Below, one piece after another: positions 1-58,527 of a stretch of 58,527 nucleotides of DNA. A program made the position numbers and the translations under genes. How positions within the stretch are numbered: the first letter of the stretch is position 1; each line of letters opens with the position of its first letter. The stretch comes from Clostridiaceae bacterium. GTDB lineage: Bacteria; Bacillota; Clostridia; Saccharofermentanales; Saccharofermentanaceae. The notes beneath the pieces were generated by a model. The model did no database searches. It saw nothing but the letters and a program-made list of their open reading frames with translations, and was not told the DNA's origin. Where the stretch lies: NCBI GenBank assembly GCA_012729635.1, contig JAAYCT010000001.1, forward strand, positions 1-58,527. Reading direction: 5' to 3'.

Positions 1-96
1 CAGGAAATCAATCGCATTGAACAGTGGCTGAACACATATCCCCGGAAGATACTGGACTACAGGACGCCACAAGAAGAATACACCCGGGTCGCTTAA
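1..96 (+). CDS. IS30-family transposase, C-terminal fragment
   Basis: Frame 1 is open from the first base to a TAA at 94-96 and encodes the last 31 residues of a protein. The stretch around LNTYPRKILDYRTPQEEY fits the conserved end of IS30-family DDE transposases, where a short 'N-x-R/Y-PRK-x-L-x-Y-x-TP' segment follows the catalytic core. The upstream part, including the DDE residues, lies outside the window. Family assignment rests on this short motif only, so it is good but not certain. Confidence 0.7.
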   Translation, partial: QEINRIEQWLNTYPRKILDYRTPQEEYTRVA

Positions 97-125
97 CAAC
101 TGCGACACTTAATATTGCAATCCGC
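97..125 (+). repeat. Probable right inverted repeat of the IS30 element
   Basis: Directly after the transposase stop comes a stretch containing CGACACTTAATATTGCAATC. It resembles the terminal repeats of many Firmicute IS30 elements (a TGCACTTGATCTTGCAAT-like end). The left repeat is outside the window, so the boundary is approximate. Confidence 0.4.
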
Positions 126-217
126 AACCCGGAAACCGATGACGAAACAGCCTAGAGATTATTGTCCTCCTGTGTTAGTATAAATTAGGTATGCTTTTAT
201 GAATCGGAGGACGACGA

Positions 218-2116
218 ATGAGACACACCCAATATGTCCGGTATGATAACCGGTTCCACCGTCCGCATCGTAGAAAGCCCGATTACGCCTTGCGCGTCAT
301 GGTCGGACTGACCGTCGTTCTGGTGACCGCCGTTGTGGTCTTGTTACTTGTGACGCTACTGAAAAGAGATGCCGATCAGCCGAACGGGACACAGGCACCT
401 TCGACTTCGACGCAAACACAAACCGACACACAAACAAGCGGGATTGTGATTGCAACCCCCACACCGACGGAGCAACCGCAGCGGCAACCGCACCAAAACG
501 AGGTTCTTTATCCTGCGACCGCCAAGATGAATGTATCCATCGGTCAGCCCGCATCGGATGTATCGCCCTCTTCCCGGGGAGTGAGTCAGGATGTGCTTTC
601 CGGTGAAAGTAAAATATCGCCGTATTCCCGAGACCCGAAAATTCGTTTTTCCGATCCGATCGATTATCAGACGGTCGCGGGAATTCTGACCTTTCGGGGC
701 AATCATTTTCGAAACTGCGCCTCATGGGGCACGACATCCGTAACCGACGGAGCGCTCGAACAGGTGTGGGAGTACCGCAATATCGGGTCCATGCCGTCGT
801 CCGAATGGGCTTTTCCCTGGACCGGAACCGGTTGGACGGGACAGCCTCTCGTGGTTCAATGGCCGTGGGATATCCAGCTAAAAATGAATATGTATTCCGA
901 AAAGCGAATCAAACAAGGCCTTACGGAAGTCATTCAGGCGGCGATGGACGGGAAGATTTACTTTTTTGACTTGGATGACGGTCAACCGACACGTGACCCG
1001 ATCAAGGTTGGTGCGACGATCAAAGGGACACCGGCCATCGATCCCAGAGGCTATCCGCTTCTTTACGTCGGTCAGGGCGACAACAACGGAGCGGACGGGA
1101 AGATCGGGTTTCGCATCTATAATTTGATTGACGGATCATTACTGCATTTCCAAACCGGAAAAGACTCGCGCGCGCATCGTTCCGACTGGGGTGCCTGTGA
1201 TTCGTCCCCTCTTTTCAATCTGGAGACGGACACCCTGATTTACCCGAGCGAGAACGGATTGATCTACACAGTCAAATTGAACACGTTTTTTGACTCGGGT
1301 TCCGGGGTCGTTTCCGTGAAGCCGGAAACCATCGTGTATCGCTATCTGATTAACGGAGTGTCCGGCCGATCCATCGGGGTCGAAAGCTCGATGTCCGTGT
1401 ACGACCACTACGGCTACTTTGCGGACAACTCAGGCAATTTGTACTGCGTGGATTTGAATACCTTTACGATGATCTGGGTGAAACAGCTGGATGACGATGC
1501 CGATGTCACACCCGTTCTGGAGGAGGAAAACGGGCGCGTATTTCTATATATCGGCACCGAGGTGGACTGGCAAAAAGGTCCCGGTGATTATATGGGCGCT
1601 TCATATACATATAAAATCGACGCGATGACGGGCGAGGAAGTTTGGCAGACCTCCCAATCCTGCTGGACGCATAACGGAGAAAAGACCGGAGATGATATCA
1701 ACGGCGGGATGCTCGGAACGCCGATCGTCGGGAAAAAGTCGATTTCGGATCTGGTTATTTTTTCGTATTGTATGACAAAGGGCCGGTACAGCGGGAATCG
1801 ACTGGTTGCATTCAACAAGGTGACGGGGGAACAGGTTTGGGCGTACGAGATGAACCTGTATTCGTGGAGCTCGCCGGTTGACTGTTATGATGCCGAAGGA
1901 AATGCCTTCATTGTCATGTGCGACAGCGGAGGGCAAATCCATCTCGTAGACGGGCAGACCGGAGAGCGGATTACCTATCTTCAAACGATCCGGAATAAGG
2001 GAACCAACAATGAGGTAAAAACCGGACTAAATATGGAATCATCCCCGATCGTTTTCGGGAATACAATTGTAATCGGGTCCCGTTCCGGTTCCGTTTTCGG
2101 AGTCCGGATCAAATAA
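218..2116 (+). CDS. Membrane-anchored PQQ-type beta-propeller protein
   Basis: This 632-residue protein has a basic N-terminus, one hydrophobic segment at about residues 25-48 and a Thr/Gln-rich linker at about 55-95. A long region of repeated beta-propeller blades follows, for example SGNLYCVDLNTFTMIWVKQL and SGGQIHLVDGQTGERITYLQ, the 'G-x-(L/I)-(Y/H)-x-(V/L)-D-x-x-T-G/T-x-x-x-W' pattern of PQQ/BamB-like repeats. The topology points to a signal-anchored extracellular propeller, probably a binding or scaffold module. I see no proof that it binds PQQ or is an enzyme. A purine-rich site (GGAGGACGACGA) sits before ATG 218. It is the first gene after the IS30 remnant, and a 133-residue unknown follows 52 nt downstream. 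Confidence 0.8.
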   Translation: MRHTQYVRYDNRFHRPHRRKPDYALRVMVGLTVVLVTAVVVLLLVTLLKRDADQPNGTQAPSTSTQTQTDTQTSGIVIATPTPTEQPQRQPHQNEVLYPATAKMNVSIGQPASDVSPSSRGVSQDVLSGESKISPYSRDPKIRFSDPIDYQTVAGILTFRGNHFRNCASWGTTSVTDGALEQVWEYRNIGSMPSSEWAFPWTGTGWTGQPLVVQWPWDIQLKMNMYSEKRIKQGLTEVIQAAMDGKIYFFDLDDGQPTRDPIKVGATIKGTPAIDPRGYPLLYVGQGDNNGADGKIGFRIYNLIDGSLLHFQTGKDSRAHRSDWGACDSSPLFNLETDTLIYPSENGLIYTVKLNTFFDSGSGVVSVKPETIVYRYLINGVSGRSIGVESSMSVYDHYGYFADNSGNLYCVDLNTFTMIWVKQLDDDADVTPVLEEENGRVFLYIGTEVDWQKGPGDYMGASYTYKIDAMTGEEVWQTSQSCWTHNGEKTGDDINGGMLGTPIVGKKSISDLVIFSYCMTKGRYSGNRLVAFNKVTGEQVWAYEMNLYSWSSPVDCYDAEGNAFIVMCDSGGQIHLVDGQTGERITYLQTIRNKGTNNEVKTGLNMESSPIVFGNTIVIGSRSGSVFGVRIK

Positions 2117-2168
2117 TGTAACGAGAAAACGAAACAGGGGCTTTCATGCGGAGGAAGCGGATATAAGA

Positions 2169-2570
2169 ATGAACAGCTACGGAGACATCGTTCGAATCGA
2201 GGCGGAAATTTCCGGATATCGGAAGGCTTGCCTGCGCGCAAACATTTACTTGGATCGCCGTTTGGTCGCATGGAATGACAGCCTTCAGTGGAACAATAAT
2301 TTTCTGCGCTCGATGACGCCGGAATGCGTCGAAGGGATAACGGATCGACTCAAAGAGACCGGGATTCTTGAATGGCACGAACAGTATCCCGAGCCGGTCG
2401 CCTCGTCCATGTCCGTCCCCGCTTTTTCTCCCGAGCACTGGGCGGTTATGGTCACGTTTGCCGACGGTTCGATTTTTAAGAGTTCCGGATCCCGTAATTT
2501 TCCCGCTCAATGGAGAGGATTTCGCGACATGATCGAGTGTGCCTTGCGTGTTCCGTTTCGACTTCGATGA
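2169..2570 (+). CDS. Small conserved-looking protein of unknown function
   Basis: A 133-residue soluble protein with no signal peptide or membrane segment. Its C-terminal half has aromatic and glycine positions reading VTFADGSIFKSSGSRNFPAQ, a pattern like a small Firmicute family with a 'DG-S-x-x-SSG-x-x-x-P-x-x-W' signature. I do not know its function. A GGAGGAAG site lies 11 nt upstream of ATG 2169. The gene follows the propeller gene closely on the same strand, so the two are probably co-transcribed. The minus-strand frame over this region lacks a ribosome site and was judged a shadow. Confidence 0.6.
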   Translation: MNSYGDIVRIEAEISGYRKACLRANIYLDRRLVAWNDSLQWNNNFLRSMTPECVEGITDRLKETGILEWHEQYPEPVASSMSVPAFSPEHWAVMVTFADGSIFKSSGSRNFPAQWRGFRDMIECALRVPFRLR

Positions 2571-2606
2571 AAAGAATAACACGATGCGCGCTTTTTTTGT
2601 CTGATA

Positions 2607-2635
2607 TTCTCTTGCCCGATCTTTTCTGTTACAAT
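2607..2635 (+). promoter_or_regulatory. Candidate sigma-A promoter for the membrane-protein gene
   Basis: TTCTCT at 2607-2612 and TACAAT at 2630-2635 are separated by 17 nt, in an AT-rich stretch about 35 nt before the GTG start at 2669. The -35 element is weak. Confidence 0.4.
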
Positions 2636-2668
2636 AAGTAATGATTATCGATCCGGAGGTTTTATTGA

Positions 2669-3271
2669 GTGGATTATCTGGAAGGCCTTTTCTTGGGAGT
2701 TCAATGGAGTGACACGGATTTTGAAAACAGACGGCACTTCGGTTCCTTAATCCTATACAGTATTTTTCTGATCGGTGTCCTCATGTATCACTATTTCACC
2801 GGAGCATTATCCGGTATGGTTACGGGAAACGAAACGCTGAAGTTTGTTTTGTATCTTGTTTTATTTTTGGCGTGTCCTTTTATTTGTTTTCGATACTATC
2901 GTTTTCCGATCTGGGCCAAGATACCGATTCTTTTCGTGCAGGCGGGAAAACAGCTGCTGCTGTCGATGCTGATACTATCCTGGGTACGCCCGAAAATGAC
3001 ATTGCCTCCGGGAGAACTCAAGGATGCACTGGTCGATTTTTTAAACGGAACGCTCGAATCACATACGCTTCGCTATTCGGAGTCGGCGGGCACCTTCGCG
3101 ACGGTAATCGGCGTTATCAGCGGGGGGGTGTATGTGGTCTTTGTTTTCATTATCGGTATCGCGATTGCCCTGATTCTTCCCGGTGTGGTTTTTGTGTTGG
3201 CGCGTTTACTGCAACTCGGTTATGATAAAGTAATCGCAAAATTTGTGCTGACCGAACACATCGACCGATAA
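2669..3271 (+). CDS. Four-helix integral membrane protein, unknown function
   Basis: The 200-residue product has hydrophobic segments at about 26-46, 58-74, 85-106 and a long one at 143-178, with a short polar N-terminus. No family motif is recognised. The start is GTG 2669, chosen because CCGGAGGT lies 9 nt upstream. An apparent TTG at 2665 is out of frame. The gene sits 10 nt before the nucleoside kinase gene and is probably in the same transcript. A transporter or envelope role cannot be told apart from sequence alone. Confidence 0.65.
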   Translation: MDYLEGLFLGVQWSDTDFENRRHFGSLILYSIFLIGVLMYHYFTGALSGMVTGNETLKFVLYLVLFLACPFICFRYYRFPIWAKIPILFVQAGKQLLLSMLILSWVRPKMTLPPGELKDALVDFLNGTLESHTLRYSESAGTFATVIGVISGGVYVVFVFIIGIAIALILPGVVFVLARLLQLGYDKVIAKFVLTEHIDR

Positions 3272-3281
3272 GGAGGCTCGC

Positions 3282-4295
3282 TTGGCGGAACTTTCTTCCC
3301 GACAAATCATTTCAACACATGACCTGGAAAAGAGAATGGGGGTCAATAAGCTCCCATTGTTCATACATGAGGCCGAAGAGGAGTTTTTGGAAATGACCCG
3401 GAGAATAGTCGGGTTCATCGGCGAGCATCCGGATGTTCGAGCCGTTTTTGTTTCCGGACCGACTTCTTCCGGCAAAACGACCTTCACCGAAAGACTGGCC
3501 GCAGGCCTTCGCGACAGGGGAAGATGCGCCTGTCGGATTTCTTTGGATAATTATTACAGTATCGAGCAGCCGATTTTCGATCAGGACGGAAGACCGGATT
3601 ATGAATCGATTTATACGATCGACACGAAGCTTGCCGGTGAAAACATTCTGGATCTGCTCGAGAATAAGCACGTCATTTTACCCTACTTTAACTTTCATAC
3701 CCGACGGAGAGAAACCGGATTGGCCGAGAGCTCGGCATGTATCGGTTCGAACGGAATCGTTCTGGTGGAGGGTCTGCACGGTTTGGCAAGCGATATTTCG
3801 GGAATCTTGCCGAGAGAAAAATGGATCGGTGTCTTCCTGATGCCTTACGGAGACATCATTTCGGACAAAAAAATCTTCCGAAGCGAGGATTTTCGACTTT
3901 TGCGCAGGGTCGTTCGGGACAAAAGGCATCGTGGAGCCCACGCGTTGGCGACGATAGATTACTGGCCGATGATTTCCGGCTCTGAGTCGGTTTATTTCGA
4001 AGAGTATCTTTCCAAAGCGGATTTCTACGTAAATACGATCCTTGCATACGAAATGCTGGTGATTGCTCCGCTGGCATCATCGGATATCCGCGAGGCGATC
4101 AAACAATACGAGGACGGAACGATCCCACCGTCGGTTTTCATGCATCGAACCGTTCCGCCCAAACCATTTGCCGATTTGAGCATCGCGCTGACCCGCGCCG
4201 AGCAATTGTTGTACGACCTCGGTCGTATCCCGGAGGTTGACCCGCGCATTGTTCCCGGTCACTCCATTTTACAGGAATTCATCGGAGAGCTGTAA
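3282..4295 (+). CDS. Nucleoside kinase, uridine kinase/phosphoribulokinase superfamily
   Basis: A P-loop kinase of 337 residues expected to phosphorylate a nucleoside with ATP or GTP. Residues 59-66 form the Walker A motif GPTSSGKT. The ISLDNYY segment near 90 and VEGLHGL near 165 match the nucleoside-binding and Walker B-like regions of the PRK/UDK superfamily, and the C-terminal SILQEFIGE is typical of the long Clostridial nucleoside kinases. Those relatives are usually about 550 residues with an N-terminal TGS domain and a ThrRS-like domain. This protein starts just ahead of the kinase part and lacks both. The start is TTG 3282 with AGGAGG about 6 nt upstream. The true substrate is not clear from sequence. 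Confidence 0.8.
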   Translation: MAELSSRQIISTHDLEKRMGVNKLPLFIHEAEEEFLEMTRRIVGFIGEHPDVRAVFVSGPTSSGKTTFTERLAAGLRDRGRCACRISLDNYYSIEQPIFDQDGRPDYESIYTIDTKLAGENILDLLENKHVILPYFNFHTRRRETGLAESSACIGSNGIVLVEGLHGLASDISGILPREKWIGVFLMPYGDIISDKKIFRSEDFRLLRRVVRDKRHRGAHALATIDYWPMISGSESVYFEEYLSKADFYVNTILAYEMLVIAPLASSDIREAIKQYEDGTIPPSVFMHRTVPPKPFADLSIALTRAEQLLYDLGRIPEVDPRIVPGHSILQEFIGEL

Positions 4296-4328
4296 CGCCT
4301 GATTCAGTGCGCAAAGCGGTGTTTCGTC

Positions 4329-4357
4329 TTGACATCTCCGGTTTTCACTTCATAATC
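4329..4357 (+). promoter_or_regulatory. Strong candidate promoter for metA
   Basis: A perfect -35 TTGACA (4329-4334) is followed after 17 nt by ATAATC (4352-4357), which places the start of transcription about 20 nt before the metA ATG. No SAM riboswitch or T-box fits in the 88-nt gap, so regulation is not evident. Confidence 0.6.
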
Positions 4358-4383
4358 AGATTGAGAAAGGGGTGTCGCGACAG

Positions 4384-5400
4384 ATGCCGATTCGTATTCA
4401 AAACAATCTTCCGGCAACGGAAACACTGGAGCGTGAGCATATTTTCGTGATGCCCGAAGATCGGGCATTCCGTCAGGATATTCGACCGATCCGGATACTG
4501 ATCCTCAATTTGATGCCCAATAAAATCGCAACGGAAACCCAGCTTCTGAGAGTTCTGTCCAATTCACCGTTGCAGGTCGATGTCGATTTGATGTACACCT
4601 CGTCGTATCTGCCGAAAAACACATCGATCGATCATCTTATTAAGTTTTATGAGACATTCGACGATATTCGCGAGAGATATTACGACGGCATGATCATTAC
4701 CGGTGCCCCGGTCGAGCACATGCCGTTCGAAGAGGTCGACTATTGGGAAGAACTGACAGAGATTATGCGATGGAGCAAATCGCATGTGTACTCAACCCTG
4801 CATATCTGCTGGGGAGCGCAGGCCGGTCTGTATTATCATTTCGGCATCCCGAAGTTTGATATGCCGAAGAAGATTTTCGGCATATTTCCTCACAGCATGA
4901 CGTATACGAAACCGGTCAAGCTTTTCCGGGGATTTGATGACGTGTTCTTTATCCCGCATTCGCGACACACCGAAATTCGCAAACAAGATCTGATTTGCCA
5001 CGATGAGCTCCGCATTCTTTCCGAATCCAGGGAGTGCGGCGTGTATGCAGTTTCTGACCTTACCGGACGACAGATATTTATTACCGGACATTCCGAATAT
5101 GATGTCGGCACATTACGTGATGAATATGTACGGGATTTAAATAAGGGATTGTCGATTAATATGCCCAAGAACTATTTTCCGGATGACGATCCGTCCAGAG
5201 AACCGGTGATGAGATGGAGATCCAGCGCGACGCTTCTTTTCACGAATTGGCTCAATTATTACGTGTATCAGGAAACACCGTTCGATTTGACCGAAATTTC
5301 CTCCGCGGATATGAATTCCCGCCAAGGTGTGGACGCTCACGTCGAAGAGAAAGGGAACGGATCGAATTGCGCGACAAACGGAAAACAGGGGGGTCGGTGA
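4384..5400 (+). CDS. metA: Homoserine O-acetyltransferase (MetA family)
   Basis: MetA acylates L-homoserine at the first committed step of methionine synthesis. With ATG 4384 as residue 1 ([11 protein letters not shown], the usual family start) the numbering is canonical: the nucleophile is Cys142 (HICWGAQAG), and the HSEYD segment carries the catalytic His and Glu. Residue 111 is Glu (TGAPVE), the residue known to favour acetyl-CoA over succinyl-CoA in Bacillus-type MetA, so acetyl transfer is predicted. A GTG four codons upstream was rejected because it would shift the numbering and sits on the ribosome site (AGAAAGGGG). The 338-residue protein has a slightly longer tail than usual. The next gene starts 1 nt after its stop. 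Confidence 0.93.
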
Positions 5401-5401
5401 T

Positions 5402-6319
5402 ATGATTCCGGAGGGACAGGCCGGCAGCCGCGAATCCAGTGCACCGAAATGCATCGACGCCCGATATGTTTCATCGCTTGCGCCGTTTCGCCCGGTCGAC
5501 GGACACAAAGGGACGTTCGGTACGCTCCTGATTCGTGCGGGCTCGCCCGGGATGGGCGGTGCCGCCGTTATGTGTTGCGAAGCGGGACTTCGGAGCGGAA
5601 CGGGATTGGTTCGCTTATACTCCGATCGCGCAATGGCGGGTCCTATTCTTGGCTCGTGCCCGCAAGCGCTATTCACGCCTCTTCCGGACAGCGCCGAGGA
5701 AACAATAACCGTTCTGGATCGACTCACAGCCGATTCCGACGCCGTTGTCTTCGGCCCCGGAATACCGCCGGATTCGAATACCGCAGAGGAAGAAGCGAAG
5801 ATTCTGATCGCAAAGGCTCAGAATCTCCTGATGGACGCCGGAGCGGTAACGGTCTTGGCGAATCGTCGCGAAAGTCTTTTCCGATTGTTTTCCGAGCGTC
5901 GAAAAGCGGAGCTTTCCTATCCTGTGTTGACTCCCCATCCCGGCGAGTTTTCGCGCTTGGTTCCCGAATGGGACAAATATGACCGGGTCCGAATCCCCGC
6001 GCGTTTTGCGGAAGAACACAAAGTGATTCTGGTGCTTAAGGGGCATGAAACCGCCGTGTTTACTCCGGCGGGACTGTGGTATATTAATACGGTCGGAAAT
6101 GACGGTCTTGCAAAAGGGGGCTCCGGAGATGTTTTGGCCGGCTTAATCGGTGGCTTCATGGCGCAGGGAATTCATCCCGAAGCCGCAGCGGTCTGCGGGG
6201 TTTTCTTTCACGGTCTGAGCGGGGATATTATAAGCGGGCGGCTCGGTCGCAGGTATATGCAGCCGACGGATTTGTTTGACGGGTTTCCCGAAGCGTTCCG
6301 GACCTGTGGATGGCAATAA
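5402..6319 (+). CDS. nnrD: ADP/ATP-dependent NAD(P)HX dehydratase
   Basis: This ribokinase-like enzyme repairs hydrated NADH and NADPH by ATP- or ADP-driven dehydration. The 305-residue chain shows the family markers HKGTFGTLLIRAGSPGMGGA near the N-terminus, LTPHPGEF in the middle and the nucleotide/anion-hole segment NDGLAKGGSGDVLAGLIGG near residue 240. The YjeF N-terminal epimerase (NnrE) domain, often fused to it, is absent and no nnrE is seen nearby. ATG 5402 was chosen because GGGGGGTCGG lies just upstream and it directly follows metA. An in-frame start 25 codons earlier would lie inside metA. Confidence 0.9.
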   Translation: MIPEGQAGSRESSAPKCIDARYVSSLAPFRPVDGHKGTFGTLLIRAGSPGMGGAAVMCCEAGLRSGTGLVRLYSDRAMAGPILGSCPQALFTPLPDSAEETITVLDRLTADSDAVVFGPGIPPDSNTAEEEAKILIAKAQNLLMDAGAVTVLANRRESLFRLFSERRKAELSYPVLTPHPGEFSRLVPEWDKYDRVRIPARFAEEHKVILVLKGHETAVFTPAGLWYINTVGNDGLAKGGSGDVLAGLIGGFMAQGIHPEAAAVCGVFFHGLSGDIISGRLGRRYMQPTDLFDGFPEAFRTCGWQ

Positions 6320-6337
6320 ATCGATAAGGAGCGAAAC

Positions 6338-7522
6338 ATGCGGTATTTCCCGAGCCGATCCTGGGCGGAAATCGATATGGACGCATTGGCGCACAATATC
6401 CGCGAAATCAGAAGAATTACTTCACCCGAAAGCGAAATCGCCGCGGTGGTCAAAGCGGACGCATACGGACACGGCGCGATTGCGGTCTCCCGACTGCTTT
6501 TAGACAACGGGGCATCGAGACTGGCCGTATCCATGGTGGACGAGGCAATCGAATTGCGTCGGAGCGGTATCCTCGCTCCGATACTGATTCTCGGTCATAC
6601 CGACCCGAGGCGAATTCCCGAGGTGATTGAAGCGGGTTTTGAGCAAACCGTTTTTTCAACCGATTTTGCCCGGGAGCTATCCGGCGTTGCTTCCGAAAAG
6701 AAGAAAACCGTAAGTATTCATATCAAAATCGACACCGGGATGAATCGGGTCGGCTTCCTTCCGACGCAAGAGTCCTTTGAAGACATTGTTCGGATTTCCA
6801 ATATGCCCGGAATCCGGATCGAAGGTGTTTATTCGCACTTTGCCGTGGCGGATACGAGGGACGACGCGTATACCCGCAGTCAGTTTTCAAAGTTCCGCAG
6901 CGCGTTGGAGACACTCGAAAAACGAGGTGTTTCCGTTCCGGTTCGCCATATTTGCAACAGTGCGGGGCTGATTCGATTTTCCGATATGCATATGGACATG
7001 GTTCGTGCGGGACTGGTTATATACGGAATGCTTCCGAAGGATTGTCCGGCTGCGTTCACCGAAATCGAGCTCCGCCCGGCGATGACTTTAAAATCCTCGA
7101 TTATTCAGATCAAGACGCTTGAGGCCGGAAATACGGTAAGTTACGGCCGTCGATTTGAAACGCAAAAGAAAACGGTGATTGCGACGATCCCGATCGGTTA
7201 TGCGGACGGATACTCAAGAAAGCTTTCCAACCGTTCCTGCGCATTGGTTCACGGGGTTCGCGTACCGGTAGTCGGGACCGTATGCATGGATATGTGCATG
7301 CTGGATATAACCGAGCTCGGCGACACGGTTCGGGTCGGTGACGAAGCGGTTTTGTTCGGAACGCAACGTTTCGGGGAAAAAGAAACGCATTTATCGGTTG
7401 ATGAAATCGCCGATTTATCGGATACTGTCAATTACGAGATTACTTGCTTGGTCGGAAAGCGTGTTCCGAGAGCATACATGAGCAACGATAAAATCATTAG
7501 TATGCACAGTTGCATATGGTGA
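6338..7522 (+). CDS. alr: Alanine racemase
   Basis: A PLP enzyme converting L-alanine to D-alanine for peptidoglycan. The 394-residue sequence has the PLP lysine at position 39 (AVVKADAYGHG), the fold-type III barrel and the second catalytic tyrosine region (IPIGYADGYSR), followed by the C-terminal beta domain with GTVCMDMCMLDIT. Length is usual for the family. The start ATG 6338 has an AAGGAG site 8 nt upstream. It lies 18 nt after nnrD, an arrangement common in Firmicutes (nnrD-alr). Confidence 0.95.
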   Translation: MRYFPSRSWAEIDMDALAHNIREIRRITSPESEIAAVVKADAYGHGAIAVSRLLLDNGASRLAVSMVDEAIELRRSGILAPILILGHTDPRRIPEVIEAGFEQTVFSTDFARELSGVASEKKKTVSIHIKIDTGMNRVGFLPTQESFEDIVRISNMPGIRIEGVYSHFAVADTRDDAYTRSQFSKFRSALETLEKRGVSVPVRHICNSAGLIRFSDMHMDMVRAGLVIYGMLPKDCPAAFTEIELRPAMTLKSSIIQIKTLEAGNTVSYGRRFETQKKTVIATIPIGYADGYSRKLSNRSCALVHGVRVPVVGTVCMDMCMLDITELGDTVRVGDEAVLFGTQRFGEKETHLSVDEIADLSDTVNYEITCLVGKRVPRAYMSNDKIISMHSCIW

Positions 7523-7551
7523 ACAGAACAGAATACGAAAGGGGACTTTTG

Positions 7552-8400
7552 ATGGACAAGACCAATGAAAAAAGACTGAAGATTTTCGCAGCAAACGTGC
7601 GAAAGCTGATTATTGAGGGCGTTTATTCCGCTCAATCCGGTCATCCGGGGGGATCGCTGTCCTCAACGGAAATCTTCACGTACCTTTACGGAGAAAAAAT
7701 GCGTATCGACCCGACCGACCCCAAAAAAGAGGGCCGTGACCGGTTTGTTTTATCAAAAGGGCACTGTGCGCCCGGCCTGTATGCGGCCTTGGCACAGCGC
7801 GGTTTTTTCCCGAAAGAAGAAATTACCGGATTTCGCCAATGCGGATCTATTCTGCAGGGACATCCCTGCCGCGCATCCGTTCCGGGGGTTGAAATGTCGA
7901 CCGGTTCGCTCGGACAGGGCATATCGGCCGCAGTCGGTATGGCGATGATGGGAAAGCTCGACCGGGCGTCCTATCGTGTGTTCGCACTGCTCGGTGACGG
8001 CGAGCTTCAGGAAGGTCAGGTCTGGGAAGCCCAAATGGCCGCCGCGCATTATAAACTCGATAACTTAACGGCCTTTATCGATTTCAACGGACTTCAGATT
8101 GACGGAAAAACCGACGATGTGATGAGCCTCGGATCTATCTCGGATAAGGTGAAGGCGTTCGGCTGGCACGTTATCAATATTGACGGTCACAGCCTCGATC
8201 AAATCGAAGCCGCCGTCCGGGAGGCGGAGGAAACCAAAGGCAAACCGACGATGATTATCGCGAAGACGGTGAAGGGCAAGGGCGTTTCCTTTATGGAAAA
8301 TGAAGCCGGTTGGCACGGGAAAGCGCCGAACAAAGAACAGTACGAGCAGGCGATGGCGGAGCTCAACGCCGCTCTGGCCGCACTGGAGGTGGAAGCATGA
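7552..8400 (+). CDS. Transketolase, N-terminal (TPP-binding) subunit
   Basis: The first half of a split transketolase, which moves two-carbon ketol units in the non-oxidative pentose phosphate pathway. The 282-residue chain carries SGHPGGSLSSTEIFTYLYG, KGHCAPGLYAAL and the thiamine diphosphate/metal motif starting GDGELQEGQVWEA. ATG 7552 was chosen for its GAAAGGGGA site; upstream TTG or ATG codons at 7510-7516 overlap alr and lack one. It overlaps the C-terminal subunit gene by 4 nt (ATGA), so the two halves should be made in equal amounts and assemble together. Confidence 0.9.
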   Translation: MDKTNEKRLKIFAANVRKLIIEGVYSAQSGHPGGSLSSTEIFTYLYGEKMRIDPTDPKKEGRDRFVLSKGHCAPGLYAALAQRGFFPKEEITGFRQCGSILQGHPCRASVPGVEMSTGSLGQGISAAVGMAMMGKLDRASYRVFALLGDGELQEGQVWEAQMAAAHYKLDNLTAFIDFNGLQIDGKTDDVMSLGSISDKVKAFGWHVINIDGHSLDQIEAAVREAEETKGKPTMIIAKTVKGKGVSFMENEAGWHGKAPNKEQYEQAMAELNAALAALEVEA

Positions 8401-9341
8401 CAAAGATGGCAACAAGAGAAGCATACGGAAAAGCACTGGTTGAATTCGGAAAGGATCCGAAGGTGGTTGTTTTGGACGCGGACTTGTCCAAATCAACGTT
8501 CACGGTTCTTTTTCAAAAGGAATATCCGGACCGTCACTTCAATATGGGAATCGCCGAAGCAAATATGATGTCGACCGCCGCGGGTATGGCAACCTGCGGG
8601 AAAATTGTTTTTGCCTCGACATTTGCGATTTTCGCCGCTGAGCGGGCGCTTGAGCCGGTTCGCAACTCGATCTGTTATCCGAATCTCAACGTAAAAGTAT
8701 GCGCAACGCACGCCGGCATTTCGGTCGGCGAGGACGGGGCGTCTCATCAGTGCGTCGAGGACCTGTCCATTATGCGAGCGATTCCGAACATGCGCGTCAT
8801 CTCGCCCTGTGATGCGGCATCGACGAGGATGGTAATCCGCGAGATTATGAATACGCCCGGGCCGTTTTATGTTCGTCTCGGCCGTCTTTCGGTTGAGGGA
8901 GTATACGGCGAGTACGGCGACGAAATCGATTTTCGGATCGGAAAAGCCAACACGATTCGGCAGGGGAATGATATTACGATTATCGCGACCGGTCTGATGG
9001 TTCAACAGAGTATAGCCGCGGCGGAGCTCCTTAAGGAAAAGGGGATAGACGCCAGAGTAATCGATATGCATACAATCAAGCCAATCGACGCGGAAGCCAT
9101 CGAAAAAGCATCCGCCGAGACCGGGGCAATCGTGACTGTCGAGGAGCACAATATTCTCGGCGGTTTGGGCGGAGCCGTTGCGGAGGTTCTGGCGGAAACC
9201 CGTCCCTGTGTGATGAAGCGCGTCGGAATGAACGACGTGTTCGGAAAATCCGGAAAGCCGGAGGAGCTTTTGAAAAAATTCGGGCTGACCGCGACGAACA
9301 TTGCGGCCGCCGCAGAACAGACACTTGCCAAAAAGAAGTAG
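8397..9341 (+). CDS. Transketolase, C-terminal (pyrimidine-binding) subunit
   Basis: The second half of the split transketolase, 314 residues. It contains the pyrimidine-binding domain with the catalytic Glu in FNMGIAEANMM, THAGISVGEDGASHQ with conserved His residues, and the C-terminal domain with VIDMHTIKPID and the VEEHNILGGLGGAVAE segment. These are typical of the family that also includes DXP synthase, but the split form matches the Firmicute TktA/TktB pair. ATG 8397 overlaps the previous stop in an ATGA arrangement. A terminator follows at 9377. Confidence 0.9.
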   Translation: MTKMATREAYGKALVEFGKDPKVVVLDADLSKSTFTVLFQKEYPDRHFNMGIAEANMMSTAAGMATCGKIVFASTFAIFAAERALEPVRNSICYPNLNVKVCATHAGISVGEDGASHQCVEDLSIMRAIPNMRVISPCDAASTRMVIREIMNTPGPFYVRLGRLSVEGVYGEYGDEIDFRIGKANTIRQGNDITIIATGLMVQQSIAAAELLKEKGIDARVIDMHTIKPIDAEAIEKASAETGAIVTVEEHNILGGLGGAVAEVLAETRPCVMKRVGMNDVFGKSGKPEELLKKFGLTATNIAAAAEQTLAKKK

Positions 9342-9376
9342 GAATACGGTCTTTGATTCAACGATCGAATTCAATA

Positions 9377-9404
9377 AACACGCCCCCGGGGCGTGTTTTT
9401 TTCT
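9377..9404 (+). terminator. Rho-independent terminator after the transketolase genes
   Basis: AACACGCCCC (9377-9386) pairs with GGGGCGTGTT (9388-9397) and is followed by a T-run from 9395 to 9402. It closes the leftward-to-rightward block before the convergent regulator gene. Confidence 0.9.
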
Positions 9405-9427
9405 TATGAGAATTTCCTTGGATGCAG

Positions 9428-10075
9428 TTAGCGGATGATTCCGCGAAGTCCGACCGCGCGGCCGACAATCACCGTTTTTCCGCGCTCCAGTTCGCTCCTC
9501 GGAACAAAGATCGGCTCACAGACCGGATTCAGTGAGAGCAGGGAGATGCCGTTTTTATGCCGGGTTAATCGGAAGAGTCGTGCGGGGGCCCCTTCGACGC
9601 ATGCGGCACAAATCTGACCGTCGTATTCCTCATTTCCTTTTTCGATTAAAACAATATCGCCCGAACAAAAGCGAGGCTCCATCTCGTTTCCCGAAATTCG
9701 GACGGCAAAAAAGGAGTCCAGGATTTCCCGGTCGCTGAACATTCGTTGCGCAAAGGGAACTTCACTTAAAAAATAGGCAAGTTCTTTGTAGCCGGTATCG
9801 AAGGATACCTCATCATCAATGACGGATGACTCGCACGACTCGGGCAGGTATTGCCGGTAAACGGGAAAGGACAGTTTCTCGAAGGAGAGAGGGTTCCGAT
9901 ATATTTTATCGAGCGAGATTCCGAATTTCTCGGAAATCTTAAGCCCCAGATTCAAATCGGGCATACTGATTTCCTTTTCCCATTTGGATACCGTCGTTTG
10001 ATCGACGTGGAGGAGTTCTCCGAATTCCTTCTGACTGAGTCCCGTTCGTTTTCGAATATCCCTAATTTCGCTCAT
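9428..10075 (-). CDS. Cro/CI-type regulator with S24-like domain lacking catalytic residues
   Basis: A 215-residue DNA-binding regulator. Residues 1-60 form an Xre helix-turn-helix (RTGLSQKEFGELLHVDQTTV then SKWEKEISMPD). Residues about 105-215 look like the LexA/CI S24 peptidase fold (ISGNEMEPRF, GDIVLIEKG). In active members the loop reads GDSM and the later strand carries a catalytic Lys in a VKRL-like context. Here residue 131 is Glu instead of Ser and position 168 is Phe instead of Lys, so self-cleavage appears lost and the domain may serve only for dimerisation or ligand sensing. The start has a GAGGT site. It converges with the transketolase operon. The regulated genes are unknown. Confidence 0.85.
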   Translation of the reverse strand: MSEIRDIRKRTGLSQKEFGELLHVDQTTVSKWEKEISMPDLNLGLKISEKFGISLDKIYRNPLSFEKLSFPVYRQYLPESCESSVIDDEVSFDTGYKELAYFLSEVPFAQRMFSDREILDSFFAVRISGNEMEPRFCSGDIVLIEKGNEEYDGQICAACVEGAPARLFRLTRHKNGISLLSLNPVCEPIFVPRSELERGKTVIVGRAVGLRGIIR

Positions 10076-10191
10076 AATAACCTCAATCGCTTGTGAATCG
10101 ACGCCGGGTTTCGGTCGCTAAGTCTAAATTATGACCGCACGGAATGACAAACAAGCAAAAAGAGGAAGAACGAAAAGAAATAGGAATTACT

Positions 10192-10248
10192 ATCATAAAT
10201 CATGCGCCGGATCACGTATAAACATGAAATCGGCGCATACATTATGAT
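10192..10248. repeat. Long imperfect inverted repeat between GNAT and regulator genes
   Basis: Arms 10192-10209 and 10231-10248 match at 15 of 18 positions; the inner eight bases ATGCGCCG/CGGCGCAT and the outer seven ATCATAA/TTATGAT are perfect, and the 21-nt loop is AT-rich. It lies in the 226-nt gap downstream of the arginine operon and upstream of the regulator gene. On the minus strand no clean T-run follows (only TATTTCTTTT about 14 nt later). It could end the arginine transcript or be an operator. Confidence 0.6.
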
Positions 10249-10301
10249 TTTCACTCATGATCGGCCGGACATAAACCTCAATGGTCGGTCCGTCAAGACG
10301 G

Positions 10302-10898
10302 TCAAGGAGTTTCACGAAACGGCATCTTAAAAAACAGGGCTCTCGGATATCCCCTTGTAAGATCGATGGAGTCGATGGAATAGCCTCTGTTTTGGTAAAA
10401 ACCCGAAACCGCCTCATTCCATAGGGAGGTGTGGAGAAAAATCAACGGAATGTTCTCGGATTGGGCGATGTTTTCGGCCTGCTCGATCAGAAGGCTTCCG
10501 ATTCCCCGTCCCCGCTCTTTCTGATTGACGGCGAAACGCGCAATGTAGAGAATATTTCTGTCGCGGAGGCGATCATCGGTTTTCAAAATCGTTGCATCCG
10601 GGAAGTGCTCGGGACCGAGGAAGAAAAGACGAACGGTACCGACTACTTTGGAAGCAGAGTCGACGGCGACGAGAACAATGCCTTCTTTCATCGATTCGAC
10701 GATATCGCCGATGCTCTCCTTAAGAGAATCCAAATGATCTTCGCTGACGCCCGACAGGGAGCAGTAGGTTTTCATCGAATTGCGAATCAGGCGGTTAATC
10801 GCGCCGGCCTCGCGATACAGGGCGGGCCGGACGGTGATTTCGCAGGATCGGGTCGATTCCGGATTCGGAGAGCCGCTCATAGCGTTTTTACTTTTCAT
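10302..10898 (-). CDS. GNAT-family N-acetyltransferase, last gene of the arginine operon
   Basis: A 198-residue acetyl-CoA-dependent acyltransferase. Motif A is visible as IARFAVNQKERGRGIGSLLI near residues 120-140 (the RGxG-like acetyl-CoA loop), with a motif B region ending FYQNRGYSID. The start at 10898 gives an ATGA overlap with the argF stop; an upstream ATG (10916) lacks a ribosome site. Being fifth in an operon of argC, argB, argD and argF, with neither argA nor argJ in view, it is a candidate for the N-acetylglutamate synthase step, as short GNAT enzymes do in some bacteria. That role is inference; it could acetylate another substrate. Confidence 0.8.
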   Translation of the reverse strand: MKSKNAMSGSPNPESTRSCEITVRPALYREAGAINRLIRNSMKTYCSLSGVSEDHLDSLKESIGDIVESMKEGIVLVAVDSASKVVGTVRLFFLGPEHFPDATILKTDDRLRDRNILYIARFAVNQKERGRGIGSLLIEQAENIAQSENIPLIFLHTSLWNEAVSGFYQNRGYSIDSIDLTRGYPRALFFKMPFRETP

Positions 10899-11824
10899 TT
10901 CCGATTCAAAAGGCAATGCACCAGAATGGCTTTATGGGCATGCAGGCGATTCTCTGCCTCGTCGAAAACCACCGAGCGGGGGGAGTCGATGATGTCCGCA
11001 GTTACCTCGTAACCGCGATAAGCGGGAAGACAGTGCATGAAGATGGCGTCTTTGTTGGCTTGACTCATCAGCGCCGCATTCACCTGATACGGTGCGAAAA
11101 GCTTCACTCTCGCCGCCTTTTCGCTTTCCTGCCCCATGCTGGTCCATGTATCGGTGTACACAACGTCCGCTCCCGAAACCGCTTCCTCCGGACTTTCCGT
11201 TAAGACTACTTTTGATCCGGTGACCGCTGCGTCCTTTTTTGCCTGGCCGACGAAGAAATCCGGGCAGGTATATTCTTTCGGAGAAGCGACGGAAATATGC
11301 ATTCCGGCTTTTGCACAAGCTTGGAGAAGGGAATTGGCGACATTGTTTCCGTCCCCGACATAGGCGAGTTTCAAGCCTTTTAACATGCCCTTGTGTTCCC
11401 GAATGGTTAAAAGATCGGCGAGCGCCTGTGTCGGATGTTGATCATCGCTCAGACCGTTGATGACGGGAATCGTTCCGAAGCGGGCAAGATCTTCAATATC
11501 CCGGTGATCAAACGTGCGAATCATGATTCCGTCGAGCATGCGCGAGAGCACCTGCGCGGTATCGGCGATGCTTTCGCCCCTTCCGAGCTGGATATCGTCC
11601 GAACTCAGAAAAATCGGCTGACCCCCGAGCTGATACATTCCGACCTCAAAGGAAACGCGCGTCCGGGTCGAAGACTTCGAAAAGATCATCCCGAGAGATT
11701 TTCCCGCCAGAAGCGGCGTAAGAGTGCCTGATTTCGTCTGTGCCTTAAGATCGGCCGCGGTGTTTAGCAGTGCGTCCAGATCCGTAAACGATACGTCTTC
11801 GTGAAAATCAATATAATGCTTCAT
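10895..11824 (-). CDS. argF: Ornithine carbamoyltransferase
   Basis: It joins carbamoyl phosphate and L-ornithine to give citrulline. The 309-residue chain has the carbamoyl phosphate motif STRTR at about 52-56, HPTQ at about 130-133, and the ornithine-binding cysteine in HCLPAYRG near residue 268, the standard catalytic set. It overlaps argD upstream and the GNAT gene downstream by 4 nt each (ATGA), which indicates translational coupling. The anabolic role follows from the operon; no arginine deiminase or carbamate kinase gene is near. Confidence 0.95.
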   Translation of the reverse strand: MKHYIDFHEDVSFTDLDALLNTAADLKAQTKSGTLTPLLAGKSLGMIFSKSSTRTRVSFEVGMYQLGGQPIFLSSDDIQLGRGESIADTAQVLSRMLDGIMIRTFDHRDIEDLARFGTIPVINGLSDDQHPTQALADLLTIREHKGMLKGLKLAYVGDGNNVANSLLQACAKAGMHISVASPKEYTCPDFFVGQAKKDAAVTGSKVVLTESPEEAVSGADVVYTDTWTSMGQESEKAARVKLFAPYQVNAALMSQANKDAIFMHCLPAYRGYEVTADIIDSPRSVVFDEAENRLHAHKAILVHCLLNRK

Positions 11825-13074
11825 AGAAAACCTCCTGAACTTTTTGCGGACCCGTCGGAAGAGTTTTCCTTTGCTTCCGCAACCGACAAGGCCTGATCGA
11901 AAATCGTGATAAAGGATGCCGCCTGGGCTTGGGTCAAAATAAGTGGGGGAGCCAGCCGGATTGTATTATCTCCGACGGAACCGACCAATATCCCCGAATC
12001 GAAACACATTTTCTTCAGCGATACGGCGATCGGGCGTGTCAGGCCGATCCCGATCAACAGACCGGAACCGCGAATTTCGGCGAGCAGGGGATGGCGACCG
12101 GCCAGCGAGCGCAGTTTTTTAATAAGGAACGCACCGGTTTTTCGGGCGCGCTCGGTGAGATTCTTCTTTTCGATCTCATCCAGAACCGCGAGTGCGGCAG
12201 AGCAAGCCAACGGATTTCCGCCGAAGGTGGAACCGTGATCGCCGACACAAAATCCCGTCGACGCTTCCTGTGTCGCTAGAACCGCCCCGATCGGAACGCC
12301 GCCGGCAAGACCTTTGGCAGAGGTCAGAATGTCGGGATGGATGTCGTACTGCTGATACGCGAAAAGCGTCCCGGTGCGCGCGATTCCCGACTGAACTTCG
12401 TCCACGATGAGCAGAGCGCCGGTTTCATCGCAAAGCCTGCGAATGGCCTGAATGTATTGGATATCCGCGGGGAAAACACCCGATTCGCCCTGAACCAATT
12501 CAATGATTACCGCACACGTGGTCGTGTCTGTCTCACGCATGAGCGCATCAATATCGTTATACGGGACATGCACGACTCCGGGCATCAGCGGCGCAAACGG
12601 GATTTGCATCTTCTCCTGGCCCGTCGCGGCAATCGTCGTCATCGTGCGTCCGTGAAACGAACGGCGAGCCGATATGATCTTGGGTCGCGGGGTACCCTTC
12701 CGATAAAAATAGCCGCGCGCGAGCTTGAGGGCTCCCTCGTTGGCCTCGGCACCCGAGTTGCAGAAAAAAGCCCGATCCGCGAAACTGATTTCGCACAAGC
12801 GACGGGCCAGCTCGGCCTGGGCTTCGATATAGTAGTAGTTCGAGCAGTGAAGGAAGCTTCTCGCCTGAGAGCAAATTGCGCGAACAAGCCTCGGATGAGC
12901 GTGTCCCAGGGAATTCACCGCGATTCCTCCGATCATGTCCATGTATTTTTTATTTTCACTCGAAAAGAGGTATACGCCTTTTCCGTGCGTGAAAAGAACC
13001 GGTATCCGTTTGCCGAATACGTTCATATAGTATTTTTCATCCAGATGCATGGTCCATTCCAGTTGTTTTTCCAT
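11821..13074 (-). CDS. argD: Acetylornithine aminotransferase
   Basis: A class III PLP aminotransferase making N-acetylornithine from the semialdehyde; family members can also act in lysine synthesis. The 417-residue protein shows SFHGRTMTTIAATGQ, the cofactor-binding VDEVQSGIARTG and the PLP lysine in TSAKGLAGGVPIGA. The start at 13074 was preferred over ATG 13083 because the AGTAAGG site directly abuts the latter and is about 9 nt from the former. Longer frames would run into argB. The stop overlaps argF by 4 nt. Confidence 0.93.
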   Translation of the reverse strand: MEKQLEWTMHLDEKYYMNVFGKRIPVLFTHGKGVYLFSSENKKYMDMIGGIAVNSLGHAHPRLVRAICSQARSFLHCSNYYYIEAQAELARRLCEISFADRAFFCNSGAEANEGALKLARGYFYRKGTPRPKIISARRSFHGRTMTTIAATGQEKMQIPFAPLMPGVVHVPYNDIDALMRETDTTTCAVIIELVQGESGVFPADIQYIQAIRRLCDETGALLIVDEVQSGIARTGTLFAYQQYDIHPDILTSAKGLAGGVPIGAVLATQEASTGFCVGDHGSTFGGNPLACSAALAVLDEIEKKNLTERARKTGAFLIKKLRSLAGRHPLLAEIRGSGLLIGIGLTRPIAVSLKKMCFDSGILVGSVGDNTIRLAPPLILTQAQAASFITIFDQALSVAEAKENSSDGSAKSSGGFL

Positions 13075-13160
13075 AATTTTCATCCTTACTGCTGTAGTGC
13101 GATTCAAGTGATTGGAAATACAATAATCGGCAAATTCCTGACGGGTCCGTGAGATAATCC

Positions 13161-14105
13161 TCAGATTTTTTCGCCTTCGAAATACGGTCTTTTTTCGCGG
13201 GTAATCATCGTTCCGATTCCTTTTCCGGTGAAAATCTCCAGAAGAATGCTGTGCGGGATTCTTCCGTCGATGATGTGTGCCCGACCGACTCCTTTGCGAA
13301 CGGTCGAGAGGCAACCGAGAACCTTGGGGATCATTCCTCCGGAAATCTCGTCCCGGCTGATTAACTCGGTGATTTCCTTTTCGGTGAGAACGGGGATGAC
13401 CTTTGACGATCCGTCGGGCAGCTTGGTCATGACGCCTTCGACGTCGGTAAGTGTCATCAATTTCTCCGCGCCCAGCGCGGAAGCGATCTCGCCGGCAACG
13501 GTATCCGCGTTGATATTATAGCTTTCGCCGTCGGGACCGACTCCGATCGGAGCAACGACGGGAATAAACTCATCGTTTGCGAGCATGGAGAGAACCTTGG
13601 TGTTGATTTTTGTAATCTTTCCGACATAGCCGACATCGACGGTCTGTCCGGAAGCGTCACGCGTGAGCTTTTCGCATTCGATCAAATGTCCGTCGATTCC
13701 GCAGATGCCGATCGCTTTGGCACCCTTTTGCCCGAGAGAAGATACAATTTCCTTGTTCGTCTTACCGATCAGCACCATCTGTGCGATTTCCATCGTCTTC
13801 CGGTCGGTTACGCGAAGACCCTTCTCAAAACGGGAAGGAATATTCATGACTTGAAGCATCTGGCTGATATCCGGCCCTCCGCCGTGAACGATAACGGGGT
13901 TGATTCCGACATACTTCAGAAGGGTAACATCGTCCATGACCGAGGATTTCAGCTCTTCGTTGATCATGGCGTTTCCGCCGTACTTGATCACGATTGTTTT
14001 TCCGGAAAGGCTTTGGATATAGGGCAGGGCTTCAATGAGAATCTCGGCTTTCCCGATGAGTTCTTTCATTCCGAGCGCGTTAATCGCTTCATTGATTGTT
14101 TTCAT
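13161..14105 (-). CDS. argB: Acetylglutamate kinase
   Basis: It phosphorylates N-acetylglutamate, usually the arginine feedback point in organisms with the cyclic pathway. The 314-residue chain carries the amino acid kinase marks [18 protein letters not shown] and [12 protein letters not shown]. The N-terminal helix ([17 protein letters not shown]) resembles the extra helix of arginine-inhibited, hexameric ArgB enzymes, so feedback inhibition is plausible but not proven. The start was set at 14105, with AAGGA about 5 nt upstream; two earlier Met codons have no such site. Confidence 0.95.
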
Positions 14106-14136
14106 ACTGTTCCTTTGCTCCTTCATCACCGATTGA

Positions 14137-15192
14137 TTATAGTCCCGCATTCAAATGGATCAGGCCGGTTTCCTCGGGAAGGCCGAACATGGCGTTCATC
14201 GCTTGGATTGCCTGCAGGGACGCTCCTTTTCCGAGATTATCCAATGCACCGAAAATTTTTATGATACCCGTTATCGGATCGAATTCGACGGCAATATCGA
14301 TAAAGTTCGTTCCGGTCGTGTGGACGGTGTTCGGCATCGCCCCGCCCGACCGGACGCGGACAAAGGGCTCGTTTGCATAATCGCTCTCCAGCGCCTCTTG
14401 CAATCGTGAAATACAGAAGGATCCGTCGGAGGAAGCGGGGACGGCGTATATTGTGGTCAGCATTCCGCGTTTCATCGGCGCAAGATGCGGGGTAAACGTG
14501 ACATGCAGCTGCTTACCGGCGAGGATGGAGCACTCCTGCTCAATTTCGGTTGTGTGGCGGTGATGGACCACCGAATAAGGCTTCAGATTTTCGTCCGACT
14601 CGCAAAAAGAGTAGGGCAGCTCCGTTTTGCGGCCGGCTCCCGATATCGCGGTTATCGCGTCGATTATGATTCCCTCGGAGCGGATCAGTCCGTGCCGAAG
14701 AAAGGGGGCGAGAGGCAGCACCGAGCAGGTCGGATAACAACCCGGGTTTGCGACTAGTCGCGCGGACCGCAGTTTTTCGCGGTAGAGCTCGGGAATTCCG
14801 TAAACAGCCTCCGCGAGTAATTCGGGGCAGGAATGAGGAAGTCCGTACGATTCGGTATACGGGTTTAGCTCGCGATAACGAAAATCTCCGCTGTGATCGA
14901 TCACGCGTGTGCCTGCGGAAAGGAGAACCGGGACCGTTACGGACGAAACGCCGTGCGGGAGAGCGGTGATGACCAAATCGCATTGCTTGGCGATTTGCTC
15001 CGGATCCGTATCAACCAACGGTAGATCGCATATTCCGGAATACGTCGGGTAAATATCCGAGTATTTCTTTCCCGAAAAACTGCGGGAAGCCAAAACGGTG
15101 ATTTCCGCGGAAGGATGAGTCGAAAGACCCCGGATCAGTTCAGATCCCACATAACCGGTCGCGCCGATGATGCCTACTTTAATCTTACTCAT
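14137..15192 (-). CDS. argC: N-acetyl-gamma-glutamyl-phosphate reductase
   Basis: It reduces acetylglutamyl phosphate to the semialdehyde with NADPH. The 351-residue protein begins with a Rossmann loop ([17 protein letters not shown]) and has its catalytic cysteine at 152 in NPGCYPT, plus the [10 protein letters not shown] segment later on. Length is standard. The start follows AAGGAG about 9 nt upstream. As the first gene of the operon it lies just downstream of a candidate promoter with an ARG-box-like operator. Confidence 0.95.
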
Positions 15193-15303
15193 AACTGCGT
15201 ACTCCTTTATGGTCCGGCAAGCTGATTGTACATCAAGATTTGCCCGAACGAAACGTTTACGGCGGCATCGGGAGTGCCGACGCGGTTAAACTAATATTTA
15301 TAC

Positions 15304-15332
15304 AGGATAATGCATAAATTTGCAGGATTCAA
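15304..15332 (-). promoter_or_regulatory. argC promoter with ARG-box-like operator
   Basis: On the minus strand TTGAAT (15332-15327) and TATCCT (15309-15304) lie 17 nt apart. Between them sits the near-palindrome TGCATAAATTTGCA (15311-15324). The 18-nt window at 15309-15326 resembles the ARG box bound by ArgR/AhrC (from memory about CATGAATAAAAATKCAAK). An operator between -35 and -10 would repress by blocking polymerase. The -10 is not ideal. Confidence 0.55.
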
Positions 15333-15511
15333 GACTGATTTTTCGCATTTCTTTTCGAATGTACATTCTGCACAAAGAAGTCGGGAGGAATATGGGTAAT
15401 TTGTCGTATTTCCCTGACAGTGTCTCCAAATTGTCCCGTAAACATTTGGCTATTTTGGCATATGGTACGGGGAGGTCGGTGATGCTATATTATTGGTATA
15501 TCAAAATCAAA

Positions 15512-15536
15512 GCCGTCTTTCGGGCGGCGATTTTTC
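15512..15536 (+). terminator. Small hairpin with T-rich tail ahead of the ATPase gene
   Basis: GCCGTC (15512-15517) pairs with GGCGGC (15523-15528) with one G-U pair, loop TTTCG, followed by GATTTTTC. It resembles a weak intrinsic terminator or attenuator placed 14 nt before the start codon and just ahead of the ribosome site. Confidence 0.4.
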
Positions 15537-15549
15537 GGAGGTATTAACC

Positions 15550-16665
15550 ATGGCAAGCTTATCCCTTCAACATGTCTATAAGAAGTTTGAGGGCGGCGTC
15601 GTTGCAGTCAGCGACTTCAACCTGGAGATTGCAGACAAGGAGTTCGTTATTCTCGTCGGACCTTCCGGATGCGGAAAGTCCACCACGCTGAGAATGATTG
15701 CGGGACTTGAGGATGTCAGCGAAGGTGAAATCTACATCGAAGATCGTTTGGTCAATGATGTTCTTCCCAAAGACCGTGACATCGCGATGGTTTTCCAAAA
15801 CTATGCTCTGTACCCGCATATGACCGTTTTTGATAACATGGCATTCGGCCTGAAGATTCGTAAGGTTCCGAAGGATGAGATTAAGAGACGCGTGAACGAA
15901 GCCGCGAAGATCCTTGAGATTGAGCACCTGTTGGCCCGTAAGCCGAAGGCTCTGTCCGGCGGACAGAGACAGCGTGTCGCTCTCGGTCGTGCCATCGTTC
16001 GTGACCCGAAGGTCTTCCTGATGGACGAGCCTCTTTCCAACCTTGACGCCAAGCTTCGTGTTCAGATGCGTGTTGAGATTACCAAGCTTCACCAGAGACT
16101 GCAGACCACCATCATCTATGTTACCCACGACCAGACCGAGGCCATGACGATGGGTACCCGTATCGTGGTCATGAAGGACGGATTCATCCAACAGGTCGAC
16201 TCCCCGAGTGAGTTGTATCAGAACCCCGTCAACACCTTTGTCGCCGGATTTATCGGAATGCCTCCGATGAACTTCATCAATGCGATCGTGCAGGTGGAAG
16301 GAAACGATGTGTATATCTCTTTCGAGAACTTCTCGATTAAACTGCCCGAGCGTTACTCGGTTCCCGAGGTGATGGAGCAGGACGGCAATGAGGTTATCTT
16401 CGGAGTTCGCCCCGAGGCAATCACCGACGATACAACCTATGTTTCCAATCACCCCGAATCGACCTTCAGCGCCGATGTCGACGTTGTTGAAATGCTTGGT
16501 GCGGAGACCTATCTGTATGTTACCGTCAGCGGATCGCTTCCGCTGACCGCGAGAGTTGACCCGACGACGTCCGTATCGAGAGTCGGAGAGGTCGTCGATC
16601 TGGCAATCGACGCGAACCGCGTCCACATTTTTGATAAGGACACGGAGCAGAGCATTATTTCGTAA
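15550..16665 (+). CDS. Sugar ABC transporter ATP-binding protein (MsmX/UgpC type)
   Basis: This ATPase powers CUT1-type carbohydrate importers. The 371-residue chain has Walker [10 protein letters not shown] at 37-45, Q-loop [12 protein letters not shown], signature [18 protein letters not shown], Walker [14 protein letters not shown], the H-loop [10 protein letters not shown] and a C-terminal TOBE/MalK-like domain. No permease or binding-protein genes are adjacent, so it is probably a shared ATPase serving several importers, as MsmX does. Codon use is strongly biased (CGT, ACC, AAG), which suggests high expression. ATG 15550 follows CGGAGG. A strong terminator follows. Confidence 0.93.
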
Positions 16666-16690
16666 GGCTTTGCAAATCCAGTCGATCATC

Positions 16691-16724
16691 ATCCGGCTCC
16701 CGGGAACGGGAGCCGGATTTTTTT
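16691..16724 (+). terminator. Strong rho-independent terminator after the sugar ATPase gene
   Basis: A 12-bp perfect stem, ATCCGGCTCCCG with CGGGAGCCGGAT, loop GGAA, followed by seven T residues (16718-16724). Confidence 0.95.
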
Positions 16725-16807
16725 CGCGGCTATATTATTCGCGGGTTTGAATCGCTTCAATGCTGTTGCGCGTACGTCTTCGGATGTTCCGTAGCGGGAC
16801 ATTACTC

Positions 16808-16872
16808 TTGCAAGTTAAGTCTCGAACGTATAAGATTAATTGGGTACGGAATGTACAGATGATATTCCGTAC
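16808..16872 (+). promoter_or_regulatory. Promoter and start-site dyad of the CdaR/PucR-type regulator gene
   Basis: TTGCAA (16808-16813) and TAAGAT (16831-16836) are 17 nt apart. The predicted start of transcription is at about 16843. Exactly there begins a perfect 9-bp inverted repeat, GTACGGAAT (16844-16852) and ATTCCGTAC (16864-16872), with an 11-nt spacer. It may be an operator for the product itself or a 5' hairpin of the mRNA. Confidence 0.55.
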
Positions 16873-16906
16873 GGCTCGTCGGTAAAGCTCTTCGGGAAGG
16901 TTCCGG

Positions 16907-18013
16907 GTGGTGGTCATGGAAGAAATCAAGAGATGCATGCGTGAGGTAAAAAGGATCCTGAACCGTACGGTCGGTATCATGGATACGTCCGGCGTGATTA
17001 TTGCGTGTACCGAACCGGAGATGGAAGGGACCGAGGACTCGTCCGTGCGGGCAGTCTTGAAATCAGACGATGTATTCGTCTCTACCTCCGAGAAAACATA
17101 TTATCGATTGATGAACGGTGATGTTACCATGTATGTCGCCTTCATTATCGGCACCGAGCCGAGCGACCGGACGCATGTGGAGTTGGTTGCTCAATGGGTC
17201 AAAACAGCGCTGAAGGATCGGAACACGGATTCGGAGCGTTCGACCTTCATCAAAAATATTCTGCTTGAAAACGAGCTGCCCGGGGATATTCCGCTCAAAG
17301 CCAGGGAATTCAAAATTCCCTACACGCTCAACCGAATCGTATTTATCGTTCGGATATCGAGAGCGGACGGCCCCGAATGCCTGGATATCCTGCAGAATCT
17401 GTTTCCGGACTCCAAAACGACGCATACGTTTGCGATGGACGAGGAAACCATCGTTTTGGTCATGGAGGTCGAGGGAGAATTTGATGCATTCGTCTCTGAC
17501 CGAAGTCAGATCATCCGGGACAACCTGAACGCGGAGTCCATGGCGCGGGTGAATGTCGGGATCGGAATGCCTGCGCAGGCGCTCAAGGATATTGCAAAAT
17601 CCTATCGTGAAGCGGTTCTTGCCTTGCGCGTCGGCAGCATTTTTGAAAGCGAGAAATGCGTGATGCGATACGATAAGCTCGGCTTGGGGCGGCTGATCTA
17701 TCAGCTTCCGCCGACGTTGTGCAATATGTTTTTGGACGAAGTATTTGCTCAGGGTGCTTATGAGTCGCTTGATTCGGAGACGTTGCTGACAATCGCCAAA
17801 TTTTTCGAAAATAATCTGAACGGAAGCGAAACGTCGCGTAAACTGTTTGTTCACCGAAATACTCTGGTGTATCGCCTGGATAAGGTACAGAAGATTACCG
17901 GACTGGACTTGCGCAGTTTTGACGATGCCGTCTTGTTTAAACTCGCCGCAATGGTACGGACATATTTAGAAAAACAGGAGAAGAACACTCGCCCGCCCAA
18001 AAGCGTATGGTGA
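16907..18013 (+). CDS. CdaR/PucR-type transcriptional regulator
   Basis: A 368-residue regulator. The C-terminal 60 residues hold the PucR-type helix-turn-helix (FFENNLNGSETSRKLFVHRN, then TLVYRLDKVQKITG), as in CdaR/sugar-diacid regulators. The N-terminal third (IMDTSGVIIACTEPEM and following) resembles the putative ligand-sensing domain of these proteins, and the middle is a GGDEF-like activator region. It may answer to a carbohydrate signal and control the upstream ATPase, but the ligand is unknown. GTG 16907 was chosen because GGGAAGG lies 6 nt ahead; ATG 16916 is an alternative. The ftsE gene follows 19 nt later. Confidence 0.8.
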   Translation: MVVMEEIKRCMREVKRILNRTVGIMDTSGVIIACTEPEMEGTEDSSVRAVLKSDDVFVSTSEKTYYRLMNGDVTMYVAFIIGTEPSDRTHVELVAQWVKTALKDRNTDSERSTFIKNILLENELPGDIPLKAREFKIPYTLNRIVFIVRISRADGPECLDILQNLFPDSKTTHTFAMDEETIVLVMEVEGEFDAFVSDRSQIIRDNLNAESMARVNVGIGMPAQALKDIAKSYREAVLALRVGSIFESEKCVMRYDKLGLGRLIYQLPPTLCNMFLDEVFAQGAYESLDSETLLTIAKFFENNLNGSETSRKLFVHRNTLVYRLDKVQKITGLDLRSFDDAVLFKLAAMVRTYLEKQEKNTRPPKSVW

Positions 18014-18032
18014 GCGGTTCATGTAAGCGCAA

Positions 18033-18755
18033 GTGATTCGTTTTGAAAACGTTCATAAGACCTATAAATCCGGTTCGGATGCTCTTCGGGGTGTCAGTTT
18101 CAAAATTAATGACGGTGATTTTGTTTTCGTAATCGGCAAAAGCGGCTCGGGAAAATCCACGCTGATCAAGTTGATTACGCGGGAAGAGAAGCCTTCCGAC
18201 GGTTATGTCCTCATGGATCGTTTTCCGATATCAAAAATGCAGTCGGCGCTCGTTCCGGTTTTGCGAAGACACATCGGGATGATTTTTCAGGATTTCCGAT
18301 TGATCGAAAGTAAGACCGTTTTTGAAAATGTCGCATTTGCGGGCGAAATCATCGGAATGCCTCCCAAAAAGCTCAGCCAGATGGTTGAAATCGTTCTGGG
18401 CGTTGTCGATTTGCGTCACAAAGCACAGGCGATGCCGCTTGAACTCTCGGGCGGCGAACAGCAGCGCGTCGCCATTGCCCGTGCGATGGTAAACGACCCG
18501 AAACTGATCGTCGCGGATGAGCCGACCGGAAATCTGGATCCCCAGACCAGCGAATCGATCATGGCTCTGCTTGAAGAAATAAACCGTAACGGGACTACCG
18601 TGGTCATATGTACGCACGACAGCAATTTGGTCGACCGGATGAAGAAACGGGTTATTGAAATCGAGGACGGATTGATCATAAGGGACGAATTGGCGAGCGG
18701 ATACTGTGGCCACCGGGAAGCGAAATCCAACGTTGAGGAAGGGGAGAAAAAATGA
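18033..18755 (+). CDS. ftsE: Cell division ATP-binding protein FtsE
   Basis: FtsE is the ATPase of the FtsEX complex, which switches on peptidoglycan hydrolases at the septum or side wall. The 240-residue chain has Walker [10 protein letters not shown] at 35-43, Q-loop [20 protein letters not shown] (a typical FtsE stretch), signature [19 protein letters not shown] and Walker [16 protein letters not shown] 18033 has only a weak ribosome site. It overlaps ftsX by 4 nt. Confidence 0.95.
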
Positions 18756-19651
18756 GCGGAAGAGCCTTTCTCAACTCGGTTCGGGAAGGATTCAAAGGAA
18801 TATTCCGTCACCCGTTGGTTACGGTTGCTTCCGTAACGACGATATTACTGATGCTTCTTTTGATGGCCGCTTTTTTTGTTTTTTCCGCCAACGTCCGCAG
18901 TATCATGAAAAAAGTAAGTCAACAGCCTCCGATTGAAGTCTATATGAAGCTTTCCGGTACAAAGGAAGAACGAGACTCCGTAAAAATATTTCTCGAAGCG
19001 AATCCCGGAGCAATCCTTTCGTATGAGGAGTTGACGCCGGAACAGAATTATCATCGTTTTCGTGAAAACCTCGGAAGCGGATCCACAATCCTCGATAATT
19101 TTGACTATAACACCTATCTTCCGTATACGTTTCATGTCCAGTTGACGGATCCTTCGTATGCGGATGAGGTCGTAATCTATTTGGAAGCGATTCCCGGTGT
19201 GAAAAAAGTAATGCAGGAGCGAAGCGTTATGCTTTTTCTGGCGGAGGCGACCAAGTGGGTCAATGTGTCGACGCTCCTTGCTTTTGTCGTTCTGTTTCTG
19301 ATATCCATGTTTATCATATCCAATATGGTGCGTATTTCCGTGTATTCCCGGGCCACGGAGATCTCCATAATGAAATTTGTCGGAGCGACTCCGGGGTATA
19401 TTCGTCTTCCGTATGTCGTCGAGGGCGCGATTGTCGGGCTGATCAGCGCGATTTGCGCGTGGGGGATCGCACATTTGGCGTATTCAGAATTATTTGATAT
19501 GATGATGAAGGATGTTTCCGGAAGCAGTTACTACTCGCTGGTTCCCGTAAACTCCCTGACGTTCTGGGTTTTATTGATTTGTTTAGTGTTGGGAGTAGTA
19601 ATCGGCTCCGTCGGAAGCGGCGTTGCCGTACGTAAGTATATTATGGTATGA
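18752..19651 (+). CDS. ftsX: Cell division protein FtsX
   Basis: The permease-like partner of FtsE, 299 residues. A first membrane helix (about 21-45) is followed by an extracytoplasmic domain with [17 protein letters not shown] and a region ending VMQERSV, then three more helices (about 172-195, 220-245 and 265-290). Between helices 2 and 3 is the cytoplasmic [20 protein letters not shown], a hallmark of FtsX/MacB-type proteins. It does not transport; it relays ATP hydrolysis outward. The start overlaps ftsE (ATGA). Confidence 0.94.
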
Positions 19652-19663
19652 ACGGAGAGAATC

Positions 19664-20932
19664 ATGTTTGGTAAAGCGATGAAACGATTCGGAAAGATAT
19701 CCCGGAAAGACGGCTTGCGTCTTTCGTTATCAATCGTGTTGGCGATTGTTGTTACGGTCGGGTCTCTCGGGCTTTTTACGGAGAGGGCATTTGCGGCCCC
19801 CGAAACCAATATCCGGTTCTCAAAAATCGATCAGATCAATGAGGCAGAACAGGACAAGGAAGATACCGAAGATGCGCTGGCCGAGGCGGAGAGCAAAATT
19901 CAGGCGCTTCGCGGTGAGTTGAGTGAACTCAAGGGTGAGCTTCAGTATCTTAAGGATTTAAATGATGCGCAAAGAGCGCAGTATTTGAAAATTGCGGAAG
20001 AATACGCCGCCGCCTTGATTGCCAAGCAGGAAGCACTGGATATCTACCTTGAATCACAGGAAACATTGGAGAGAAAGAGCGCCGAATACTCCGAAAGGAT
20101 CAGCGTCATGTTTGAACTCCAGAACAAATCAACGCTGGAAATCCTTTTGGAATCCGACAGTCTCGCGGGATTTTTCACCAACCTGGAAATCGTTGAGTTA
20201 ATCGCCGAGTCGGACGAACAGATTATGGAAGAGATGGATGCGGCACTTTGTGACGCTCAGCTCAAAAGTGAATATGCTCTTCAGGAAGCCCTGGACATGG
20301 AGGCTGTTGCCGAGCAAAAGCAAGCCGAGTTGATTGAACTTGAGGGAATGATCGGAAAGACCGAGGCGACCCTCAATGAGAAAGAAGCCGAATTGTCGAA
20401 GTGGGAGAAGAAACAGGAAGAGTTGGAAAAGGAGTCCGATAGACTGGACAAAGAAATACTGCGTCTTCAGAACGAGTTGTATGCCGGAAGCGGCTCGAAC
20501 GGAACGCCGCCTCCTCAGGGGTCAATGACGTGGCCGTATCCCGGGGACTACAAGATTTATTCTCCGTACGGCAAGAGATTTCATCCGGTCTATAAGGTTT
20601 GGAGAATGCATTGGGGTGTAGATCTCGGCGGCTCGTACGGCAATCCGATCGTTGCGGCGGCAGACGGAACCGTAATTAAGGTCAGTACTCCGGTTCATGG
20701 TCAGAATACGGGCGGAAGAGATTTTGGAAATTATGTGGTCATTGATCACGGCGGCGGTGTTTCAACGTTGTACGCACACTGTAAATGGGTGGATGTTTCT
20801 GTCGGAGACAAGGTCGTAGCGGGACAAAAGGTCGCACGCTGCGGCAGTACCGGAACTTCAACCGGCCCGCATCTGCATTTCGAGGTCAGAGTCAACGGCA
20901 GCAGGGTGAATCCGGCGAATTATATCACCTGA
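19664..20932 (+). CDS. Coiled-coil M23 peptidase, FtsEX-linked (EnvC/PcsB-like role)
   Basis: A secreted 422-residue protein. It has a signal peptide with a predicted cut after AFA at residue 44, a long coiled coil (about 55-270), a short linker with GSGSNGTPPPQG-like residues and a C-terminal LytM/M23 metallopeptidase domain. The zinc ligands are visible in HWGVDLGG near 318 and HLHFEVRVNGS near 403, so the enzyme looks active. Twelve nucleotides downstream of ftsX, it is the likely hydrolase activated by FtsEX, comparable to EnvC or PcsB. Its precise cut (endopeptidase) is assumed from family. Confidence 0.9.
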   Translation: MFGKAMKRFGKISRKDGLRLSLSIVLAIVVTVGSLGLFTERAFAAPETNIRFSKIDQINEAEQDKEDTEDALAEAESKIQALRGELSELKGELQYLKDLNDAQRAQYLKIAEEYAAALIAKQEALDIYLESQETLERKSAEYSERISVMFELQNKSTLEILLESDSLAGFFTNLEIVELIAESDEQIMEEMDAALCDAQLKSEYALQEALDMEAVAEQKQAELIELEGMIGKTEATLNEKEAELSKWEKKQEELEKESDRLDKEILRLQNELYAGSGSNGTPPPQGSMTWPYPGDYKIYSPYGKRFHPVYKVWRMHWGVDLGGSYGNPIVAAADGTVIKVSTPVHGQNTGGRDFGNYVVIDHGGGVSTLYAHCKWVDVSVGDKVVAGQKVARCGSTGTSTGPHLHFEVRVNGSRVNPANYIT

Positions 20933-20943
20933 CGGAGGTTCGG

Positions 20944-21717
20944 ATGTCGGTTGCGGCGTATGATTCCCTGTCGTCCGTTTATGATCTTCTTCAAAACGAG
21001 TCGGATGTTTGTGCGATTTCCGAAAGAATTGCGGACATTATTACCCGCTCGGGACCAAAGACCGGCGAAGGGCGAGACGGTCGGCTTATTCTGTGCGATT
21101 TGGGTTGCGGATCCGGAAAAATCACGTTGAGATTATCCGAATTCGGCTATGAAATCATCGGGATCGATCAATCGCCGGCGATGCTGTCGGAGGCGCGGGA
21201 GACGTTTTCCCGAGAAGGGCGTGACGCCCTTTTCGTTTGTCAGGATATTTCACGTCTCGATCTTTTCGGATGTGCGGATGTTTTTGTAGCGCTGACGGAT
21301 ACCCTGAATCATCTTACGGATCCCGGGGCATTTCGCGGGCTTTTTCGCAGTCTGCGCCATTTCCTTCGTCCGGGCGGGCTTTTTATCTTTGATCTGCTGA
21401 CACTTGATTTTCTCGAAAATGTCCGCGGAAACAACGAATTCCGGGAAATTGAGGATCGGTATGCTCTTTTTTGGAAAAACCGATTCTTCAAAAGGAGGCA
21501 TCTGAGCCGGGCGGATATGACGCTCTTTGTCGAAAATGCAAACGGAACCTATGATCGTTCCGACTTCTCTGTTTCCGAGCGCTATTATCCCGCCGAAACG
21601 GTATTGGATGCGATGTGCTTGGCCGATTTGGAGCTCGTCGGTATCTTCGGAGGATACACGGATTCACGGCCGAAGAAAAAGGATGTGCGTCATCTCTATG
21701 TCGGTCGAAGAAGATAA
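20944..21717 (+). CDS. Class I SAM-dependent methyltransferase
   Basis: A 257-residue soluble methyltransferase. Motif I is LCDLGCGSGKITLRLSEFG near residue 58, motif II GIDQSPAMLSEARE, and a later FIFDLLTLDF. The substrate is not evident. It lies 11 nt after the M23 gene and 42 nt before hslO, so may be co-transcribed, but no functional link is known. ATG 20944 follows GGAGG; an in-frame start far upstream would overlap the M23 gene. Confidence 0.85.
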   Translation: MSVAAYDSLSSVYDLLQNESDVCAISERIADIITRSGPKTGEGRDGRLILCDLGCGSGKITLRLSEFGYEIIGIDQSPAMLSEARETFSREGRDALFVCQDISRLDLFGCADVFVALTDTLNHLTDPGAFRGLFRSLRHFLRPGGLFIFDLLTLDFLENVRGNNEFREIEDRYALFWKNRFFKRRHLSRADMTLFVENANGTYDRSDFSVSERYYPAETVLDAMCLADLELVGIFGGYTDSRPKKKDVRHLYVGRRR

Positions 21718-21759
21718 TGGGCACGCCGATTCATCGGTACGTGAAACGAAAGGGATGTC

Positions 21760-22734
21760 ATGAACGACAAAAACAATGATTTTTATCGCGCTCCCGGGTC
21801 TCCGGAGGACCCGACTGCAGATTACATGGTGACCGCGACCGCCTTAAACGGTAAGGTGCGGGCAATTTCCGTCACTACAAAAGAAATCTGTAATCGAGCG
21901 ATGCGCATACACGGCACTTCACCGTCCGCCACCGCGGCTTTGGGTCGATTTTTGACGGGGACGCTGTTGCTCGCGGCGAATCTGAAGGGTGAAAAGGACA
22001 CGCTGACCGCAAACATCCGCTGCGAGGGTCCGATTCAGGGGATGACCGCGGTGTGTGATGCCGGCGGGAATATTCGAGGCTACGTCATCGAACCGGTCGT
22101 TGAGACCGTATTGCGGGAACCGGGGAAACTCAATGTCGCGGCCGCGGTCGGCAAGGGACTTTTGACGGTTGTTCGGGACCTTGGACTCAAGGAGCCGTAT
22201 GTCGGTTCCGCCGAACTGGTGTCCGGTGAAATCGGTGAGGATTTTGCATACTATCTCGGAGTGAGCGAGCAGACTCGATCGGTGGTTTCTCTGGGCGTAC
22301 TGCTTGACGCGAGCGGAGTTTTATACGCCGGCGGAATGATGGTTCAACTGATGCCCGATGCCGGGGAGGATATTATCGAATATATCGAAAAAAGAGCAGG
22401 GGGAGGCTTTCCCGGGATCACGTTCCTGCTCTCTGAAGGGATGAATCCCGAAAAACTGTTGGACTTGTTTCTCGGAGATCCCGATATTCGATTTTTGTCC
22501 GGACGCACGGTTCAATACTGCTGTCCGTGCAGTCTGGATCGAATGGAGCAATCGTTGACGGCACTCGGTGTCACGGAGCTCACCGAGCTCGCCTCGGATC
22601 CGAACGGAATCGAACTGGAATGCCATTTCTGCGGTGCGAAGCATCGATTTGAAGCGAAGGACGTCTGCCGTATTCTGGAGAATGCGACAGGGATCGGCGC
22701 AAGAAACGGCTCAAAAAAAGAATCATCCGAATAA
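21760..22734 (+). CDS. hslO: Redox-regulated chaperone Hsp33
   Basis: A holdase switched on by oxidation of zinc-binding cysteines. The 324-residue protein has the family N-terminal domain (RAISVTTKEICNRAMRIHG and ALGRFLTGTLLLAANLKG) and the C-terminal zinc switch as C255-x-C257 and C288-xx-C291, the right spacing. Length is slightly longer than the 290-300 norm because of N- and C-terminal tails. The start has GAAAGGGA upstream. The next gene begins 34 nt later. Confidence 0.95.
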   Translation: MNDKNNDFYRAPGSPEDPTADYMVTATALNGKVRAISVTTKEICNRAMRIHGTSPSATAALGRFLTGTLLLAANLKGEKDTLTANIRCEGPIQGMTAVCDAGGNIRGYVIEPVVETVLREPGKLNVAAAVGKGLLTVVRDLGLKEPYVGSAELVSGEIGEDFAYYLGVSEQTRSVVSLGVLLDASGVLYAGGMMVQLMPDAGEDIIEYIEKRAGGGFPGITFLLSEGMNPEKLLDLFLGDPDIRFLSGRTVQYCCPCSLDRMEQSLTALGVTELTELASDPNGIELECHFCGAKHRFEAKDVCRILENATGIGARNGSKKESSE

Positions 22735-22768
22735 TGCGAATCCCAACGAAACGAGAAGGATGATCCGC

Positions 22769-25735
22769 ATGAACGAGACAAACATAACGGAAAAACGCAT
22801 TTTTTTCTGGGACAACCTGAAAGGGGTACTCATTGCCCTCGTGGTCCTCGGACACTTCATGCTCGGATACGGATATCACGAATCCGTTCTTATGGTGGTT
22901 GGAGGAATTTATACCTTTCATATGCCTGTATTTGTGTTTGCTTCCGGGTATTTAAGCGCGAAAAGCACCGCCGGACTCAAAAAACCCCTGTCGCTTTTTC
23001 TCGTTGCCTATGCGGTGTTCAATACCCTGGCGATTTTCTATTTCTTTTTGGTCGACGGTCAGCCGGTATCGTTCTTTGTTCCGTACATATCATTTTGGTA
23101 CCTTTTGGCACTCATCGCATGGCGCCTGATTCTCCGAGTCGTTCCGAAAAAGCCGGCATCGCTGATTCTGGCCATCGCTTTCGCGATCATCGTCGGGTTA
23201 TCCCCCCAGGTTACGAACGAAATGGCACTTTCGCGAATCATCGCATTCTTTCCGTTCTTTCTCGCGGGGGCGATGATTCCTTGGAAGCAAGTTTATGAAT
23301 ATCGGAAAAAACGAAAAGCGACGAGCCGGATGATCGGCATCCTGACGGCGGTGCTTACCGCGGCTTTAATTCTGGTGTTGGTGCCCCGTGTTCTTCGTTT
23401 CAGCGAATTGCTGATGGTCTCCTACGTAAATCAGGGAGATCTCGCGAGGCGGGTTGCGGTATTCGCGATTTCCTTTCTCGCGATTGCTTCCGCGATGCTT
23501 CTTCTCCCGGATCGAAAAGTTCGATTTCTCTCTTCCTGGGGTCGTAATTCGCTTTCCGTTTATTTGATTCACCGTTTCATTACGCTGGTCGCGGTGCGTC
23601 TGCTGCCGTTCAGAGACGATCCGTTGCCGGCCGTGATTGTTTCGGTCGTCGGGACGATTCTTGTTTTGGCTGTCTTCGGAAGTGACATGGCCGAGCGATC
23701 TCTTCGCGCTTTTTTGGTTGGAATTGCGGATCGGCTGAAATTTTCGCCGGATTCGGTGATTCATCAAAAAAACAGAGTGTTTCGGCTCACTGCGCTCCTG
23801 ATTGTATCCGTGGTATTTGCGTTGTCCGTGATCGGAGAAGTACCGGATTCGGTAAGCTCCGGGGAAAAACCCGACACACGTCCCGCCATTGCGAATGTTT
23901 TGACGGAAGCGGATCGTGAAGCGATTGATCATGCCGTCAGCATCGCATTTATCGGTGATCTGATATTGCTTCGCGGACAAGTGGTGGCCGCATACGATCA
24001 CGCGACGGATTCCTATGATTTTTCCGAAATGTTTCGTTACGCGGCTCCTTATTTGGATGCGGATCTGACCATCGGCGTCTTTGAAGGCCCGATGGCCGGA
24101 AAGGAAGCCGGATACTCCTCGTCTGATTACGATGACGGCCTGGCGCTCTCCCTGAATTTTCCGGACTCGTTTGCCGCTTCTGTCCGCGAAGCGGGTATCG
24201 AATGGGTCACACTGGCGAATAATCATATATTGGACAAGGGTCTTGAGGGTGCTTATCGTACCGTCGATGTTTTGGATCGTGCCGGTATTTCACACATCGG
24301 TTCTTATCGAAACGCCGAAGAAAAAAATGCGGTTCGAATGATCGAAAAGGACGGACTTAGAATCGCCTTTCTGGAGTATACCTTTGCATCGAACGGCTGG
24401 GAGGATGAATATTTTCTTTTTGAAAACAAGGATTTGACGCGACTGATCGTTTCCCCGGAAAGTGAATTTTTTGACGAGGTCCGCACGGCGGTTGAAAATG
24501 ATTTCGAAAGAGTGCGCGGCGAGGACCCCGATATAATCATCGTCTTGCCGCACATGGGAACGCAGTTTACTCATGAGACGGACGCATATCAGGATGCGTG
24601 GAACGAGATTTTTATTCGTGCCGGCGCGGATATCGTTTTCGGAGACCACGCTCATGCGGTCCAGCCGATTGAGTATGTAACCGATACCGGAGCGGACGAT
24701 GCGCCGCGAACCGCGATCATTGTAAATTGTCCGGGAAATTTCGCGAACTCGTTTGTTCGGATGAACGGTGACGCGACAGCCATCGTCAAAGTGTATATTG
24801 ATCCGGCCTCCGGGGAAATCCTTTGTTCTTCCGTAATTCCGATGTGGACGCACGGTAATTCCAAAGGATTTTTCCGGGCGCTTCCGATTTTCGAAATTCT
24901 GACGAATGCTGAATTGCACGCCCGGCTGAGTGCAAACGATATGTCGAGGGTCCGTGAGGTCCAACACATCGTAACCTCCGTCATGCTCGGAACATCGATA
25001 TCAGCGGACCGCGCCCAGGATGAATATTATCTTTTCCCGGACGGTTATCGCCGTCAAAAATCCCCGCCGTTGGAAATGGAGGCGGACGAGTACCGGACCG
25101 AACAGATTCGAATGATTCGGGAAGCTGCGTCGGTATGTTTGGTCGGCGACAGCTTAAGCAACGGATCAAACAACGGCGGATACCCTTGGTTTGAGGCGTT
25201 GACCGCTGCGTTTCCCGAAAAGAGTTTTGAAAGCATTGCGGCGGGCGGAGCGACGTCCCGGACGCTTTTGTCGGCGGTTGAATCGGATACGGTCGAGGCG
25301 CAGCTATTCATTATCGCCGTCGGCGCGAACGATATCCGTTATCGCGACGATTCGATCTGCGCGATGACGCCGGAGGCGTACACATCGACTCTTCGGGCGT
25401 TGGTCCGAGAACTGCGTATGCAAAATCGGGACGCAGAGTTTATTTTTGTCGCACCTTGGCCTTCGCTCGAGATGGATCCTTTTACTCCTTTGCTTCCGGA
25501 GGAAAAAAACGAAATGTACTGCGCGTACACGACCGCGCTGGAAATATTCTGCGGAGAAGACGGACACCTTTTTGTCGATCCGACAAGAATAATCCTCGAC
25601 CGACTCGCGTCAGAGCCGGTATCCGAATACCTGACCGACCATATTCACCCGAACGGTACAAAAGGGATACGCTTATACAGTCACGCGTTTTCTTCGGCGG
25701 GACGATTTTCGGAACCGGATTCGGGCCGGAAATAG
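22769..25735 (+). CDS. Membrane acyltransferase - CapA - SGNH hydrolase fusion
   Basis: A 988-residue three-part protein. Residues about 12-345 hold roughly ten membrane helices opening with FWDNLKGVLIALVVLGHF, as in acyltransferase-3 / fucose 4-O-acetylase proteins. Residues about 388-700 are CapA (PGA_cap)-like: FIGDLILL, a metal site TLANNHILDKG and GDHAHAVQPIEYV. Residues about 783-985 are an SGNH hydrolase with GDSLSNGS, GANDIR and the DHIHPN catalytic pair. AT3-SGNH proteins such as OatA O-acetylate wall polymers; a CapA domain between the two is unusual. It probably modifies a cell-surface polysaccharide or peptide polymer. ATG 22769 was chosen for the GAAGGA site 9 nt upstream; longer starts overlap hslO. 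Confidence 0.8.
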   Translation: MNETNITEKRIFFWDNLKGVLIALVVLGHFMLGYGYHESVLMVVGGIYTFHMPVFVFASGYLSAKSTAGLKKPLSLFLVAYAVFNTLAIFYFFLVDGQPVSFFVPYISFWYLLALIAWRLILRVVPKKPASLILAIAFAIIVGLSPQVTNEMALSRIIAFFPFFLAGAMIPWKQVYEYRKKRKATSRMIGILTAVLTAALILVLVPRVLRFSELLMVSYVNQGDLARRVAVFAISFLAIASAMLLLPDRKVRFLSSWGRNSLSVYLIHRFITLVAVRLLPFRDDPLPAVIVSVVGTILVLAVFGSDMAERSLRAFLVGIADRLKFSPDSVIHQKNRVFRLTALLIVSVVFALSVIGEVPDSVSSGEKPDTRPAIANVLTEADREAIDHAVSIAFIGDLILLRGQVVAAYDHATDSYDFSEMFRYAAPYLDADLTIGVFEGPMAGKEAGYSSSDYDDGLALSLNFPDSFAASVREAGIEWVTLANNHILDKGLEGAYRTVDVLDRAGISHIGSYRNAEEKNAVRMIEKDGLRIAFLEYTFASNGWEDEYFLFENKDLTRLIVSPESEFFDEVRTAVENDFERVRGEDPDIIIVLPHMGTQFTHETDAYQDAWNEIFIRAGADIVFGDHAHAVQPIEYVTDTGADDAPRTAIIVNCPGNFANSFVRMNGDATAIVKVYIDPASGEILCSSVIPMWTHGNSKGFFRALPIFEILTNAELHARLSANDMSRVREVQHIVTSVMLGTSISADRAQDEYYLFPDGYRRQKSPPLEMEADEYRTEQIRMIREAASVCLVGDSLSNGSNNGGYPWFEALTAAFPEKSFESIAAGGATSRTLLSAVESDTVEAQLFIIAVGANDIRYRDDSICAMTPEAYTSTLRALVRELRMQNRDAEFIFVAPWPSLEMDPFTPLLPEEKNEMYCAYTTALEIFCGEDGHLFVDPTRIILDRLASEPVSEYLTDHIHPNGTKGIRLYSHAFSSAGRFSEPDSGRK

Positions 25736-25774
25736 GCGTTTTCCCGCGACGGGCGGGCAGCGAAAAGATTTTTT
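25736..25774 (+). terminator. Probable terminator after the fusion gene
   Basis: TTTTCCCGC at 25739-25747 pairs with GCGGG (25753-25757) and, after a CAGC bulge, GAAAA (25762-25766), followed by a T-run at 25769-25774. The stem is imperfect, but the placement between the fusion gene and the ribosomal promoter fits. Confidence 0.55.
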
Positions 25775-25784
25775 AACGTTGTAC

Positions 25785-25813
25785 TTGCGTTCCGGCCAAC
25801 GATGAGGTATACT
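25785..25813 (+). promoter_or_regulatory. Main promoter of the S10-spc-alpha cluster
   Basis: TTGCGT (25785-25790) and TATACT (25808-25813) are exactly 17 nt apart and followed by a T-rich stretch. It is the best promoter in the 344-nt gap before rpsJ and would start transcripts at about 25820. Confidence 0.65.
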
Positions 25814-25819
25814 TTTTTC

Positions 25820-26079
25820 TGCGCGACTTTTCGCGTATGGCGAAGAAGCGGGAGATTGCCGTCGGCGGCGCGTGCTGCGCGCATCGGCGGGTAACTTCGG
25901 CGGAGAAGTCCGGACAGAGATCCGGGCGCAACCATGAAGGCAGCGTGTGTTTACGGACACATGCCCAGGCCCAAAGTGCCGGCAGTATGCGCGGTAACTG
26001 GTCTCCTGGGTTTTCTGACGGGTCCGGAAGAAACGCCCGGCACGGTTGTGAAAGCAGCAAGTCTATCGGAGGTATTAGT
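25820..26079 (+). other. Long structured leader of the S10 operon
   Basis: About 260 nt lie between the predicted start of transcription and rpsJ. Stems visible include CCGGA (25910-25914) with TCCGG (25921-25925), and GTGCCGG (25976-25982) with CCGGCAC (26037-26043), which encloses a GGGTTTTCT/AGAAACGCCC-like inner hairpin. The rpsJ frame is open through the leader from ATG 25837, but that codon has no ribosome site and the translation looks like RNA-derived noise. The leader may bind a ribosomal protein such as L4 for feedback; it matches no riboswitch that I recognise. Confidence 0.5.
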
Positions 26080-26391
26080 ATGGCTACCAGACAAAAAGTC
26101 AGAATCAAATTAAAGGCATACGATCACGAGCTCTTGGATCAGAGCGCGGCGAGGATTGTAGAGACCGTTACCCGTACCGGCGCAAGCTTTTCGGGTCCGA
26201 TTCCTCTTCCTACGGAAAAGGAAATCACAACGATTCTTCGTTCGCCGCACAAGTATAAGGACTCCAGAGAGCAATTTGAGTTGCGGACACACAAGCGTCT
26301 GATCGACATTTATGCGCCGAATCAGAAAACGGTGGACGCGCTGATGAAGTTGGACATGCCTGCCGGAGTGAGCATTGAGCTCAAGGTCTAG
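26080..26391 (+). CDS. rpsJ: 30S ribosomal protein S10
   Basis: The 103-residue S10 (NusE) of the 30S head, also part of the antitermination complex with NusB. The sequence has the typical [16 protein letters not shown] start and [15 protein letters not shown] loop. GGAGG lies 7 nt ahead of ATG 26080. First gene of the S10 block; rplC follows after 100 nt. Confidence 0.98.
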
Positions 26392-26491
26392 CAGGCTTTT
26401 ATCCGGTACGCAACGGATTTGATCCGTTCGGCCGGGGTCAAGTTCCCCGTAAAAAACCGTGGAACCAATAACCGAAGGAGGAATCAGGGAG

Positions 26492-27118
26492 ATGACAAAA
26501 TTCATGCTCGGCAGAAAAGCCGGAATGACCCAGTTGTTTGACGAAAAAGGGATCGCGATTCCCGCAACCGTTGTTGCGTGTGATCCGATGTTCGTCATTC
26601 AGAACAAGACCTTGGAAAATGACGGTTACAAAGCCGTTAAGGTCGCTACCGGAGAAATTCGGGAAAAACTGGTGAACAAGCCCGACAGGGGGCAGTTCGA
26701 TAAGGCGAAGGTTCCGTTCAAGCGCGTGATTCGCGAGTTTGATTCGGATAAGGATTATGAGCTCGGACAGGAAATCAAGGTTTCCGATATGTTTGAGGTC
26801 GGTGATCGGGTTGATGTAAGCGGAGTATCAAAAGGAAAAGGCTTTGCCGGCAACATCAAAAGACACGGACAGAAGGGCGGTCCTTCGGGACACGGCTCGA
26901 TGTACCACAGGCGCGTCGGTTCCATGGGCGCCGGCTCCGACCCGGGGCGAGTCTTTAAGGGCAAGAAAATGCCCGGTCATATGGGCGCGGAAAATTGTAC
27001 GGTTCAGAATTTGAGCGTCGTCCTGGTGGACGGCGAGCGGGGGATCCTCGTTCTTAAAGGTGCGATCCCGGGCCCGAAAGGCGGCTTGATTTCGGTTAAG
27101 TCGTCCGTTAAGGCGTAA
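26492..27118 (+). CDS. rplC: 50S ribosomal protein L3
   Basis: L3, 208 residues, binds near the start of 23S domain VI and helps 50S assembly. The long loop KGKGFAGNIKRHGQKGGPSG and GSMGAGSDPGRVFKGKKMPG are conserved. ATG 26492 is preceded by AAGGAGGAATCAGGGAG; earlier in-frame starts have no support. The 100-nt gap upstream holds no clear terminator. Confidence 0.98.
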   Translation: MTKFMLGRKAGMTQLFDEKGIAIPATVVACDPMFVIQNKTLENDGYKAVKVATGEIREKLVNKPDRGQFDKAKVPFKRVIREFDSDKDYELGQEIKVSDMFEVGDRVDVSGVSKGKGFAGNIKRHGQKGGPSGHGSMYHRRVGSMGAGSDPGRVFKGKKMPGHMGAENCTVQNLSVVLVDGERGILVLKGAIPGPKGGLISVKSSVKA

Positions 27119-27144
27119 TAGTCCGGCAGAAGGAGGATCAAAAA

Positions 27145-27768
27145 ATGGCTAAGGTTGACGTATATAACATGGACGGAAGCGTGACCGGGCAGATGGACTT
27201 GTCCGACGATATCTTCGGAATTGAGCCCAACGAGTCCGCAATTCACGCGGTCGTTCTTAATCAGCTTGCGAATCGTCGGCAGGGAACACATTCGGCGAAA
27301 ACGCGCGGCGAGGTAAGAGGCGGAGGGAAGAGACCCTATCGCCAGAAGGGTACGGGACGCGCGCGTCACGGATCCAAACGTTCCGCTCAATTCGTCGGAG
27401 GCGGCATCATTTTCGGGCCGAAGCCCAGAGATTACGGATATACGATCCCCAAGAAGGTCAGAAGGCTGGCAATGAAATCGGCGCTTTCTACTAAGATGAT
27501 TTCGCAAAGCATCATTGTTCTGGACACGCTTTCCTTCGACGAGATCAAAACCTCCAAAATGGTCGGTGTTCTCAAGGCATTGAAGATTGATCGTCCCGCG
27601 TTGGTCGTTCTTTCCGAAAAAAACCTGATTGTCGAGAAGTCCGCAAGAAACATTCCGAGCGTAAAGACCGCTTTGGTAAATACCATTAATGTATTTGACA
27701 TTATGAAGTATGACCGGTTTGTCATGACGAAGGAAGCAGCCATGAAGGTACAGGAGGTGTATGTATGA
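27145..27768 (+). CDS. rplD: 50S ribosomal protein L4
   Basis: L4, 207 residues, lines the exit tunnel through its loop RGGGKRPYRQKGTGRARHGS. In E. coli L4 represses its own operon; whether this one binds the leader upstream is untested. The start follows AGGAGG. The stop overlaps rplW by 4 nt (ATGA). Confidence 0.97.
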   Translation: MAKVDVYNMDGSVTGQMDLSDDIFGIEPNESAIHAVVLNQLANRRQGTHSAKTRGEVRGGGKRPYRQKGTGRARHGSKRSAQFVGGGIIFGPKPRDYGYTIPKKVRRLAMKSALSTKMISQSIIVLDTLSFDEIKTSKMVGVLKALKIDRPALVVLSEKNLIVEKSARNIPSVKTALVNTINVFDIMKYDRFVMTKEAAMKVQEVYV

Positions 27769-28121
27769 ACAGGACACCGCAGGACATTATCATTAAGCCG
27801 ATTCTGACGGAAAAAAGCTCCGCAGGTATTGAAGCCGGCCAGTACACCTTTGAGGTGGACCGCGCGGCAACCAAAACCGAGATCAAGGCGGCGGTGGAAA
27901 AGCTTTTCAACGTGAAGGTTCTTTCGGTCAACACCTCGAACTTCGAGGGCAAGATGAAAAGACAGCGTTACTCCCTGGGGAGAACGCCTTCCTGGAAAAA
28001 GGCTGTGGTTACGATTGCGACCGAGGCAAAGGACTCGTCCTTCTTAGGTAAGGGCGGAAAGACCACCAAGCTTCCCGCGAAGTACAAGACATCCATAGAA
28101 GAATTCGGGTTCGGCCAGTAG
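27765..28121 (+). CDS. rplW: 50S ribosomal protein L23
   Basis: L23 sits at the tunnel exit and is the docking site for trigger factor and SRP. At 118 residues it is longer than the usual 95-100 because of a C-terminal tail (about 100-118). Conserved IIIKPILTEKS and the VNTSNFEGKMKR loop region are present. It overlaps rplD by 4 nt and lies 29 nt before rplB. Confidence 0.97.
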   Translation: MNRTPQDIIIKPILTEKSSAGIEAGQYTFEVDRAATKTEIKAAVEKLFNVKVLSVNTSNFEGKMKRQRYSLGRTPSWKKAVVTIATEAKDSSFLGKGGKTTKLPAKYKTSIEEFGFGQ

Positions 28122-28150
28122 GGCCTGATGAAGTGAAGGAGTGAAGAACG

Positions 28151-28978
28151 ATGCCAGTAAAAGAGTATAATCCAACTTCTCCCGCAAGACGAGCGATGTC
28201 GGTGACCGATTTTTCCGTCTTGAGCGATAAGAAACCGGAAAAGAAACTTCTGGTCTCCGCGAAAAAGACCGGTGGACGTAATTCATACGGCCGGATCACC
28301 GTTCGTCATATCGGCGGAGGAAACAAAAGAAAAATCCGCATCATCGATTGGAAAAGAAAAAAGGACTCGATTCCCGCAACGGTAAAGGCGATTGAGTACG
28401 ATCCGAATCGCACCGCCTTTCTTGCGCTTCTGCAGTATTCGGACGGTGAAAAGGCGTACATTTTGGCCCCGCACGGTCTTACGGTCGGAGATACGGTGGA
28501 AAGCGGCGTCGATGCCGATATCGTAGTCGGTAACGCGCTTCCGATTGAGAATATTCCCGTCGGTTCCATCATTCACAGTATCGAGCTTAAGCCCGGCAAG
28601 GGAGCCCAAATGGTGCGCACCGCCGGATCCGGAGCTCAGCTGATGGCGAAAGAGGGAAAATATGCTCAGATTCGTCTCCCTTCCGGAGAGGTTCGCATGG
28701 TTTCCGTTCTCTGCCGGGCGACAATCGGCAAGGTCGGAAATGTTGAGCATGAGAATGTATCCCTCGGTAAAGCCGGTCGCAAACGTCATATGGGCGTCCG
28801 GCCGACGGTGCGCGGAGTTGCGATGAACCCCTGCGATCACCCGCACGGCGGCGGTGAGGGCAAGGCCCCGATCGGTATGCCCGGACCGGTTACCCCCTGG
28901 GGAGTTCCGACCCTGGGCAAGAAGACCAGAAATAAACGTAAGCCGTCCGGCAAATATATTGTCAAGGGCAGAAAGTGA
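28151..28978 (+). CDS. rplB: 50S ribosomal protein L2
   Basis: L2, 275 residues, supports the peptidyl transferase centre. The start [14 protein letters not shown], the [13 protein letters not shown] segment and the C-terminal [17 protein letters not shown] with its conserved His are all present. The start has GAAGGAG about 8 nt upstream. Confidence 0.98.
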
Positions 28979-29000
28979 TTGAAGGGAGGAAGAACGATAA

Positions 29001-29279
29001 ATGAGCAGATCAACCAAAAAAGGATTTTATGTTCAGGACGCTCTTATGAAAAGAGTGAAGGCGCTGAATTCCGCAAATGAGAAGAAAGTGTTGAAGACAT
29101 GGTCCCGTGCTTCCACCATTTTTCCCGAAATGGTCGGACACACCATTGCGGTTCACGACGGGAAAAAGCACGTACCGGTATATATTACGGAGGAAATGGT
29201 CGGCCATAAGCTCGGCGAGTTCGCTCCCACCAGATTATTCAGAGGTCATGCCGGCGAGAAATCGTCGAAATCCCGCTGA
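29001..29279 (+). CDS. rpsS: 30S ribosomal protein S19
   Basis: S19, 92 residues, of the 30S head near the A-site finger. [11 protein letters not shown] at the start and [20 protein letters not shown] near the end are diagnostic. The start follows GGGAGGAAG. rplV is 29 nt downstream. Confidence 0.98.
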
Positions 29280-29308
29280 TTGCGGTACGACGAAGGGAGG
29301 AACGTTTA

Positions 29309-29785
29309 GTGGAAAAGAAAGTCATGAGCAAGGACTTTATGGAGCAAAACCGCGAGGAGATTCTCGCGAAGTACGCGGTCCCTGCCAAGAAAAACAAGAA
29401 ACCTCAGCTTCTGAGCAAAAAAGAACGTAAAGTGCTCGGAGTCGGCAGAGATCAAGGGAAAGCAATCGCGAAATATGTTCGGATCAGCCCCCAGAAAATC
29501 AAGGTCGTCATCGATCTGATTAAGGGGAAGGGTTTGGATGAAGCATATGCGATTCTTCTTTATACACCCAAGGCCGCGTCTCCGGTTCTGACCAAGGCGC
29601 TGAAGTCCGCGGAGGCGAACGCAGTATTGAACAACAGTCTGAGTCGTGATGCACTCTATGTTGCGGATGCGTTCGCGAACCAGGGTCCCATTCTGAAGCG
29701 TTGGATCCCGAGAGCGAGAGGCTCCGCCTCGCGCATCAACAAGAGAACCAGTCATGTGACGGTGGTTCTCAAGGAAAGAGAATAA
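29309..29785 (+). CDS. rplV: 50S ribosomal protein L22 with N-terminal extension
   Basis: L22 lines the exit tunnel. Typical L22 (about 110 residues) begins around 'A[11 protein letters not shown]'; here that motif starts near residue 53 ([18 protein letters not shown]), so about 48 charged residues precede it, rich in Lys and Glu (for example [20 protein letters not shown]). The C-terminal [19 protein letters not shown] hairpin is standard. GTG 29309 is supported by GGGAGG about 9 nt upstream; a later Met would still leave most of the extension. The extension may reach over the subunit surface. Confidence 0.93.
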
Positions 29786-29799
29786 GGAGGATTTGTGGA

Positions 29800-30474
29800 A
29801 TGGGCCAGAAGGTTAACCCCCATGGTTTACGGGTCGGTGTGAACAAAGGTTGGGACACGCGCTGGTATGCCGACAAGAATACATTCAGCGAGTATCTCGT
29901 CGAAGATAAGAAGATCCGTACGTTTGTAAAGAAGGAATGCTTCAATGCGGGCATTACCAATATTGAGATCGAGCGAAAAGGCAGCGATAAGACGATGATT
30001 ATCATTAACGCAGCCAAACCGGGTATCATTATCGGACGTCAGGGCGCGGGCATCGAGGATTTTAAGAAGAAGCTTTTCGCAAAGTTCAAGAAGAATTTCT
30101 TTGTGGACATCCGTGAGGTCAAGTCTCCCGACACATCCGCTCAGCTGGTTGCCGAGAGTATTGCGGCTCAGCTTGAAAAGCGTATTTCTTTTCGCCGTGC
30201 AATGAAACAGGCGATGATGAGAACGATGAAGGCCGGAGCCAAGGGAATCAAAACACAGGTTGCCGGACGTCTCGGAGGAGCTGAAATCGCGCGTACCGAA
30301 CATTATCACGAGGGAACGATTCCGTTGCAGACCCTGCGTGCGGATATTGATTACGGATTTGCCGAGGCAAACACCACGTACGGTCGTATCGGCGTCAAGG
30401 TATGGATCTACAGAGGAGAAGTCCTCACCGCCAAGAAAAAGGCGGTTACGAATGAGGAAGGGGGCGAAAACTGA
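29800..30474 (+). CDS. rpsC: 30S ribosomal protein S3
   Basis: S3, 224 residues, at the mRNA entry channel. [14 protein letters not shown], the KH loop [17 protein letters not shown] and the C-terminal [16 protein letters not shown] are all typical. ATG 29800 follows AAGGAGG; a longer in-frame start lies within rplV. The stop overlaps the rplP start by 1 nt (TGATG). Confidence 0.98.
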
Positions 30475-30905
30475 TGCTTCTTCCCAAGAGAGTGAAACAC
30501 AGAAAACAAATGAGGGGTCGGATGACCGGTAAGGCGACCCGCGGCAATTTCGTCGCGTACGGCGATTACGGGATTTATTCCACGGAGCCGTGTTGGATTA
30601 CCTCCAATCAGATTGAATCCGCCCGTATCGCAATCAACCGTTACGTGAAAAGAGGCGGTAAGGTTTGGATTAAAATATTCCCGGACAAGCCGGTAACCTC
30701 CAAACCTGCGGAAACGCGAATGGGCTCCGGTAAAGGATCTCCGGATCATTGGGTAGCCGTTGTGAAACCCGGCCGCGTGCTTTTCGAGATTGCGGGAGTA
30801 TCCGAAGAAGTTGCCAGAGAGGCGATGCGTCTCGCGGGACACAAGCTCCCTTGCAAGACGAAGTTTATTGCGAAGGAACAGGAGGGTGAAGCAAATGAAG
30901 GCTGA
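30474..30905 (+). CDS. rplP: 50S ribosomal protein L16
   Basis: L16, 143 residues, near the A site. [17 protein letters not shown] and the central [20 protein letters not shown] are the family signatures. Its start is coupled to the rpsC stop by a 1-nt overlap, and its end overlaps rpmC by 11 nt. Confidence 0.98.
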
Positions 30906-31095
30906 TGAAATCCGCGCCAAATCCGGCGAAGAGCTGACGAAAGAACTGCTCGCTCTTAAAGAAGAACTTTTCAAGCTTCGTTTCCAGCATGCGACGAATC
31001 AGCTGGAAAACCCGCTGCGCCTAAGCGCCGTTCGGCGTGATATCGCCAGAGTCAAGACGATTATGCGTGAGCAAGAGCTTAAGGCTAAGAATTGA
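30895..31095 (+). CDS. rpmC: 50S ribosomal protein L29
   Basis: L29, 66 residues, a helical hairpin next to the tunnel exit. [18 protein letters not shown] and [19 protein letters not shown] are typical. The start at 30895 lies within the end of rplP, 5 nt after an AGGAGGGTG site. Confidence 0.97.
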
Positions 31096-31109
31096 AAGGG
31101 GATATTCAG

Positions 31110-31367
31110 ATGAGCGATCGTAACCTCAGAAAAACACGCGTGGGCATCGTCTCGAGCGACAAAATGGATAAAACCATCGTATTGTCCGTTACCGAGCACG
31201 TAAGGCATCCGCTCTACAAAAAGATCATCAAGAAAACATATAAACTCAAGGCGCATGATGAGCAGAACGCTTGCGGAATCGGTGACCGCGTTAAGGTCAT
31301 GGAAACCCGTCCCCTCTCTCGCGAAAAACGCTGGAGAGTGATAAACATCATTGAAAAGGCCAAATAG
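31110..31367 (+). CDS. rpsQ: 30S ribosomal protein S17
   Basis: S17, 85 residues, an OB-fold protein at the 30S body. [20 protein letters not shown] and [18 protein letters not shown] are diagnostic. ATG 31110 follows GAAAGGGG; a TTG six codons earlier is less likely. rplN is 41 nt on. Confidence 0.97.
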
Positions 31368-31408
31368 TTCGTGCCTTAACGGTTAACGGCTGAAGGAGGA
31401 AATCAAGC

Positions 31409-31777
31409 ATGATTCAGGTTGAATCCAGACTTAGGTCCGCGGATAACACCGGCGCGAAGGAACTCGCGTGTATCAAGGTAATCGGCGGTTCCAAAAGAAA
31501 ATATGCGAATATCGGCGACGTGATCGTCTGCTCGGTGAAGACAGCCGCTCCCGGCGGTGTCGTAAAGAAGGGCGATGTGGTGAAGGCTGTAATCGTTCGT
31601 TCCAAAACCGGCGTGCGCAGAGCGGACGGATCGTACATCAAGTTCGATGAGAACGCCGCCGTAATCATCAAGGAAGATAAGAACCCGCGCGGAACCCGTA
31701 TTTTTGGGCCGATCGCCAGAGAGCTCAGGGAAAAGGACTATATGAAAATTCTTTCCCTTGCGCCCGAAGTTCTTTAA
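31409..31777 (+). CDS. rplN: 50S ribosomal protein L14
   Basis: L14, 122 residues, sits at the subunit interface. [19 protein letters not shown] and the [15 protein letters not shown] end are standard. The start has GGAGGAAATCAAGC upstream. The conventional boundary between the S10 and spc operons falls in the 41-nt gap before it; no promoter was seen there. Confidence 0.98.
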
Positions 31778-31789
31778 GGAGGATGACCC

Positions 31790-32143
31790 ATGGCAAACAA
31801 ATTACATGTCAAAACGGACGATAACGTTATCGTTATCACCGGTAAGGAACGCGGTAAAAAAGGTAAGATCGTGAAGGCTTTTCCGGCGGACGGCAAAGTA
31901 ATCGTCTCCGAGGTCAACATGGTTAAAAAGCACCAGAAGGGAAAAGGGCAGAACAAGCCCGCGGCAATTATTGAGCGGGAGGCACCGTTGGATGCTTCGA
32001 ATGTGATGCTGATCTGCCCGAAGTGCGGCGAGCCGACCCGTGTATCCAAAAAAATCATCAAGGACGGAACGAAGGTCCGCATCTGCAAAAAATGCGGTGC
32101 CCAAATCGACAAATCCAAGAAGACGTCAGGCAAGGGGGAGTAA
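31790..32143 (+). CDS. rplX: 50S ribosomal protein L24
   Basis: L24, 117 residues, an early 23S-binding KOW protein. The KOW core (VIVITGKERGKKGKIVKAFP) is followed by a C-terminal zinc-ribbon-like set, CPKCGEP and CKKCGAQ. It starts 12 nt after rplN and ends 3 nt before rplE. Confidence 0.98.
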   Translation: MANKLHVKTDDNVIVITGKERGKKGKIVKAFPADGKVIVSEVNMVKKHQKGKGQNKPAAIIEREAPLDASNVMLICPKCGEPTRVSKKIIKDGTKVRICKKCGAQIDKSKKTSGKGE

Positions 32144-32146
32144 AGA

Positions 32147-32686
32147 ATGTCCAGATTGAAGGAAAAATATAAAGCCGAAGTCGCGCCCGCTTTGCGCGAG
32201 TCTTTCGGTTACAAATCCGAGATGCAGATTCCCCGCATCGAAAAAATCGTCTTGAACATGGGAGTCGGCGAAGCCAAGGAGAACGCAAAGGTTCTCGAGA
32301 ACGCAATGCGCGATATGGCGACCATTTCCGGGCAGAAGCCGGTAGTGACGATCGCGACCAAATCCGTCTCCGCATTCAAGCTTCGTGAAGGGATGAAGAT
32401 CGGATGCAAGGTGACGCTTCGCGGAGAAAAAATGTACGATTTCCTCGATAAACTGATCAGCGTGTCTCTTCCCCGTGTCCGCGACTTCCGCGGAATCAAT
32501 CCGAACTCATTTGACGGGCATGGAAATTACGCCATGGGAATCAAGGAACAATTGACATTCCCCGAGATCGATTACGATACGGTGGATAAGATTCGCGGCA
32601 TGGATATCATTATCGTAACGACGGCCGAAACGGATGAAGAAGCCAGAGAGCTTCTTTCCCTGATCGGAATGCCGTTTCGCAAATAA
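32147..32686 (+). CDS. rplE: 50S ribosomal protein L5
   Basis: L5, 179 residues, binds 5S rRNA and contacts the P-site t[39 protein letters not shown] and the [14 protein letters not shown] tail are conserved. The start follows GGGGGAG at the end of rplX. Confidence 0.98.
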
Positions 32687-32704
32687 GCAGGAGGGAAGAA
32701 TATA

Positions 32705-32890
32705 ATGGCTAAAAAGTCGATGATCCTGAAGGCCAAGAGAGCGCCGAAGTTTAAGACGCAGCAGCATAATCGTTGTAAACTTTGCGGCAGACCCCACGCC
32801 TACATCCGCAAATACGGCATCTGCCGTCTTTGCTTCCGCGATTTGGCTTACAAGGGGCAGATTCCCGGCGTCCGTAAGGCCAGCTGGTAA
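32705..32890 (+). CDS. rpsZ: 30S ribosomal protein S14, zinc-binding type Z
   Basis: A 61-residue zinc-type S14 (RpsN type Z). Four zinc cysteines are at 24, 27, 40 and 43 (C-x2-C...C-x2-C). The short length and the cysteines distinguish it from the longer, zinc-free S14 that bacteria can use when zinc is scarce. The start follows AGGAGGGAAG. Confidence 0.98.
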
Positions 32891-32912
32891 ACGATAGCGA
32901 GGAGGAACACAT

Positions 32913-33308
32913 ATGCAGATCACTGATGCAATCGCAGATATGCTGACTAGAATCCGCAATGCCGGTACGGCGGGTCACGCGACGGTTACCATTCCGTCGT
33001 CCAACATCAAAAAGGCAATCGCACAGATTCTTTTGGATGAAGGATATATCACCCGCTTTGAATGCGCCGACGACAGCAAACAGGGGACCATCAAGGTTAC
33101 GCTGAAGTATGTCGCCAGAAAGAGCGTCATTAAGGGAATCAAGCGGATTTCCAAGCCGGGCTTGCGCGTGTATGTCGATAAAGAAAATCTGCCGAGCGTT
33201 TTGGGCGGGTTGGGCGTTGCAATCGTTTCGACTTCCAAGGGGATAATGACGGACAAGAGCGCCCGTAACCTGGGAGTCGGCGGCGAAATCATCGCTTACG
33301 TTTGGTAA
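32913..33308 (+). CDS. rpsH: 30S ribosomal protein S8
   Basis: S8, 131 residues, a primary 16S binder; in E. coli it represses the spc operon. [16 protein letters not shown] at the start and [18 protein letters not shown] at the end are typical. The start follows GAGGAGG. A 73-nt gap precedes rplF; no promoter evidence was seen there. Confidence 0.98.
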
Positions 33309-33381
33309 AAGAATCAATGTACTCTGAAAGGACGGGAACCGTTGGTTTCCGCCGCAATATCAAGAGCAGGAGGTAGGATCA

Positions 33382-33924
33382 ATGTCCAGAATAGGCAGAA
33401 TGCCGATCAAGATCCCCGATGGGATCGATGTCAAACAAGACGGCGCCAATATTACCGTTAAGGGAAAAGATATTGCGCTTTCCATGACCGTACACCCGGA
33501 TATGACCGTAGACGTGAAGGATAATGTAATCACGATCAGCCGTCCGTCCGATGAAAAGCAGCACAGAGCCCTTCACGGCCTGACTCGTTCGCTGATCAAC
33601 AACATGGTTGTCGGGGTGTCGACCGGTTTTTCGAAAACGCTTGACATTAACGGAGTCGGTTACAAAGCGGCGAAACAGGGAAATATCCTGGTGATGAACC
33701 TGGGATACTCTCATCCGATCGAGTTTCCCGAGCCGGAAGGCATTACCATCGAAGTGCCCGCGCCCAACAAGATTATCGTAAAAGGTGCGGACAAGCAGTT
33801 GGTCGGCGAAACGGCGGCAAAAATACGTCAGTTCAGACTCCCGGATGCCTACAAGGGCAAGGGAATCAAGTACTCCTACGAGGTCTTGAGAATCAAAGAA
33901 GGCAAGACCGGAGCGAAAAAGTAA
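33382..33924 (+). CDS. rplF: 50S ribosomal protein L6
   Basis: L6, 180 residues, near the factor-binding site. MSRIGRMPIKIPDGIDV, the GVSTGFSKTLDINGVGYKA strand and PDAYKGKGIKYSYEVLRIKE are conserved. The start follows GGAGGTAGG. Confidence 0.98.
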   Translation: MSRIGRMPIKIPDGIDVKQDGANITVKGKDIALSMTVHPDMTVDVKDNVITISRPSDEKQHRALHGLTRSLINNMVVGVSTGFSKTLDINGVGYKAAKQGNILVMNLGYSHPIEFPEPEGITIEVPAPNKIIVKGADKQLVGETAAKIRQFRLPDAYKGKGIKYSYEVLRIKEGKTGAKK

Positions 33925-33942
33925 GAGAAGGGGGACAGATGC

Positions 33943-34311
33943 ATGATTAATAAACCGGACAAGAATGAGATCCGCAGGAGAAAGCATGTACGCGTTCGTA
34001 AAAAGATCGCCGGCACCCCTGCTCGCCCGAGATTGTGCGTGTTCAGAAGCAATATGCACATTTATGCCCAAGTGATTGACGATTCAACGGGAGCAACGCT
34101 TGCGGCCGCGTCGACTCTGGACAAGGACATTAAGGCCAAGCTTCCTTCGGGTTCTACGAAGGACGGTGCACGCGAGGTCGGAGATCTGGTTGCCAGAAGA
34201 GCGATTGAAAAGGGCATCTCTGAGGTTGTTTTCGACAGAAGCGGATACATTTACCACGGTCGCGTCGCGGCCTTGGCCGAGGCGGCGCGCGAAGCCGGCC
34301 TGACATTCTAA
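33943..34311 (+). CDS. rplR: 50S ribosomal protein L18
   Basis: L18, 122 residues, carries 5S rRNA together with L5. [20 protein letters not shown] near the N-terminus and [17 protein letters not shown] at the end are diagnostic. ATG 33943 follows GGGGGA about 8 nt upstream; an overlapping ATG at 33939 is out of frame. Confidence 0.97.
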
Positions 34312-34323
34312 GCAGGAGGAAGT

Positions 34324-34827
34324 ATGAACATGGGTTTTGATCCGAATACTACGGAATTAAAAGAAAAAGTAATCCATATCGGTCGTGTTTCCAAGACCGT
34401 CAAGGGCGGAAGAAACTTTCGGTTTGCCGCATTGGTCATCGTCGGTGACGAGGACGGGCATGTCGGCAAGGGGTTGGGAAAAGCGGCTGAAATTCCGGAT
34501 GCGATTCGCAAGGGAATTGAGGATGCGAAAAAGAACATGATTACGGTTCCGATCAGTAATTCAACGATTCCGCACGCAACCTTCGGCGTCTTCGGTGCCG
34601 GGAAGGTGGTCATGAAGCCGGCCCGTGAAGGTACCGGCGTTATCGCCGGCGGCCCGGTTCGTGCGGTCTGCGAATTGGCGGGAATCAAGGATATCCGGAC
34701 CAAGTCTTTGGGGACCAACAATCCGAATAACGTTGTGAATGCAACAATCGAAGGCCTCAAGGGATTGCGCTCCATTGAGCAGGTCGCGAAAACGCGCGGA
34801 AAGTCCGTCGAAAGCATGAAGAAATAG
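34324..34827 (+). CDS. rpsE: 30S ribosomal protein S5
   Basis: S5, 167 residues, affects decoding accuracy. [20 protein letters not shown] and [17 protein letters not shown] are typical of its double-stranded RNA-binding half, and [19 protein letters not shown] of the C-terminal half. The start follows AGGAGGAAGT. Confidence 0.98.
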
Positions 34828-34840
34828 GAGGATTTTCGCA

Positions 34841-35020
34841 ATGTCAGAGATCAAAGTAACGCTGGTGAAAAGCACCAACAGCTCCAATAAGAATCATTGT
34901 GCCACGATAAAGGCTCTCGGCCTTCGCAAAATCGGCCAAAGTGTTGTTCATTCGGACAATGCGGCGATTCGCGGAATGCTGCACAATGTATCCCATCTCA
35001 TCACGTTCGAAGAAGTATGA
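34841..35020 (+). CDS. rpmD: 50S ribosomal protein L30
   Basis: A 59-residue L30, a single ferredoxin-like fold. The start [20 protein letters not shown] and the [20 protein letters not shown] region are family features, and it lies between rpsE and rplO as usual. AGGAGG precedes ATG 34841 by about 7 nt. Confidence 0.97.
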
Positions 35021-35037
35021 TGGAGGTAATACGCAAC

Positions 35038-35481
35038 ATGAAACTCAATGAAATGCCTTCCGCCGGTAATGTGAAACCGAATCGCAAGGGACGCGGACCC
35101 GGTACCGGAAACGGTAAAACCGCGGGCCGCGGTCATAAAGGCCAGAACTCAAGATCCGGCGGCGGTGTGCGCCCCGGCTTTGAGGGCGGACAGATGCCGC
35201 TCTACAGACGTTTGCCCAAGCGCGGTTTCAACAATGCGCGTTTCGCGAAGCAGTATCTTGAGATCAATGTGGGACAACTGGAACAATTCGCGGAAGATAC
35301 CGTTGTGGATGCCGAGCTCCTCGGCAATTCCGGGCTGCTGACCATTCCGAAAGTCAATGACGGAATCAAGGTGCTCGGAAACGGTGAACTGACGAAAAAA
35401 CTGACCGTTAAAGCGACCGCCTTCTCGGGTCCGGCGAAAGAAAAGATCGAGAAGGCTGGTGGAACGGCTCTGGAGGTATAA
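35038..35481 (+). CDS. rplO: 50S ribosomal protein L15
   Basis: L15, 147 residues. [20 protein letters not shown] and [20 protein letters not shown] are the family markers. ATG 35038 lies 9 nt after GGAGG; a longer in-frame reading would overlap rpmD. The stop overlaps secY by 1 nt. Confidence 0.97.
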
Positions 35482-36830
35482 TGATGAAGGGTTTGTTCGA
35501 TACCTTAATCAACGCTTTTCGCGTCCCGGACTTGAGAAAAAAGCTCCTGTTCACCATCTTTATTATGGTGGTTTACATGTTCGGCGGGCTGATTCCCAAC
35601 CCGGGCATCAACCGAGCCGAATTTACCGAGTTGGTTAAGGGTTGGGGCGCAATCGGCGGATTGATGGACATCATTTCCGCGGGCGGACTACATTCCGCCA
35701 CCATTTTTGCGATGGGCATTACGCCGTACATCAATTCCTCGATCATCATGCAGCTTTTGACCGTGGCGATCCCGGCGTTGGAACGCATGCAAAAAGAAGG
35801 TGAAACCGGAAGAAAAAAGATCCAGAAGATTGTTCGCTTTGTAACGATCGGTCTGGCACTCCTTCAGGCATCCGTATTCTGTTATGCAGCGCGCTCCACA
35901 ATGACGGATTATCTCCCGACGGCCCTTAACGCAGTGCTTATTGTAGTCACGTTTACCGCAGGAACGGCGTTCATCATGTGGCTGGGTGAACGAATCAATG
36001 AAAAGGGAATCGGTAACGGTATATCCCTGATTATCTTTGCCGGTATCGCGACGCGACTTCCGGACATGGCTTCCAAGGCGTTGAATTATGCCGTCACCAT
36101 GTACGGAAATATCAACGTGTATTCGATCGATACATTTACACGGATTCGGAATCAGGTTCTCGGAGTGCTCGGGGGCGGCGGTTTGTTCATCGTGATTGCG
36201 CTGGCCTCAATCGCTACCATCGTTTTTGTCGTATATGTTCAGAATGCCGAGCGCAGAGTTCCGATTCAGTACTCGAAAAGAGTAATCGGGCGTAAGATTT
36301 ACGGAGGGCAGAACACATATATTCCGCTCAAGGTCAATCAGTCCGGAGTTATGCCGGTTATTTTCACGATGTCGATGATTGCTCTGCCGTCGACCATCGT
36401 AACGATGTTCTTTCAGGAAAGCACCGGTCCGATTGTGGAGGCTCTTAAGAATCCGCAGGACCACGTATGGTACTACATCGTTAATTTCCTGCTCATCATC
36501 GGTTTTACGTTCTTCTACTCGGCGATCCAGTTCAACCCGATTGAGATTTCAAACAATCTTCAGAAAAACGGCGGGTATGTTCCCGGTGTTCGTCCGGGAC
36601 GTCCGACTTCGGATTTCATTGCCCGCACCGCGCGCAGACTGAACTGGGCGGATGCGTTGTTCCTTTCGATCGTCGTTCTTGTTCCGACGGTCATCGGAAA
36701 GGTTACGGGGATAGAACACGTTTTGTTTGCGGGAACATCGGTTCTGATTTTAACCGGTGTCGCGAATGACCTGGTGAAGCAGATTGAATCACAAATGGTG
36801 ACACACCATTACAAAGGGTTCCTGGACTGA
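35481..36830 (+). CDS. secY: Protein translocase subunit SecY
   Basis: The 449-residue channel subunit of the SecYEG translocon, with ten membrane helices. The plug/first-helix region (LLFTIFIMVVYMFGGLIPNP), GITPYINSSIIMQLL, the conserved cytoplasmic loop VYVQNAERRVPIQYSKRV and FNPIEISNNLQKNGGYVPG are all present. It is coupled to rplO through the shared TAATG. The 171-nt gap before adk holds a weak stem-loop. Confidence 0.98.
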   Translation: MMKGLFDTLINAFRVPDLRKKLLFTIFIMVVYMFGGLIPNPGINRAEFTELVKGWGAIGGLMDIISAGGLHSATIFAMGITPYINSSIIMQLLTVAIPALERMQKEGETGRKKIQKIVRFVTIGLALLQASVFCYAARSTMTDYLPTALNAVLIVVTFTAGTAFIMWLGERINEKGIGNGISLIIFAGIATRLPDMASKALNYAVTMYGNINVYSIDTFTRIRNQVLGVLGGGGLFIVIALASIATIVFVVYVQNAERRVPIQYSKRVIGRKIYGGQNTYIPLKVNQSGVMPVIFTMSMIALPSTIVTMFFQESTGPIVEALKNPQDHVWYYIVNFLLIIGFTFFYSAIQFNPIEISNNLQKNGGYVPGVRPGRPTSDFIARTARRLNWADALFLSIVVLVPTVIGKVTGIEHVLFAGTSVLILTGVANDLVKQIESQMVTHHYKGFLD

Positions 36831-36901
36831 TGCGGTTGCATCTGAAAAGGGGTGCAGAGTATGCACATTGTGTCGGAAAATGAGAAAGTGTAAGCTTGAA
36901 T

Positions 36902-36946
36902 GACCGCCTGCGGGAAGCCATCGGCATCCGTGAGCGGTCGTTTCCT
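36902..36946 (+). terminator. Weak stem-loop between secY and adk
   Basis: GACCGC (about 36902-36907) and GCGGTC (about 36935-36940) flank a GC-rich loop and are followed by GTTTCCTTT. The T-run is interrupted, so it may only reduce read-through. Genes downstream probably still share the transcript. Confidence 0.35.
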
Positions 36947-37001
36947 TTACAGAAGAGGAATATAACTTTTTATCGTCGATTGAATCGGAAAGGATTGGGT
37001 C

Positions 37002-37673
37002 ATGCGAATTATCTTGTTGGGTGCCCCGGGCGCCGGAAAAGGAACGGTTGCTTCGGCACTTCATGAAAAATATAATATTGCGCACATTTCGTCGGGCGAC
37101 CTTTTTCGAGAGAATATTAAAATGGAAACGCCGCTCGGTAAACAGGCATATGATTATATTTCCCGAGGAGATCTCGTGCCCGATTCGGTAACGATCGGAA
37201 TGGTTGAGGAACGGCTATCCGCTCCGGATTGTTCGAAGCATTTCATGCTCGACGGTTTTCCCCGTACCTTGGCACAGGCTGATTCTCTGGATCGATTCCT
37301 TGCAGAAAGCAATCGGGAGATTGAGGCCGTAGTCAGCCTTTTAGTTCCGGACGAATTGATTATGAAGCGCATATCGGAGAGAAGGGTTTGTGTTTCCTGC
37401 GCGGCCGGATTCAGCCTTACCTTCAATCCGACGCGCGTCGAAGGTGTCTGTGATCATTGCGGCGGGCAGGTAATCCAACGCGAAGACGATAAGCCGGAGA
37501 CGGTTCTGAGCCGTTTGCGGACATATTATGAAAAAACCAGACCGCTGGAGGAATACTATCGCGCCCGGGGCCTGATTATCGAAATCGACAACTCGAAAGG
37601 CCTTCAACCGACAATGATCGATCTGGAATGCGCTTTGCGGGACCGCGATATCGAATTTGAGGGTAAGAGCTGA
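37002..37673 (+). CDS. adk: Adenylate kinase, zinc LID type
   Basis: Adk interconverts ATP plus AMP and two ADP. The 223-residue chain has the P-loop GAPGAGKGT at 7-15, the AMP-site DGFPRTLAQADSLD and a LID with four cysteines (CVSC near 127 and CDHC near 147), the zinc-binding form common in Firmicutes. It overlaps map by 1 nt. Confidence 0.98.
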   Translation: MRIILLGAPGAGKGTVASALHEKYNIAHISSGDLFRENIKMETPLGKQAYDYISRGDLVPDSVTIGMVEERLSAPDCSKHFMLDGFPRTLAQADSLDRFLAESNREIEAVVSLLVPDELIMKRISERRVCVSCAAGFSLTFNPTRVEGVCDHCGGQVIQREDDKPETVLSRLRTYYEKTRPLEEYYRARGLIIEIDNSKGLQPTMIDLECALRDRDIEFEGKS

Positions 37674-38446
37674 TGGTGCGACTGAAAAACAACAGCGAAA
37701 TAATGAAAATGAAATCCGCCGGGCGTGTGGTTGCATTGGCTTTGTCGGCGGTGGAAAAAGCCGTACGGCCCGGAGTAACCACATGGGAGTTGGATCGAAT
37801 CGCCGAATCCGTGATTCGTGAAAATAATGCGGTTCCGTCCTTTTTAAACTACGGGTCTCCGCCTTTTCCCGCGTCAATCTGTGTCTCGATCAACGATGAG
37901 GTTGTTCACGGGATCCCGAGAAAATCGCGCGTGTTGTACGAAGGAGACATCGTCAGCATTGATGTCGGCGCTTGCATCGAGGGCTACCACGGAGATGCCG
38001 CGCGGACTTTCGCGGTCGGGGAAATATCGGATGATGACCGGAAGCTGATCCGGGTAACGGAGGAATGCTTCTGGAAAGGAATGGAACAGGCAAAGCCCGG
38101 TAATCGGATCGGCGATGTATCCGCCGCAATCCAGCGGCACGCGGAGTCGAACGGACTCGGGGTCGTCCGGCAACTGGTCGGCCACGGCATCGGGGAGCAT
38201 CTGCATGAGGAACCCGATGTTCCGAATTTCGGCCGGGAAGGACACGGTCCGAGAATATTTGAGGGACTGGTGATTGCCGTTGAGCCGATGCTGAACTTCG
38301 GGAGCGCTTCGGTTCGGATGCTTTCGGATCGTTGGACGATTGCAACATCCGACGGTAAGAAATCCGCTCACTATGAAAACACATTTGCGATTACGCGAGA
38401 CGGCCCGATCGTCCTGACGATCATCGCGGACGGAGAATCGGATTGA
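37673..38446 (+). CDS. map: Type I methionine aminopeptidase
   Basis: Removes N-terminal Met from new proteins. The 257-residue protein has the metal ligands in [17 protein letters not shown] (two Asp), [13 protein letters not shown] (His) and the late Glu residues in VIAVEPML and YENTFAI. The start is coupled to adk (TGATG). The tail overlaps the KOW protein by 4 nt. Confidence 0.97.
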
Positions 38447-38736
38447 ATGGGAAAGAAACAGAGGGAGTTCCGGTAGCGCGTTCACGGACGGGGAGAGACA
38501 AAGGGAGGATATATGTTATTCTGTCTACGGACGATTCGTTTGTCTATTTATCGGACGGGAAAAAGCGATCGGCGGATCGACCGAAGAAAAAGAACAAAAA
38601 GCATTTGGATCGGGTCGGCCATATCGCAATCGACCGGGCGAAGTTTATCAGGGAAAGTCCGAAACGACCGACAGAGGTAATCAGCGCCGAGATTCGCAAG
38701 GCGCTGCAAGAGTGGAAGAATGAACAGGGAATTTGA
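38443..38736 (+). CDS. KOW-motif RNA-binding protein (L14e/L6e/L27e-like)
   Basis: A 97-residue basic protein of the KOW family found between map and infA in many Clostridia, with [11 protein letters not shown] and a basic [12 protein letters not shown] segment. It is related to archaeal/eukaryotic L14e-type proteins; its role on the ribosome is unknown. TTG 38443 is taken as the start because GGAGA lies about 7 nt upstream and it overlaps the map stop by 4 nt (TTGA). A Val further in is possible. Confidence 0.75.
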
Positions 38737-38748
38737 AAGGGGAAACAC

Positions 38749-38967
38749 ATGTCAAAAGAAGACGTAATTGAGGTAGAGGGAATCGTCGAGGACGCTCTGC
38801 CCAACGCGAAATTTCGTGTCCGTCTCGAAAACGGTCACATTGTAATGGCACACATTTCCGGCAGATTACGCCAGAACTATATAAAGATTCTTACCGGAGA
38901 TCGTGTAACGCTTGAGCTCTCGCCGTATGATCTTTCCAGAGGTCGAATCACGTGGCGGGCAAAGTAG
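38749..38967 (+). CDS. infA: Translation initiation factor IF-1
   Basis: IF-1, 72 residues, an OB-fold protein that occupies the 30S A site. [40 protein letters not shown] and [11 protein letters not shown] match the family. The start follows GAAAGGGG. A 153-nt gap with a promoter separates it from rpmJ. Confidence 0.98.
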
Positions 38968-39020
38968 GGCGGATTACCGAAAATCCGGTCCGAAAAGCTA
39001 TGAATATTGCTCAAAAGCCC

Positions 39021-39048
39021 TTGCAAACGCGTTCATTTCTGGTATTAT
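39021..39048 (+). promoter_or_regulatory. Internal promoter before rpmJ
   Basis: TTGCAA (39021-39026) and TATTAT (39043-39048) are 16 nt apart; the run TATTATATTATAG offers shifted -10 alternatives. It lies in the 153-nt infA-rpmJ gap and could drive the rpmJ-rpsM-rpoA part separately. Confidence 0.55.
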
Positions 39049-39120
39049 ATTATAGCATGCGCCGGATTGGCGTACGTTTTTCTGCCTTTTCGCAGAAACG
39101 GTAATGGGAGGAATGTATTC

Positions 39121-39234
39121 ATGAAAGTGAGACCGTCGGTCAAGCCAATGTGCGAAAAATGCAAGGTGATTCGTCGTAACGGAAACGTTATGGTGATTTG
39201 CAGCGATCCGAAGCACAAACAGAAACAAGGCTGA
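39121..39234 (+). CDS. rpmJ: 50S ribosomal protein L36, zinc form
   Basis: L36, 37 residues, with zinc ligands Cys11, Cys14, Cys27 and His32. The start [19 protein letters not shown] is typical. ATG 39121 follows GGGAGG about 8 nt upstream. Confidence 0.98.
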
Positions 39235-39281
39235 TTCCGTCTTTTCTCCGGCATTGGATTGACCGGGGGAAAAGAACGGAT
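39235..39281 (+). other. Stable hairpin in the rpmJ-rpsM gap
   Basis: TCCGT (39236-39240) with ACGGA (39276-39280), CTTTTC (39241-39246) with GAAAAG (39269-39274) and TCCGG (39247-39251) with CCGGG (39263-39267) form a nearly continuous 16-bp stem. No T-run follows, so it is probably not a terminator. It lies at the very end of rpmJ and 136 nt before rpsM; a regulatory or RNA-processing role is possible. Confidence 0.5.
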
Positions 39282-39416
39282 TCGGCCGGACAAAAAACAG
39301 GATATTACATGCAATTGTGAAGGCGGCTGCCTTCGCCTGGGGGCGGAGGAATCTTCGCACCGCGTGTCATATATATTCAGAGGAATAAACAATTATCGAT
39401 CACGGAGGTTAAACAG

Positions 39417-39785
39417 ATGGCACGTATTGCCGGAGTGGATTTACCGAACGAAAAGCGGGTGGAGATCGCGCTTACGTACATTTACGGTATTGGCAAAACA
39501 AAATCTGCACAAATCCTTAGCAACTCTTCGATCAATCCCGATACTCGAGTTAAGGATCTTTCGGAAGACGATCTTGCGAAAATTCGCGAGCAAATCGAGA
39601 GCAAGCACACCGTCGAAGGTGACCTGAGAAGAGAAGTATCCATGAACATCAAACGCCTGACGGAGATCGGCTGTTATCGCGGTCGCCGTCACAGAATGGG
39701 GCTTCCCGTACACGGCCAGCGCACGAAGACCAACGCTCGCACCCGTAAGGGACCGAAGCGTACCATCGCCGGCAAGAAGAAGTAA
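39417..39785 (+). CDS. rpsM: 30S ribosomal protein S13
   Basis: S13, 122 residues, in the 30S head, contacts L5 and P-site t[23 protein letters not shown] and the basic tail region [20 protein letters not shown] are diagnostic. The start follows GGAGG. A 182-nt leader with a strong hairpin precedes it. Confidence 0.98.
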
Positions 39786-39796
39786 GGAGGGGAACC

Positions 39797-40198
39797 ATGG
39801 CTAAGGTGACGAAAAAAGCGGTCGGAAGACCGAAGAGAAGAGAACGCAAGAATATTGATCGCGGTCACGCTCATATTCATTCGACGTTCAACAATACGAT
39901 TGTTACGATAACGGACCCCTTGGGGAATGCGATATCTTGGGCGTCGGCCGGAGAAATGGGCATGAAGGGATCCCGAAAGGGAACGCCTTTTGCCGCCCAG
40001 ATGGCGGCCGAGGATGCGGCGCGCAAAGCGGTTGATCACGGAATGCGCACGGTCGAGGTTTTTGTTAAGGGACCCGGAGCGGGACGTGAATCCGCGATTC
40101 GCGCGCTTCAGACTGCCGGTCTGGACGTGACGATGATTAAGGATGTTACGCCGGTTCCCCACAACGGATGTAGGCCACCCAAGAGAAGAAGAGTCTGA
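39797..40198 (+). CDS. rpsK: 30S ribosomal protein S11
   Basis: S11, 133 residues, on the 30S platform. [20 protein letters not shown] and the C-terminal [16 protein letters not shown] are the family signatures. The start has AAGGAGGGG upstream, 11 nt after rpsM. Confidence 0.98.
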
Positions 40199-40215
40199 TT
40201 ACGGAGGAATAGAAC

Positions 40216-40833
40216 ATGGCAAGATATACGGATGCATCATGCCGCCTGTGCCGGAGAGAGGGCGATAAACTCTTCCTCAAGGGACAACGGTGTTATTCCA
40301 CGAAGTGCGCTCTCGCTCGCAGAAGTTTCGCGCCCGGGCAGCACGGACAGGGAAGAAAGAAAGTTTCGGAATACGGATTACAGCTCCGTGAGAAGCAAAA
40401 AACCAAGCGCTTTTACGGATTGCTGGAGAATCAGTTCAGAACGATGTTCGATCGTGCGGTACGCATGGACGGCAAAACGGGTGAGAACCTGTTACGACTT
40501 CTTGAACTGCGGATGGATAATATCGTCTATCGGATGGGGTTTGCTCCGTCCCGGGCGAAGGCTCGCCAATTGGTGACACACGGACATTTTCTCTTGAACG
40601 GAAAGAAGGCGGACATTCCTTCCATGACGCTCAAAGCAGGTGACGAGATTTCGGTTCGCCAAAGCTCGCGCAAGTCGCCTGCATTCGAGAACATTTCGGG
40701 TGCTCGCACGGCTCCCGCGTGGCTTTCTTTTGACGAAGAAAAACTGACCGGAAAGATTATTCAAATTCCGACTCGTGAGGATGTCGACCTCGAAGTCAAG
40801 GAGACGTTGATCGTTGAGTTGTATTCGAAGTAA
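40216..40833 (+). CDS. rpsD: 30S ribosomal protein S4, zinc form
   Basis: S4, 205 residues, a primary 16S binder and, in relatives, a translational regulator. Four cysteines at 9, 12, 26 and 31 give the zinc-binding form (C-x2-C...C-x4-C). The [14 protein letters not shown] region and an S4 RNA-binding domain at about 95-160 follow. The start follows GGAGG. Confidence 0.98.
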
Positions 40834-40872
40834 TAGCCCGAACAGCGGTTTTAGCTGCACAAGGAGGAAAAT

Positions 40873-41826
40873 ATGATTGATATTATGAAGCCGGTCATCG
40901 ATTGCGTGGAAACGGGAGAAGAAAACTCCTACGGTAAATATGTAATCGCTCCGTTGGAGCGCGGATACGGGACGACTCTCGGGAACTCTCTTCGCAGAGT
41001 GTTGCTTTCTTCTCTGACCGGAGCCGCGGTTACCGCGATTCGGGTGGAGGGGGTTTATCACGAATTTTCGACGATCCCCGGAGTGATTGAGGATATGACC
41101 GAGATCATTCTCAATGTCAAAGGAATTCGTGCCAAGCTTCATTCGGACGCGCCCAAGACGGTATACATCAGTACCGACGAGGGGAAATCCGGAGTTATCA
41201 CCGCCGGAGATATCGTTCATGACGAAGAAGTGGAAATCATGAATCCCGATCACATAATCGCTACCCTGAACGGATCCGGAAGACTTTTTATGGAACTGAC
41301 GATCAGCAAGGGTCGCGGCTACTCGACATCGGAGCAGAATAAACCGGCAACGCAAACGATCGGAGTGATTTCGATCGACTCGATCTTTACTCCGATTCGC
41401 AAAGCAAACTACACGGTGGAGAATACCCGTGTCGGTGAGCGCACCGACTTTGACCGACTGACCCTTGAGGTTTGGACCGACTCGACGATTCAGGTGAACG
41501 AGGCGCTTTCCGCCGCGGCGGCCATTTTGTGCGAGCATCTCGGACTCTTTATTGCCCTTACCGGCAATGAGAGCACGCTGAGCTTCCGCGATGCGGACGA
41601 GTCCGCCAACAAGAACACCAAGCATGAAATCTTGATCGAGGATCTGGTTTTTTCCGTGCGTACATACAATTGTCTCAAAAGAGCGGGCATCAACACCATC
41701 GGAGATTTGGTTGCCCGTACGGAAGACGAGATGATGAAGGTACGAAATCTCGGAAAGAAATCCCTTGAGGAGGTCATCCTCAAGCTCGAAGAGATGGAGT
41801 TGTCTCTTGCAACAAACGGCGACTGA
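40873..41826 (+). CDS. rpoA: RNA polymerase alpha subunit
   Basis: RpoA, 317 residues. The N-terminal dimerisation/assembly domain (about 1-230) contains FVIAPLERGYGTTLGNSLRR-like YVIAPLERGYGTTLGNSL. The C-terminal domain (about 245-317) has TYNCLKRAGINTIGDL and the RNLGKKSLEEV helix that binds UP elements and activators. The start follows AAGGAGGAA. Confidence 0.98.
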   Translation: MIDIMKPVIDCVETGEENSYGKYVIAPLERGYGTTLGNSLRRVLLSSLTGAAVTAIRVEGVYHEFSTIPGVIEDMTEIILNVKGIRAKLHSDAPKTVYISTDEGKSGVITAGDIVHDEEVEIMNPDHIIATLNGSGRLFMELTISKGRGYSTSEQNKPATQTIGVISIDSIFTPIRKANYTVENTRVGERTDFDRLTLEVWTDSTIQVNEALSAAAAILCEHLGLFIALTGNESTLSFRDADESANKNTKHEILIEDLVFSVRTYNCLKRAGINTIGDLVARTEDEMMKVRNLGKKSLEEVILKLEEMELSLATNGD

Positions 41827-41869
41827 ATGCCGTCGGAACACGGATAGGAACACATAGGAGGATATACCC

Positions 41870-42394
41870 ATGCCAGCAAACAGAAAACTTGGCCGCGCAT
41901 CGGACCAGCGCATGGCAATATTAAGAAACCTGACGACGGCGCTGATTATCAACGGCAAGGTTGTAACGACGGTTGCTCGAGCCAAGGAAGTCAGTAAAAT
42001 CGCGGAACGTTTGATTTCTGACGCAATTCGCGAAAAGGATAACTACACATCCAAGGAGATTTCTTTTTCAACCGCGAAGTTAGATTCAAAGGGGAAAAAG
42101 ATGCTGATCTCCAAGACATCAAGGAACGGAGCCAAATATGAGGTTGTGGATCGAGAGGTCAAAACCCGGGTCGTTCAGGTCGATACGCCGTCTCGTCTTG
42201 CTGCCCGCAGAAATATGGCGTACTGGCTCAGGAAAAGTCACGATTCCGAGAAGAACACGGTAAATCCCCTGAACCTTCTCTTCAATGATGTAGCACCGAA
42301 ATACGCCGGCAGAGTCGGCGGCTATACCCGGATTATTAAACTGGGAACGAGGAGAGGCGACGCATCGGAAATGGCTCAGATCGAGTTGGTGTAA
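41870..42394 (+). CDS. rplQ: 50S ribosomal protein L17, long form
   Basis: L17, 174 residues. The core MPANRKLGRASDQRMAILRN and the C-terminal GYTRIIKLGTRRGDASEMAQ are standard. An insertion of about 50 residues in the middle (about 62-115) makes it longer than the 120-residue B. subtilis protein, as in many Clostridia. The start follows AGGAGG. A terminator follows. Confidence 0.97.
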   Translation: MPANRKLGRASDQRMAILRNLTTALIINGKVVTTVARAKEVSKIAERLISDAIREKDNYTSKEISFSTAKLDSKGKKMLISKTSRNGAKYEVVDREVKTRVVQVDTPSRLAARRNMAYWLRKSHDSEKNTVNPLNLLFNDVAPKYAGRVGGYTRIIKLGTRRGDASEMAQIELV

Positions 42395-42422
42395 ATGAGT
42401 CGAATCGATAGGACGAGAAACA

Positions 42423-42465
42423 ACGGGTGCGGGCAAGCGTAAGCATGTAGCACCCGTTTTCTTTT
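42423..42465 (+). terminator. Terminator after rplQ
   Basis: ACGGGTGC (42423-42430) pairs with GCACCCGT (42450-42457), loop of 19 nt with a possible inner pair, followed by TTTTCTTTT. It ends the ribosomal transcript just 12 nt before ecfA; leaky read-through into the ECF genes is plausible. Confidence 0.8.
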
Positions 42466-42476
42466 AAGGAGAGGCG

Positions 42477-44372
42477 ATGAGCCGAAATCCGAGAAACAAT
42501 GAAACCCATTCCGGGCCGCAAGAAGCGGTTCGTGCAGAAGATGTCCTTTTTTCGTATACACATCAGGATTCGGAAGAAATTCAGGCATTGGCGGGCGTTT
42601 CGATTACGATCGAAAAAGGCTCATATGTCGTTTTGATCGGGAGAAACGGCTCCGGAAAATCAACGCTCGCAAAACTAATCAATGTTCTTGAAATTCCCGA
42701 TGCGGGAACGATTACGGTTCTCGGTCTGGATACCGCATCGGAGGAGCATTTTTGGAGTATTCGAAGCCGGTGCGGAATGGTGTTTCAAAACCCGGACAAT
42801 CAGATCGTCGGAACCTCGGTTGAGGAGGACGTGGCCTTCGGACCGGAGAATCTCGGGATTCCTACGCCGGAGATTCGAAGAAGAGTGGACGATGCTCTCG
42901 ATTATGTCGGCTTGAAAGAGTATGCCGACCGGATGCCGAGCAATCTTTCGGGCGGACAAAAACAGAAACTCGCCATTGCCGGAGTATTGGCAATGGCCCC
43001 GGAAGTGCTGATTCTTGACGAAGCGACCGCGATGCTTGATCCGGTATCCAGAAACGAATTTCTGGAATTGGTCGGGCGTCTCCGTAAGGAAAAAGGAATT
43101 ACGGTCATCCACATCACACACGATATGTCGGAGGCATACCGAGCCGATCGCGTTTTTGTTCTTGAAAAGGGACGTATTGTTTTAGAAGGTACGCCGGGCA
43201 ATGTGTTTTTCGAGTCGAAGCGACTGAAGGAGTTGGGATTGGATTTACCGGTGTTTGCGGGCATTATCTCCGAACTGTGCGCACAGACCGGCTCGGAACG
43301 AAAAAAAGAGTATTTCGTGTCTCGTGACGCTTCTTTGAAGGCGGCACGCGATATTCTCGCAAAAATCAAATCTTCCCAAGCCAAGAGCGCTGAATCTGAA
43401 TATGTCTGTGCTGACACCGAAGATAAGGCAAAGGAGCAAGCCGTTCTTGTTGTAAAAGATCTGTTTTACTCTTACGAGGAACGGGGCGACCGGGCGCTGG
43501 ACAACATCAGCTTTCATGTGAATAAAGGAGAGATTTTTTCCGTGATCGGGCACAGCGGCTCGGGAAAAACGACACTGATCTCTCATTTGAACGGATTGAT
43601 CCGGCCACAAAGCGGTGAGATTCGCCTGCTTGACCCGGAAAACGGGGCGGAATGGAATACGAGGAAAAATGCCGATGTTAAGCAGATCCGAAAAAGAGTG
43701 GGTCTTTTGTTTCAATACCCGGAATATCAGCTTTTCGAAGAGACCGTGCGAAGGGATATATTATACGGACCTCTAAAGATGGGCATGGATCGGAAGGCCG
43801 CGGAAGAAAGCATGCTTGATGCGGTGACGCTCCTGGGGTTGGATCCGTCGCTTTTGGACCGGTCTCCCTTCGAGTTGTCCGGAGGGCAGAAGCGCCGGGT
43901 CGCGTTTGCGGGAATTATCGCAATGAATCCGGATATCCTGGTCCTGGATGAACCTGCGGCGGGTCTGGATCCGGCCGGTCGACGAGAGATATTCCGGTAC
44001 ATCCTTGAACTTAAAAAACGCGGGAAAACCATCCTGTTGGTTTCTCATGATATGGACGAGGCCGCGCGTGTTTCGGATCGTATTCTGGTGCTTTCCAAGG
44101 GCCGTGCGCTGTTTGACTTAACTCCGGAGGAGTTGTTTTCCGATCGCTCCCGTCTGCGGAAAATCGGATTGGATCTTCCCGAGTCGGTTCTTTTTCTTTC
44201 GGATCTTTCCCCGGACTTCAAGAGCCTGAATCGTTGTGTTTTCGGACCGGATCAGGTGGCCGGCGAGTTGATTCGCGCGGCGCGTGCCGAAGGTAGGAAT
44301 ACCCGGGAGCCGGATCACGTGCGACGGAAGAATCCGTCCGGCCGATCCTCTGTTTCGGGAGGACAGTCATGA
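42477..44372 (+). CDS. Fused ECF transporter ATPases (EcfA1-EcfA2)
   Basis: The two ATPases of the energy-coupling factor module, which powers uptake of vitamins and metals, are joined here in one 631-residue chain. Half 1: Walker A GRNGSGKST at 55-63, signature LSGGQKQKLAIAGVLAM, and Walker B LILDEATAMLDP, as in EcfA1. Half 2: Walker A GHSGSGKTT near 357, signature LSGGQKRRVAFAGIIAM, and LVLDEPAAGLDP, as in EcfA2. In most Firmicutes these are separate genes at the same place. The start follows GGAGAGGCG. It overlaps ecfT by 4 nt. Confidence 0.92.
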   Translation: MSRNPRNNETHSGPQEAVRAEDVLFSYTHQDSEEIQALAGVSITIEKGSYVVLIGRNGSGKSTLAKLINVLEIPDAGTITVLGLDTASEEHFWSIRSRCGMVFQNPDNQIVGTSVEEDVAFGPENLGIPTPEIRRRVDDALDYVGLKEYADRMPSNLSGGQKQKLAIAGVLAMAPEVLILDEATAMLDPVSRNEFLELVGRLRKEKGITVIHITHDMSEAYRADRVFVLEKGRIVLEGTPGNVFFESKRLKELGLDLPVFAGIISELCAQTGSERKKEYFVSRDASLKAARDILAKIKSSQAKSAESEYVCADTEDKAKEQAVLVVKDLFYSYEERGDRALDNISFHVNKGEIFSVIGHSGSGKTTLISHLNGLIRPQSGEIRLLDPENGAEWNTRKNADVKQIRKRVGLLFQYPEYQLFEETVRRDILYGPLKMGMDRKAAEESMLDAVTLLGLDPSLLDRSPFELSGGQKRRVAFAGIIAMNPDILVLDEPAAGLDPAGRREIFRYILELKKRGKTILLVSHDMDEAARVSDRILVLSKGRALFDLTPEELFSDRSRLRKIGLDLPESVLFLSDLSPDFKSLNRCVFGPDQVAGELIRAARAEGRNTREPDHVRRKNPSGRSSVSGGQS

Positions 44373-45178
44373 TTAAGGATCTTTCGATCGGACGGTATTA
44401 TCGCGGAGATTCCGTTCTTCATTCACTGGACCCGAGGGTGAAAGTGATTTTGTTCGTCGTGTACATGGTTTCGGTATTTTTACTGACCAAGCCCATCGGT
44501 CTCTTGTTTTCGTTTGCGGTTGCGACGACGCTCGCGCTTCTTTCTAAAATTCCTTTTCGTGAAATCATAAAATCCGTTCGTCCGATCGTGTTTTTGATGA
44601 TATTCATTTTCGTCATTAATCTGTTCACCATCCAAGAGGGCGAGGAGCTCTTTCGGTTCTGGGTCATCGTAATTACTTCGGGGGGCATTCTGAGGGCCTG
44701 TCTGATGTCATTTCGTTTGTTTTTACTGATCGTCAGCACCGGGATTCTGTTGACGTTGACGACGACCCCGCTGAAGATGTCGGATGCGTTGGAGTCTCTG
44801 TTCGGACCGCTCAAGAAAATACGCGTTCCCGTACATGAGATGGCGATGATGATGTCGATCGCCCTGCGGTTTATCCCTACTTTGGTCGAGGAGACCGACA
44901 AGATTATGAAAGCTCAGGCATCCAGGGGTGCCGAATACGATACGGGGAATATCATCGTTCGGGCGAAGGGCTACGTATCGGTACTGGTTCCGCTTTTTGT
45001 AAGCTCGTTCAAACGTGCGGAGGAGCTTGCCGTTGCGATGGACGCCCGTTGCTACCGTGGCGGAGAAGGGCGAACAAAGCTTCATCCTCTCAAAATGCGG
45101 ATTTCGGACTATGTATGGTTTTTTGTTTTGTTGATATTGGCGTTCATTCCTGTGCTGGCGGAATGGATTTTTCGGTGA
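44369..45178 (+). CDS. ecfT: ECF transporter transmembrane component EcfT
   Basis: The 269-residue scaffold that links the ATPases to substrate-binding S components encoded elsewhere. Several membrane helices are visible. The two coupling-helix motifs for the ATPases appear as ASRGAEY near 185 and ARCYRGG near 226. Overlapping the fused ATPase gene by 4 nt suggests coupled synthesis. Confidence 0.94.
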   Translation: MIKDLSIGRYYRGDSVLHSLDPRVKVILFVVYMVSVFLLTKPIGLLFSFAVATTLALLSKIPFREIIKSVRPIVFLMIFIFVINLFTIQEGEELFRFWVIVITSGGILRACLMSFRLFLLIVSTGILLTLTTTPLKMSDALESLFGPLKKIRVPVHEMAMMMSIALRFIPTLVEETDKIMKAQASRGAEYDTGNIIVRAKGYVSVLVPLFVSSFKRAEELAVAMDARCYRGGEGRTKLHPLKMRISDYVWFFVLLILAFIPVLAEWIFR

Positions 45179-45247
45179 AAATAAGATAGAATCGTATTGC
45201 CTCAAAACGTTACGATCCGAGGCAATACACAATGTGCAGAGGGCGAA

Positions 45248-46225
45248 ATGGGATATTATATCGGAATTGATTTGGGTGGAACCAATATTAAGGCGGGAGT
45301 CGTAAATCCCGAAGGAAAGACGATCGGCAAACTGAGCGTGAAAACAAACGCGAGTCGGCCGATGAAAGAGATTCTCGTCGACATGGGGCAAATTGCGTTG
45401 GATGTCGCGGCCTCCTGTGCGCTTCCGATTTCGGAGATTTCCGCGATCGGTATCGGTTCGCCCGGAACGCCGGATAACGTGAGCGGACAGCTTATATATG
45501 CAACCAACCTTCCGTTTCGAAACGCGCCTTTTCGCTCCGTGATCGGAGAAATGACCGGACTTCCGGTCTATATCGATAATGACGCCAATTGCGCGGCAAT
45601 GGCGGAAAGCGTGATCGGAGCGGCTCAGGGAGTCGCCGATTCGGTGACCATAACTCTGGGGACCGGTATCGGTGCCGGGATAATTATTAATCACAGGATC
45701 TATTCGGGATTTAATCAGGCGGGATCCGAATTCGGTCACACGGTCATCGTGGTGGGCGGAGTTTTGTGTTCCTGCGGCAGAAAAGGATGTTTTGAATCCT
45801 ATGCGTCGGCGACCGGACTGATTCGAATGACGCAAGAGGCCGCCGCGGCAAACCCCGATTCCGTTATCAACCGTCTGATTGCGGAAAGAAACGGAAAAGC
45901 CAGCGCAAAGACTGCTTTTGAGGCAATGCGCGAGGGGGACGGGACAGCGGCAAAGCTGGTTGACCGTTATATTGAATATCTGGCCGAAGGGCTTGCAAAT
46001 GTCATTAATGCGTTCATGCCCGAGATCCTGGTGATCGGCGGCGGTGTGTGTAATGAGGGGGAGGCTCTTTTGAATCCGCTTCTCGAAAAGATTTCCGACA
46101 AGACATTTTTTGGGCCCGGAGTGAGAAAGACGGAAATCCGTCTTGCCAAACTCGGAAACGGTGCGGGAATCGTCGGAGCCGCAATGATGGCCAAGGCCTG
46201 CTATGACGACGGTCTTGCGGGATGA
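45248..46225 (+). CDS. ROK-family glucokinase
   Basis: A sugar kinase, 325 residues. The N-terminal ATP site is GIDLGGTNIKAGVV, the catalytic Asp lies in IDNDANCAAMAE, and the ROK zinc/His-Cys site is CSCGRKGCFESYAS near residue 175. The family fits Firmicute glucokinase (GlcK), though other hexoses or N-acyl sugars cannot be excluded. ATG 45248 was chosen; an earlier in-frame TTG at 45197 is unlikely. It lies between ecfT and truA, where Clostridia usually have none. Confidence 0.85.
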   Translation: MGYYIGIDLGGTNIKAGVVNPEGKTIGKLSVKTNASRPMKEILVDMGQIALDVAASCALPISEISAIGIGSPGTPDNVSGQLIYATNLPFRNAPFRSVIGEMTGLPVYIDNDANCAAMAESVIGAAQGVADSVTITLGTGIGAGIIINHRIYSGFNQAGSEFGHTVIVVGGVLCSCGRKGCFESYASATGLIRMTQEAAAANPDSVINRLIAERNGKASAKTAFEAMREGDGTAAKLVDRYIEYLAEGLANVINAFMPEILVIGGGVCNEGEALLNPLLEKISDKTFFGPGVRKTEIRLAKLGNGAGIVGAAMMAKACYDDGLAG

Positions 46226-47025
46226 CCGCGGGGGACGGAAACGAATTTCCGATGAAGAAGCCGGGAATGCGGATTGCCTTACTGGTCGAATATGACGGCA
46301 CGGATTTTTCAGGGTTCCAAATACAGAAATCAGATCGGTCGGTTCAGTCGGTACTGGAAGAAGCGGTTTTTGCCGTATACGGAGAGCGTCGACGCATATA
46401 TGGATGCAGTCGGACGGATGCCGGGGTACACGCCCGCGGTCATGTCAGCCATGTCGATGTACCCTTTGCGATTCCGGAGGACCGAATCCCTGCCGCATTG
46501 AACACAAAGCTTCCGGAAGATGTCTGCGTCCGGTCGGCCAAAAATGTACACTCATCATTTCACGCTCGATTCGACGCGGCCGGAAAACGATACGTTTACC
46601 GGATATATAATACGGGGATTCGCCCATGTCTGGAACGAAGAATTGTAACACATGTACCCGGGAAACTCGATACTGACCGGATGCGTGAGGCGGCGATGTT
46701 ATTGGTGGGAACCAAGGATTTCACTGCCTTTTCCGCGCGATCGGAAAAGGACCGGACCGTTTCACCGATCCGTACGATGCGTAGAGTCGAGGTGAAAAAG
46801 GATTTGGGATCCGACACCGTCGAAATAACGGTCGAAGGGGAATCATTCCTCTATAACATGGTCCGGATTATGGCGGGCACCTTGGTATATGTCGGACAAG
46901 GAAAGATTGACGTATCGGATGTCGCGGCGCTTTTCGAGAGCAGGGATCGGAGAAAAGCGGGAAAAACAATGCCCGCGAGCGGTCTGACACTCGAAGACGT
47001 TCGTTATGATCCGCCGATTTTTTAG
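46222..47025 (+). CDS. truA: tRNA pseudouridine synthase A
   Basis: Converts U38-U40 of the anticodon stem to pseudouridine. The catalytic Asp is in GCSRTDAGVHARGHV, and FHARFDAAGKRYVYRIYN and EGESFLYNMVRIMAGTLV are family features. The 267-residue product starts at ATG 46222, overlapping the kinase gene by 4 nt; ATG 46252 or 46267 would give a shorter, equally plausible N-terminus. Confidence 0.94.
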   Translation: MTAGDGNEFPMKKPGMRIALLVEYDGTDFSGFQIQKSDRSVQSVLEEAVFAVYGERRRIYGCSRTDAGVHARGHVSHVDVPFAIPEDRIPAALNTKLPEDVCVRSAKNVHSSFHARFDAAGKRYVYRIYNTGIRPCLERRIVTHVPGKLDTDRMREAAMLLVGTKDFTAFSARSEKDRTVSPIRTMRRVEVKKDLGSDTVEITVEGESFLYNMVRIMAGTLVYVGQGKIDVSDVAALFESRDRRKAGKTMPASGLTLEDVRYDPPIF

Positions 47026-47123
47026 TTTTCCGTTTTCCCCGGAGAAGGGGATGGGTGTTTACGAGTGATTTCGACTGAAAAAATTTGCCGTTATCGGCGA
47101 CGAGCTTGCTCCGACGATTCTTG

Positions 47124-47152
47124 TTGCAATGCACCCCGAAAGGTTATACTAT
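47124..47152 (+). promoter_or_regulatory. Promoter before nfeD
   Basis: TTGCAA (47124-47129) and TACTAT (47147-47152) are 17 nt apart; an overlapping TTGTTG/TTATAC pair with the same spacing also fits. It lies 60 nt before the nfeD start in a 187-nt gap. Confidence 0.5.
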
Positions 47153-47212
47153 TTTGATAGACGAAAACATGCGCGGGTTCTGTTTGTACGAATTCGCGGG
47201 AGGGAGGTCGCC

Positions 47213-47677
47213 ATGTTCGGAATTGAAGCCTGGATTATTTGGACGGCGTTGCTGGTGATTTTTTTGATTATCGAGGCGATGACACTGGATTTGCTGACCA
47301 TATGGTTTGCGATCGGTTCATTGGTTGCTTTGATTTTCAGTGCTTTCGGGTTGCCGGTTTGGTCTCAGGTTACTGTTTTCATCGTCGTTTCGGTGGCTCT
47401 TCTGATTCTGTTTATTCTTGCGATCAAGCCGCGACTCGGCAATTTCATCAATAAACCGGAGGCAACGAATGCCGATCGCGTAATCGGAGTCGAAGGAATC
47501 GTGACCGTCGACATCGATCCGGTACAAGCGACCGGCCTCGTTAAGGTCAAGGGACAGATTTGGAGCGCGGTCAGCGCCGATGATTCGTTTATCAAAGAAG
47601 GCACTGCGGTTGTCGTCAGCGAAATACGGGGCGTTCGCGTCGTTGTCAGTCCGAAGATCGCGGAACAAAAGAACTGA
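47213..47677 (+). CDS. NfeD-family membrane protein, short form
   Basis: A 154-residue protein with three membrane helices in the first 75 residues (about 5-24, 26-45 and 48-70) and a C-terminal OB-fold (about 90-150, IGVEGIVTVDIDPVQATG). Short NfeD proteins lack the ClpP-like protease domain of longer ones and are partners of SPFH proteins in membrane microdomains. The start follows GGGAGG. The SPFH gene is 68 nt downstream, supporting this. Confidence 0.9.
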   Translation: MFGIEAWIIWTALLVIFLIIEAMTLDLLTIWFAIGSLVALIFSAFGLPVWSQVTVFIVVSVALLILFILAIKPRLGNFINKPEATNADRVIGVEGIVTVDIDPVQATGLVKVKGQIWSAVSADDSFIKEGTAVVVSEIRGVRVVVSPKIAEQKN

Positions 47678-47745
47678 CAAAGGAACAATCCCGGATTTCG
47701 GGTAATGGAAGAGGAAATCCAAGAAGTATTTATCGGAGGTGTACC

Positions 47746-48717
47746 ATGAACAATTTCGCACAGATTCCCGTTGCTTTAGAGACGGACCCCGGAGCACTGG
47801 TTGCGTTCTTTATCATTGCTGCGGTATTTCTGATCATTTTGATTCGAAACATTCGAATCGTTCCGCAGGCGACGAATTTCATCATTGAAAGATTTGGCGG
47901 ATATCACGTCACTTGGTCTACCGGGATCCGGATGAAGGTTCCGTTTATCGACCGGGTTGCAAAGATTGTATCACTCAAAGAAAAGGTTGCGGATTTCATG
48001 CCGCAGGCGGTCATCACCAAGGATAACGTTACGATGCAGATCGACACCGTCCTTTTCTACCAAATCGTTGACCCGAAGCTGTATGCCTACGGAATCGAGA
48101 ATCCGATTGTCGCGATCGAAAATCTGTCCGCAACGACGCTTCGTAACATCATCGGAGACCTTGAGTTGGATGAAACGCTTACCTCGAGAGATTTGATTAA
48201 TACGAAGATGCGCGTTATCCTCGACGAGGCGACCGATCCGTGGGGAATCAAGGTGAACCGCGTCGAACTGAAAAATATACTTCCGCCCAGAGAGATCCAG
48301 AACGCGATGGAAAAACAGATGAAGGCCGAGCGCGAGAAAAGAGAAAATATTCTTCGCGCGGAAGGTGAGAAAGAAGCCGCCATTCGCGTGGCTGAGGGTC
48401 AGAAAACCGCCGCGATTCTTCGTGCGGAGGCCAAAAGAGAGGCTGCGATCCGCGAGGCCGAAGGTGAGGCAGAGGCGATTCTTAAGGTGCAGGAAGCCAC
48501 GGCGCGCGGTCTGAAAATGATTAAGGATGTTCGTGCGGATCAAAGCCTGATTTCGATTAAGAGTCTGGAGACACTGGCCAAGGTTGCGGACGGAAAAGCA
48601 ACCAAGATTATCATTCCCTCCGAGATACAAGGCCTCGCCGGTCTTGCCGTTTCTCTCAAAGAGATCATAAAGGAAGATTCGTTTACTGAAGAACAAAACA
48701 CGACGACACCGCAATGA
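47746..48717 (+). CDS. SPFH/band 7 (stomatin/slipin-like) membrane protein
   Basis: A 323-residue scaffold protein of membrane microdomains. One helix lies at about 17-34, then the SPFH domain (about 38-190, FIIERFGGYHVTWSTGIRMK) and an Ala/Glu-rich, repeated coiled region (about 195-265, in the style of EGEKEAAIRVAEGQ and AEAKREAAIREAEGEAEA). Together with the NfeD gene this is the classic NfeD-stomatin pair, thought to keep membrane order and quality control. The stop overlaps pncB by 4 nt. Confidence 0.92.
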   Translation: MNNFAQIPVALETDPGALVAFFIIAAVFLIILIRNIRIVPQATNFIIERFGGYHVTWSTGIRMKVPFIDRVAKIVSLKEKVADFMPQAVITKDNVTMQIDTVLFYQIVDPKLYAYGIENPIVAIENLSATTLRNIIGDLELDETLTSRDLINTKMRVILDEATDPWGIKVNRVELKNILPPREIQNAMEKQMKAEREKRENILRAEGEKEAAIRVAEGQKTAAILRAEAKREAAIREAEGEAEAILKVQEATARGLKMIKDVRADQSLISIKSLETLAKVADGKATKIIIPSEIQGLAGLAVSLKEIIKEDSFTEEQNTTTPQ

Positions 48718-50210
48718 CCGGATTGCCGGGATGGATGAAACGGATGGAAAGAAACAAGTGGACCGATAAAACGAATATGAGCATGCTCACGGACTTCTAT
48801 GAATTTACGATGAGCAAGGGATATCTGGACGGCGGTAACGCCGTCCGGATTGCGTATTTCGATTTATTTTTCCGGTCGATACCCGAAAACGGAGGATATG
48901 CGATCGTTGCCGGACTCGAACAGATGATCGACTATCTCCAGAATCTTCGCTTTACCGAAAACGATATCTCCTATCTGGAATCGCTTCATATATTTGACCG
49001 GTCGTTCCTTTCGTATTTGGAGTCCTTTCGGTTGGAATGCGATATTTGGGCGATGCCGGAGGGAACGCCGGTATTTCCGGGTGAGCCTTTGGTCAAGGTT
49101 CGGGGGCCGATTGCTCAGGCGCAGTTGATCGAAACCATGCTGCTGACGACAATCAATCACCAAAGCCTGATTGCGACCAAAGCCTCACGAATTGTTCGAG
49201 CCGCCTCCGGACGTCCGGTTTTTGAGTTCGGAGCAAGGCGCGCGCAAGGCTATGACGCGGCCGTTCTCGGTGCTCGTGCCGCATACATCGGCGGGGTTGC
49301 CGGAACATCCTGTACGATCGCCGGACAGCAATTCGGACTGCCTGTCTTCGGTACGATGGCACACAGTTGGGTTCAGCTTTTCGATTCCGAATACGAGTCT
49401 TTTGCCGAGTATGTCCGTTCATTTCCTACGGAAGCCTATTTGTTGGTGGATACATATGACGTGCTTCGATCCGGTGTTCCGAACGCGATTGCGGTCGCAA
49501 AGAATATCTTGGAGGCGACGGGAAACCGATTGAAGGGCATTCGAATCGACAGCGGAGATCTGGCGTACCTTACGAAAGAGGCGCGTCGGATGTTGGATGA
49601 AGCCGGGCTTTCGGACTGTAAGATCACCGTAAGCAACGCGCTTGACGAGTACATCATTCGCGATTTGCTGATTCAGGGCGCTTGTATCGACAGCTTCGGC
49701 GTAGGTGAACGCCTCATCACTTCCCGGGCCGAACCGGTATTCGGCGGAGTATATAAGCTGTCCGGTGTTGAAAAGGACGGAGTGGTCATTCCCAAAATGA
49801 AAATTTCCGAGAATATCGGTAAGGTTACCAACCCGTGCAACAAGGAAGTCATTCGGTTCTATGACCGGGAGACCGGGAAAGCCCTGGCGGATCTGGTTAC
49901 GGTTGCCGGGGAAGAGATCGACGAGACAAAACCCTATGAGCTTTTTGATCCGATTCAAACGTGGAAACGTAAAACTCTCGAGAACTTCACGGTCCGACGG
50001 TTGCTGGAACCGATTTTTATCAACGGGAAATGTGTTTGCGACCGGCAGGATATCGAATCGATACGAAGATATTGTTCCGATCAGCAGAGCACCTTGTGGG
50101 ATTCGATTTTACGCTTCGAAAACCCGCAGAATTATTACGTCGACTTATCCGAGGAACTGTGGGGTATTCGAAACGAAATGCTTCACCGTCATCGCGGTAA
50201 AGAAGAATAA
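48714..50210 (+). CDS. pncB: Nicotinate phosphoribosyltransferase
   Basis: Salvages nicotinate into NAD by joining it to PRPP. The 498-residue protein has LTDFYEFTMSKGYLDGG at the N-terminus, EFGARRAQG, the phosphorylated His in GTMAHSWVQ near 219 and GIRIDSGDLAYL as the PRPP site, which fix the family. The start overlaps the SPFH gene stop (ATGA); a Met 10 codons in would also be possible. Downstream, AAGGAGG appears before the next gene but out of position. Confidence 0.92.
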   Translation: MTGLPGWMKRMERNKWTDKTNMSMLTDFYEFTMSKGYLDGGNAVRIAYFDLFFRSIPENGGYAIVAGLEQMIDYLQNLRFTENDISYLESLHIFDRSFLSYLESFRLECDIWAMPEGTPVFPGEPLVKVRGPIAQAQLIETMLLTTINHQSLIATKASRIVRAASGRPVFEFGARRAQGYDAAVLGARAAYIGGVAGTSCTIAGQQFGLPVFGTMAHSWVQLFDSEYESFAEYVRSFPTEAYLLVDTYDVLRSGVPNAIAVAKNILEATGNRLKGIRIDSGDLAYLTKEARRMLDEAGLSDCKITVSNALDEYIIRDLLIQGACIDSFGVGERLITSRAEPVFGGVYKLSGVEKDGVVIPKMKISENIGKVTNPCNKEVIRFYDRETGKALADLVTVAGEEIDETKPYELFDPIQTWKRKTLENFTVRRLLEPIFINGKCVCDRQDIESIRRYCSDQQSTLWDSILRFENPQNYYVDLSEELWGIRNEMLHRHRGKEE

Positions 50211-50263
50211 GAAGAAGGAGGAAGCGGGTCTGCTTTTTATAAGCCGATACTTGCGACAAACAA

Positions 50264-50749
50264 ATGCAAAATCCGACGATTACAGTCGAAATGGAGGACG
50301 GCGGAGTCATCCGAGCGGAGCTTTATCCGGAGAATGCGCCCTTAAGTGTCGATAATTTCGTGTCCCTGGTACAAAAAGGTTTTTATAACGGACTGATTTT
50401 TCACCGGGTCATTCCGGGGTTCATGATTCAGGGCGGTTGTCCGGACGGAACCGGAATGGGCGGTCCGGGTTATCAAATCAAGGGAGAATTTTCGTCGAAC
50501 GGCGTTCGCAATGATCTGAAGCATACGCGCGGAGTACTCTCCATGGCACGTTCAAGACTGCCCGATTCCGCGGGAAGCCAATTTTTTATTATGCACGCGG
50601 ACTCTCCGCACCTGGACGGACAATACGCGGCATTCGGGAAGGTGATTGAGGGTATGGACGTGGTCGATCGGATTGCGTCAACTTCGACGGATCATTCGGA
50701 CCGTCCGAAATCGGATCAGCGGATAAAAACGGCGACCGTTGTGCTTTGA
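50264..50749 (+). CDS. Cyclophilin-type peptidyl-prolyl isomerase
   Basis: A cytoplasmic isomerase of proline bonds, 161 residues, without a signal peptide. Active-site FHRVIPGFMIQGG with the catalytic Arg and the AGSQFFIMHADSPHLDG region are complete. ATG 50264 is the only in-frame start after an upstream stop (TAA at 50240-50242), yet no ribosome site lies within 15 nt, and the AAGGAGGA at 50215-50222 is 41 nt away. Initiation may be weak. A terminator follows. Confidence 0.92.
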   Translation: MQNPTITVEMEDGGVIRAELYPENAPLSVDNFVSLVQKGFYNGLIFHRVIPGFMIQGGCPDGTGMGGPGYQIKGEFSSNGVRNDLKHTRGVLSMARSRLPDSAGSQFFIMHADSPHLDGQYAAFGKVIEGMDVVDRIASTSTDHSDRPKSDQRIKTATVVL

Positions 50750-50769
50750 GGGTTGCTCTTGCGCGAAAG

Positions 50770-50797
50770 AAGCGGCCGATCGGCCGCTTTTTTTATT
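50770..50797 (+). terminator. Terminator after the cyclophilin gene
   Basis: The perfect palindrome AGCGGCCGATCGGCCGCT (50771-50788) is followed by a run of T (50788-50794). It also separates the convergent glycosyltransferase gene. Confidence 0.9.
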
Positions 50798-50814
50798 GAA
50801 TAACAAATATAGAA

Positions 50815-51774
50815 TCAGCTTTTTTTACCCGATCGCTTCTTGATTTCGCTCTGTTCCCGAACAATATACAGAGGGCGGTTTTTTACTTCCATATAGGTGC
50901 GCGCGATATACTCGCCCAATATGCCCAAGGCAATCAGAACGATTCCTCCGAGGAAGAGAACGATGGTCAGGGTCGAAGCATAACCGGGAATATCGTCCCA
51001 TACCTGGGTGAAAATCGCCTTGATAAAGTAATAGAGCATGTAGATAAACGCTGCGGCGGAGACAAAAAAGCCGGAAAATGTTGCGATTCGAAGGGGGACG
51101 GTCGTAAATGCGACGACACCCTCAACGGCGTATTTAAACAGTTTCCAGAAAGACCATTTGGTCTCTCCGGCCGCACGCTCCACATTCTGGTATTCCAGCC
51201 AATAGGTTTTAAACCCGACCCACCCGAAAATACCTTTCGAAAAACGCTGGCGCTCGGATACATTCAGAACGGCATCCGTGACCATCCGTTTCATCAATCG
51301 AAAATCTCGGGCACCGTCGACGATTTCCACATCGCTCATCCGGTTGATCAGGCGATAAAACGCACGAGCGAAAAAGCTTCGTATTTTCGGTTCTCCCTTT
51401 CGATCGACCCTTCGGGTGGCGACAACATCATAGTCGCCTTCGTTCATGATGCGGAGCATTTCCGGGATCAGGGATGGCGGATCCTGCATATCGGCGTCCA
51501 TAATGGCAACCAGATCGCCTTTCGATTCACTGAGGCCCGCATAAATCGCGGCTTCCTTTCCGAAGTTTCTGGAAAAGGAAATATAACGCGCGTCGGCGTC
51601 CTTTTGACAAACATCCCGCAGAATGGAAAGCGTTTTATCCTTGCTCCCGTCATCGACATAGACCAACTCGAATCGATAGTCGGGAAGCTCCTTTCGCACG
51701 GAACATAGCGCCTCGTTCAGCAAAGGCAGCGAGGCTTCCTCGTTATAGCAGGGAATCACCAAACTGATCAGCAT
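50815..51774 (-). CDS. GT2 glycosyltransferase with two C-terminal membrane helices (CsbB/GtrB-like)
   Basis: A 319-residue membrane glycosyltransferase. The GT-A fold has SLVIPCYNEEASLPLL, VDDGSKDKT and the metal-binding MDADMQDPP. Two membrane segments lie near 230-260 and 265-295. Such enzymes (CsbB, GtrB, DPM1-like) put a sugar on undecaprenyl phosphate, which a second membrane enzyme then uses outside. The start at 51774 follows GGGAGGTT with 8 nt spacing; a TTG two codons earlier would leave the site too close. The YfhO-type gene is divergent, supporting a lipid-linked sugar pathway. Confidence 0.88.
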   Translation of the reverse strand: MLISLVIPCYNEEASLPLLNEALCSVRKELPDYRFELVYVDDGSKDKTLSILRDVCQKDADARYISFSRNFGKEAAIYAGLSESKGDLVAIMDADMQDPPSLIPEMLRIMNEGDYDVVATRRVDRKGEPKIRSFFARAFYRLINRMSDVEIVDGARDFRLMKRMVTDAVLNVSERQRFSKGIFGWVGFKTYWLEYQNVERAAGETKWSFWKLFKYAVEGVVAFTTVPLRIATFSGFFVSAAAFIYMLYYFIKAIFTQVWDDIPGYASTLTIVLFLGGIVLIALGILGEYIARTYMEVKNRPLYIVREQSEIKKRSGKKS

Positions 51775-51896
51775 AAGCAAAACCTCCCGGTAAACGATGA
51801 TCGTGTCTGCGGTTCCAGTATACTACAGCCAACGGGTTTTATGTTATAATCGCCTTGATCGGTCAGCCGGAAAATCTTGCCCTTCGAGGAGAGAAT
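51775..51896. promoter_or_regulatory. Divergent promoter region of the glycosylation pair
   Basis: In this 122-nt gap an extended -10, TGTTATAAT, lies at 51842-51850 for the rightward gene, with no good -35. Leftward, TATACT at about 51815-51820 (reverse strand AGTATA) is a possible -10. Confidence 0.45.
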
Positions 51897-54734
51897 ATGA
51901 TGGATACGAATGAGCTGGAGAGGAAATCGATCCTTTCCGGCGTAAATATTTCACCCTTTATTTCTTTTTTCTCCACGTCGGCATTGCTGTGTTTGCTTTT
52001 TTTCATCATCGGAATCGCTCCGTTCGGGCCGAGAACGGTTCTGGTCTCGGACCTGATGGCTCAATACGCACCTTTTTTAATCGGATACAAGGAGCAGCTT
52101 TTTTCGGATCAGATGTTCTCGTATTCGTTTATTTTCGGATCGGGCAAAAACATGCTGGGTTTGTTTGCCTATTATCTGTCCAGTCCGTTTAATCTGCTGA
52201 CTTTCCTGTTCCCGAAGGGGATGATGAGTCAGGCCGTCGTTCTGATTATCACCTTGAAGCTTTCGTTTGCATCGATGTTTATGACACTGTTCCTTCAGCG
52301 TCGATCCGGGCGGAAGGATAAAATCTCATCGGTTTTCGGTATCATGTATGCACTGTGTTCGTATGCCGTGGTGTATATGATCAGCATCATGTGGTTGGAT
52401 GGATTCATGCTGCTACCGCTCATCCTTCTTTTGGTTGAGCGCTATCTGGAGAATAACCGAAAATGGATCAGCATCACAGGAATCCTGTTTCTGTTGTTTT
52501 TCAGCGGATATTACATCGCGTACATGGTCGGCATTTTTTCCTTTGTATACTTGATTGCCCGAATGGTTGAGGACGGATATTTTACCCGGGATTCAAAACT
52601 TGGGATGAAAACCGTTTTGCGTTTTATCGGATGCGCGGTTTTGGCGGCGGGTTTATGCGCCGTGTTGATCCTTCCGGCCGGTTTGGACACGATCGGGAAC
52701 GCCGACTACCTGAAATCGGATATCGACATGTCCGCCCGATTTGTTCTGGTGCGCATTTTCGATCAGCTTTTCTTCGGGACCTTCGATTCGCTTCACGCAA
52801 ACCTTCCGCTTATTTATTCGGGTCTGATTACTTCTTTTCTATCGTGCTTGTATTTCCTTAATCCGGCTTTCTCACGCCGATCGAAAATCGTAGCCGGATC
52901 CTTACTCGCCGGCTTTGTTTTCAGTTTCCATTTCAGTATTCTGGATTTCGCGTGGCATCTGTTTGATCTTCCGAATTGGTTTCAGTTTCGATATTCTTTT
53001 CTTTTCGTCGCAATGACGATTCTGCTTTCGTATCTTTCCCTGACCCGTTTCGGCGAGCTTTCGCGAAAGAGTGTGATCCGGGTCGGGCTTTTGTTCCTTG
53101 GCGTACTTATTTTTGTACACTCGTTTGGTAATTTGGCGGTCGAAAACTCAAGATTTTTCTTTAACCTAGCGTTCGGAGTGCTGTTTTTTATCGTTCTCTT
53201 CGGGATGACATTTCCCCGTTGGCCGGATTCGATCGTTAAACTGAAACGATATGTCGTTCCTTTTCTGGTGGCCTTAATTATTTTGGATGTCGGCATCATC
53301 AACCCGGTAATGGTGCGGTCCGAGGCGTTAGGCACACTGTCGTATCCGGTTGCCCAGGTTCAAAAGGACATCCAAGCCGCCGAGTTGCTTGTAAATGCAG
53401 CCGGAGAGCGCTCCCGTGCGCGCGGAGAGGTTTTTGACCGTATCGAGGTGGATCGCAGAGTGAACACCATTGAAGCCAGCGCAGCCGGTCCGGTTCTCGG
53501 AATCAAAGGAATATCCACCTTCCAGACCGGATCGAATAAGCACCTTCACCGGTTCTACAAACAACTGGGCTTTGCGACCAACTATAATTACTTCACGTCT
53601 TCGCACAGTTATTCCTCTGTGGTAACCGACTCCGTTCTCGGGATATCGCATGTTATCTCGGAAAGAGATGAAATCGGGGGGATGAGACGAGTCGCGATTG
53701 CGGGAAATGACGAGAAATTCGAAATTTCCACGTTCACCGGGATTCGGGAGATTGAAGAGGCCATCCCGGAAAGCAAAATTCTGACTCTTTTTGAAATAGA
53801 CACCGCTCTTCCGGCAATGTTTCTGGTCCGGCCCGAAGCAAACGATTTTGATTTCTATCAGCTGGAAAAAGTGACGGAGGATAAGGATTATTTCGCGTTT
53901 CAGAATCGGTGGATAGCATCGATGTTCGAGACCTTTGACTTGAACTCCGGGATATATTATCCGGCCGAATCGGTCGAAAAAACCTCAGTTAATGCGAGTC
54001 TTACAAAGGATAAGCGGATTGATGTCGAGTATATTCCATTTCCTTTCGAGGACACACTGAGCGTTGAAGTTTTGGAAAAAGAATGGAGCGATTTGACCTA
54101 TTATCTTCAAATCAATCCGAAGGCATGCATGATCCTGAACTATGAGGTGGTAGTCGATTCCGGCGATCCGCTGTACATGAGCGTACCGTTTCCCGTCCGG
54201 GGATTTGACGGAGAAATATTCGTGAACGGGGAGAAAAGCTTTTTCACGAGTCACTCCTTCTTTTCCATGATTTCCTATCTGGGGTGCTTCGAACCGGGAG
54301 AGCGGGTCGAGGTGAGTATTGTGTTTGATAAGGAACGCAGTTTTGTGGTTATGACGGAGGTCGATTTCTATTACTGCGACACAAGGAAGTTTTCTGAGCT
54401 TCTCACGAAACAGGATCCCGCATCGGGGATTTCGAATCTCAAAATAGAAAACGGCCGAGCATCGGCAGATGTTACGACGGACCGGGATCGTTTTCTTGTA
54501 ACGACGATTCCCTTCGAGCCCGGCTGGACCCTTTGGGTTGACGGCGAGAGAACAACAATTGTTCCGTATCAGGATGCATGGATCGGAGTCCCGATTCCGC
54601 AAGGAACGCATCGGATCGAGTTGAGATTTACCGCGCCGGGACTTATAGCGGGCGCGATCATTTCCGGAATCTCCGTGTGCGTTTTCGGAGCGTTCATCTT
54701 TGTTTCATGCTTGGGTAAAAGGAAACGAAAGTGA
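51897..54734 (+). CDS. YfhO-family membrane glycosyltransferase-like protein
   Basis: A 945-residue protein with about a dozen membrane helices in the first 500 residues, a large extracytoplasmic part (about 510-910) and a final helix (about 915-938). The opening topology and motifs (a conserved DLMAQYAPFL and SGKNMLGLFAYYLSSPFNLL near 60-95) fit the YfhO family of C-type glycosyltransferases. In B. subtilis YfhO uses undecaprenyl-P-sugar from CsbB to decorate lipoteichoic acid. The start ATG 51897 follows GAGGAGA. The C-terminal region GWTLWVDGERTTIVPYQDAW is typical. Confidence 0.88.
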   Translation: MMDTNELERKSILSGVNISPFISFFSTSALLCLLFFIIGIAPFGPRTVLVSDLMAQYAPFLIGYKEQLFSDQMFSYSFIFGSGKNMLGLFAYYLSSPFNLLTFLFPKGMMSQAVVLIITLKLSFASMFMTLFLQRRSGRKDKISSVFGIMYALCSYAVVYMISIMWLDGFMLLPLILLLVERYLENNRKWISITGILFLLFFSGYYIAYMVGIFSFVYLIARMVEDGYFTRDSKLGMKTVLRFIGCAVLAAGLCAVLILPAGLDTIGNADYLKSDIDMSARFVLVRIFDQLFFGTFDSLHANLPLIYSGLITSFLSCLYFLNPAFSRRSKIVAGSLLAGFVFSFHFSILDFAWHLFDLPNWFQFRYSFLFVAMTILLSYLSLTRFGELSRKSVIRVGLLFLGVLIFVHSFGNLAVENSRFFFNLAFGVLFFIVLFGMTFPRWPDSIVKLKRYVVPFLVALIILDVGIINPVMVRSEALGTLSYPVAQVQKDIQAAELLVNAAGERSRARGEVFDRIEVDRRVNTIEASAAGPVLGIKGISTFQTGSNKHLHRFYKQLGFATNYNYFTSSHSYSSVVTDSVLGISHVISERDEIGGMRRVAIAGNDEKFEISTFTGIREIEEAIPESKILTLFEIDTALPAMFLVRPEANDFDFYQLEKVTEDKDYFAFQNRWIASMFETFDLNSGIYYPAESVEKTSVNASLTKDKRIDVEYIPFPFEDTLSVEVLEKEWSDLTYYLQINPKACMILNYEVVVDSGDPLYMSVPFPVRGFDGEIFVNGEKSFFTSHSFFSMISYLGCFEPGERVEVSIVFDKERSFVVMTEVDFYYCDTRKFSELLTKQDPASGISNLKIENGRASADVTTDRDRFLVTTIPFEPGWTLWVDGERTTIVPYQDAWIGVPIPQGTHRIELRFTAPGLIAGAIISGISVCVFGAFIFVSCLGKRKRK

Positions 54735-55726
54735 GCGGGTGGCGGGATGAAATGATTCGGGCACTATCCGAATCCGGAGATGCTTACCTGAACGGAGCGG
54801 AGCTTGCGGATCGCCTGGGCTGTACGCGTTCCGCGGTGTGGAAAAGAATGAACAAATTGAGGACCGAGGGGTATCCGATTCGTGCGGTGACTCACCGCGG
54901 ATACCGACTTGAGTCTGTTTGCGGGCGCTTTTCGGAACAAATCACAGAGGAGTTAATAAAAACCGGGGTTGACACCGACGGACTCTTTATCCGGGTCGAT
55001 GAGGTTTCGGAATCCACCAATGCGAGCGCGAAGGAGGCTGCGGAATCGGGATTTCCCGAAATCGGAGTCTTTGTGACACTTTTTCAACAGAAAGGAAGAG
55101 GTCGCAGGGGAAGAACCTGGATAAGCACTCCCGGAAAGGATCTTTGTTTCTCCGTTCTGATTCGTCCTTCGATTCCCGCAGAATCTTCCGGAATGCTTTC
55201 TCTTCTGTTCGGATGGGTCGTTTATCAAGCCTTTTGCGAAATGGGCTGTGATAAAACGGGAATCAAATGGCCCAACGATATCGTATCAACGGTGAACGGA
55301 AAGAAATTATGTGGTATATTGGCAGAGACCAGTTTCGAGGACAACCGACTTTCGTATGCGGTAATCGGTTGCGGAATCAATGTTTCCAATGTCGAATTTC
55401 CGGAAGAGATCCGCGAGACGGCAACCTCTCTTTTTTTGGAGGGGGCAGTGAAGCCGTCGGCTCCGAAGCTTCTTGCATCGATAATAAGGAATTTCCGGAC
55501 AGCATACCGATCGTTTGCAACCGATCCGGCGTCTTTTCTGGAGGATTATCGACGGAATTGCGTTACCCTGGGTCGGGAAGTCGGAATCATCGGCGAAACT
55601 TTACGATTTGCAAGAGCGAAGACCATTAACGAGAAGGGTGAATTGATTGTTATTTTGAGGGACGGAAGCGAAGCAGTCGTATCGGCAGGAGAAGTGAGTA
55701 TTCGCGGAATCGGCGGATATCTCTGA
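54731..55726 (+). CDS. birA: Bifunctional biotin ligase/biotin operon repressor
   Basis: Activates biotin to biotinyl-5'-AMP, attaches it to carboxylase carriers and, with its helix-turn-helix, represses biotin genes. The 331-residue protein has an N-terminal HTH (about 15-60, LADRLGCTRSAVWKRMNKLR), the substrate loop GRGRRGRTW near 118 and KWPNDIV near 178, and a C-terminal domain of SH3-like form. The GTG start overlaps the previous stop (GTGA). No biotin synthesis genes are visible here. Confidence 0.95.
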   Translation: MSGWRDEMIRALSESGDAYLNGAELADRLGCTRSAVWKRMNKLRTEGYPIRAVTHRGYRLESVCGRFSEQITEELIKTGVDTDGLFIRVDEVSESTNASAKEAAESGFPEIGVFVTLFQQKGRGRRGRTWISTPGKDLCFSVLIRPSIPAESSGMLSLLFGWVVYQAFCEMGCDKTGIKWPNDIVSTVNGKKLCGILAETSFEDNRLSYAVIGCGINVSNVEFPEEIRETATSLFLEGAVKPSAPKLLASIIRNFRTAYRSFATDPASFLEDYRRNCVTLGREVGIIGETLRFARAKTINEKGELIVILRDGSEAVVSAGEVSIRGIGGYL

Positions 55727-55755
55727 CGATTAATCAGAATACCGGGGGTGAGAGA

Positions 55756-57543
55756 ATGACAAGAATCGACGATCTTTATGAGTTGTGGTCCGGTGACACC
55801 TATTTTGATCATCAAACACGGACAGAGCTTGCAGAAATTCGATCGGATACAAAAGAGATTGAGGAGCGGTTTTATCGCGAATTGGAATTCGGTACCGGCG
55901 GCTTGCGCGGAATCATCGGAGCGGGGACGAATCGGATCAATCGATATACGGTCGCTAAGGCGACCGCTGCGCTGGCGAGATACATCAAGGGTGCAGGTTC
56001 AAATGCCGAAAGTCGCGGCGTGGTCATTTCCTATGATTCCCGTCGGTTTTCCTCCGATTTTGCCAAGGTTGCAGCGGGGACGTTGGCTGCGGAAGGGGTC
56101 CGGGTGTATTTATCCGATATGCTCAGACCGGTTCCGCTTCTATCGTTCGCAATCCGGCACTACGGTGCGTTTGCGGGCATCATGATCACAGCAAGTCACA
56201 ACCCGCCGAAATACAACGGATATAAAGCATACGGTGAGGATGGCGGACAATTGACTCCGGAGGGGGCTCAGGTGGTCGTTCGCGAGATGGAGGGAATCAC
56301 TGACATTCGTTCGATCCGACCGATGCCGATTGATGAGGCCGTCTCGTCCGGATGGGTCACCTATATCGGAGAAGACCTCGATGCGGCCTACACCGAAATG
56401 CTTACGGTATTAATTATTGATCGCCCGGCCGTTGAACGACACAAGGATATGTTGATTGTCTATACACCCATCCACGGGTCCGGAAATTTGCCGGTACGCC
56501 GAATTTTATCGCGGGTCGGTTTTTCGAATGTTTTTGTTGTCCCGGAACAGGAGCTGCCGGACGGAAACTTTCCGTCGGTAAAGAACCCGAATCCCGAGGA
56601 TCCGAATGCGCTTCGAATGGCCGTTGAACTGGCGACCAAAATCGGAGCGGGACTCGTAATCGGGACCGATCCCGACTGTGATCGGATCGGGGTGGCGGTC
56701 GCGGATCAGGCGACCGGAGCGTTTTTTAGCCTTACGGGAAACCAGATCGGACTTTTACTTCTGGATTACATCCTCGGATACAAGAAAAGCGAGGGGATCC
56801 TGCCGGACTCGTCCTTTGCGGTAACGACGATCGTTTCGAGTCGGTTGGCAGGTGTCATCTGTCAGTATTACGGTGTGGAACTTCAGGAGACGCTGACCGG
56901 GTTTAAGTTTATCGGAGAGCGGATTCGTTTGGACGACGAGGAAGGCGAAAAGCATTTTCAGTTCGGCTTTGAGGAAAGCTACGGATATCTGTCGGGTCTT
57001 CACGTTCGTGATAAGGATGCGGTCGTTGCCGCGATGCTGATCGCGGGAATGGCGGCACAGTCACTGGATCGTAACCAGACCCTTTTGGATCGGATGGAAG
57101 ATCTCTATCGCCGATTCGGTTACGGGATGGAAGAATCCGTATCGTTTACATTGGAGGGAAAAGAGGGATCCGAGCGAATCGCGTACGCAATGAATGAATT
57201 GCGCGAGCAAGCGCAGACCATCGGATTCGAGGAAGCGAGAAATCTCTTCCGTCCGTTCGGCGTTCGGGCAATCCGGGATTACAAATGTTCGGAACGATTT
57301 GTTTTCGATGCGAATTCGACCCGTAAGGAGGCGATCTCGCTTCCTGAATCGGACGTAATCCTCTATGAATTTGGGGGAGAAGAAGGCTTGGACTGGGCTT
57401 GTGTTCGGCCTTCCGGAACGGAACCGAAGTTGAAAGTTTATTTCGGTATATACGCGCAGAGCAAAACAGCGACAGAGAAAACGCTCTCTTCGGTCAGAGA
57501 GCGCGTTACACATCGGGTCAAGGATTTGCTCGGATTAGCATAA
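55756..57543 (+). CDS. Phosphoglucomutase/phosphomannomutase
   Basis: Interconverts hexose 1- and 6-phosphates, feeding cell-wall and exopolysaccharide sugars. The 595-residue chain has the phosphoserine motif TASHNP near 147, the metal loop GTDPDCDRIG near 303, sugar-binding FEESYGYLSG near 404 and phosphate-binding RPSGTEPKLK near 553. This long form is like PgcA of Bacilli. It converges with the phospholipase gene with 5 nt between stops and no terminator visible. Confidence 0.93.
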   Translation: MTRIDDLYELWSGDTYFDHQTRTELAEIRSDTKEIEERFYRELEFGTGGLRGIIGAGTNRINRYTVAKATAALARYIKGAGSNAESRGVVISYDSRRFSSDFAKVAAGTLAAEGVRVYLSDMLRPVPLLSFAIRHYGAFAGIMITASHNPPKYNGYKAYGEDGGQLTPEGAQVVVREMEGITDIRSIRPMPIDEAVSSGWVTYIGEDLDAAYTEMLTVLIIDRPAVERHKDMLIVYTPIHGSGNLPVRRILSRVGFSNVFVVPEQELPDGNFPSVKNPNPEDPNALRMAVELATKIGAGLVIGTDPDCDRIGVAVADQATGAFFSLTGNQIGLLLLDYILGYKKSEGILPDSSFAVTTIVSSRLAGVICQYYGVELQETLTGFKFIGERIRLDDEEGEKHFQFGFEESYGYLSGLHVRDKDAVVAAMLIAGMAAQSLDRNQTLLDRMEDLYRRFGYGMEESVSFTLEGKEGSERIAYAMNELREQAQTIGFEEARNLFRPFGVRAIRDYKCSERFVFDANSTRKEAISLPESDVILYEFGGEEGLDWACVRPSGTEPKLKVYFGIYAQSKTATEKTLSSVRERVTHRVKDLLGLA

Positions 57544-57548
57544 TTCAA

Positions 57549-58199
57549 TTACGCATTCTGAAGGGCTAAAACGTAAATCAAGTTCGTACAACACTCAACG
57601 GCGGTACGGATATCGGTAAGAAATGCCTCCATCCGATCCTCGGAAGTGTTATTTGAGTGCAAAAAGTCGCGGATGTATCGGTATTGTTTCTGTGAATAGG
57701 AGTCGTGCCAACGGCGAAACTCCTCAAGAAGAACATCGGTACTTGCCTGTTTTCCGATCAGCGAGACATGATCCGGTACAAAACGGCACAGCGCTTCAAT
57801 TTCGGAGCGATTCTCATAGAAAAAATCACGCATTTCGTGCTCGTAATCCAGGTGATGTTTTGCGCCGTTAATCCCTTTCCCCTGATGGGCAACACAGAAG
57901 AAGTCACACAGATAATGACATACCACACCGAGGCGTAAAGAGAAAATCGGAGAAATAAACAGAGCATCGGAGCGTTGTCGACGATGCTTGCGGATCGTGG
58001 TATCCAGCATTTCGCTCATATACGGTTGTGAGCGAATTGCGAAATGCGGATGCGTCAAAGGTAACCAACTGATGTCCGGAAGCATGTTTCCGATACCGTA
58101 CCAGAATGGAGAAATTCGAATTGCGCCTTTGTTCGGGAGAGAAGAGAGAACATTTTCTCGAATGAGAGCACCCATATGGCGATGGAGTTTGGTGACCAT
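57549..58199 (-). CDS. Zinc-dependent phospholipase C-like protein
   Basis: A 216-residue protein with the His/Asp pattern of the bacterial zinc-dependent phospholipase C family, including GNMLPDISWLPLTHPHF, LGVVCHYLCDFFCVAHQG and HHLDYEHEMRDF. The three-metal site residues seem present, but substrate and even enzymatic activity are not established for this subfamily. No signal peptide is seen, so it is probably cytoplasmic. Upstream (58200-58370) is AT-rich. Confidence 0.8.
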   Translation of the reverse strand: MVTKLHRHMGALIRENVLSSLPNKGAIRISPFWYGIGNMLPDISWLPLTHPHFAIRSQPYMSEMLDTTIRKHRRQRSDALFISPIFSLRLGVVCHYLCDFFCVAHQGKGINGAKHHLDYEHEMRDFFYENRSEIEALCRFVPDHVSLIGKQASTDVLLEEFRRWHDSYSQKQYRYIRDFLHSNNTSEDRMEAFLTDIRTAVECCTNLIYVLALQNA

Positions 58200-58370
58200 C
58201 TTTTATCCGTCCTTTTATTTATATTGTCATCACTATAATGTCAGCCCAAACTCATTATACTCCTCAAATGCAAAAAGTATACGGCAAAAGCGACGGAAAT
58301 AGCCTAAAATTTTCATGCCGTTTTGTGTTGAATGCCATTATCCGTTTATTTTTATTGAGCACACTTGAAA
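58200..58370. other. AT-rich intergenic region before the ISL3 element
   Basis: No gene is seen in 171 nt. On the minus strand AT-rich -10-like hexamers occur (TATAAT about 58253-58258, TATAAA about 58222-58227), so a promoter for the phospholipase gene is likely here. No -35 is convincing. Confidence 0.5.
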
Positions 58371-58432
58371 GGCTCTTCACCTATTTCCGTGAAACACAGA
58401 AAAAGTGATATTCTGGTAACGAGGTGATAGAA
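58371..58432 (+). mobile_element. Left end of an ISL3-family insertion sequence
   Basis: The sequence starting GGCTCTTCACCTATTTCCGT fits the GGCTCTT terminus typical of ISL3-family inverted repeats, 62 nt upstream of a transposase start. The right end is outside the window. The 8 nt before it (58363-58370) would be the expected target duplication. Confidence 0.65.
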
Positions 58433-58527
58433 GTGGAACCAGAAATCATTAATTTTGCCGGAATGTTTGAACGGTCCATCAATTTAAAGGATCCATGGCA
58501 CGTAAAAAGAGCCGAGTTTGACGAACG
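58433..58527 (+). CDS. ISL3-family transposase, N-terminal fragment
   Basis: GTG 58433, behind GAGGTGAT, opens a frame that runs off the window. Its first residues (MFERSINLKDPWHVKRAEFD after MEPEIINFAG) match the N-terminal 'L-x-x-PW-x-V-x-x-x-EFD' pattern of ISL3 transposases. The zinc-finger and DDE parts are outside. Assigned from this pattern plus the GGCTCTT terminus. Confidence 0.7.
   Translation, partial: MEPEIINFAGMFERSINLKDPWHVKRAEFDE

Follow-up and report, generated by a model that had tools for sequence, protein, structure and literature searches.

The window, the whole stretch of 58,527 nucleotides from a Clostridiaceae bacterium that was analysed, holds a gene for a single chain with an AT3 membrane acyltransferase, a CapA-like metal domain and an SGNH hydrolase-fold domain. 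What such a protein does is the question that this locus raises. The initial annotation had read the three domains in this order in one protein of 988 residues, and Pfam together with the open frame bore this out, coordinates included (Table 1). The reading that we favour, and hold tentatively, is a self-contained cell-envelope acyl-modifying enzyme that works sequentially, its CapA and SGNH domains acting on an acylated substrate.

Table 1. Features of the three-domain gene in the window
Feature	Position	Strand	Basis
Whole three-domain gene	22769..25735	+	988 residues plus stop; open frame, 67 single-frame homologues
AT3 (Acyl_transf_3) domain, residues 13-301	22805..23671	+	ten membrane helices, K18-x10-H29; Pfam, HGSNAT fold match
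Eleventh membrane helix (predicted), residues 332-355	23762..23833	+	model, hydropathy, flanking charges
CapA (PGA_cap) calcineurin-like metal domain	23927..25045	+	residues 387-759 by structure; Pfam 392-660
SGNH/GDSL hydrolase-fold domain, residues 780-979	25106..25705	+	Pfam, GDSL acetyl-esterase matches, conservation

The gene, its domains and its active sites

The gene hslO (Hsp33) ends at 22734, 34 bases 5' of the start codon. The purine-rich GAGAAGG stands immediately 5' of the ATG at 22769; translation might alternatively begin at a second in-frame ATG, at 22760. The S10 ribosomal-protein operon, recognised by reading the translations, lies 3' of the gene. A few genes upstream, at 18033-20932 of the window, genes for an FtsE-/FtsX-like ABC ATPase and permease precede one for an M23 peptidase that bears a PcsB-like coiled coil, an FtsEX-hydrolase trio of the usual kind. 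A frame split by sequencing error, which the initial annotation had considered, is excluded by the intact frame in the window and by 67 single-frame homologues. The three-domain observation is real and neither chance nor an assembly artefact.

All three domains were detected by Pfam far above the respective cut-offs, namely Acyl_transf_3 (PF01757, residues 13-301) with E 4e-19 and 69 bits against a cut-off of 31, PGA_cap (PF09587, residues 392-660) with E 2.6e-52 and 178 bits against 27, and Lipase_GDSL_2 (PF13472, residues 792-963) with E 7e-16. The SGNH triad had been called complete, and indeed every block is present and conserved: GDS at 793-795, block II with G827, GxND at 852-855 and DxxH at 957-960, with S795, G827, N854, D957 and H960 as site residues. 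S795 is invariant in the homologue alignment; N854, D957 and H960 are altered in locus L077 only. The metal and catalytic set of CapA is full as well. D397, E439, N485, H486, D489, H595 and H627 are invariant, and H629 is altered in one of 77 aligned sequences. H595 would complete a canonical two-metal phosphoesterase site. The NCBIfam equivalog model for the epimerase MslH gave 18 bits with the window protein against a cut-off of 700; the fold is nevertheless shared (see below).

The AT3 part carries DxxR/K with R/K-x10-H on TMH1 and FxxxxG on TMH2, which are motifs of AT3/TmAT proteins (PMC9833829, PMC12423673). Essentially every three-domain form retains D15xxK18, K18-x10-H29, H51, F55xxxxG60, W110 and H268; L129 has R in place of K18, and the other deviations belong to L119 and to L136, a misaligned row without AT3. 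The RxxR motif of TMH3 is absent from the window protein, in which this helix begins with KKPLSLFLVAY, and only a single K/R (column 76) is frequent there among the homologues. RxxR on TMH3 is not universal across the TmAT superfamily (PMC12423673). By similarity, the AT3 part is nearest to AT3-only proteins, such as NolL (a weak match) and Listeria AT3 proteins (33% over residues 1-270).

Predicted structure

An AlphaFold2 model built from 67 sequences (pLDDT 90.7, pTM 0.68) was used, as seven sequences alone gave a pLDDT of 69 only. In it, the AT3 part has ten membrane helices, and an eleventh (332-355) precedes the two soluble domains. The ten-helix acyltransferase proposed from the sequence was thereby confirmed. 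VIA-align against the PDB also supports it: over 283-288 residues (Z 17), the stretch 8-316 matched HGSNAT, the acetyl-CoA transferase of human lysosomes. In the same comparison, residues 387-759 matched MslH with Z 30 (314-317 residues, 3.3-3.4 Å), which upholds the CapA fold with its metal site, and residues 778-979 matched GDSL acetyl-esterases with Z 18-19. Acetyl-esterases such as Axe2 are the closest SGNH structures, and phosphodiesterases are included among the fold matches. The SGNH part accounts for most of the Foldseek and VIA match lists, and the lack of other folds in them therefore proves nothing.

The sequence of helix 332-355 is hydrophobic; it opens with basic residues, and an acidic stretch comes after it. 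From these features, CapA and SGNH are predicted to lie outside the membrane.

Distribution and co-inheritance

Six full-length orthologues with 36-45% identity were found in the same taxonomic family, four of them in a single other genus and one each in two more. One of these loci, L024, shares its contig with L097 of Candidatus Scatonaster coprocaballi (Saccharofermentanaceae), which makes this family the most likely source of the window. At order level, 32 of 188 genomes matched the profile strongly; in 28 of these the match spans at least two of the three domains within a single frame, and the remaining four are single-domain genes. The class sample (391 genomes) and the phylum sample (398 genomes) each added three others with long matches. 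A scan of 84,980 species genomes gave no match with the single protein as query and 80 loci with an alignment-based profile. AT3, CapA and SGNH stand in one frame at 67 of the 80 and in a split frame at one more. The domain order thus recurs across genomes, as the initial annotation had suggested should be searched for, and it is not peculiar to this genome. Single-frame carriers are mostly Clostridia; others are Bacilli bins (L129, L131, L133, L135, L137, L141), Riflebacteria (L065, L069), Rhodospira trueperi ATCC 700224 (L074) and a Planctomycetaceae bin (L112). The architecture is spread thinly but widely, across several phyla. A one-off fusion in a single MAG is ruled out by this range of phyla, by the many assemblies and by two non-MAG strains. 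A plasmid or phage origin was also rejected: no place in either collection covers 80% of the protein, and only single-domain matches were obtained.

Sequence distances calculated for each domain correlate with those of the other two (0.66-0.87, Mantel p 0.001), a pattern that long co-inheritance would produce. The best agreement was found for the pair CapA-SGNH (r 0.87). CapA also has the highest mean pairwise identity with 54%, followed by SGNH with 45% and AT3 with 36%. Among 81 flanking genes, no recurrent neighbours beyond local synteny were detected, and the enzyme therefore appears self-sufficient, like OatA. In one genus, a gene with a LacI-type sugar-binding and a GGDEF (diguanylate cyclase) domain lies directly 5' of the three-domain gene (L022 6596-8425, L026 704-2539); a link to c-di-GMP through this adjoining gene is possible.

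CapA-SGNH genes without AT3

CapA-SGNH without an AT3 domain occurs at eight loci (L119, L121, L122, L127, L132, L136, L142 and L169; L170 and L142 are one and the same place, counted once). At six of the eight, a hexapeptide acetyltransferase gene is located directly 5'. Five of these genes (upstream in L119, L121, L122, L127 and L142) form one tight family of 182-204 residues with 42-78% mutual identity, closest to the EpsC/CysE models and far below their cut-offs. The hexapeptide gene overlaps the start of the CapA-SGNH gene in L122, L127 and L142. In L132, the upstream hexapeptide protein is more distant and an MBOAT gene is nearby. The tight family was found within 6 kb of three-domain genes at none of the loci. 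Fisher's test gave 4e-7 over loci and, for the tight family only, 3e-4 with lineages collapsed, this collapse being the sole treatment of kinship. The link rests on few independent lineages. No CapA-SGNH gene other than that of L122 was found in 344 Bacteroidales genomes, and 151 genomes of L127's order gave three matches, i.e. L127's own genome, that of L142 and the new L169.

At L119 (7016-10301), an AT3 remnant is followed by an intact CapA-SGNH part, and the hexapeptide gene ends seven bases upstream. The membrane part aligns with AT3 and is devoid of K18, H29, H51, W110, R119, S261 and H268. Judged by its sequence, L119 looks like a transitional form, a natural case of acyltransferase replacement. 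As the hexapeptide-linked forms occupy three separate parts of the CapA-SGNH tree, the exchange of AT3 for a hexapeptide enzyme has probably occurred more than once. Given the hexapeptide genes beside AT3-less CapA-SGNH and the dead AT3 of L119, CapA-SGNH looks like the core and the acyltransferase like its exchangeable part.

At L136 (5170-9384), a sugar-transfer-type ATP-grasp gene, the CapA-SGNH gene and a separate AT3 gene follow one another in the 5' to 3' direction, which gives a lead to the substrate.

Proposed function

We infer the following order of steps. The AT3 (TmAT) part would place an acyl group on an extracytoplasmic or lipid-linked substrate; this group is most likely acetyl, supplied by acetyl-CoA. 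Outside the membrane, the conserved core of CapA and SGNH would act on this acylated substrate. SGNH may move or remove the acyl ester via Ser795, while CapA would catalyse a metal-dependent step on the same molecule, either epimerisation at an amino-acid α-carbon, as in MslH, or cleavage of a phosphoester. In the relatives with an upstream hexapeptide acetyltransferase instead of AT3, the acyl group would need to arrive only within the acylated molecule.

The main rival is a relay like that of OatA and OafB, in which AT3 carries acetyl across the membrane to Ser795 and SGNH acetylates an extracytoplasmic acceptor that CapA binds, positions or prepares. We consider it rather less probable than the sequential scheme. 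The order of AT3, TMH11 and SGNH is the same as in OatA/OafB, and both the complete SGNH triad and the K-x10-H motif of AT3 fit a relay. Known hexapeptide acetyltransferases are soluble cytosolic enzymes. For an enzyme of this type, direct delivery of an acyl group to an SGNH domain outside would be impossible. This suggests that CapA-SGNH needs an acylated substrate and not a direct hand-over. Straight transfer between AT3 and SGNH, as initially proposed, thus stands as only one possibility, weakened by the replacement of AT3 in relatives. The relay is further opposed by the roughly 370 residues of CapA between AT3 and SGNH, by the persistence of SGNH-only remnants without AT3 and by the full conserved metal set, which makes CapA unlikely to be a mere binding module. 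In OafB and OatA, the fused SGNH domain is required for transfer (PMC9833829, PMC9487903), which favours the relay, whereas AT3-only proteins, the nearest relatives of the AT3 part, are thought to finish transfer without SGNH (PMC9558356), which counts for the sequential scheme. Two loci count against the sequential scheme: L169, closely related to those with a hexapeptide acetyltransferase gene, has no such gene, and in L136 a separate AT3 gene stands in its place. Taken together, the exchange of AT3 for a hexapeptide enzyme, the superior conservation of CapA and the close correlation of CapA with SGNH favour the sequential scheme over the relay.

For the CapA step in the sequential scheme, the structure matches include only one CapA-family enzyme of known chemistry, MslH, whose epimerase activity depends on Ca(II) (PMC10406935). 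In a new kind of envelope-modifying machine, CapA might act as an extracytoplasmic epimerase, or as another enzyme directed at an amino-acid or phosphoester moiety, coupled to both acylation and de-acylation of one substrate, with AT3, hexapeptide enzyme and possibly MBOAT as exchangeable module; in this specific form, the proposal is speculative and unlikely to hold in full.

It is still less likely that the protein edits an acyl cycle, with AT3 adding an ester, the SGNH esterase removing it and CapA, as a phosphodiesterase, releasing or remodelling a polymer, e.g. a teichoic-acid-like one. This would agree with the acetyl-esterases as nearest SGNH structures, with the complete and typical oxyanion set of SGNH, with H595 as completion of the two-metal set and with the phosphodiesterases among the fold matches. 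However, a chain with two opposing activities would run a futile cycle unless it were regulated, and polymer genes are not recurrent nearby. A part in a poly-γ-glutamate capsule system, to which the Pfam name of the middle domain and the initial annotation had pointed, is very improbable, since no cap/pgs genes adjoin the three-domain gene and none of 25 carrier genomes had a match to CapC (PF14102) above the cut-off, with Bacillus subtilis as positive control.

Relation to known systems

The protein is a variant of the AT3-SGNH kind with CapA added. With OatA, OafA/OafB and PglI it shares the ten-helix AT3, the eleventh helix, a C-terminal SGNH domain outside with its Ser, Gly, Asn and His blocks, and the stand-alone gene. 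It differs from them in that SGNH does not follow the membrane part directly or by a short linker, the CapA metal domain (387-759) being placed between, and in its AT3 part, which is nearer to AT3-only proteins. MslH, the lasso-peptide epimerase, has the same calcineurin-like fold and D/E/N-H-D/H-x-H residue set; unlike MslH, CapA shows the extra conserved H595, is membrane-anchored and fused, has 15% identity to it and is found without lasso peptide genes. CapA/PgsA of poly-γ-glutamate synthesis belongs to the same Pfam family, but lacks the added AT3 and SGNH domains, and the carriers are without its CapC partner.

The VanT-type fusions of AT3 and alanine racemase (PMC9558356) also join AT3 to a domain possibly concerned with amino-acid stereochemistry (for CapA by analogy with MslH only), yet have an unrelated racemase fold and no SGNH domain. 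HGSNAT and the TmAT superfamily (PMC12423673) have in common with the window protein the fold of a ten-helix acetyl-CoA membrane transferase, Dxx(R/K) on TMH1 and FxxxxG on TMH2; they differ in their extra domains, and the window protein has no RxxR on TMH3. For bacteria, PMC9833829, PMC9558356 and PMC12423673 describe AT3 fusions with SGNH and with alanine racemase, not with CapA. Literature searches, including the AT3 and SGNH literature, retrieved no description of AT3-CapA-SGNH; among the computed architectures of domain databases it must already appear. Apparently, the three-part protein has not been described before, in line with the new architecture that had been suggested.

One polypeptide joins CapA chemistry to acyl transfer, and 67 other genomes keep it with all three active sites intact. 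One carrier, Rhodospira trueperi ATCC 700224, is in culture, and nature provides variants with a dead, lost or replaced module; the order of steps and the roles of the domains thereby become testable.

Further natural variants

L077 (8013-10892) has its full length and an intact AT3, while its SGNH site is dead (N to H, DxxH to NxxQ) and Q replaces H629 of CapA. In G144, AT3 alone is left, in a dnaX/recR neighbourhood partly common to the three-domain loci L080 and L104; L174 (6999-8075) is an AT3-only gene with a dnaX/recR neighbourhood, and its AT3 is very similar to that of the three-domain family. In G005 and G023, a membrane-anchored SGNH-only protein is encoded between the LacI-type/GGDEF gene and an anaerobic ribonucleotide reductase-like gene, at the place where G016 and G018 have the full three-domain gene. 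Membrane-anchored SGNH-only genes stand at the place of the sister species' three-domain gene in L027 (4569-5333) and L028 (8060-8824). Those of L029 (8107-8865) and L175 (5534-6334) adjoin a PpdK-like gene; in L023, a gene of this type lies beside the three-domain gene.
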